DNA from: Deltaproteobacteria bacterium
Lineage (GTDB): Bacteria; Acidobacteriota; Holophagae; Holophagales; Holophagaceae
NCBI GenBank assembly: GCA_020048105.1
Contig: JAIFMW010000076.1
Coordinates: 1 to 32,469, forward strand
DNA length: 32,469 bases
Direction of reading: 5' to 3'
The notes below the pieces were generated by a model. It saw only the letters and a list, made by a program, of their open reading frames with translations. It was not told where the DNA came from and did not search any database. Both the position numbers and the translations under genes were made by a program. Positions 1 through 32,469 of the stretch are shown in pieces. Numbering within the stretch: the stretch's first letter is position 1; the number at the start of each line of letters is the position of its first letter.

Positions 1-2750
1 ACAGTCGTGCTGCTGACGGTCGTCGCGTTGCCCAGGGCCTGAACCGTAAGGGTGGCACTGCTGCTGGTGGCGCTGGACACAGTGTTGGTGGCCACGACTC
101 GGTATTGCTTGCCCGAGTCGGCATAAGCCACGTTGGACACCGTGTAAGAACTGGATGTTCCATTCGTCGTGATGCCCGTCCAGGTTGTGCCATCGGTGGA
201 AACCTGCCACTGGAAAGTGGGGGCAGGCAGGCCCACCGCAGCTGCAGAAAAGGTGACGGACTGACCAGCGGAGACTGTTGAACTCTTCGGCTGGGCGGTA
301 ATCCGGGGCGCGTAGTTGGTGGTCACGCCCTCCATCTCCCAAACACCGCGGCCATGAGTGCCGATACGCATGAAGGTGCCGTCGGGGGCAATGTAGATAT
401 CGCGAACCGAAACCAGCGGAAGCCCACTGCCGAATCGCGTCCAGGAAGTGCCCGAATCGATAGAACGATAGAGGCCCAAATCTGTCCCGGCATAGACCGT
501 GGTGTGATCGATGGGATCAACCTTGACCATGTGCACCGGCACGCCGAAGGGAAAACCGTTACTGGCGGATGCGGTTCCATCCACCGCCACCCATGTGGTA
601 CCGCCATTGCTGGTTTTCCAGATGTGGTTGCTGGACGCACTGAAGGCCACGGAAGAGGCGTACAGAATCTGGGAATCCGCTGTGTCGAAGGCAACGCAGT
701 TCATGTAGCTGCCACTACCGGGGAAGGCGGTGCCGGCCACGGTGGTCCAGGTCGTTCCATTCGTAGTGATCGCCAAGCGACCACCATTGAGCGCCACGGC
801 CACATGGTTGGGCGTTAAGGGAGAAGCCACGATATGTCGGATTGGATTAGGAGAAGTCAGGCCTTCGGTCGGCATGGCGGTCCAGTTCGCACCAAAATCC
901 GTGGAAACAAAGGGCACGGTTTTGGTGTAGGTGTAGACACGGTTTCCCGTGGGATCGGTCATATCTAGAGCGATGCGAGTAAAGAAAGGTGCCGTGGTAT
1001 CACTGCTCGACCCGGTGATCCCAGCAGCATCAGCCCAGGTTTCTCCCCCGTTGGTGGTGCGCTGGATATCGGTGTAGTAGACCGATCCGAGCATCTTGTT
1101 TCCATCGTAGGGGTGGATCAGGCATCCAAAGCCATCGCCACCGATCTTAAGGTTGTAGCTCTGGGTTGCCACACCAGTCTCAGTGCGGAGACGAGTGCCC
1201 TGGTCCTGGAGACCCACGATAACCCGATCCTTCGCCCCCACCGGAGTTGCGGCCGTGGTGGAGCCGATGTGGTACACCAACTGGGTCGTGATATTGCGAT
1301 TACGCCGGTTATCAATAAAGGTGGGGTCCGAGAGAAGGCCACCAGAACCCGTGGGAATGGTGACAATATCCGGATTTCTCACTACAGCGAGGCCGCCATC
1401 GGTCCCCACGTAGAGCGTCTTCGGGCCGGAAGGGGCCCAAGCGTGAACATGGTAATCCGCATGAAGGTAGTGCCGATCACTGCCCATCCACTGCGTCATG
1501 CGCTCCCAGCTCACACCACCATTGAGCGTGCGATACATGGAGAGGTTGGTACCCACGAAAACCGTGTTCACGCTGGCGGGGTCCACCGCAATCATGTGGT
1601 TGTAGCCGGCCTGATCGCCATCGCCGCTGACATTGAATAAATCCGCACTGCCGTACCAGGCCCAGGTACGTCCACTATCCGTGGACTTCATGATGCCTTT
1701 CTGGAAAGCCCCAGCACCGTCCTCGAATAACCCGTATACCGTGGCACTATTGGCAGCCAAGGCGATTCGTCCAAACCCGTACGTCGAAAGGGACGTATCG
1801 TAGGTGGCCGCAGTCCAAGTCAACCCATTATCGGTGGAGTAGGCCACCCCACTCGTGGCGGCATCCGCTCCCTGATAGGCCATGACCAAATCGCCGTTGG
1901 CCATTGGTAGAAGATCCCACCCCTTGGCACCCGCCAGTGGGCCAGATGTGATCGCATCGAAAGAGGTTCCACCATTGGCGGATCGAAACAAACCCGCGTT
2001 CCCAGCCACAAGGATCACGTTGCCCGTCAGAGCCAGGACTGTCTTGACGCGAGTGGTGGCGCCCAGGGTGCCACCCCGAGTCCAACTGTCTCCCCCGTCT
2101 GTGCTGATGAAGAAACCCCTGCCCTCTGCCGTGCTATCCGCCGAACCAGGCATCATATCGCCCAGAGCCATATATATCGTGTTTGGATCGCCAACCTTAA
2201 AGGCAGCACCCCCGATGGACAAGTTTCCGGCGGGGCTGCCTGCAGGCAGAGCATCCGTGAGGGGAGTCCAAATCCAGTCACCCGCAGCCGCCACGTCGGC
2301 ATTGGTGCAACGCCACAAACCACCACCCGCATACCCGACATAAAGGGTCGAAAGATTCGTTGGGTGAGGCAGGATCACAGTGGGACGGCCTGTGTCCGCG
2401 ATATTGGCATCTATCTTGTACAGCTGTCCCTGTCCTCGACTGGGGCCAATGTTGACCCACGTCTTTTCGGGGATGCCCGCCATCTGGATTCCCGAGCGTT
2501 GTGCTTTGGTTCCCGGAATCAGACGCTCCCACTTCTGGAGCTCTCGTTCCGCGACCCGTGCCTTGAAGTCCAGATACTCCGGCGTGGCTGGACCACCAAA
2601 CAACTCTAGGTTGCCCTTGGCCCGCAGATCGGCCCGATCAGGCCCTTTAATCTTTTGTTTGGAGGGCACCTTGGCTTGGGCCACAGGCAGAGCCACCAGC
2701 ATCAGGGTAAGAAAACCCCAAGCGGACTTATGAAGGAAAAGGGGTCGCAT
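1..2750 (-). CDS. Secreted Asp-box (BNR) beta-propeller protein with Ig-like domain, C-terminus outside window
   Basis: The frame is open from an ATG at 2750 to the left edge (916 codons visible). GGAGG lies about 6 nt upstream of the ATG. Residues 1-26 form a signal peptide with a likely cut after AQA. The body carries at least eight Asp-box motifs of the S-x-D-x-G-x-x-W type (for example STDGGDSW, STDNGLTW, TTNGGETW, TSNGGTTW), typical of multi-bladed propellers of the sialidase/GH74/VPS10 superfamily. From about residue 815 follows an Ig-like domain (PKSSTVSAGQSVTF... FQWQVS), and the last visible residues look like the start of another such domain. Known: such proteins are secreted or surface-bound, and Asp-boxes are structural, so no enzyme activity can be assigned. 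It is the last gene of a possible minus-strand run with the two genes upstream. The C-terminal sorting signal, if any, is not visible. Confidence 0.9.
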   Translation of the reverse strand, partial: MRPLFLHKSAWGFLTLMLVALPVAQAKVPSKQKIKGPDRADLRAKGNLELFGGPATPEYLDFKARVAERELQKWERLIPGTKAQRSGIQMAGIPEKTWVNIGPSRGQGQLYKIDANIADTGRPTVILPHPTNLSTLYVGYAGGGLWRCTNADVAAAGDWIWTPLTDALPAGSPAGNLSIGGAAFKVGDPNTIYMALGDMMPGSADSTAEGRGFFISTDGGDSWTRGGTLGATTRVKTVLALTGNVILVAGNAGLFRSANGGTSFDAITSGPLAGAKGWDLLPMANGDLVMAYQGADAATSGVAYSTDNGLTWTAATYDTSLSTYGFGRIALAANSATVYGLFEDGAGAFQKGIMKSTDSGRTWAWYGSADLFNVSGDGDQAGYNHMIAVDPASVNTVFVGTNLSMYRTLNGGVSWERMTQWMGSDRHYLHADYHVHAWAPSGPKTLYVGTDGGLAVVRNPDIVTIPTGSGGLLSDPTFIDNRRNRNITTQLVYHIGSTTAATPVGAKDRVIVGLQDQGTRLRTETGVATQSYNLKIGGDGFGCLIHPYDGNKMLGSVYYTDIQRTTNGGETWADAAGITGSSSDTTAPFFTRIALDMTDPTGNRVYTYTKTVPFVSTDFGANWTAMPTEGLTSPNPIRHIVASPLTPNHVAVALNGGRLAITTNGTTWTTVAGTAFPGSGSYMNCVAFDTADSQILYASSVAFSASSNHIWKTSNGGTTWVAVDGTASASNGFPFGVPVHMVKVDPIDHTTVYAGTDLGLYRSIDSGTSWTRFGSGLPLVSVRDIYIAPDGTFMRIGTHGRGVWEMEGVTTNYAPRITAQPKSSTVSAGQSVTFSAAAVGLPAPTFQWQVSTDGTTWTGITTNGTSSSYTVSNVAYADSGKQYRVVATNTVSSATSSSATLTVQALGNATTVSSTT

Positions 2751-2884
2751 GAAAACCTCCGGGTCAATGTTCATAAAAGCGGCAAGTGGAAGGGCAGGCC
2801 AAGATGACCCAAAGGAATCGCAATCCGCGCCTATTAAGGTTGGTTTGAGTAAAAGAAAAATCCACCCGAGCCCACGGATTCTAA

Positions 2885-3349
2885 TTACTTTTCGATGCTA
2901 TCCGGGAGTTCTCCCGGTTGTTTCGCTCTCAGTTGAAGCAGCTGTTCCGTCACACCCGACGTGGCCCACCCCAGGCGACGAGAACCCTGGCGGACCTCCA
3001 CCATCATTCGATCCTCGGATTTGGGGGCTCCCGGCCAGATTCCCTGAATGACCCAGGTACCTGCTGGACCGGCGGTAACTTGGGACTCCAGTGGCAGGTT
3101 CTTGCCTAGCATTGGAAATTTGGCGCCGCGTTTTTCCAGGCCGGGATATTGGCCGAGTGTCACGCGCCAGACCCGAAACAGTGGCCGCTTGGCCCCGATC
3201 AAGTGCACTCGCGCTTCAAAGCGGGCCGCAGGAATCGCGCCCTTGGGCTCAATGCCCGAGCCCCAGATCACGGTGGCATCGGTGATTTTCACCTTCCCCG
3301 AAACCCCTGCGAACAGAGGAAGAGCCATGAGGAAAATTAGGCTGCGCAT
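2885..3349 (-). CDS. Small secreted protein of unknown function
   Basis: This is a 154-residue protein. The N-terminus MRSLIFLMALPLFAGVSG is a plausible signal peptide; an internal Met at residue 8 is an alternative start. The mature part is basic and probably all-beta (alternating hydrophobics such as ARFEARVHLIG, TWVIQGIW, MMVEVRQG) and has no cysteine. I do not recognise the family. It lies 50 nt downstream of the P460-type cytochrome gene and 134 nt upstream of the propeller gene on the same strand, so co-transcription is possible but unproven. The continuous frame, signal peptide and position support a real gene. Confidence 0.7.
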   Translation of the reverse strand: MRSLIFLMALPLFAGVSGKVKITDATVIWGSGIEPKGAIPAARFEARVHLIGAKRPLFRVWRVTLGQYPGLEKRGAKFPMLGKNLPLESQVTAGPAGTWVIQGIWPGAPKSEDRMMVEVRQGSRRLGWATSGVTEQLLQLRAKQPGELPDSIEK

Positions 3350-3399
3350 AACCCGAGTCTAGGCTAGAAGAAGCCCCAGGGCGACGATGTGAATTCTTG

Positions 3400-4371
3400 T
3401 TAAGAAAGCGCCGGGGTCTCAACTTTCGGTTTCCTGGGCACCGTCCAGGCACTTCGATCCCGGGTTGGTGCCAGGCCATCCAAATGGCAAGTCAAGCAGC
3501 TGGACAATTTGGCATCGTCTCCTCGCCAGTAGGCCCGCTCCGCACCACCGGTCTCGCCGCGCTTGGCGACCGGAACCCTTGGCCAGTAGAAGGCGAATAC
3601 GGGTTTCCCCGCCTTCATTTCCATGGCGTAGAGCGGCCCTGCATCGGGGCCTGGACGACCCCAGCGTTCTTCCGTGCTGCTCATGACCAAGAGGGAACCA
3701 TCCGGCAATTTCTGGCCTTTGCGATAGGCTTCCTCAGCGCCGGGAGTTACCCAAACCCGCACCCATCGATTGCCGTGCAGAGGGTTTCGAACCGGTTCGA
3801 CGTGCATGGGTTCAAGGCTCAAGTAGTCCAGCATCCGTGGCAACGCATCGGCTTCGGGAGCAGGCGCCACGATCGGGGCGGTTTTTTCGGCGATCGGCGG
3901 TGGCGCTTCGACATGTTCGGTAGGTTGTCGCAATTTTCCACCGTAATACCCGGCGCCAATACTCGCCCCGGCCCACATCAAACCAAACAGCAGTCCCAGG
4001 AAACCGATGTTTTGATGGTCGGCCCTGCGGCGAAAGAGGGCCTTGAGCGTTACAAGGCCCATGAAGAGACTGCTCACGGCCAGGATCTGATGAAGGCGGA
4101 ACGTTGCCGCATCACCACTGCCTCCAGGTGCTAGAAATTGGGTGGGGGTCAAGAAATTCAACCGTCGGGCGAGCAGAAACCCACTAAAGACCGTGACCAC
4201 CGTGAACAACACGCCCATCCAGGCGAGGTAGCGACACGTCACCCACCAAGGCCGCATTCCGCGCCCTGCCCGTTGGGCGGCGAAAAGAGCCCAAGGCAGC
4301 AAGAAGGCCACTGCCACGGGAACGTGCACGAAAACGACATGGTTGAGGGCGGTCCAATCCATCCATGGCAT
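3400..4371 (-). CDS. Four-helix membrane protein fused to a C-terminal cytochrome P460-like haem domain
   Basis: The chosen start is the ATG at 4371, with GGAG 11 nt upstream. The longer frame, to 4479, would run over the divergent SIS gene. The product is 323 residues. Four hydrophobic helices lie at about 8-30, 46-68, 92-112 and 121-143, with histidines at the first (H11, H16) and third (H94) helices, resembling DUF2231-type membrane domains that may bind b-haem. A Pro/Ala-rich linker (about 150-180) leads to a soluble domain with the pattern of cytochrome P460 (RVWVTPGAEEAYRKG, LPDGSLLVMSS, YAMEMK, FAFYWPRV). That domain ends in one c-type haem motif, CLTCH (292-296). The domain probably faces the periplasm. 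Known: P460 domains occur in hydroxylamine-oxidising or NO-binding c-type cytochromes; the substrate here is unknown. The fusion is unusual. Family assignment is by pattern only. Confidence 0.75.
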   Translation of the reverse strand: MPWMDWTALNHVVFVHVPVAVAFLLPWALFAAQRAGRGMRPWWVTCRYLAWMGVLFTVVTVFSGFLLARRLNFLTPTQFLAPGGSGDAATFRLHQILAVSSLFMGLVTLKALFRRRADHQNIGFLGLLFGLMWAGASIGAGYYGGKLRQPTEHVEAPPPIAEKTAPIVAPAPEADALPRMLDYLSLEPMHVEPVRNPLHGNRWVRVWVTPGAEEAYRKGQKLPDGSLLVMSSTEERWGRPGPDAGPLYAMEMKAGKPVFAFYWPRVPVAKRGETGGAERAYWRGDDAKLSSCLTCHLDGLAPTRDRSAWTVPRKPKVETPALS

Positions 4372-4469
4372 GGTTGGAAAATCTCCAGAAAGAATTTGAA
4401 ATCTACTTTGACAGCGTTCCCTAAGAATGGCGCTGAAAATCCTGGCATGATCGGCCCAGGAGCGTGCCC

Positions 4470-5036
4470 ATGAAAACAACCCTACTTCAGCACGTCCAGG
4501 AATCCACCACCCTGAAGGAATTTTTTTTCAAAGCGGAGATCGACCGCATCATCGCCCAGGCCCAGGATATGGCCGAGCGGCTGAGACGAGGTTGCCGCAT
4601 CTTGGTTTGCGGAAATGGCGGCAGCGCGGCCAACGCCCAGCATTTTGCGGCAGCACTCTGCGGTCGCTCTGGAAACGAGCGGAGAGCCTTGGCTGGCATC
4701 GCGCTGGCCACCGACAGCTCCACCCTTACCGCCCTTGGTAGCGCCCATGGCTTTGAAAAGATCTTCTCCCGACAGATCGAAGCCTTGGGCCGCCCCGGCG
4801 ATCTGCTGGTGGCCATCAGCACCAGCGGCAATTGCCCCAACGTGATTTTGGCCGTAAGCGCCGCGAAGGAGCAGGGCATGAAGACCCTTGGGCTGCTGGG
4901 CGGCGATGGCGGTCAGTTGGCCACCCTTTGCGACGAAGCCCTGATCGTCCCCAACCCCGAAACGGCTCGCATTCAGGAAGTGCATCAGATGACCCATCAC
5001 TTCTGGTGCGAAGTGCTCGACACCTGCATCGACTAG
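4470..5036 (+). CDS. SIS-domain protein, GmhA/DiaA-like (possible phosphoheptose isomerase lacking the catalytic Glu)
   Basis: The ATG at 4470 has GGAG 7 nt upstream; a GTG at 4464 is less well placed. The protein has about 188 residues, the normal length for this family. It shows the SIS phosphosugar-binding signatures CGNGGSAANAQHF and ISTSGN and the C-terminal RIQEVHQMTHH, which carries the Gln and His equivalent to E. coli GmhA Q172 and H180. GmhA makes D-glycero-D-manno-heptose 7-phosphate from sedoheptulose 7-phosphate for LPS. Oddity: the usual HFAAEL(V/T)GR reads HFAAALCGR, so the zinc-ligand/base Glu65 is Ala. The E. coli replication regulator DiaA is a GmhA paralogue that also lacks this Glu, so a non-catalytic role is possible. 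The next gene starts 4 nt after the stop, suggesting an operon. Confidence 0.85.
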   Translation: MKTTLLQHVQESTTLKEFFFKAEIDRIIAQAQDMAERLRRGCRILVCGNGGSAANAQHFAAALCGRSGNERRALAGIALATDSSTLTALGSAHGFEKIFSRQIEALGRPGDLLVAISTSGNCPNVILAVSAAKEQGMKTLGLLGGDGGQLATLCDEALIVPNPETARIQEVHQMTHHFWCEVLDTCID

Positions 5037-5040
5037 CCCC

Positions 5041-6219
5041 GTGATCCCCGCCCTCGCATCCCACTTGCGTCACCTGCGCGAAGCCGCCTCACAGCAGCCA
5101 CTCGGACTCTATATCCATATCCCCTTCTGCAAGGATCGCTGCACCTATTGCTCCTTCGTCACCACTCGGGATGTGGGGCTCAAGGACTCAGCCCTAGCTC
5201 GGTTGGCAGCCGATCTGCAGGTCTGGGGTCAGGCCCTGAATCATCCCGAAATCGACACGCTGTATTTTGGGGGCGGCACGCCTTCGCTCCTTACGGCCGA
5301 AGAATTGACTCACTTGGTTCGCGTGGCCAGGGATGCTTTTGATTTCTCGCCCCTAAGGGAAGCCACGTTGGAAGCCAATCCGGGCACCATCGATTCAGCG
5401 TGGCTGCAATCGGCTCGGCGCCTTGGCTTTGATCGGCTGAGCTTCGGCGTTCAAACCCTCGACAATGTGCTACTCCAATATTTGGGGCGTATCCACGATG
5501 GTGCCGAGGGTATCAATGCCTTGCGAATGGCCCAGGCTGCTGGCTTTCAGCGCCTCAGCGCGGATCTCATGGTGGGCATCCCGGGACAGGATCTGGAACG
5601 CGTGATCTCGGACGCCCGCACTCTGGTCGCCGCCGGTGCCACGCATCTCTCGGTCTACATGCTGGATCTCGATAAGAACTGCCCCCTGAAGGCCCAGGTG
5701 GATTCTGGAAGACTCCAACTCCCCTCCGAGGATGAAGTCGCCGATGCCTTTGAAGCCTTGCAGGCGGAACTGCCGAACCTTGGCCTCGCACCCTACGAGA
5801 TCAGCAACTACGCGCAACCCAGCCAGCTCTCCATCCACAACACCCGCTACTGGGAACGCCGCCCCTACTTGGGCCTGGGCCCCAGCGCCGCGAGCCAGTT
5901 GGATCGCTGGCGCTGGACCGAAAGCAGCGTCATCCAAGCCTGGGCCGAGGGCCGGGGCAAGGCCGAGCTTCAGGAACTGGACGCCGCCGCGGAACTAGCG
6001 GAAATCCCCTTGTTGGGCCTAAGAATGCACCAGGGTATCGACTGGGAAGAGCTGCGAGCCCGCGCCACCATGCTGAATCTGCAACACCTAACAGACACCT
6101 GGGAAGCAGCCCTGAGGCCCTTCTTGAAGCATGGACTCCTGGAGAAGGAAGGCTCCGTCCTTCGCTTCACCCAACGCGGAATGCTGCTGAGCAATTCGGT
6201 GCTGGAGACCTTTGTCTGA
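5041..6219 (+). CDS. hemW: Radical SAM protein HemW (coproporphyrinogen III oxidase-like, haem chaperone)
   Basis: This is a 392-residue protein with a GTG start 4 nt after the upstream stop and no strong Shine-Dalgarno, so it is probably translationally coupled. The N-terminal LYIHIPFCKDRCTYCSF contains the CxxxCxxC [4Fe-4S]/SAM motif (C30, C34, C37). YFGGGTPS follows at about residue 78, and the C-terminal HemN-type region includes ISNYAQP, RYWERRPYLGLGPSA and LGLRMHQGID. These are HemW hallmarks (formerly annotated HemN-like or YggW). Known: HemW proteins bind haem and are thought to deliver it to respiratory proteins, and most lack coproporphyrinogen oxidase activity. A haem-insertion role would fit the divergent cytochrome gene, but that link is inference. 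Confidence 0.9.
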   Translation: MIPALASHLRHLREAASQQPLGLYIHIPFCKDRCTYCSFVTTRDVGLKDSALARLAADLQVWGQALNHPEIDTLYFGGGTPSLLTAEELTHLVRVARDAFDFSPLREATLEANPGTIDSAWLQSARRLGFDRLSFGVQTLDNVLLQYLGRIHDGAEGINALRMAQAAGFQRLSADLMVGIPGQDLERVISDARTLVAAGATHLSVYMLDLDKNCPLKAQVDSGRLQLPSEDEVADAFEALQAELPNLGLAPYEISNYAQPSQLSIHNTRYWERRPYLGLGPSAASQLDRWRWTESSVIQAWAEGRGKAELQELDAAAELAEIPLLGLRMHQGIDWEELRARATMLNLQHLTDTWEAALRPFLKHGLLEKEGSVLRFTQRGMLLSNSVLETFV

Positions 6220-6344
6220 CCGCAGGATCCAGCGATCTAGCCGTTCAAGGAACGCTCACCGCCGTTTGCGGGAATGAGACGTCGCCGATATTTTTTGCCC
6301 CTTAGGCTGGAAGGCATCGAGACTTTCCTTTCCTGGAGCCCACC

Positions 6345-7469
6345 ATGATTCGCGGCTGGACCAACCGTTTCCATTCCTCCCAGAGCACGTCCTGGAAGGG
6401 TCTTGCTGTGCGCCTTCTCGCAGCCCTGGCCCTCTTTGCGCCCTGGGACTATCGATTTCAGTCGGTGAGCTTTCGCATCGAAGACCTGGATCCCGCCTTG
6501 GTGGAAGCCGCTCAGGCCCGCGGTTGGAATTTGCTGGATCAAGCCCTCTGGCCCAGTGTCGCCGGAAGCCTAGGGCGGCTGGGACTCGCGGCCCTGATCG
6601 CCGGATTGCTCTGGTGCGGAATTGCCCTGGTTCGCCGCCACGTCCAACGGCGCTTTGGATCCGGCTGGGCTTTCCTGGCCCTGCTGCTATGCAGCTTGGC
6701 CTTGCTTGTGTTTGCAAAAATGGGCGTGTATCGCTTCCTCCCGGATTTCCTGAGCTACTTCGGGAACGGATTCCCGGTCTGGGGCGGCTGGATCCACTCC
6801 AATGTCTTCACCGGGGGGGGCATACTAGCCCGCAATGGGCTTTTGGCCTTGCTTATCCTGGCCGCCGAGGGCGCGCTACTCGGACTGGAAGCCCAGCAAG
6901 GCCTGCGGGAAGCCCGCGAAGTGGCCCTGCGCTCCAAACTCGCGCCCCACTTCCTGTTCAACTCACTCAATACGCTGCACGCCCAGATCGAAACAGATCC
7001 TCGCAGCGCCCAAGGCACCACGGAACGCCTGGCCAGTCTCTTCCGACAAGTTCTGGAAGTGACGAGCGCTCCCACGGTATCCCTAGGCCGGGAACTGGCC
7101 TTCGTGGAGGACTACCTGGGCATCGAAAAGGCCCGCCTCGGCGAGCGCCTGAACGTTAAAACCGAGGTGCCCGAGGAGCTTCTGCAGTGCGATATTCCCG
7201 CGCTGGCCCTGCAGGTGTTGGTGGAGAACGCCGTCAAGCATGGTGTTGCCCCCCGAGAAGCGGGAGGAGAGATCCGCATTGCAGCCCACAAGGAGGGGCG
7301 GCGCTTGACCATCACCGTGGAGGATCCCGGCACGGGCATCAGCCCTGGAACCCAAGGTAGCGGCACGGCCCTGGCCAATCTTCGCAGTCGCCTGGGAAGC
7401 CCCAAAGATCTGGTGATGGCCCCCTTTCCCGGAGGCCACCGCGTGAGTTTCGCTTGGTCACAACGGTGA
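6345..7469 (+). CDS. Sensor histidine kinase, LytS/YpdA type (His_kinase family)
   Basis: The 374-residue protein starts at ATG 6345 with GGAG about 6 nt upstream. The N-terminal half has hydrophobic segments at about 20-35, 75-97, 106-125 and 160-180, so the sensor is membrane-embedded with no large extracytoplasmic domain. The phospho-acceptor box LRSKLAPHFLFNSLN (His202) is diagnostic of the LytS-type His_kinase family. The ATPase domain follows, with the N-box LVENAVKHG and the glycine boxes DPGTGI and GSGTALANLRSRL. Known: these kinases pair with LytTR response regulators, and a LytTR regulator lies at 9512-10195 in the same tight gene run. Unusually, two other genes sit between kinase and regulator. 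The 125-nt upstream gap probably holds the promoter; I cannot point to one. Confidence 0.92.
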   Translation: MIRGWTNRFHSSQSTSWKGLAVRLLAALALFAPWDYRFQSVSFRIEDLDPALVEAAQARGWNLLDQALWPSVAGSLGRLGLAALIAGLLWCGIALVRRHVQRRFGSGWAFLALLLCSLALLVFAKMGVYRFLPDFLSYFGNGFPVWGGWIHSNVFTGGGILARNGLLALLILAAEGALLGLEAQQGLREAREVALRSKLAPHFLFNSLNTLHAQIETDPRSAQGTTERLASLFRQVLEVTSAPTVSLGRELAFVEDYLGIEKARLGERLNVKTEVPEELLQCDIPALALQVLVENAVKHGVAPREAGGEIRIAAHKEGRRLTITVEDPGTGISPGTQGSGTALANLRSRLGSPKDLVMAPFPGGHRVSFAWSQR

Positions 7470-7477
7470 GGCCCCGA

Positions 7478-8659
7478 ATGAACCGCCTCCTTTTCGTTCT
7501 CCTGGCCATCACCCTGACGGCCCAGCCACCCTCCGACCTTCGCGGCACCCAAATCTGGGAAGAGGGCCGCTCCGTGCTCACCACCCAAGACTCCAACTTC
7601 GTTCTTTCGACTATTCGGAACGGCCGTTCCTCTCTCCTTGCCCTGGACCGCGATGGAGTGCGCAGAGAACTGCGTCACCCGGAAGCGCTTCGTCGACCCA
7701 TCCTGACTCACTGGAAGGGGCGCTCCTTCGCCTACGGCTTCCCCCCCCATCCCACCTGGAGCTATCCCGATTTCGGCAAGCGGGTCTGGAGCTACCCACA
7801 TCAGGCCTTTGCCGATGCCTACCAGCGCTCCGAACACCACCTGTTCCGTTCCACGGATTTCCAGACCTGGCACTTGCTGGGCCGATACCGCCCCGATGAG
7901 GACACCCACGGCAAAATCCGAGAGCTATTTCCCCTGGAAGATGGCTCCTTTCTGGCCATGGCCTTTTCGGTTTTTTGGGTGAACGATCGCGCAAGTCTAT
8001 GTGCGCGCTACCGCCTGGATGCTCGCGGCCATTTGATGTTTGAGAGCCTCATCGAATTGGGCGCGGGTGGTATTTACGACACCATTCCCCATCCCACTCG
8101 GCCCGGCCAGAAAGCCATCCAGGCTCGACCCGGCTATGAGGGGATTGGTCGATACGGATGGCTGACCGCACGAACCCCGGAGGGCTTGGTACTGATCGAC
8201 AGGGCCGGTTGGTATTTCGTGCTGGATAACCGCGATGGGCATTGCCTGCGCGAAGGGCGTATCAAGGCTCCCGAGGGAAAAACGCTCTGGATCCTGGATG
8301 CCCAACCCGGCCCCGATGGTCGGATCTTGATGGCCTCCACCCAGCTGCGAGGGAAAAATTTGGCGAGCCTCAGCCCCTTCGGCAAGCCCGAGGACAAGCC
8401 TTCGGAACGCCTGGCCCGACAAATGATGTGGTTCAAAAGCGGAGCCAGGTTCGGCAATGACCTCGAAGGCCCCACACCCTTGACCTGGCAATGGCTGGAC
8501 CCAATCACGGGGTTTTTGCGCCAGGAACTGTCCCCCCGGGGGGTCCCTACCCTCGTGGCTGATCAGCAAACCCGCTGGAGTTTTTGCTTCACGATTCAGC
8601 CCGATGGCAACCTGAACATCTTCCAGGGTCTGAACGAGCGGCCTTGGTGGGGCCTCTGA
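7478..8659 (+). CDS. Secreted protein of unknown function in the LytS/LytTR operon
   Basis: The chosen start is ATG 7478, preceded by GGTGAGG, 8 nt after the kinase stop; an in-frame TTG at 7454 would overlap the kinase. The product is 393 residues. MNRLLFVLLAITLTAQ is a short signal peptide. The mature protein is rich in Trp, Tyr, Gly and Asp, with repeated strand-turn patterns (LFRSTDFQTWHLLGRY, LFPLEDGSFLAMAF, WYFVLDNRDGHCLREG, WILDAQPGPDGRILMAS) suggesting a beta-propeller-like fold. I do not recognise a family. The signal peptide and its place between kinase and regulator suggest a periplasmic or outer accessory or signal-binding role. That is inference. Confidence 0.85.
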   Translation: MNRLLFVLLAITLTAQPPSDLRGTQIWEEGRSVLTTQDSNFVLSTIRNGRSSLLALDRDGVRRELRHPEALRRPILTHWKGRSFAYGFPPHPTWSYPDFGKRVWSYPHQAFADAYQRSEHHLFRSTDFQTWHLLGRYRPDEDTHGKIRELFPLEDGSFLAMAFSVFWVNDRASLCARYRLDARGHLMFESLIELGAGGIYDTIPHPTRPGQKAIQARPGYEGIGRYGWLTARTPEGLVLIDRAGWYFVLDNRDGHCLREGRIKAPEGKTLWILDAQPGPDGRILMASTQLRGKNLASLSPFGKPEDKPSERLARQMMWFKSGARFGNDLEGPTPLTWQWLDPITGFLRQELSPRGVPTLVADQQTRWSFCFTIQPDGNLNIFQGLNERPWWGL

Positions 8660-8669
8660 ATCGGGCATC

Positions 8670-9515
8670 ATGGAACCAACACAGCCCCGAGGTTTCCCCG
8701 TGGAAGAGCCTACGATTCCATCGCAGACCGCCCCGCCCAAGCCCTTCCCCGGCTTCGCCCAAGCCCTGGGAATACTGTTCATTTTCATATTCATCTCCGC
8801 AATTGCCGGCATACCGGCCGGGGTTCTAAAGTTGCTCGGGTTCAACCGAGCCATGGCCTGGGCGCTTCTCGTTGGACAGCTTGGCGGCACGGCACTCTGC
8901 CTTTGGATTTGCACCGCCATGGGTGACCAGAAATGGCGGGACTACTTTCCCCATCGCCCCGTAGCGCCCATGGTCTGGCCCCTGGTTCTGGTCGCCATCG
9001 CGGGCATCATCCTGCTTAGCAACGGTACCGAAGGCTTGTTGCAGCGCCTTTGGCCCGCACCCGCATGGCTGAAGGAAGCCTTCCAGGGTATGGGCTGGCA
9101 GGGAGTCGTGGTGGGCGCACCGCTCACCGAAGAACCTCTGTTTCGCGGGGTCATCCTGGGCGGTTTCCTGCTGCGCTACGGCCCCCGCAAGGCCATCGCC
9201 TATTCCGCGGTGCTCTTTGCGCTGGTCCACATGAACCCATGGCAATTCCCCACGGCCATCCTTGCGGGGCTCTTTCTGGGCTGGTTGACCCTGCGCACCG
9301 GCTCGCTCTGGCCCGCAGTCTTTGCCCACTTTCTGAATAACTTCGCGGCCCATCTTTCCGCAGTCTATAAGGTGCCCTTCCTGAGCGACCAACGCCTTCA
9401 GCCGCTCTGGATGTGGGTTCTAGGCATTGCCCTGATCGTGGTGGCGCTTGGGTTACTGCGGAAAACCTTAGCTGAGGAATCCGAAATCTCCGGCCTAGTC
9501 GAAGACCTGCCGTGA
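8670..9515 (+). CDS. CPBP-family (CAAX-protease-like) intramembrane metalloprotease
   Basis: This is a 281-residue multi-pass membrane protein with about 7-8 hydrophobic segments. The three CPBP/Abi motifs are intact: EEPLFRG (E154, E155, R159), FALVHMN (H187) and HFLNN (H220, N224), the glutamates and histidines that form the active site in Rce1-type glutamate proteases. The N-terminal 30 residues are Pro-rich and cytoplasmic. It starts 10 nt after the upstream gene and its last 4 nt overlap the response regulator start (GTGA), so translation is probably coupled. Known: family members mature or degrade peptides, give bacteriocin self-immunity or process membrane proteins. The substrate here is unknown; the kinase, the regulator or the secreted neighbour are candidates by context only. 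Confidence 0.92.
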   Translation: MEPTQPRGFPVEEPTIPSQTAPPKPFPGFAQALGILFIFIFISAIAGIPAGVLKLLGFNRAMAWALLVGQLGGTALCLWICTAMGDQKWRDYFPHRPVAPMVWPLVLVAIAGIILLSNGTEGLLQRLWPAPAWLKEAFQGMGWQGVVVGAPLTEEPLFRGVILGGFLLRYGPRKAIAYSAVLFALVHMNPWQFPTAILAGLFLGWLTLRTGSLWPAVFAHFLNNFAAHLSAVYKVPFLSDQRLQPLWMWVLGIALIVVALGLLRKTLAEESEISGLVEDLP

Positions 9516-10195
9516 TTCGCCTTGGGGTGGTGGAGGACGAGCCCCTGGCGCGCCAGCATCTGGTGGATCTGCTTTCGGAACTGCCCGGCGTGGCCGTGGT
9601 TTTTAGCGTCGAAAATGGTCGCCTGGGGCTTGCCGCCATCGCCGAGCTCAAACCCGATGCAGTGTTTCTCGATATCGAGATGCCCGGCATCAAAGGCACC
9701 GAATTGCTCCAGATGCTGCCGGAACCCAAACCCGCCGTGGTGTTCGTAACGGCCTACCCGCAACACGCCATCGAAGCCTTCGCAGGGGGCGCCGTGCATT
9801 ACCTGCTGAAGCCCATCTCGCGCATCGGCGTGGCCCAGGCCCTTTCGCGGATTCGCCCCAAGAGCGACCCCCTGCAAAAGGAATGGCTGCGCATCCCCGT
9901 GCGACGCAAAACGGGAACCCGGCTGCTGCGCCCCGAAGAAATTGAAGCCTTGGTGGCGGACCTGGGCGACTGTGTGGCCTGGACCACGGAAGGCAAACTG
10001 CCCGTGGATGGCTCGCTCAGCCACTGGGAAGAGCGCCTAGCCGAACATGGCTTCCTGCGCGTGCACCGCAATGCTTTGGTGCGCCTAAGTGCTGTGCGCG
10101 AAATCGGCGTAGAGGACGAATTACTTCTCAGCGCCGGTAGACTGGCCATCAGCCGCCGACGCATGGATGAAGTCAAAAACGCCTTGGGCCTCTGA
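9512..10195 (+). CDS. LytTR-family response regulator
   Basis: The 227-residue protein starts with a GTG that overlaps the stop of the protease gene by 4 nt. The receiver domain (1-120) shows the acidic pocket VVEDE, phospho-acceptor Asp54 in VFLDIEMPG, the switch Thr in VFVTAY and Lys in LLKPI. A C-terminal LytTR DNA-binding domain (about 125-227) contains DCVAWTTEGK, FLRVHRNALVRLSAVREI and the end LAISRRRMDEVK. It is the natural partner of the LytS-type kinase at 6345-7469. Known: LytTR regulators bind pairs of direct repeats near promoters and often control surface, exoprotein or peptide-signal genes. I did not find a convincing LytTR repeat upstream of 6345. Confidence 0.94.
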   Translation: MIRLGVVEDEPLARQHLVDLLSELPGVAVVFSVENGRLGLAAIAELKPDAVFLDIEMPGIKGTELLQMLPEPKPAVVFVTAYPQHAIEAFAGGAVHYLLKPISRIGVAQALSRIRPKSDPLQKEWLRIPVRRKTGTRLLRPEEIEALVADLGDCVAWTTEGKLPVDGSLSHWEERLAEHGFLRVHRNALVRLSAVREIGVEDELLLSAGRLAISRRRMDEVKNALGL

Positions 10196-10229
10196 GCGGC
10201 ATCCAAGGTTCACAATCCCGGAGGCAATC

Positions 10230-11201
10230 ATGTCCCACCCCGCCAAGGATCCTCTTACCTGGCTTTACCCACCCATCGAGGCCTACCAAACGGGGCGGCT
10301 GAAGGTGACCGATGGCCATGATCTCTATTACGAAGAGAGCGGCAACCCTAACGGCAAGCCGGTGGTGTTTCTCCATGGTGGCCCTGGCGGTGGCTCCGAC
10401 CCCAAGCAGCGGCGTTTCTTTCACCCCGACAAATACCGCATCATCAATTTCGATCAGCGGGGCTGCGGCAAGAGCACGCCCTACGCGAACCTCGATGCCA
10501 ACACGACCTGGGATCTGGTGGCCGATATCGAACGCCTGCGTGAGCATCTGAACCTTGAGAAGTGGCAGGTGTTCGGCGGCAGTTGGGGCTCCACCCTGGC
10601 CCTGGCCTATGCGGAAAAGCATCCCGACCGCGTGACAGAATTGGTGCTCAGGGGCATTTTCCTGCTCCGCAAGCAGGAGATCGATTGGTTCTACCAGCGC
10701 GGCGCTTCGATTCTCTATCCCGATGCCTGGGAGCCCTACTTGGCACATATTCCCGAAGCCGAGCGTGGAGATCTCCTGAAGGCCTATTACGCCCGTCTCA
10801 CTCATGAAGACCCGGCAGTGCGCTTGGCCGCCGCCAAGATCTGGAGCGGGTGGGAAGGCGCCACGTCAAAACTGATTCCCGATGCCGATTTCACCGGCCA
10901 TTTCGAGGAAGACGAATTCGCCCTGGCCTTTGCCCGCATCGAGTGCCACTACTTCACCCATAAGGGATTCTTTGAAGTGGACGACCAACTCCTGCGTGAC
11001 GCCCACAAGATTCGACAAATCCCCGGCGTGATCGTGCAGGGCCGCTACGACGTGGTTTGTCCCATGGAAAGCGCGTGGGCCCTGCACCGCGCTTGGCCCG
11101 AGGCGGATTTCATCATCACCCCCGATAGCGGCCACAGCGGCTTCGAGGCCCCCAATAGCCGCGCCCTGGTGGCGGCCACAGATAAATTCGCGGACATCTA
11201 A
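10230..11201 (+). CDS. pip: Proline iminopeptidase (alpha/beta hydrolase, peptidase S33)
   Basis: The chosen start is ATG 10230 with GGAGG about 6 nt upstream; the frame is open further upstream but overlaps the regulator. The product is 323 residues, normal for the family. The oxyanion-hole motif HGGPGGG (49-55), DQRGCGKS (about 75-82), nucleophile Ser118 in GGSWGS, Asp in GRYDVVCP and His in DSGHSGFE form the complete triad of prolyl aminopeptidase. It releases N-terminal proline from peptides in the cytoplasm. It is 34 nt downstream of the LytTR regulator and is followed by a hairpin, so it is probably the last gene of that transcription unit. A link to peptide signalling is tempting but not shown. 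Confidence 0.93.
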   Translation: MSHPAKDPLTWLYPPIEAYQTGRLKVTDGHDLYYEESGNPNGKPVVFLHGGPGGGSDPKQRRFFHPDKYRIINFDQRGCGKSTPYANLDANTTWDLVADIERLREHLNLEKWQVFGGSWGSTLALAYAEKHPDRVTELVLRGIFLLRKQEIDWFYQRGASILYPDAWEPYLAHIPEAERGDLLKAYYARLTHEDPAVRLAAAKIWSGWEGATSKLIPDADFTGHFEEDEFALAFARIECHYFTHKGFFEVDDQLLRDAHKIRQIPGVIVQGRYDVVCPMESAWALHRAWPEADFIITPDSGHSGFEAPNSRALVAATDKFADI

Positions 11202-11527
11202 AAGCCTTTCTGCTGACACCCCTGGAAGAAGATCGCACCCCCTTGCCTCCGACCCGGCGCCAAGGGGGTGCGATCCATCTATTTATAAAAAAACCAGTCT
11301 TAGAAAACCTGCCCTGACCCCTCATAATTGAATTTCGTCCTTGAAATCACCTTTGATAGACCGACCCTTGATCGACGGCGCAGAAAAGAGCCCCGCCATC
11401 GAAACAGGCTTTTGTACCCTAACAACTAGCGCTGGCAGGGCAATTCCCTTAGGAAATCTCCCCACACCACGCACCCCATTCCTTCCGTATCCGTTTGTTT
11501 GTCCGGCTCGACCCCTGGAGACAATCC
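11202..11527. other. Intergenic region between pip and the M6-type protease gene (326 nt)
   Basis: It holds the pip hairpin and an AT-rich stretch (11276-11300), then about 200 nt with no coding pattern. A weak promoter-like pair is TTAGAA (11300-11305) and CATAAT (11323-11328), spaced 17 nt, which would give a leader of roughly 190 nt for the protease gene. The -35 match is poor. I see no recognised riboswitch consensus. Confidence 0.35.
11231..11275 (+). terminator. Hairpin terminator after pip
   Basis: A perfect 15-bp stem (11231-11245 pairs with 11261-11275) carries a 15-nt loop, 29 nt after the pip stop. The following sequence is AT-rich (catctatttataaaa) but lacks a true T-run, so termination may be imperfect or the hairpin may serve as a 3'-end stabiliser. 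Confidence 0.6.
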
Positions 11528-14500
11528 ATGAAAATTTCAAAATTCCTCCGATTTGGAGCGGCCCTGTTTGGCACCGCCCTCTGCCTAGTAGCCGGGCCCG
11601 CCTCCCCCGATCCCATCAAGATCCGGCAGCCCGATGGCTCCATCATTCATGCCCGCATCCAGGGCGACGAATTTCAAGGCTGGGTGGAGACTCAGGATGG
11701 CTACACCATTGTGCGAAACAAGAAATCCGGAGTTTGGGAATATGGGGTTCTGGATTCCCTGAGCGGACAGATTCAATCATCGGGTCTCCCGGTGCTACCC
11801 AACGCGCAGGCCCCTTCATTTCTGGAGAAACATCAACAACCCACCCGGAATATGGAGAACCAGGGTCTTCACTTCAAGGGCCTTCAGCAATTTCAGCAGG
11901 AACGAACCCAAGCCGCCCTGAAAGGCTCAGTTGCGGGGCCGCAGTTGGAGCTAGCCCCCATAACGGGCACCCGAAAACTCCTCTTCGTGCTTGTCAATTT
12001 TTCGGATCGCACCCTTACCACCAGCCCCACAACCTGGAACAGCACCATTTTCCAGACCGGTGGAGCAAAATCGGTCCGCCAGTTTTACCAAGATAATTCG
12101 TTCGGTACGCTCGATGTCGCTCCCGTTCCCCACACGCATCCAAGCAGTCCTGCGGGAGTTCTTGCCGTCACCATCGCCTCGGCCCATCCCAATTGTGGCA
12201 AGGATTATGTTTATGCCACAGAAGTAGCTTGGATCAACCAAGCCTTAGCTCAGGCCGCGACTTATGTAGACTTTGCCGCCCTAGATACCAATACAAATGG
12301 AACCATCGAAACCACCGAAGCCGTTTTCTACTTCATTCCGGCGGGGTACGAAGCAGCAGGTTCAGCCAAAACACCAAATATCTGGGCCCATGCCTATAGC
12401 GGTGGAACAGGCCTTACCGCAGGCACAAAGAAAATCACTCGCTGGGCCCTGAACGGCGAACTCAACAACACCGATAACCAGCACCCCATGGGGGTCATCG
12501 CCCACGAATTGGGCCATGCCATGACCGGACTTCCCGATCTCTACGACACCAGCGGCACCAATAGCGGGCTCGGGAACTTCTCTTTAATGGCGGGCGGAAG
12601 TTGGGGAGCAGACACAGGGGAAGAGGGCGGAATCACCCCCGTCACCCTAGACGCCTGGTCCCGCCATCGGCTTGGCTGGACAACTCCCATCACCCCAACG
12701 ACGAACGGAGAAATCGTATCGCTTGGGACCGCTCTTTCAGGTTCTTCAGCCACCGCCCTTCTTCAGAATACGACCCTCTCCTCCCAGGAATATTTCTTAG
12801 TCGAGAACCGCCACCCCTCAAAATGGGATCGCGGCCTTGTACGTTTTTCGGGGTTCGGATCGTCCTGGCAGGGCGGACTGCTTGTGATGCACGTGGATAA
12901 CTCCATTCCAAACAACGCCTACGTGGCCGGTAGCCATCAAATGGTGCTCGCTGAACATGCAGACAATGCGGCTTCGGCAACCTCCGGACGAGGCTCAAGC
13001 CTATTTACGACCACCAACAATAGTTCCTTTATTCCAACGAGCACTCCGGCCTCGAACTATTACAACGGCGCTTCTAGCGCTATGGGTTTCACAGCTGCCT
13101 CGGCTCCAGGCACCACCATGACCTTTACGATGTTTGCAGCCGTGGACGCCACTGCGCCCCTAGGCAAACCCGGCAAGCCCACCGCAACGACCGCGACTGA
13201 CACCGTCACCTTCTCGTGGGACGTCGGCACAGCATCCGACCCTGAATCCGACATCACCGGCTACCGGCTCCAGGTGGGCACCACACCAAGCGGCAACGAT
13301 GTATTTGATGGAATCACCGGCAACGCCATGACCAAAACCCTAACGGACATGGGGCTTAAGGATGGTCAGCCGCTGTATGCTCGAGTCGCTGCCATCAACG
13401 GTGCCTATGCTGCCTTGGAATCTGCCTGGTCCGATACCAGCGACAGCATCGCGGTGGATCTTCCTGTTTTCGATGGCGCTGTGCTCGAAAATACCAACTG
13501 TGCCTTCAAGACCATTGGTCCTTGGGTACCCACGACCAGCACCTTCTATTCCGGTACCAGCTGCGCGGAAACGACAGGCGTCCTGGATAACAGCCGAACC
13601 TACCTTCAAACCCGCGTCACAGGGCCCGGTTCCCTTGAGTTCTATTGGAAGGCTAAATCTGAACCTGGTTATGACTACCTAACCTTCAGCATCGACGGAA
13701 CCGCCCAACCTGGGAAGATCAGCGGCACGACCACATTTGCGAAACAAACCATCGCAGTCCCTGGCGGCTCCCATATCCTCCGCTGGACCTACGCGAAAGA
13801 CGCAGATACTGCGCCAGCAAATGATGGTGCATGGGTGGATTTCGTGACCTGGACGCCTTCGGGTGCCAGTGCTTCGATAAGCCCAGCGACCTACACCACC
13901 ATTACCTCTGGAACTGTCCCCTACATCGCAACGCTTTCTGGGTCCACGCTCAACAGCGCTGCCTGGACGATCAACAATGCGGGCGGCACCTTCTCGCCCC
14001 TTACAACAGCCAGCGGGGGTACCACCACCTTCACTGGCGGGGCTACGGCTGGATCCTTCCTTGTTTCGGCGACTCCTGCAGATTCCGGTGCTATTGCAGG
14101 CACGGCCAGTTTGACGCTGGTGGCGCCTACCAGCGTCAACGTAGGAGTTTCGGCTACTGCCACGAGCGTTTTGATTAATGCGCCCGTAACCTTCACGTCA
14201 TCGGTCACTCAACTCACGAATCCCGCTGTGAGCTGGGGCCTAACCGGCGGAACATTTGGAACACAAACAAGCACCACCGCAACATGGTCCTCCGCAGCCG
14301 CAGGGAACTTCACCATTACCGCCACCAGCACCGTAGCAACGGGACGAAACGGAACGGCCACCGTCACTGTCCTGGATCCGGCCGCCATCACCATCAGCGT
14401 CGATCATCCCACGGCTATGCTACTCCCCGGTGCCACCCAGTCCTTGGTCGGAACAACCAGCACCGGTGCGATTACCTGGTCGCTACCCGTCGGGCAAGGA

Positions 14501-14800
14501 ACACTCAATACCACCAGCACAGCAACCGGAGTCGCCAATGTCTACACCGCTCCGGCCAATCCGATGACAGATCTCACCGCCACGGTGACACTCACCAACT
14601 CCCTGAACACAGCGAAAATGGCCACTTCGATCATCACGGTCAAAACCTACAACGTGAATAACGATGCTGTTCTTGATCTTCGCGACATCCTTACCTTGGC
14701 ATCGGATTGGGGCACCACCAACTCCCGTTCCCGTCTGAGCGGAGGAGCCTCTGTTGGTGAGGCCGATCTCGCCCTTCTCTTAACCGGCCTCGGTTTCTAA
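11528..14800 (+). CDS. Secreted M6-family-like metalloprotease with FN3/Ig-like domains and a C-terminal dockerin-like motif
   Basis: The ATG at 11528 has GGAG 8 nt upstream. The product is 1090 residues. A signal peptide (about 1-27) is followed by an M6-type N-terminal region (IRQPDGSIIHARIQGDEF, WVETQDGYTIV) and a protease domain with zinc motif HELGH (His326, Glu327, His330), GLPDLYD and GLGNFSLMAGGSW. From about 545 comes an FN3-like domain, then a jelly-roll-like domain (about 650-775). Several Ser/Thr-rich Ig-like repeats extend to about 1040. The C-terminal 50 residues contain a dockerin-type calcium loop, N-x-N-x-D-x-x-x-D-x-x-D (NVNNDAVLDLRD), with a degenerate second half (ASVGEADLALLL). 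Oddity: three residues rather than two separate the second His from Gly. Known: M6 proteases (InhA, PrtV) are secreted and degrade proteins. The dockerin-like tail and the lipoprotein 11 nt downstream suggest surface anchoring. Confidence 0.9.
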   Translation: MKISKFLRFGAALFGTALCLVAGPASPDPIKIRQPDGSIIHARIQGDEFQGWVETQDGYTIVRNKKSGVWEYGVLDSLSGQIQSSGLPVLPNAQAPSFLEKHQQPTRNMENQGLHFKGLQQFQQERTQAALKGSVAGPQLELAPITGTRKLLFVLVNFSDRTLTTSPTTWNSTIFQTGGAKSVRQFYQDNSFGTLDVAPVPHTHPSSPAGVLAVTIASAHPNCGKDYVYATEVAWINQALAQAATYVDFAALDTNTNGTIETTEAVFYFIPAGYEAAGSAKTPNIWAHAYSGGTGLTAGTKKITRWALNGELNNTDNQHPMGVIAHELGHAMTGLPDLYDTSGTNSGLGNFSLMAGGSWGADTGEEGGITPVTLDAWSRHRLGWTTPITPTTNGEIVSLGTALSGSSATALLQNTTLSSQEYFLVENRHPSKWDRGLVRFSGFGSSWQGGLLVMHVDNSIPNNAYVAGSHQMVLAEHADNAASATSGRGSSLFTTTNNSSFIPTSTPASNYYNGASSAMGFTAASAPGTTMTFTMFAAVDATAPLGKPGKPTATTATDTVTFSWDVGTASDPESDITGYRLQVGTTPSGNDVFDGITGNAMTKTLTDMGLKDGQPLYARVAAINGAYAALESAWSDTSDSIAVDLPVFDGAVLENTNCAFKTIGPWVPTTSTFYSGTSCAETTGVLDNSRTYLQTRVTGPGSLEFYWKAKSEPGYDYLTFSIDGTAQPGKISGTTTFAKQTIAVPGGSHILRWTYAKDADTAPANDGAWVDFVTWTPSGASASISPATYTTITSGTVPYIATLSGSTLNSAAWTINNAGGTFSPLTTASGGTTTFTGGATAGSFLVSATPADSGAIAGTASLTLVAPTSVNVGVSATATSVLINAPVTFTSSVTQLTNPAVSWGLTGGTFGTQTSTTATWSSAAAGNFTITATSTVATGRNGTATVTVLDPAAITISVDHPTAMLLPGATQSLVGTTSTGAITWSLPVGQGTLNTTSTATGVANVYTAPANPMTDLTATVTLTNSLNTAKMATSIITVKTYNVNNDAVLDLRDILTLASDWGTTNSRSRLSGGASVGEADLALLLTGLGF

Positions 14801-14811
14801 TCGGAAAACAC

Positions 14812-15411
14812 ATGTCCAAGCGAATTCTCACCCTCGGCCTCACGTCTGCTTCTCTCCTGGTCATCCTGGCCTGCGGTGGCGGTGACACCGCCCCGCCTCC
14901 CACCCCGCCACCGGCCACGGCGACCTCCATTGCCTACACGAATCCGACTCCCCCCAGTGGCCCCGGCGATTCGTTTTACTTGAACAAGAACACGGCACTC
15001 AGCACCGGCACCCACCTTGTTCTGGATCTTTGCGGCGCGCCCACTACTGTTAACGCTGGTGGAGTCGTGCTCACGTTGAACCTGGATACAACCAAGGCCA
15101 CCTGGGCCAATGTTTCCGGCAACACCCCAGTCGCCAATGGCAGCATCTTTGCGGCACCCATCGTCCAGGGCAAGATTACGGGGAGCACCCTGCAAGTCGT
15201 CGTGACCGAAAAGGGCTATGCAACGTCGAAGCCCCTCGTCAATCCCCACCCCATTCTTCGGATCGCGCTGGATCTCAAAACAGGTTTGGCCGTAGGCACA
15301 ACCATCGCCATCACCCGTGACCCCGATCTGACCAAGTCCCAAGTGATTCTTTCTAACGGCACGATCATTTCGATGCCTGAAGTCAAGATCGGGACCGCGA
15401 CGGCTCAGTAA
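14812..15411 (+). CDS. Lipoprotein with cohesin-like beta-sandwich pattern
   Basis: The 199-residue protein starts at ATG 14812, 11 nt after the protease stop, so it is almost certainly co-transcribed. Signal peptide II: the lipobox VILAC places the lipidated Cys at residue 21; residue +2 is Gly, not Asp, which favours the outer membrane. A Pro/Thr-rich linker (27-50) precedes one domain of about 140 residues with alternating strands (HLVLDLCG, GGVVLTLNLDTTKATW, GSTLQVVVTEKG, PILRIALDLK). The order, a strand pair around an N-x-D-x-x-K-x-x-W segment and then LRIALDLK, resembles cohesin/carbohydrate-binding-like modules. This is fold-level resemblance only. With the dockerin-like tail next door it could be an anchor, but it may be an unrelated lipoprotein. 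Confidence 0.82.
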   Translation: MSKRILTLGLTSASLLVILACGGGDTAPPPTPPPATATSIAYTNPTPPSGPGDSFYLNKNTALSTGTHLVLDLCGAPTTVNAGGVVLTLNLDTTKATWANVSGNTPVANGSIFAAPIVQGKITGSTLQVVVTEKGYATSKPLVNPHPILRIALDLKTGLAVGTTIAITRDPDLTKSQVILSNGTIISMPEVKIGTATAQ

Positions 15412-15423
15412 ACAAAGTGAAAT

Positions 15424-15442
15424 ACCGCCAACCCTTGGCGGT
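15424..15442 (+). terminator. Small hairpin after the lipoprotein gene
   Basis: An 8-bp GC-rich perfect stem (accgccaa / ttggcggt) has a 3-nt loop and lies 13 nt after the stop codon. No T-run follows (gcgataattc), so it is only a weak or factor-dependent terminator candidate. The GATAAT at 15445-15450 just after it could serve as a -10 element for dedA. Confidence 0.4.
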
Positions 15443-15456
15443 GCGATAATTCGAAT

Positions 15457-15494
15457 GGCGCGCTCAGGGCAACTTTGGCGCGCCGTTTTCTTTT
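15457..15494 (+). terminator. Terminator- or attenuator-like hairpin directly upstream of the dedA ribosome binding site
   Basis: A 7-bp all-GC stem (15457-15463 with 15478-15484) and 14-nt loop are followed by gttttctttt. It has the form of an intrinsic terminator, yet ends about 10 nt before the dedA start, with the ribosome binding site (AAGGA) immediately after. It may end the protease-lipoprotein transcript, or it may lie inside the dedA leader as an attenuator. Confidence 0.6.
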
Positions 15495-15504
15495 AAGGAA
15501 TTCC

Positions 15505-16167
15505 ATGGAAAAGCTTCGAATGCTCTTTACCTTCCTTCAAAGGTTGACCAATCCCCAAGAACTAAACGTCATGGCTGCGGACCTAGGTGGGTGGCTGTAT
15601 GTCGTGCTCTTCGCCATTATTTTCTGCGAAACGGGACTCGTGATTTTGCCCTTTCTCCCTGGTGACAGCCTGCTCTTCGCCATCGGCGCACTGGGCGCCA
15701 TTCCTGGATCCTCCATTCATCTGCCGATCATGGGAGTCCTACTGATCGTCGCGGCTGTCATTGGCGATGCGGTGAATTACGCCATCGGTCTTCGCCTTGG
15801 CCCCGCAGTATTTCTGGGAGAAACCAAGCGGTTCCTCAACAAGGAACACCTCCAAAAGGCGCACGATTTTTACGAAAACTACGGTGGCAAAACCATCATT
15901 CTGGCTCGGTTTGTACCGATCATCCGCACCTTCGCCCCTTTCGTGGCAGGCATCGCCAAGATGAGCTACCCAAAATTCGCCATCTACAACGTGGCGGGCG
16001 CCGTGATTTGGGTGGGGCTGCTGATGGGAGCGGGACGCCTCTTCGGCGGCATTCCTTGGGTGCGGAAGAATTTCGAGATGGTCATCATCGCCATCATTGT
16101 GATTTCCGTTTTGCCCGCCGTGATCGAGTTTCTGCGCGCTCGGGCAAAGGCAAAAGCACAAGTCTGA
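15505..16167 (+). CDS. DedA-family membrane protein
   Basis: The chosen start is ATG 15505 with AAGGA about 6 nt upstream; an in-frame TTG at 15475 lies inside the hairpin. The product is 220 residues. It has the DedA/SNARE-associated pattern: ETGLVILPFLPGDSLLF near the N-terminus, GDAVNYAIG in the middle, then the signature ILARFVPIIRTFAPFVAGIAKM with the conserved Arg residues, followed by two C-terminal hydrophobic segments and a short basic tail (RARAKAKAQV). Known: DedA proteins are inner-membrane proteins, several of which act as undecaprenyl-phosphate or phospholipid flippases and affect envelope and pH tolerance. Which lipid this copy handles cannot be told from sequence. Transcription may be controlled by the hairpin just upstream. 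Confidence 0.93.
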   Translation: MEKLRMLFTFLQRLTNPQELNVMAADLGGWLYVVLFAIIFCETGLVILPFLPGDSLLFAIGALGAIPGSSIHLPIMGVLLIVAAVIGDAVNYAIGLRLGPAVFLGETKRFLNKEHLQKAHDFYENYGGKTIILARFVPIIRTFAPFVAGIAKMSYPKFAIYNVAGAVIWVGLLMGAGRLFGGIPWVRKNFEMVIIAIIVISVLPAVIEFLRARAKAKAQV

Positions 16168-16499
16168 TGCCAGGTTGCATTCAAAAAGATGGAGCGCGGT
16201 AGAGACAGAGATCGCTTCACAGATAAAGCAAGGAGCTTTTCTCTCGGTGCCTCGACATCACCAAAAATACTTGAGCCAGGATGGAGGGGATTAACAGGAT
16301 CAAGCGATGCAGCGCTTGTGCCTAGCCGGAACGCGTGGTGTTGAATCTTCGGACATATCCTCGCGATCTCGTCCGAGGAACCAACTCGCCTAGCATCTCG
16401 TCGATCTCATCCCCTTTATCCCCTCCATCCTGGCTACAGCTTCTTTTCTTGGTCGATGTCTATAAATCTGTTCTTGGATTGCAATTCAGCCTTAAATCG
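16168..16499. other. Non-coding region with inverted repeat, between dedA and a convergent gene (332 nt)
   Basis: No credible gene is present; the open frames have no ribosome site and no family-like composition. The dominant structure is the long inverted repeat described separately. The first 100 nt are rich in gag/aga and show no clear terminator for dedA. The distal 65 nt, next to the minus-strand gene end, contain no T-run hairpin that I can see. Confidence 0.6.
16274..16435. repeat. Inverted repeat element, 18-bp perfect arms
   Basis: Left arm 16274-16291 (AGCCAGGATGGAGGGGAT) is the exact reverse complement of 16418-16435. The similarity extends further inward with mismatches (ttaacaggat versus taaaggggat). 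The 126-nt interior contains two nested hairpins: caagcg/cgcttg at 16301-16318 and tcggac/gtccga at 16349-16376. The whole can fold into one multi-branched structure. The form fits a non-coding dispersed palindromic element (REP/MITE-like). Only one copy occurs in this window, so dispersal is not shown. Confidence 0.75.
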
Positions 16500-17219
16500 C
16501 TACTTAAGTTCTCCCAACCACGTTCGCACGCACCCACGCGCGCCCTCGCTGGCCTCGCGTCCTGCGCGGAAGGCCATTTTCCAGGCATCCGGCTTGGCCT
16601 CGAAGGCCTTGTTGGCGAAATACCGGCGGCCGCTTTGCTGTGAGAGCGTTGCACCGTAATCCACCCCCTCGGTCACTGCCAGAACGTGTTGCAGAGCCTT
16701 GCGGAGATTCACGCGAGGATCTTTGGGCGGGGCATCGCCATCTTTTCCACCGGTCTTTTTAGGCTTACCGCTCTTGGCCTTTTCGGCCTTGGCTTGGGCA
16801 ATGGCCTTCTTCATTTCCATCTGTTGGGCGGGCGGCATCATCGGCAGCATCTGTTCCATTTGTTTCACAGCCTGGTCGAGCATTTGGGTGCCCTGAGCCT
16901 CGGCATCCGCGCGCTGGCGTTCCTGCTCTTCGCCGCCCGTAAACTGCCCCCGGTGCTCGGCCCAACGCTTCTTAAAGGTCTCGGATGCGTAATAGACCTT
17001 GGCCTTGGCGGCGATTGCTTCGATGGCGCCCTTGCGCTGAGTCAAGGCCAGGGCCCGCATGGCGGGTGTGACGTGGAAATTCGGCAAGCGCTCCGGCTCC
17101 ACCACGAACTGGAAACACGTATCCTCGAAGGCCGCTTGTTCCCAACCGAGTTGAGCAAAGAGATCCGCCGCCAGGAGTGCGATGGGAAGAGCAATGCCAA
17201 GGAACGCGATGCGTCGCAT
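16500..17219 (-). CDS. Secreted Gln/Lys-rich protein of unknown function
   Basis: The 239-residue protein starts at an ATG with GGAGG 5 nt upstream (minus strand). MRRIAFLGIALPIALLAADLFAQ is a signal peptide. The region around 75-165 is rich in Gln, Glu, Met, Lys and Ala (QMLDQAVKQMEQMLPMMPPAQQMEMKKAIAQAKAEKAKSG is split by a PP turn) and probably forms helices or a coiled coil. A Lys/Gly/Pro linker (KKTGGKDGDAPP) precedes a C-terminal domain ending in ARGCVRTWLGELK. Two cysteines near the N-terminus and C-terminus could pair. I do not recognise the family. It is divergent from smpB with a 74-nt gap. Confidence 0.78.
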   Translation of the reverse strand: MRRIAFLGIALPIALLAADLFAQLGWEQAAFEDTCFQFVVEPERLPNFHVTPAMRALALTQRKGAIEAIAAKAKVYYASETFKKRWAEHRGQFTGGEEQERQRADAEAQGTQMLDQAVKQMEQMLPMMPPAQQMEMKKAIAQAKAEKAKSGKPKKTGGKDGDAPPKDPRVNLRKALQHVLAVTEGVDYGATLSQQSGRRYFANKAFEAKPDAWKMAFRAGREASEGARGCVRTWLGELK

Positions 17220-17293
17220 AGGGCCTCCATGGGTGGAATTCCCAGGGAGTATAGCGCCGCCCAGGAGTCATTCCCACTCGCTACACTGAATCC

Positions 17294-17749
17294 ATGGCCG
17301 AGGATCTTGTTCGCAACCGGAAAGCATTTCACACCTATCACATCCTGGAAAACTGGGAGGCTGGCATCGCCCTGCAAGGCACCGAGGTCAAGTCCCTAAG
17401 AGCCGGGAAAGGCCAGCTCCAGGATGCCTTCGTGGATATTCAAGGCAGCGAGCTTTGGCTCAAACAGGCGCATATTTCGCCCTACGATTTCGGCACTGAC
17501 GCCAACCACGACCCCCTGCGCCCCCGCAAGCTGCTGCTCAATCGCGCCGAAATCACCAAGATCATCGCCAAGGCCATCCGCAAGGGCTACACCATCGTGC
17601 CCCTGGCCATCTACCTGACACCGCGAGGCCTCATCAAAGTGAAGATCGCCCTGGCCGAGGGCAAGACTCTTGGCGATAAGCGGGAGGCCCTAAAGGAGCG
17701 CGAGCATAAACGCGAGATGGATCGGGTACGCAAGGGTGGCGAGATGTAA
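17294..17749 (+). CDS. smpB: SsrA-binding protein SmpB
   Basis: The 151-residue protein matches SmpB along its length: NRKAFHTYHILENWEAGIALQGTEVKSLR at the N-terminus, then ELWLKQAHISPYDFG, RPRKLLLNRAEI, KGYTIVPLAIY and the basic C-terminal tail GKTLGDKREALKEREHKREMDR that enters the ribosomal decoding site. It binds tmRNA (ssrA) and rescues stalled ribosomes. No ssrA gene is visible in the window. There is no Shine-Dalgarno before the ATG; instead TACACT (17282-17287) lies 6 nt upstream in -10 position, so the mRNA could be leaderless. It converges with the diguanylate cyclase gene, with 83 nt between. Confidence 0.96.
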   Translation: MAEDLVRNRKAFHTYHILENWEAGIALQGTEVKSLRAGKGQLQDAFVDIQGSELWLKQAHISPYDFGTDANHDPLRPRKLLLNRAEITKIIAKAIRKGYTIVPLAIYLTPRGLIKVKIALAEGKTLGDKREALKEREHKREMDRVRKGGEM

Positions 17750-17832
17750 GTGTCTCCATCCGGCGACCATTCGGACGCCAATGGAACAACTCACCCGAAA
17801 CAACCGAGCAGCATCTGAACATTGTCAGACCC

Positions 17833-20800
17833 TTACCAGAGCAATCCCTGTGGATCGGAAAAGCTGGTACTCAGGGCCCAGGCTCCGCCCTCAATCGCAT
17901 TCGAAGGATCCTCCAGGAATCGCCCAAGGTCCACATGGTCTGTCCTTTCCTGGACGCCCACCCACCCATTGCGGCCACTTTTCTTGGCCGCATAGAGGCA
18001 GCGATCGGCCACCTCCACCACCTTATGCCAATCTGCGGGAGCGCTATCGTCGTCCTCACAGGGGTAAGGAGAAAAGCCAAGGGAGCAAGTTTTGGTGATG
18101 AAGGCCTCGCCTCCCACGTGGAAAGGACGATCCCGAATTCCGGAGAGGATGCGTTCGGCCAGCACATCGGCCTGGGCACGATCCGAGCCCTTGGCGACAA
18201 CCAGGAATTCCTCCCCGCCCCAGCGGATGACAGTGTCGGTATCCCGCACCGCTGCCAGCAGGCGATCTCGCAATTGCTGAAGCACCGAGTCGCCGACGGC
18301 ATGACCATAGGTGTCATTCACCTGTTTGAAATGATCCATATCGATCATTAGAAAAAGCATGTCGATGTTCACGGCCATGCGGGCAATCCCCCGCTTGGCC
18401 AAGGAATGGTGATCCCGGTGGACCTTGGCGAGGTCATCCTCAATGGTCAGGTCCAGGTAGCGGCGATTTTTTAAGCCCGTTAGGGGATCAGTCACCGTGA
18501 GTTGCTGCAGGGTTTGATTGGCCTCGGCTAGCGCCAGCGTGCGTTCGTTCACCAATTGGTCAAGCAGGGCGTTCTTTTTGCGCAAGGAACGAAGGCGCCA
18601 CCAGACCAGCGCAGTGAGCGTGCCGAGGATGCCCAGGCTAGCGAAGGTTCGGAACCACCAGGTTTGCCACCAGGAAGGGTTGATTTGGAAAGGGAACATC
18701 GCCGTGGCACCCCAATGCCCGGCTCCATAACCGGCCCGCACTTCGAAGCGGTAGGAACCCGGTGGAAGGTTGGTGTAGTTGGCCTGCCGGATATCGGTGC
18801 TCCGCCAGGCCTGCTCATAACCCAGAAGACGAATCTGGTGCTGAACCTTGCTCTCGTTCAGGAAGCTGAGTCCGGCGAAGCGAATTTCGGGATTGGCTTC
18901 CCGATGGGGAATATTCAACTCACCCGAATGGGGCAGTGAATAAAATTTGGAGCCGAACGTAGCCGAGAGAATTCGGGTCGGCGGAGGCGTTGAAAACCCC
19001 TGATAGGAAGCCGCATTAAACCTTGCCAGACCACCCAACGTTCCCACCCAGACATTGCCATTGGGTTGGGCAAGGAAAGCATTGGCGTTGCAGTCGTCTC
19101 CGGGGAGCCCCTCGCCCGTCCCGAAAGAATGGATGGAGGCTCCGATGATCCTGTTGATTCCCAGGGAGGTTCCAACCCAGAGCTGCCCCAGAGCATCTTC
19201 CCGAATGAAGTGAACCAGATCGCTGGAGAGGCCCGAACGCGTATCCACCTGCCCCAAAAGGTTGAGTCGACCGTTTTGAACGGCATAGCGGAAGAGCCCT
19301 GGGCTGGCGAGGTAGCTCAGCCAGAGATCTCCGTTGGGTCGTTCCAACACAGCCATAACATGCAGGCTCTCGAGCCCTTCGTCGACTGTGAAGCGAACCC
19401 ACTGACCGTTCTGATGACAAACCAGCCCGTTCGATCCTGCGATCCAAATGCGCCCCTGGCCGCCTCCTGCAATGTCCTGGATGCGTTCATCGGGGCTGCC
19501 CTTGGGCAAGGAGATAGGTTCGGTGCTGTAGCCCGAGCCCTGGCTGAAGGCGCGCCAAAGCCCCATGCGCCGAGTGGCCATGAGGATGTCCCCGGTTGCC
19601 ACATCCTGGTGCAACTTGGTGACGGTGGAGCCTACCTCTTTAAAGTTCTGCCAAGCGTTACCGCGTGGGTCCCACCGCAAGAGAAACGGAGGACCACCAC
19701 CCATCCAAATGGCTCCATCCGGAGTCTGAAGCATGGCCAGTACCGCCACGCCACGTGTTTCGGGCAGCAGATTCCATCCCTTAGGGTTGGCCTGGCAAAC
19801 CCCCAAGGCCGTGCCAATCCAAAAACGTGCTTGGCGATCCAACATCAGGCTTTGCACCACACTGCCGGGAATGCCATCCCGCTGCGTGTATTGCCTCCAG
19901 ACTTCTCGGCCGAGGCTGCGATGGAGGCCCGTTCCGCAGACCCAAAGCGACCCTTCGCGATCCACGAGGGTGCGATTAACCCAGGGCGTGGGCAACCCCT
20001 GATTTTCGCCAAGGTATTCCCAGGTCTCTCCCTTCAAACGAGCCAAGCCCTCCGCCATGGGAATGAGGAGATTGCCCGCTGGGTCGATTTTTAAGGCGCC
20101 GTCGAAAAAGGCCGTGCCCGAGAGGTGCTGATTCATATCCACAAACGCCCCGCCTGTGGCGGGCTGCATCCACAACTGGGCGCGAGTTCGCACCCAGAGT
20201 CGACCCATACCGTCGCGAGCCACGGAATCCAACCGTTCAGTCCAAGGACCCGGCACCTCTCGGGGCGCCGACGCGGTGGGCAGGTCATACGCAAACAACT
20301 TGATTCCACTCACCACGTAGGCCGTGCTCGCATCCAGCCAGAGGGCCCGGGCCGTGGCCTGGCTGGGCCAGCCGGGCATGGGTTCAAAACTATGCTGGCC
20401 GGGCTTTTGGCGGAAAAGACCATGATCCGCTCCAACCCAGATTCGGCCTTCCCGATCCTCGGCAAAGGCAAAAACCTCCGAAGTATTCAGGCCTGCTTTT
20501 GTGCCAAGCGCCTGAATTCGATTGCCTTCCTTGATCGCGACCCCTTGAAGGGTACCCAGCCAGAGTGCCCTTGTCTTGGCAGCAAACACCACGCGCACTA
20601 GATCGGCCGGTAGCCCGTCCTTGGTGGAAAAACGTTGAAACCGATTCCCGTCGTACCGAAAAAGGCCCGACTCGGTGCCCACCCAGAGAAACCCTTCCCC
20701 ATCCTGCTCCAGGGACCACATGGACAGATTGGTCAGCCCCTGCTCGGAGCCGTAGCTCCGGAAAGCCAAGCGCCCCGGGGGAACGCTCGGAAAGGCTCGA

Positions 20801-20892
20801 TCCTCCGCGCGGGCCGGCTGGAGTAATCCAGAAAACAGGATTACGAGAAGTGTCAGCCTGCAGAGAATCCCCACGAACCGCACACCATTCAC
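17833..20892 (-). CDS. Propeller-type sensor diguanylate cyclase (Reg_prop, Y_Y_Y, GGDEF), copy 1
   Basis: The 1019-residue protein has a GTG start with AGAGGA upstream. A signal or anchor segment occupies 1-29. About 650 residues of Reg_prop repeats (FLWVGTESGLFRYDG, RIWVGADHGLFR, NVWVGTLGGLARFN and others) form two periplasmic seven-bladed propellers. A Y_Y_Y domain (LPPGSYRFEVRAGYG) comes before a membrane helix near 770-790, a coiled segment and the GGDEF domain. The catalytic motif GGEEF is at 892-896, with the inhibitory I-site RDTD five residues before it. The purine-contact motif reads NDTYGHAVGD with the canonical Asp, so c-di-GMP rather than cGAMP is predicted. About 20 residues (SLAKRGIARMAVNIDML) are inserted before the FLMIDMDHFK strand. 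Periplasmic ligand unknown. Confidence 0.93.
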   Translation of the reverse strand: MNGVRFVGILCRLTLLVILFSGLLQPARAEDRAFPSVPPGRLAFRSYGSEQGLTNLSMWSLEQDGEGFLWVGTESGLFRYDGNRFQRFSTKDGLPADLVRVVFAAKTRALWLGTLQGVAIKEGNRIQALGTKAGLNTSEVFAFAEDREGRIWVGADHGLFRQKPGQHSFEPMPGWPSQATARALWLDASTAYVVSGIKLFAYDLPTASAPREVPGPWTERLDSVARDGMGRLWVRTRAQLWMQPATGGAFVDMNQHLSGTAFFDGALKIDPAGNLLIPMAEGLARLKGETWEYLGENQGLPTPWVNRTLVDREGSLWVCGTGLHRSLGREVWRQYTQRDGIPGSVVQSLMLDRQARFWIGTALGVCQANPKGWNLLPETRGVAVLAMLQTPDGAIWMGGGPPFLLRWDPRGNAWQNFKEVGSTVTKLHQDVATGDILMATRRMGLWRAFSQGSGYSTEPISLPKGSPDERIQDIAGGGQGRIWIAGSNGLVCHQNGQWVRFTVDEGLESLHVMAVLERPNGDLWLSYLASPGLFRYAVQNGRLNLLGQVDTRSGLSSDLVHFIREDALGQLWVGTSLGINRIIGASIHSFGTGEGLPGDDCNANAFLAQPNGNVWVGTLGGLARFNAASYQGFSTPPPTRILSATFGSKFYSLPHSGELNIPHREANPEIRFAGLSFLNESKVQHQIRLLGYEQAWRSTDIRQANYTNLPPGSYRFEVRAGYGAGHWGATAMFPFQINPSWWQTWWFRTFASLGILGTLTALVWWRLRSLRKKNALLDQLVNERTLALAEANQTLQQLTVTDPLTGLKNRRYLDLTIEDDLAKVHRDHHSLAKRGIARMAVNIDMLFLMIDMDHFKQVNDTYGHAVGDSVLQQLRDRLLAAVRDTDTVIRWGGEEFLVVAKGSDRAQADVLAERILSGIRDRPFHVGGEAFITKTCSLGFSPYPCEDDDSAPADWHKVVEVADRCLYAAKKSGRNGWVGVQERTDHVDLGRFLEDPSNAIEGGAWALSTSFSDPQGLLW

Positions 20893-20998
20893 AAGAATCC
20901 TCTCGATGCAGGCCTAGAAAACATCCCTCAGGCAAAACCCAAAGGAGTGATCAACAACCTCGGATAGTTTTTCGGCAAAGGGCTGAATTACAGAAATT

Positions 20999-21088
20999 TC
21001 ACTCGGCCAGGGCTCTCGCTTCCCGTGTGATAGTTTCAGGATACCCGTTTAGTTCCAGTAGCCGGATGGCATTGCACGGCTGTATCCG
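20999..21088 (-). other. In-frame 29-codon open extension after the stop of the downstream-facing membrane protein gene
   Basis: After the TAG of the 21089-21607 gene the same frame stays open for 29 codons (…CNAIRLLELNGYPETITR…) to a TGA. It has protein-like composition but no start codon. It could be a former C-terminus cut by a nonsense mutation, part of a dispersed repeat, or chance. The rest of the gap to 20893 shows no gene; it should hold the promoter of the cyclase gene. Confidence 0.3.
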
Positions 21089-21607
21089 CTATTCCGCCTT
21101 GGCATCCTTGGTGGTCAGCGCTTCCAATTCATCCTTGGGTATCCGCCAGATCCAACGCCCGGTCACGCGATCGAAAATATCGAAGCAGCAAAGCCAGTTC
21201 ATGAGGCCCGCCACCATCAGGTAGGTGGCGCCGTATTCCTGGGTTAGGTTGCGCACAGGCTCGGCTGCGGAACCGCCAAAGGCCCAGGCGTAAAGGGTAT
21301 AGATGGGGCCCACACCGGCGGTGCCCAGGGCACCCAGGGTCGGCATCCATTCGAAGGGATCCGTGCGGGGCACGAACACGCCGCCAATCACCCCATCCAC
21401 CGCGCCATGCTGCAACTGAAAATAGGCTAGGATGCAAAAGACTACGCTCACGCCGAACAGCACCTTGGCGCGCAATTTTTCACCGATGGTCCAATAGCCG
21501 AGGCCCGGCACTAACCAGTTCAGGAGCAAGGGCTTCCAACTGGCTTGCAGGGCCTTCATGCGCCGGAGCGGAGGAGTGAGTTGGGGAACGTGCGTCGGTT
21601 CGAACAT
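21089..21607 (-). CDS. Small multi-pass membrane protein, DUF6677-like
   Basis: The 172-residue protein starts at an ATG with AGGG just upstream, 9 nt after the marC stop, so the two are probably one transcript. A conserved-looking block LLLNWLVPGLGYWTIGEKLRAKVLFG contains the first hydrophobic segment. Further segments include VSVVFCILAYFQL, LGTAGVGPIYTLYAWAFG and YLMVAGLMNWLCCFDIFD. The C-terminus (TTKDAKAE) is charged and cytoplasmic. The PGLGYW...G...A pattern resembles DUF6677-type membrane proteins found in Acidobacteriota, assigned from memory. Function is unknown. The in-frame extension beyond the stop is noted separately. Confidence 0.8.
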   Translation of the reverse strand: MFEPTHVPQLTPPLRRMKALQASWKPLLLNWLVPGLGYWTIGEKLRAKVLFGVSVVFCILAYFQLQHGAVDGVIGGVFVPRTDPFEWMPTLGALGTAGVGPIYTLYAWAFGGSAAEPVRNLTQEYGATYLMVAGLMNWLCCFDIFDRVTGRWIWRIPKDELEALTTKDAKAE

Positions 21608-21616
21608 GACCCTAGA

Positions 21617-22219
21617 TTACCGGAATTGACGGATGTAGCTGGCCACTCCGCTCAGCAACATTTCCACGGAGATGGCCGTGAGCACCAGGCCCATTAAGCG
21701 CTCCACGGCCGTGATGGCCTGATCACCCAGCACCTTCTGGATTCGATTGCTCAGGGCAAACACGACGGTGGTGATGGCGATGGTCACGGTGATGGAGCCT
21801 GTCAGGGATAGCAACTGACCCGGATATTGGCGAGACAACAGCAGTACCGTGGCCATCGCCGAAGGCCCGGCGATGAGCGGAATTGCCAGGGGCACGATGA
21901 AGGGCTCTTCCTCCACGGGATCATCTCCCAGCCGGGCGCCATGTTCCGGGAAGATCATGCGAATGGCGATCAGCATCAGGATCACGCCACCGCCCACCCG
22001 CAGGGCGTCATCACTCAGGTGCAAAATACCGAGGATGGGCTTACCCACCAACAGAAAGACCATGAGCGCCACAAAGGCAATCAGGCATTCCCGCAGAATG
22101 ACCGTGCGACGCCGTTCGGGCTTCACCTTCCGCAGCGCAGAAATAAAGAAGGGGATATTCCCTAAAGGATCCGTAATCAAGACCAGCAATATGGTGGTGG
22201 AAAGAAAACTGATGGCCAT
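21617..22219 (-). CDS. MarC-family integral membrane protein
   Basis: The 200-residue protein starts at an ATG with GGAG 6 nt upstream. It has six hydrophobic segments with MarC (UPF0056) signatures: LLVLITDPLGNIPFF near the N-terminus, the middle block ALRVGGGVILMLIAIRMIF, then PLAIPLIAGPSAMATVLLL and the C-terminal ITAVERLMGLVLTAISVEMLLSGV. Known: the MarC/YhgN/YchE family has six transmembrane segments and no established transport substrate; the early link to antibiotic resistance was not upheld. It lies just downstream of the ribosomal operon terminator and shares the strand, so its own promoter must lie in 22220-22248 or transcription must read through. Confidence 0.93.
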   Translation of the reverse strand: MAISFLSTTILLVLITDPLGNIPFFISALRKVKPERRRTVILRECLIAFVALMVFLLVGKPILGILHLSDDALRVGGGVILMLIAIRMIFPEHGARLGDDPVEEEPFIVPLAIPLIAGPSAMATVLLLSRQYPGQLLSLTGSITVTIAITTVVFALSNRIQKVLGDQAITAVERLMGLVLTAISVEMLLSGVASYIRQFR

Positions 22220-22248
22220 CGGAAACTCCTACACCTTTCTTTTTACTA

Positions 22249-22281
22249 AAAAATCAGGCCGCCCAAGGCGGCCTGATTTTT
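22249..22281 (-). terminator. Intrinsic terminator of the rplY-pth-rpsF-rpsR cluster
   Basis: A 15-bp near-perfect stem with GGCCGCC core and 3-nt loop is followed on the minus strand by TTTTTTAG. It starts 19 nt after the rpsR stop. The A-rich opposite flank could make it work in both directions. Confidence 0.9.
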
Positions 22282-22299
22282 ATACCGCAATCTAGAAAA

Positions 22300-22563
22300 C
22301 TAATCCGTGGCAAACGGCAGCAGAGCGATGTTTCGCGAGCGCTTGATGGCCTCGACGAGCATGCGCTGATGGAGGGCGCACACGCCGCTGGTGCGACGGG
22401 GCAGCACCTTGCCACGCTCGGGGGTGAAGCCCTGAAGGGTCTTCACATCCTTGTAATCGACAAACGTGGACTTCTCGACGCAGAACTTGCAGAACTTGCT
22501 GCGCCGACCGCCAAACTGCTTCTTCTTCTTGGGCTTGCCCTTTGCGTCCGTGCGCTTCTTCAT
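22300..22563 (-). CDS. rpsR: 30S ribosomal protein S18
   Basis: The 87-residue protein has a basic N-terminus ([15 protein letters not shown]). The S18 core follows: [37 protein letters not shown] and [12 protein letters not shown]. It binds 16S rRNA in the platform of the small subunit as a dimer with S6. The four potential metal ligands C25, C28, C62 and H65 are all present, so this is the zinc-binding (C+) form. Its ATG overlaps the rpsF stop by 4 nt (ATGA), indicating translational coupling with its partner S6. The transcript ends at the hairpin 19 nt downstream. Confidence 0.97.
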
Positions 22564-22949
22564 CCCATCACCTCTTCAGCGGAACGCTCCTTGATGCCGG
22601 CCTGAGCCTTACGCTTGGCTTCCCGAGCGTAACGAACCTTCTGGCGTTCAGCGGCCTTGGCCTGCTCGTCCATGCGAATGGACATGAACTTGATCACGGC
22701 GTCGTGGTTGCGGAAGCGACGTTCGAGCTCGGCGATGAGGCTGGAACCCGCGTTCATTTCGAACAGCGTGTAGTAGCCTTCGCTAAACTTCTGGACTTCA
22801 TAGGCCAACTTCTTGCGGCCCCACTTGTCGGTCTTGAGCAGTTCGCCACCCTGCTCGGCAATGATTCCCTCGAAATAGCGGACAAGTTCGTCAACCTGCT
22901 CGTCCGTCAAAGTCGGGGAGGCGATAAAGATCGTCTCGTATAGACGCAT
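22560..22949 (-). CDS. rpsF: 30S ribosomal protein S6
   Basis: The 129-residue protein has an ATG with a near-ideal AAGGAGGA about 5 nt upstream. The S6 pattern is complete: [23 protein letters not shown], the [23 protein letters not shown] block with the RNA/S18-contact residues, and [18 protein letters not shown]. The C-terminal tail is charged ([15 protein letters not shown]), longer than the minimal S6. It pairs with S18, whose gene overlaps by 4 nt. The 84-nt leader holds a hairpin with a CCG loop that could bind S6:S18 for feedback control. Confidence 0.97.
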
Positions 22950-22971
22950 TCATCCTCCTTATGGATGTGAA

Positions 22972-22993
22972 GCCCCAGCACACGGTCTGGAGC
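22972..22993 (-). promoter_or_regulatory. Putative S6:S18-binding leader hairpin of rpsF-rpsR
   Basis: In the leader of rpsF a 7-bp stem (GCTCCAG with CTGGGGC, one G-U pair) encloses an 8-nt loop containing CCG, about 13 nt upstream of the Shine-Dalgarno. Known: many bacterial rpsF leaders carry a stem with an exposed CCG that mimics the 16S rRNA site of S6:S18. The match here is by position and CCG only. Confidence 0.45.
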
Positions 22994-23033
22994 AAGGAGA
23001 GCCCTCCAGCGGAGAGCGCGAAGGATTAGTTTC

Positions 23034-23579
23034 TCAGGGTTTGGCTTGTGGCTCAAGGGGAGTTTCTGAAAGAGCCGCTTCAGGGACCTGCCAAAAGGCG
23101 GCGCCATTCACCTTTCCATTCAACTCCGCGAGGTCTTGGCAACCGGCCAGAAGTTCCATGAAGCGCGCGAAAGGCACGTCCATGGCCGTGATGCGGGCCG
23201 CTTCCTCGGGGGTCCACTCCTGGAGCACGAACTCGTGCAAGGGGCGAATGAAGGGTCCAATGCCCAACCGAAGCCGAGCAAAATCCTGGCCGCCCAAATG
23301 ATCGATCACACTCTGGACGCCGTTGTGCCCCCCGGCGCTGCCCTCCAACCGAAAGCGCCCCAGCCCTAAGGGCAGATCCTTGTCATCGAAAAGCACAATC
23401 ATCCGAGCCGGGTCCAACCCCGCCGCCAGCGCCTCGGCACAGACTTGACCCGACAGATTCATGTAGGTGCCCGGCACCAGGATCTGAAAGGATTCACCCA
23501 ACCGATTAAGCGTGCCCGTCTTGTAGCGCGAGATCGGCGAAGTTTTGACACCTCGCGGCTCAATCCAGCGCTGAAGCAT
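23034..23579 (-). CDS. pth: Peptidyl-tRNA hydrolase, 5' end missing or mis-assembled
   Basis: From the first ATG (23579) the product is 181 residues and lacks the family N-terminus. The same frame is open upstream to a TAA at 23637-23639 and there encodes AATRHNLGRL, the conserved TRHN(V/L)G segment with the catalytic His (E. coli His20). So the real gene begins further upstream, but no ATG, GTG or TTG exists between the TAA and 23579, and the expected GLGNPG reads NGRPGRP. The rest is intact: PGTYMNLSG, LFDDKDLPLG and GSAGGHNGVQS...RLRLGIG, carrying the Asn68, Asp93 and Asn114 equivalents. The enzyme recycles peptidyl-tRNA and is usually essential; rplY-pth is a common pair. A recent 5' deletion or an assembly error fits better than an old pseudogene. 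Confidence 0.85.
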   Translation of the reverse strand: MLQRWIEPRGVKTSPISRYKTGTLNRLGESFQILVPGTYMNLSGQVCAEALAAGLDPARMIVLFDDKDLPLGLGRFRLEGSAGGHNGVQSVIDHLGGQDFARLRLGIGPFIRPLHEFVLQEWTPEEAARITAMDVPFARFMELLAGCQDLAELNGKVNGAAFWQVPEAALSETPLEPQAKP

Positions 23580-23608
23580 GAGGCGCCCCAGGTTATGCCG
23601 CGTCGCCG

Positions 23609-23635
23609 CAAATGGCCGCCCAGGGCGGCCATTTG
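23609..23635 (-). terminator. Palindrome between rplY and pth
   Basis: A perfect 12-bp stem with 3-nt loop has the same GGCCGCC core as the terminator after rpsR. It begins 19 nt after the rplY stop, but on the minus strand it is followed by CGGCG instead of a T-run. It occupies the place where the first codons of pth should be. Confidence 0.6.
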
Positions 23636-23654
23636 TTTACCATAAAAAAACGAA

Positions 23655-24290
23655 CTACTTCTTGTCGCTCTTGGCCTTGGCGGGTGCAGCTTCGGGCTCC
23701 TTGGCGGCCACGGCGGCTTCTTCTTCCTCGGCCTTCTTGCCGTGGACGGAGCAGATCACGTTGTGAGCATCGCCCAGCACTGTGAGGTGAGCATCCAGCT
23801 GAATCTGGTCCAGACGCAGCACATCGCCGATCACCATGTGATCCACGGCGACATCGATGTGGCCGGGAATAAAGGCGGGGAGGCATTCCACTTCGATCTG
23901 ACGATGAACGAAGTCCAGGATGCCACCTTCCTTGGTGCCCGCAGGAATACCCTTCAACACGATGGGAACATGCACCCGCACCTTGTGGGTGGGATCGACG
24001 CGCATGAAATCCACGTGGGCCAAACGGCCGGTGACAGGGTCGCGCTGCAGGGCCTTGATGATGACGTGGCGCTTGATATCCGTGCCTTCGCGCTGCAGGT
24101 GGACCAGGGAGTTCATGCCCGTTTCGCTGGCCAGAATGCGGGCCACAATCTTGGGGTTGATACCGATGGACACGGCGGGCTCGGCGAGTCCGTAGATGGT
24201 GGCGGGGATCATGCCGGTGGCACGCATATCGCGAGTCGATGACTTACCGACCTTTTCACGCTTGGTAACAATGATGACTTCACTACTCAT
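23655..24290 (-). CDS. rplY: 50S ribosomal protein L25/general stress protein Ctc
   Basis: This is a 211-residue protein of the long (TL5/Ctc) form. The N-terminal 5S-rRNA-binding L25 domain (1-95) includes GKSSTRDMRATGMIPATIYG and RHVIIKALQRDPVTGRLAHVDFMRV. The C-terminal beta domain (about 100-185) includes VPIVLKGIPAGTKEGGILD and GHIDVAVDHMVIGDVLRL. An acidic/Ala-Lys tail (KKAEEEEAAVAAKEPEAAPAKAKSDKK is interrupted by AVAA) closes it. The ATG has an ideal AGGAGGA upstream. It heads the minus-strand cluster rplY-pth-rpsF-rpsR and is divergent from ppk across 158 nt, where the promoter must lie. Its frame is the same as that of pth, separated by a TAG and a TAA. Confidence 0.96.
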   Translation of the reverse strand: MSSEVIIVTKREKVGKSSTRDMRATGMIPATIYGLAEPAVSIGINPKIVARILASETGMNSLVHLQREGTDIKRHVIIKALQRDPVTGRLAHVDFMRVDPTHKVRVHVPIVLKGIPAGTKEGGILDFVHRQIEVECLPAFIPGHIDVAVDHMVIGDVLRLDQIQLDAHLTVLGDAHNVICSVHGKKAEEEEAAVAAKEPEAAPAKAKSDKK

Positions 24291-24448
24291 GGGTTCCTCC
24301 TACCCGACTGCTTGCGCAGCCCTCTCGTTGGTTTTGGGCCGGGCGGCCCGAGCCCGGAAATCGGGCGAACGATCAGATTACCGCCGAAGGCTTTGAGGAT
24401 CTAGGGAAAAGACCAGAAGGTGAGCAACCGAAACCCTTGGTGCTCATA

Positions 24449-26596
24449 ATGAATCCCATGGCTCGCACATCCCTTCGTCCAGACGAAATACTGAACCGCG
24501 AACTTTCGTGGCTCGCATTTAACGAGCGTGTGCTGGCCGAGGCCGAAGACCCCTCGTTGCCCCTGCTGGAGCGGGTTAAATTCTTGGCCATTGTCTCTAG
24601 CAACTGGGACGAGTTTTTCATGGTGCGCGTGGCGGGTATCTGGCGCCAGATCGATGCGGGTATCACCAAGCCCGGCCCCGATGGCCACACGCCACGGCAA
24701 CTCATGGGCAAGGTCTCCACGCGCATCCATGAACTTTCCGCCCGTCAGCATGGCCTTTTTCATCAGACGATCGAACCCCGGCTCAACGCCGAAGGCATTT
24801 TCATTTTGAAGCCCGAGCAGTTGGACGTGCCGCAAAAGGACTTCATCCGCGACTACTTTGAACGCAACCTGCATCCGCTGATCACACCCCTGGCCGTGGA
24901 TACGGGGCACCCCTTTCCCCGCTTGGGTAATCGTGCCTTGGTGCTGATGGCCGAACTCGAGCCCGATGAAAACCTGGGCGACGAAGGGCTGCCGGTTTCC
25001 GAACTCTCCATCATCCACGTGCCCACCACCGTGGCACCGCGCTTCCTGAGAGTGCCCAGCCTGGAGGGTCATTTCGTTTTCGTCATCCTGGAAGACGTTA
25101 TCCGCATGCATCTGCCACGGATTTTTCAGGGCTATGTCATCAAGAATTGCCACGCCCTACGGGTGACGCGGGACACCGATTTGCCCCTGGAAGAAGATCC
25201 CTTTGAAGACCTGATGAAAACAGTGGAAGAACATCTCCGCAGCCGCCGCCGAGGTGCGGTGGTGCGGCTTCAGTACGAGCGGGGCCTTAGTCAGAACCTG
25301 ATGGATACCCTCACCGAGGAACTGGAACTAAGCCCCGAGGACCTCTATCCCACGGAAGGCTTCGCCGCTTTTTCAGACCTCATGCAGCTCTTTGGTCAAC
25401 TGGATCTGCCCCACCTCAAAGACGCGGCCATGCCGCCGTTGCCCGTGCCGCAATTGGAGGCCAGTCCCACCGTTTTTGAAGCCATCGCCAAGGGCGATAT
25501 TTTGCTGCACCATCCCTTTCAGAGCTTTGACGATTCCGTAGTGCGGTTTGTGCGCGAGGCGGCCGAGGATCCCAAGGTTCTGGCCATCAAGATGACGCTG
25601 TATCGAATGAGTGCCGCCAGCCCCGTGGCCGCAGCCTTGGAGCGAGCCGCCGAACGCGGTAAACAGGTCGCCGCCATCGTGGAACTGCGCGCCCGCTTCG
25701 ATGAAGAGGCCAATATCGCCTGGGCACGACGGCTCGAAAAGGCTGGGGTGCACGTGGTTTACGGGCTGCCTGCCTATAAGACCCACGGCAAGGCTTGTCT
25801 CGTCATTCGCCAGGAACCCGGCGGCATCAAGCGCTATTGCCATCTGGCTACGGGCAACTACAACGAGCGCACCAGCCGACTCTATTCCGATCTGGGCTAC
25901 TTCACGGCTCGGCCCGAATTCGGTGAAGATCTTTCGAATCTTTTCAACCTGCTCACCGGCTACACCCGGCCCCCCCGCTTCAATCACCTCATTCTGGCCC
26001 CCACGCATTTCCGGGATGGCATCCTGCACCGCATTCGCCGGGAACAGGGGCACGCTCAGGCTGGAAAGCCAGCTCGGCTGATTCTAAAAATGAACGCTTT
26101 GGTTGATCCGGCCATGATTCAGGCTCTGTACGAAGCCAGCCAGGATGGCGTTCAGGTGGATCTCATCGTGCGGGGCACCTGCTGTCTCAAGCCAGGCGTA
26201 GCAGGCCTTTCCGAGAATATTCGGGTCATCAGCATCATCGACCGCTTCCTGGAGCACGCCCGCATCTACCATTTTGCCAATGCGGGCGAGCCCGAAACAC
26301 TGCTGGCCAGCGGAGATCTCATGCCCCGCAACCTGGATAACCGCGTGGAAATCGCCTTCCCCTTGGTGGATCCCATCGTGGCCGCACAAGTGGCGGAGCT
26401 TCTGGAACTCCAGATCCACGACACCGTAAAGGGACGGATGCTCGGCCCCAATGGCGAGGTCCTGCGGCGGGGCCTGGATCCAACTTGGCCACTCCTGCGC
26501 AGTCAAACGCGCACCTATGAGCACGGGCTGCTCGCCACCGGTGCGCGCAATGTCACCGTTAAGCTGCAAGACCTTAATGGCGAGGATGGCCTCTGA
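24449..26596 (+). CDS. ppk1: Polyphosphate kinase 1
   Basis: The protein has about 715 residues from ATG 24449; ATG 24458 (MARTSLRPDE) is equally possible and no Shine-Dalgarno favours either. A CATAAT at 24445-24450 would put a transcription start near 24458, so the mRNA may be leaderless. N-terminal domain: LNRELSWLAFNERVL and SNWDEFFMVRVAG. The core contains HHPFQSFDDSVVRFVREAA, KMTLYRMS, the autophosphorylated His in YKTHGK, HLATGNYNERTSRLYSD and the second conserved His in HARIYHFAN. The C-terminal part has NLDNRVEIAFPL. It polymerises the gamma-phosphate of ATP into inorganic polyphosphate, reversibly, in phosphate storage and stress responses. The gene is divergent from rplY; mrp follows 42 nt downstream. 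Confidence 0.96.
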   Translation: MNPMARTSLRPDEILNRELSWLAFNERVLAEAEDPSLPLLERVKFLAIVSSNWDEFFMVRVAGIWRQIDAGITKPGPDGHTPRQLMGKVSTRIHELSARQHGLFHQTIEPRLNAEGIFILKPEQLDVPQKDFIRDYFERNLHPLITPLAVDTGHPFPRLGNRALVLMAELEPDENLGDEGLPVSELSIIHVPTTVAPRFLRVPSLEGHFVFVILEDVIRMHLPRIFQGYVIKNCHALRVTRDTDLPLEEDPFEDLMKTVEEHLRSRRRGAVVRLQYERGLSQNLMDTLTEELELSPEDLYPTEGFAAFSDLMQLFGQLDLPHLKDAAMPPLPVPQLEASPTVFEAIAKGDILLHHPFQSFDDSVVRFVREAAEDPKVLAIKMTLYRMSAASPVAAALERAAERGKQVAAIVELRARFDEEANIAWARRLEKAGVHVVYGLPAYKTHGKACLVIRQEPGGIKRYCHLATGNYNERTSRLYSDLGYFTARPEFGEDLSNLFNLLTGYTRPPRFNHLILAPTHFRDGILHRIRREQGHAQAGKPARLILKMNALVDPAMIQALYEASQDGVQVDLIVRGTCCLKPGVAGLSENIRVISIIDRFLEHARIYHFANAGEPETLLASGDLMPRNLDNRVEIAFPLVDPIVAAQVAELLELQIHDTVKGRMLGPNGEVLRRGLDPTWPLLRSQTRTYEHGLLATGARNVTVKLQDLNGEDGL

Positions 26597-26638
26597 ACAA
26601 CGCCTCGCGACGTGGCATCCTAGGAGATGGAGAACTCC

Positions 26639-27685
26639 ATGACCAAGATCAGCCGCGCCGCCATTTTCGATGCCCTTAACGCCTGGGAAGTCCCGGGAGC
26701 CAAGACCAGCCTCGTGGGGTTGAAGGCCGTGAAAGGCATCGACCTGGACGGTGGCAAGGTGATGCTCGCCCTGCAACTGCTGGATGCCTACAAGGATCGC
26801 GAGGAGGTAATCCGACTCGCGCTGCACGAAAAACTCGGTGCCGTGACCGGAGTCGAGGAAGTCGATCTGGACTTCACCTGGGAACGCACACCGGAAGCCG
26901 ATTTCAAGAATCTGCTCCCCACGGTGAAATGCGCCGTGGTGGTGGGCAGTGGCAAGGGTGGCGTGGGCAAGAGCACCGTGGCCGCCAACCTCGCCTGCGC
27001 CGCAGCACGCCTGGGTCTCAAAGTCGGCCTTCTGGATTCTGATATCTACGGCCCCAGCATGGCCATGATGTTCGGCATCAAGGATGGCCCCGAAGGAACG
27101 CCGGACGGCAAGATCAAGCCCATCGAAAAATTCGGCCTCAAACTCATGTCCATGGGCTTTCTCATTGACGAAGACCGGCCCGTGGTGTGGCGCGGCCCGA
27201 TGCTCAACAAGGCCCTCCAGCAGTTTCTGGGGGATGTGCTTTGGGGCGACCTGGACATTCTCTTCATCGATTTACCCCCCGGCACCGGCGATGTGCAGAT
27301 CACGCTGGTGCAAAACGCCAAGAGTGTCATTGACAAGGGCGGCGCCATCGTGGTGAGCACGCCCCAGGATGTGGCTTTCTTGGATGCCAAAAAGGCCATT
27401 GGGCTCTTCAAAACGGTGGAAACACCCATCCTCGGCGTGATCGAAAACATGTCGAGCTTCCTGTGCCCCCATTGCAAAGGCGAAACCCATATCTTCGGCC
27501 ACGGCGGCGTAAAGACTGCCGCCTACCACATGGGCCTGCCCTTCCTGGGTGAGATCCCCATTGATCTCGAAATTCGCGCAGGCAGCGACCAGGGCACACC
27601 CTTGGTGGTGGGCCATCCCGATAGCCCCCAGAGCAAGGTCTTCATGGAAATGGCTGGGGCCCTTAAATCACGGCTAAATCTGTAG
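26639..27685 (+). CDS. apbC: Mrp/NBP35-family Fe-S cluster carrier P-loop ATPase
   Basis: The chosen start is ATG 26639 with GGAG 6 nt upstream; the ATG at 26627 sits directly on a Shine-Dalgarno-like GGAG. The product is 348 residues. The N-terminal DUF59/MIP18-like domain (about 1-85) is followed by the deviant Walker A motif GSGKGGVGKS (103-112), LLDSDIYGPS, DLPPGTGD, the family-typical VSTPQDVAFLDAKK, and ENMSSFLCPHC with the CxxC that bridges a [4Fe-4S] cluster between two subunits. The C-terminal part has GEIPIDLEIR. It delivers Fe-S clusters to apoproteins in the cytoplasm. The DUF59 domain here is short and lacks an obvious DPE-type motif, so that half is divergent. Confidence 0.94.
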   Translation: MTKISRAAIFDALNAWEVPGAKTSLVGLKAVKGIDLDGGKVMLALQLLDAYKDREEVIRLALHEKLGAVTGVEEVDLDFTWERTPEADFKNLLPTVKCAVVVGSGKGGVGKSTVAANLACAAARLGLKVGLLDSDIYGPSMAMMFGIKDGPEGTPDGKIKPIEKFGLKLMSMGFLIDEDRPVVWRGPMLNKALQQFLGDVLWGDLDILFIDLPPGTGDVQITLVQNAKSVIDKGGAIVVSTPQDVAFLDAKKAIGLFKTVETPILGVIENMSSFLCPHCKGETHIFGHGGVKTAAYHMGLPFLGEIPIDLEIRAGSDQGTPLVVGHPDSPQSKVFMEMAGALKSRLNL

Positions 27686-27750
27686 AACTTTCTGCCGCCA
27701 TACTCCTACAGTTATTCAAGGGCCAGGGTCATTGGGCCGTTGAGGAATTC

Positions 27751-30700
27751 GTGAAACGTGCAATTTTCAGCTGCCTGCTCGGGATCGCGGCCTGTTTTGG
27801 GCTGCTGGGCGGAGCGCCACCACCGCCCTTGAAGGCGCCTCCCGGCATCATGGCTTTCCGCAGTTTCGGAGTCGACCAAGGCCTTAGCAACCTCTCTACT
27901 GTGGCCATGGCACAAGACCACGATGGATTTCTCTGGGTGGGCACCGAGGATGGACTCTTCCGCCAGGAGGGTGATAAATTTCGCCGTTTTGGGGAAGCCG
28001 AAGGTTTGCCTTCGGCGCGCATCGACCCCAACGGCATCTCCGTTGGGAAAACTCGCGGCCTCTGGGTTTCTACGTCGCGGGGCCTAGTTTTCTGGGATGG
28101 GCTGAGCTTTCTTCGACCCTCCGCCATGGGAATGAAGGGGCTCGATGGCCGACCGGCAACCTGTCTGCCTCAGGGCGGGGTCATTCTGTCGGATCAGCCC
28201 AGCAACACACGCTTCCTTGGCCTGGATGGCCATGATTTCACGCCCCTAAGCGGCCTTCCCTGGGGCAATGGCCTCACCGCTTCGACGTATTCTGCGGAAC
28301 AAGATTTGTTCTTAGCCGCACTCGGGCAGGAACTCTGGGCTCGCCATCGAGGTGTTTGGTCCCATCGCGATCTTTCTCCCTTCCTGGGCCAAGACATCCG
28401 GGTTTTGCGCATCGACAGCAAGGGGCAGATCTGGATGCGCTGCACCGAGCGCCTCGCCAAAATGGCCAATTTGAACGCTACCGTCGAAAGCCTTACGACC
28501 CCGATTCCGCTTGCCGCCGTTAATTCCTCAAATTTGGGGGTAGATGGCCAAGGGCGACTCTGGACCAATGCCCCCCAAGGCTTGGTCTGGTTAGATGGGC
28601 AAAACTCCGGCGTCATCGGCCTGAACGAGGGGCTTCCCCAGGGGGGGGCCGTAGTGCTCTGTGTGGATCACCAAGGCACCGTCTGGATCGGGGGCGAAGG
28701 TTGCCACAAGCTCCTAGGCGAGGGACTTTGGACAGGTTGGACTCGCAAACAAGGCTTGCCGACCGATATTGTTTGGACCATAACTCGGACTCAAGACGGG
28801 CTTCTTTGGGCAGGCACAGCTGCCGGCCTTGCGAGAGGGGACGAACGTGGGTGGAAAATGCTTCCCCAAACCCACGGTAACCAGTTCATGGCCTTGGCCG
28901 AGGATGTCGATGGCAACCTCTGGGCCGGACACCTTCGATCCACCGAACGCCCCGCCGGGCTCTCAGTGCGAGCGAAAGGCGCTTCCGTGCTTCAACCGGT
29001 CTCCATTCCAGGGTTGATTCCGGAAGGCAGCGTGGCTTCGCTGCTGGCGGAAGGCACCACTCTTTGGGTAGGAACCACATCCGCAGGGCTCCTTCGTGCC
29101 ACAAGAAAAGGCACATCACTCACGTTCCAACCCATCACCATTGGCAATTGGCCTAGGCTCGACAGCATCCAACGCATCATTTCGGACGGCCATCAAGGGC
29201 TTTGGGTGGCCGGCTCGCATGGCCTAGCCCACTGGAATGGTCAGACCTGGGTCACCCTCGACAAGTCCTCAGGGCTACCCGAAGATACCGCCCTGACAAT
29301 TGCTGCCATGCCGAACGGCGAGGCTTGGGCCAGCTTTACCGAAGCCATTGCGCTGGTTCGAATTCGTCGGCAGGGTGAACGCCTGGAACTCTTGGAAACC
29401 CTTCGCGCTCCCCACCCCTTACTCAAGAATCCCATTATCACGATGATCAGTCAGCTAGATGGCATTCTCTGGCTGGGCACTTCCCGAGGCCTGTTGAGGT
29501 GGGATGGCCACCGCGTAGAACGCTACGGTCGGCACACGGGCTTACCCGGTGAGGACTGTGCTCAAAATGCGCTGTGGTTCGACCCCAATGGGGATGTCTG
29601 GGTAGGACTCAGCGTTGGCTTGGCGAAGGGGCGACTGGCCTTGCGCACCGGTGATCAGACCCCGCCACCGGCGCAGATTTTTGCAGCTCGACGCGGTGAT
29701 GAGCAATCTGTTCTTGTCGATAAGGCTGATCGCCTCATCCCATGGGCCTTCCGGACACTCACCTTCAACTATGGCCCCAAGGGTTCCCTTCGCACGGAGG
29801 ACCTGTCCTACCAGGTTCGTCTCATCGGAATCGAGGATCGCTGGCGTGACACCACTCTCCCCGAGTCCCGTTATCCCAGCCTGGGTGCGGGCGTTTATCG
29901 TTTTGAAGTTCGGACCGTCAATTCCGTCGGCGAAACCGGCGGGCTTTCCAGCGTGGATTTTCGCATCCTGGCACCCTGGTGGCTGCGTCCCTGGTTCCTG
30001 GTCCTGGCGGGACTCTTGGTCGTTGGGCTGAGTCTGCTTGGTTTTCGTTGGCGCACGCAGCTCCTGCGTCGACACAATCTGCAGCTCGAAGCCTTGGTCC
30101 ATGCCCGCACTCTCGAATTAGAGATCGCCAATTCCTCGCTGCTGGAAGCCAGTCTCATCGATCCACTGACGGGGTTACACAATCGCCGCTTCCTGTCCAT
30201 GACCATGCCTGAAGAAGAAATTCGGCTTCACCGCATGTTCCGCAATTACCTCCAAAAGGGCGAGAATCCGCTTAACCGCAACGAAGATCTGGTGCTATTC
30301 CTCGGGGATCTGGATCATTTCAAGCATGTCAACGACACCTACGGTCATGCCGCTGGGGATCTGGTGCTGCAGCAAACGGCCCAGGTTCTGCGCGGGGTAT
30401 GCCGCACCTCGGACACGCTGGTGCGCTGGGGCGGCGAGGAATTTCTCTTGGTTGCCAAGCGTTCGGATCGGGAGAAGGCTCATCAGATTGCCGAGAAACT
30501 TTGTCAGGCAATGCGTTACCACACCTTCGTACTACCCGATGAGCAGACGTTGCACTGCACCATGTCCATCGGATACGCCGCCTTCCCCATCCTGGATCAA
30601 CACCCCGAGGCCATGACCTGGGAAGACACGTTGCAGGTGGCCGATCAATGCATGTATGCCGCCAAGCACGCGGGTCGGGATGGCTGGGTAGGCATGCACA

Positions 30701-30843
30701 CCCCCGGTCCCGTGGATGCTCCCGATATTGCTTCGCGCTTCCGTGTAGATCTCGAAAGTCTGGTTCGGGAAGGCCAAGCCCAGATCTCCAGCAGTTTCCC
30801 CGAGGGCAGAGCCTTTGGCGGAAGAGATATCCGCATCGAATAG
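27751..30843 (+). CDS. Propeller-type sensor diguanylate cyclase (Reg_prop, Y_Y_Y, GGDEF), copy 2
   Basis: The 1030-residue protein has a GTG start with GAGGA 5 nt upstream. A signal peptide spans 1-22. The Reg_prop repeats begin with AFRSFGVDQGLSNLSTVAMAQD and FLWVGTEDGLFRQEG, closely matching copy 1, and continue to about 630. Then come Y_Y_Y (LGAGVYRFEVRTVNS), one membrane helix (about 750-770), a short coil and the GGDEF domain. GGEEF lies at 894-898 and I-site RTSD five residues before it. NDTYGHAAGD has the Asp expected of a c-di-GMP-forming enzyme. Compared with copy 1 the propeller sequence is much more diverged than the cyclase, suggesting a different ligand with the same output. Its stop codon directly abuts the stop of the convergent MFS gene. 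Confidence 0.94.
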   Translation: MKRAIFSCLLGIAACFGLLGGAPPPPLKAPPGIMAFRSFGVDQGLSNLSTVAMAQDHDGFLWVGTEDGLFRQEGDKFRRFGEAEGLPSARIDPNGISVGKTRGLWVSTSRGLVFWDGLSFLRPSAMGMKGLDGRPATCLPQGGVILSDQPSNTRFLGLDGHDFTPLSGLPWGNGLTASTYSAEQDLFLAALGQELWARHRGVWSHRDLSPFLGQDIRVLRIDSKGQIWMRCTERLAKMANLNATVESLTTPIPLAAVNSSNLGVDGQGRLWTNAPQGLVWLDGQNSGVIGLNEGLPQGGAVVLCVDHQGTVWIGGEGCHKLLGEGLWTGWTRKQGLPTDIVWTITRTQDGLLWAGTAAGLARGDERGWKMLPQTHGNQFMALAEDVDGNLWAGHLRSTERPAGLSVRAKGASVLQPVSIPGLIPEGSVASLLAEGTTLWVGTTSAGLLRATRKGTSLTFQPITIGNWPRLDSIQRIISDGHQGLWVAGSHGLAHWNGQTWVTLDKSSGLPEDTALTIAAMPNGEAWASFTEAIALVRIRRQGERLELLETLRAPHPLLKNPIITMISQLDGILWLGTSRGLLRWDGHRVERYGRHTGLPGEDCAQNALWFDPNGDVWVGLSVGLAKGRLALRTGDQTPPPAQIFAARRGDEQSVLVDKADRLIPWAFRTLTFNYGPKGSLRTEDLSYQVRLIGIEDRWRDTTLPESRYPSLGAGVYRFEVRTVNSVGETGGLSSVDFRILAPWWLRPWFLVLAGLLVVGLSLLGFRWRTQLLRRHNLQLEALVHARTLELEIANSSLLEASLIDPLTGLHNRRFLSMTMPEEEIRLHRMFRNYLQKGENPLNRNEDLVLFLGDLDHFKHVNDTYGHAAGDLVLQQTAQVLRGVCRTSDTLVRWGGEEFLLVAKRSDREKAHQIAEKLCQAMRYHTFVLPDEQTLHCTMSIGYAAFPILDQHPEAMTWEDTLQVADQCMYAAKHAGRDGWVGMHTPGPVDAPDIASRFRVDLESLVREGQAQISSSFPEGRAFGGRDIRIE

Positions 30844-32034
30844 TTACGCTTTGCCTCGAGCCCGAATGAGTCGGTAGGCCAGCGGCAAAGCCAGAGCAGC
30901 GGCGAGGGCGGCCACGGCCCAACCCGCTCGGTATGCCACTACGCCCCAGGCTCGTTCGCCGTGGCCAATGACCATGCCGATCAATAGGCTGCCCAGACCG
31001 ATTCCCGAATCAAAGGAAAACAGCGTCGCGCCAAAGGCGGCGCCCCGGCGTTCCGGATGAATAACCTCCAGCACATGGGTGCTCACCAAGGTATGCACCA
31101 TGCTATAGCCAGCCCCGTAAACCGTTGCCGACAGTGCGTGTCGCAGCACGCCTCCCGGAAAAATCGCCAAAAGTAAGAGCCCCAGAAAGGCGCCCCAGAG
31201 CATCCTGGGCAACAATTTGACCGGATCCGAGCCAAATCCAATGCGCGTCATCACGATGCGCATGCCCACCATGCCAATGGCCATGCAGGTAAGAAAGGCT
31301 GCGGTGGTGGGCAGCCCGAGAAAGGGCTGGAAGTTCAATTTCAGGGCTTCCTGGGCCGTGTAGGTGCCAAGGGCGCCATAGCCCAGCGCGGTAGCAAAGA
31401 GTACCGAGCATGGCCGAAGCATCTTCCGTTCGGGCATTTGCAGCACGCTACGACGTTCGCGATCCGCCCGGTCCTTGGGCAGGCTGGTGGCTAGCAGGGC
31501 CAAAACAACGAAGAGAATCGCGAGAATCCAGGTGACAGAGGAAAAGCCCCATTGTCGGTACTCAGCCAGACCGATCATGGGGCCAAAGATCACGCCACCT
31601 GGACTGGCCAAACCGTAGAGCGTCAAACCGTCGGCGCGTCGATCCTCGGGTAACACGCCGCCCAGAGTAGACATGGTGCCGGTCAATAGCCCCGACCACA
31701 CCACACCATGCGGCAGGGCCAACACGTAGATCCAAATCCGATTTTGGATGAAGCCGTAGCTGCCCACACAAATCGCAAACAGAAAGGCGGTCACCACCAC
31801 CATGCGCCGCTGCCCCACTCGATCGCCCAAGGGGCCCGTAAATAGGGCTCCCACGGCCGATCCCGCAGTGAAGACCGACAAGAAGCGTCCACTCTCTTCC
31901 ACGCTGGCGCCCAAATCCAGCAGCCGGAGCGGCACGGTGGGAAACAGCTGAAAGGCCGCAAAAAACGTAAGAAAGGTGAGCCCGAACAGCAGGGTGAAGG
32001 CAGGGGTGAAGAGGCGAGGGCGAGAATCCGGCAT
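30844..32034 (-). CDS. MFS transporter, tandem copy 1
   Basis: The 396-residue protein has about twelve hydrophobic segments. The loop between helices 2 and 3 carries the MFS motif A-like GPLGDRVGQRRMVV. Helix content continues through FLFAICVGSYGF, VVWSGLLTGTMSTLGG and YGLASPGGVIFGPMIGLAEY, and the second half has VYGAGYSMVHTLVSTHVLEVIHPERRGAAFG. The start ATG has only TGAGG 2 nt upstream, so the ribosome site is poor; it is 4 nt after the stop of the preceding MFS gene and may depend on coupling. Substrate is unknown; the PERRGAAFG loop is typical of drug/sugar-efflux-like MFS members. Confidence 0.9.
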   Translation of the reverse strand: MPDSRPRLFTPAFTLLFGLTFLTFFAAFQLFPTVPLRLLDLGASVEESGRFLSVFTAGSAVGALFTGPLGDRVGQRRMVVVTAFLFAICVGSYGFIQNRIWIYVLALPHGVVWSGLLTGTMSTLGGVLPEDRRADGLTLYGLASPGGVIFGPMIGLAEYRQWGFSSVTWILAILFVVLALLATSLPKDRADRERRSVLQMPERKMLRPCSVLFATALGYGALGTYTAQEALKLNFQPFLGLPTTAAFLTCMAIGMVGMRIVMTRIGFGSDPVKLLPRMLWGAFLGLLLLAIFPGGVLRHALSATVYGAGYSMVHTLVSTHVLEVIHPERRGAAFGATLFSFDSGIGLGSLLIGMVIGHGERAWGVVAYRAGWAVAALAAALALPLAYRLIRARGKA

Positions 32035-32038
32035 GGCC

Positions 32039-32469
32039 TCAGTTTGGCAGAGGCGAACCTTGGCTCGATGGCTTCAGCACTTTTGGCGCAATCAGCAAGC
32101 ATCCCACCACGGCCAGCCCGCCCAAGGCCCAACCCCAGCGATAACCCGCCACCAGTCCCCAATGACTGCCAATGCGTTCCATGGCCCAGCCCAGCACCAG
32201 CGCGCCCACCGCCTGTCCCATGTCGTAGCTGAAATACAACACGCCCACCGCCACCCCCCGGCGATCCGGCTTTGCCCGATCAATCATGTACATGAACATC
32301 AGCGTATGCACCATGCCGTAGCCCGCCCCGTACACCAACCCGCCCAGAATGTGCCGGACCGTGCCTCCGGGCAGCAGAGCCAATAGAGCCATGCCCGCTA
32401 TCGTCACGCCCAACATCGGCGCCAACATTCGCATGGGTTGCTTGCCCAGGCCCACGAAACCCAAGACTA
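32039..32469 (-). CDS. MFS transporter, tandem copy 2, N-terminal part outside window
   Basis: The frame is open from the right edge to a TGA at 32039-32041; about 143 residues, the last four to five helices, are visible. The sequence parallels the end of the downstream transporter: PGGTVRHILGGLVYGAGYGMVHTL, PDRRGVAVGVLYFSYDMGQAVGAL and WGLVAGYRWGWALGGLAVV each have a counterpart in the other copy. It therefore arose by tandem duplication. The stop is 4 nt before the next start, indicating an operon. Substrate is unknown. Confidence 0.88.
   Translation of the reverse strand, partial: VLGFVGLGKQPMRMLAPMLGVTIAGMALLALLPGGTVRHILGGLVYGAGYGMVHTLMFMYMIDRAKPDRRGVAVGVLYFSYDMGQAVGALVLGWAMERIGSHWGLVAGYRWGWALGGLAVVGCLLIAPKVLKPSSQGSPLPN

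Follow-up and report, generated by a model that had tools for sequence, protein, structure and literature searches.

The gene for peptidyl-tRNA hydrolase (pth) in the window, that is, in the whole 32,469-nt stretch of DNA analysed here, lacks 60 bp at its 5′ end relative to the relatives read. The deletion has exact ends, the gene is otherwise conserved, and no second Pth is found in the contigs of the genome. We infer an artefactual origin: the loss was probably provoked in vitro or during assembly by a strong hairpin, and is most probably not fixed in the living organism. As recorded, and as far as can be read from the DNA, pth cannot yield a working peptidyl-tRNA hydrolase. The window belongs to an uncultured member of the Holophagaceae, represented by a draft genome (G000; 246 contigs, 2.95 Mb, 81.8% complete, about 18% missing) whose closest named relatives by protein similarity are Holophagaceae MAGs.

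Structure of the rplY–pth Junction

The order of genes on the minus strand is rplY (L25), hairpin, pth, rpsF (S6), and rpsR (S18). The rplY gene (23655..24290, minus strand; TIGR00731, 127.7 bits for a cut-off of 73.1) codes for an intact 50S ribosomal protein L25 of the CTC type, nearly identical to that of the sister genome, and ends in TAG. The C-terminal tail of L25 (window 23655-23680) shows a 9-bp indel relative to the sister, directly 5′ of the stop. The next genes of the cluster, rpsF (30S S6; 22560..22949, minus strand; TIGR00166) and rpsR (30S S18; 22300..22563, minus strand; TIGR00165), are also intact. An in-frame TAA (23637..23639, minus strand) lies upstream of the pth frame, and the minus strand reads ...SDKK-TAG-FVFLW-TAA-TNGRPGRPFAATRHNLGRLM, so that rplY and pth do share one frame with only TAG and TAA between them, as the preliminary description had it. 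Elsewhere on the contig, two proteins of similar build (1019 and 1030 aa; 17833-20892 and 27751-30843), encoded on opposite strands, resemble sensor diguanylate cyclases (GGEEF), and a protein of 1101 aa (11495-14800) resembles a secreted M6-type metalloprotease.

The nearest genome, G001, is from the same genus, and its Pth is 93% identical. In the pairwise base alignment with its contig C114, rplY, hairpin, and pth are collinear with the window, with 89-90% nucleotide identity on either side of a junction at 23608..23609 (minus strand), where 60 bp of G001 are absent. These 60 bp hold the Shine-Dalgarno sequence AAGGAGG, a GTG start, and codons 1-14 (MWVLVPLGNPGAEY). After the hairpin, G001 continues with TATAGAAGGAGGCC..., the GTG, codons 1-14, and then AATRHNLG; in the window the hairpin runs directly into codon 15 (GCG GCG ACG CGG CAT). 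The breakpoints are the 3′ arm of the hairpin, the end of which is the upstream one, and codon 15, with a microhomology of 2 nt (TG). This confirms the earlier proposal, in which a deletion had fused pth, from about codon 14, to the stem of the rplY terminator.

What remains of pth (23034..23609, minus strand) is codons 15-205 and the stop. The remnant matches PF01195 and scores 109.4 bits with TIGR00447, above the cut-off of 100, though only from profile position 15; the Pth of the sister scores 135 bits from position 1. As in the Pth1 of E. coli (2PTH), one finds TRHN, TYMNLSG, FDDKDLP, and GGHNG, the segments of the catalytic His (E. coli His20) and of Asp93 (TRHN and DDKDLP) being kept in frame. 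Unlike it, the remnant has no start, no β-strand 1, and no GNPG, the motif that holds the catalytic Asn (Asn10 of E. coli). The literature names Asn10, His20, and Asp93 as key residues of Pth1 and describes the enzyme as essential to E. coli and to most bacteria (PMC4929431, PMC8071115), in agreement with the remark that Pth is normally essential. The window also lacks a translatable frame for pth: the AAGGAGG of G001 is absent, and no ATG, GTG, or TTG occurs from the TAA at 23637-23639 to TRHN, as had been noted; CTG, ATT, ATC, and ATA are absent in frame too. The first in-frame ATG, at 23579, had rightly been dismissed as the true start, because it lies downstream of the catalytic-His segment. 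The expected GLGNPG had been read as NGRPGRP. The motif is indeed gone, but NGRPGRP is what the hairpin DNA encodes in this frame; its likeness to GLGNPG is therefore due to chance and not to mutation of the original motif.

The Intergenic Hairpin

The hairpin between rplY and pth is a perfect palindrome of 27 nt (CAAATGGCCGCCC-T-GGGCGGCCATTTG; 23609..23635, minus strand), with 13-bp arms around one central base, hence one pair longer than the perfect 12-bp palindrome first described. Its stem, which a simple window scan does not list, is worth -23.7 to -33.8 kcal/mol (-23.7 kcal/mol in the context of the window), and its tail in intact relatives is only ATTTGTTTA or ATTTGTATA. The palindrome extends to 31 nt in G001 and to 35 nt in another genome of the genus, G003, with an unchanged core. 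This core is identical in the window, in G001 (C114:2885-2911), and in G003 (C32, about 4801-4823), though the Pth of G003 is only 70% identical. In G001 and G003 it stands in the rplY–pth gap, and no further occurrence was found in the sampled family. A copy with one mismatch (G000:C50:7791-7813, locus L116) is flanked by two convergent ORFs, the position expected of a bidirectional terminator. A repeated mobile element can be rejected: G000 has only one other near-copy, and the sampled genomes outside the genus have none. Perfect palindromes of at least 24 nt are rare in G000, with only four in 685 kb, and the pth lesion lies at the edge of one of them.

The hairpin is best read as a putative rplY terminator. 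It shares with the intrinsic terminators of rplY–pth gaps its GC-rich stem, many other family genomes having different GC-rich hairpins at this place, and differs in its tail, as ATTTGTTTA is not a true T-run. The preliminary description was correct in that the T-run is absent, but the lesion is not the reason, because in the intact relatives G001 and G003 the hairpin continues into ATTTGTATAG and ATTTGTTTAATG: a weak T tail is a native trait of the genus. Since the hairpin of G001 abuts the ribosome-binding site of pth and has no true T-run behind it, partial readthrough is likely.

The Junction in Related Genomes

The junction was read in 35 family loci, several of them on single-contig genomes; the genus itself is sampled by four genomes only. 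All 35 keep PLGNPG, the window alone being without it, and the loci read through have a normal ATG, GTG, or TTG start upstream of pth. The comparison with the rplY–pth junctions of relatives, which had been suggested along with the original observation, thus finds every one intact. None shows a junction like that of the window, which is therefore private to the window record within the material examined, and is not a product of chance. With the relatives intact at this point, the junction most likely reflects an error of sequencing or assembly, or else a very young mutation, rather than new biology.

Some other pth genes of the family have a TTG or GTG start directly behind rplY, and some Pth proteins (L004, L027, L028, L030, and L036) seem to have a short N-terminal extension before the WxxxPLGNPG strand. 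The pth gene of G013 is split across two contigs, probably through incomplete assembly, and the pth profile has no match in G005 and G021, probably for the same reason.

Selection on pth and Other Hydrolases

Over the 191 codons (15-205) that can be compared with G001, there are no indels, and dN is 0.037 for a dS of 0.55 (dN/dS about 0.07). On these codons, pth was under strong purifying selection until very recently, and the lesion is therefore very recent or not in the organism at all.

Neither a second pth (PF01195) nor a Pth2 (PF01981) was found in the G000 contigs, nor was a copy of the missing 60-bp segment; this absence is not proof, because about 18% of the genome is missing. One ArfB-like protein with a GGQ motif is present (G000:C21:7294-7656). 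Similar short RF-1-domain matches occur in most of the family relatives searched, nearly all of which have an intact pth, and the gene is therefore no special back-up.

Origin of the Deletion

An artefact could have arisen in two ways. The polymerase may have slipped at the strong hairpin in library preparation or amplification, with the loss of 60 bp, or reads may have been badly joined at the hairpin within a fragmentary draft assembly. In vitro, hairpins do cause DNA polymerases to stall and to slip (PMC4134008). The window resembles such cases in having a breakpoint in a strong stem and short imperfect repeats on both sides. It differs in that the published systems lose the hairpin itself, which lies between direct repeats, while here a 60-bp flank is lost and the hairpin stays, and in that the repeats are very short. 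In G001 the hairpin carries one of them, GGGCGGccatttG, and codons 10-14 the other, GGGCGGaatatG, in the arrangement that slipped-strand deletion predicts. Assembly errors account for many apparent pseudogenes of bacteria (PMC11017572), and the window shares with these an isolated lesion, a conserved and probably essential gene, and a fragmentary draft; it differs from them in showing a clean 60-bp deletion at a hairpin, not a one-base frameshift or internal stop. We found little literature on hairpin-linked errors in MAGs.

An assembly collapse at the hairpin had been offered as an alternative to a deletion. Its artefactual part is favoured here, but a classical k-mer collapse between repeats is unlikely and can be rejected as a simple explanation, because only 2 nt are common to the two sides exactly at the junction and no more than 6 nt nearby, the longest word found on both in the sister being GGGCGG. 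The junction is better explained by a read that slipped or is chimeric, or by a faulty local join; at least one such aberrant read or join is needed to produce it.

A generally poor assembly is also rejected, as far as the alignment of G000 with G001 shows: it covers about 36.6 kb of sampled parts of both genomes, and nowhere else in it is conserved coding sequence seen to be deleted. The other gaps of at least 15 bp (26 and 45 bp, plus a clean break of 102 bp) lie at gene ends or in intergenic regions, and three more breaks are stretches present in both genomes but diverged. A lone coding lesion of this kind, in a gene that is conserved over the rest of its length and intact in the sister, is consistent with an artefact.

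The main competing explanation, possible though clearly the less probable of the two, is that the sequenced strain, or a sub-population, has truly undergone a deletion very recently. It would have arisen by slippage between the hairpin arm and codons 10-14, leaving pth dead or nearly so, a state either lethal in the long term or compensated elsewhere. The sharp breakpoints, the TG microhomology, and the shared GGGCGG in the correct relative position are as such slippage would leave them. The remainder of the contig sample is clean, so that the pth region is not a generally poor stretch. Against it stand the essentiality of Pth1 in most bacteria, the dN/dS of the remnant, and the failure to find a second Pth, a Pth2, or the missing segment in the available contigs.

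It is highly doubtful that the sole Pth1 truly lacks its start and catalytic Asn while the cell survives, whether through another hydrolase or through a Pth, fused or truncated, whose synthesis needs no normal start; such functional readings together carry only a slight probability. In one of them, which we consider very improbable, the deletion is real and Pth is made either by ribosomes that pass from rplY through TAG and TAA or from an internal start at 23579. The common frame with only two stops between the genes would allow for this, but no relative read has such a junction and no recoding signal was recognised. Readthrough, already called remote in the preliminary description, is unsupported because two different stops would have to be passed and the product would still lack β-strand 1 and have Arg in place of the catalytic Asn; a start at 23579 would lose the catalytic His as well. 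Just as improbably, Pth would be dispensable and another enzyme, such as the ArfB-like protein present in G000, would hydrolyse peptidyl-tRNA; but ArfB works on stalled ribosomes and is not known to act on free peptidyl-tRNA, and the family relatives with similar short matches nearly all keep pth.

Implications

Automatic annotation of this record would misplace the start of pth at 23579. As the evidence stands, the case calls for caution, since a single strong hairpin can make an essential gene of a draft genome look convincingly lost when it is not. A real and fixed deletion would make the organism a rare natural example of bacterial life without an intact Pth1.
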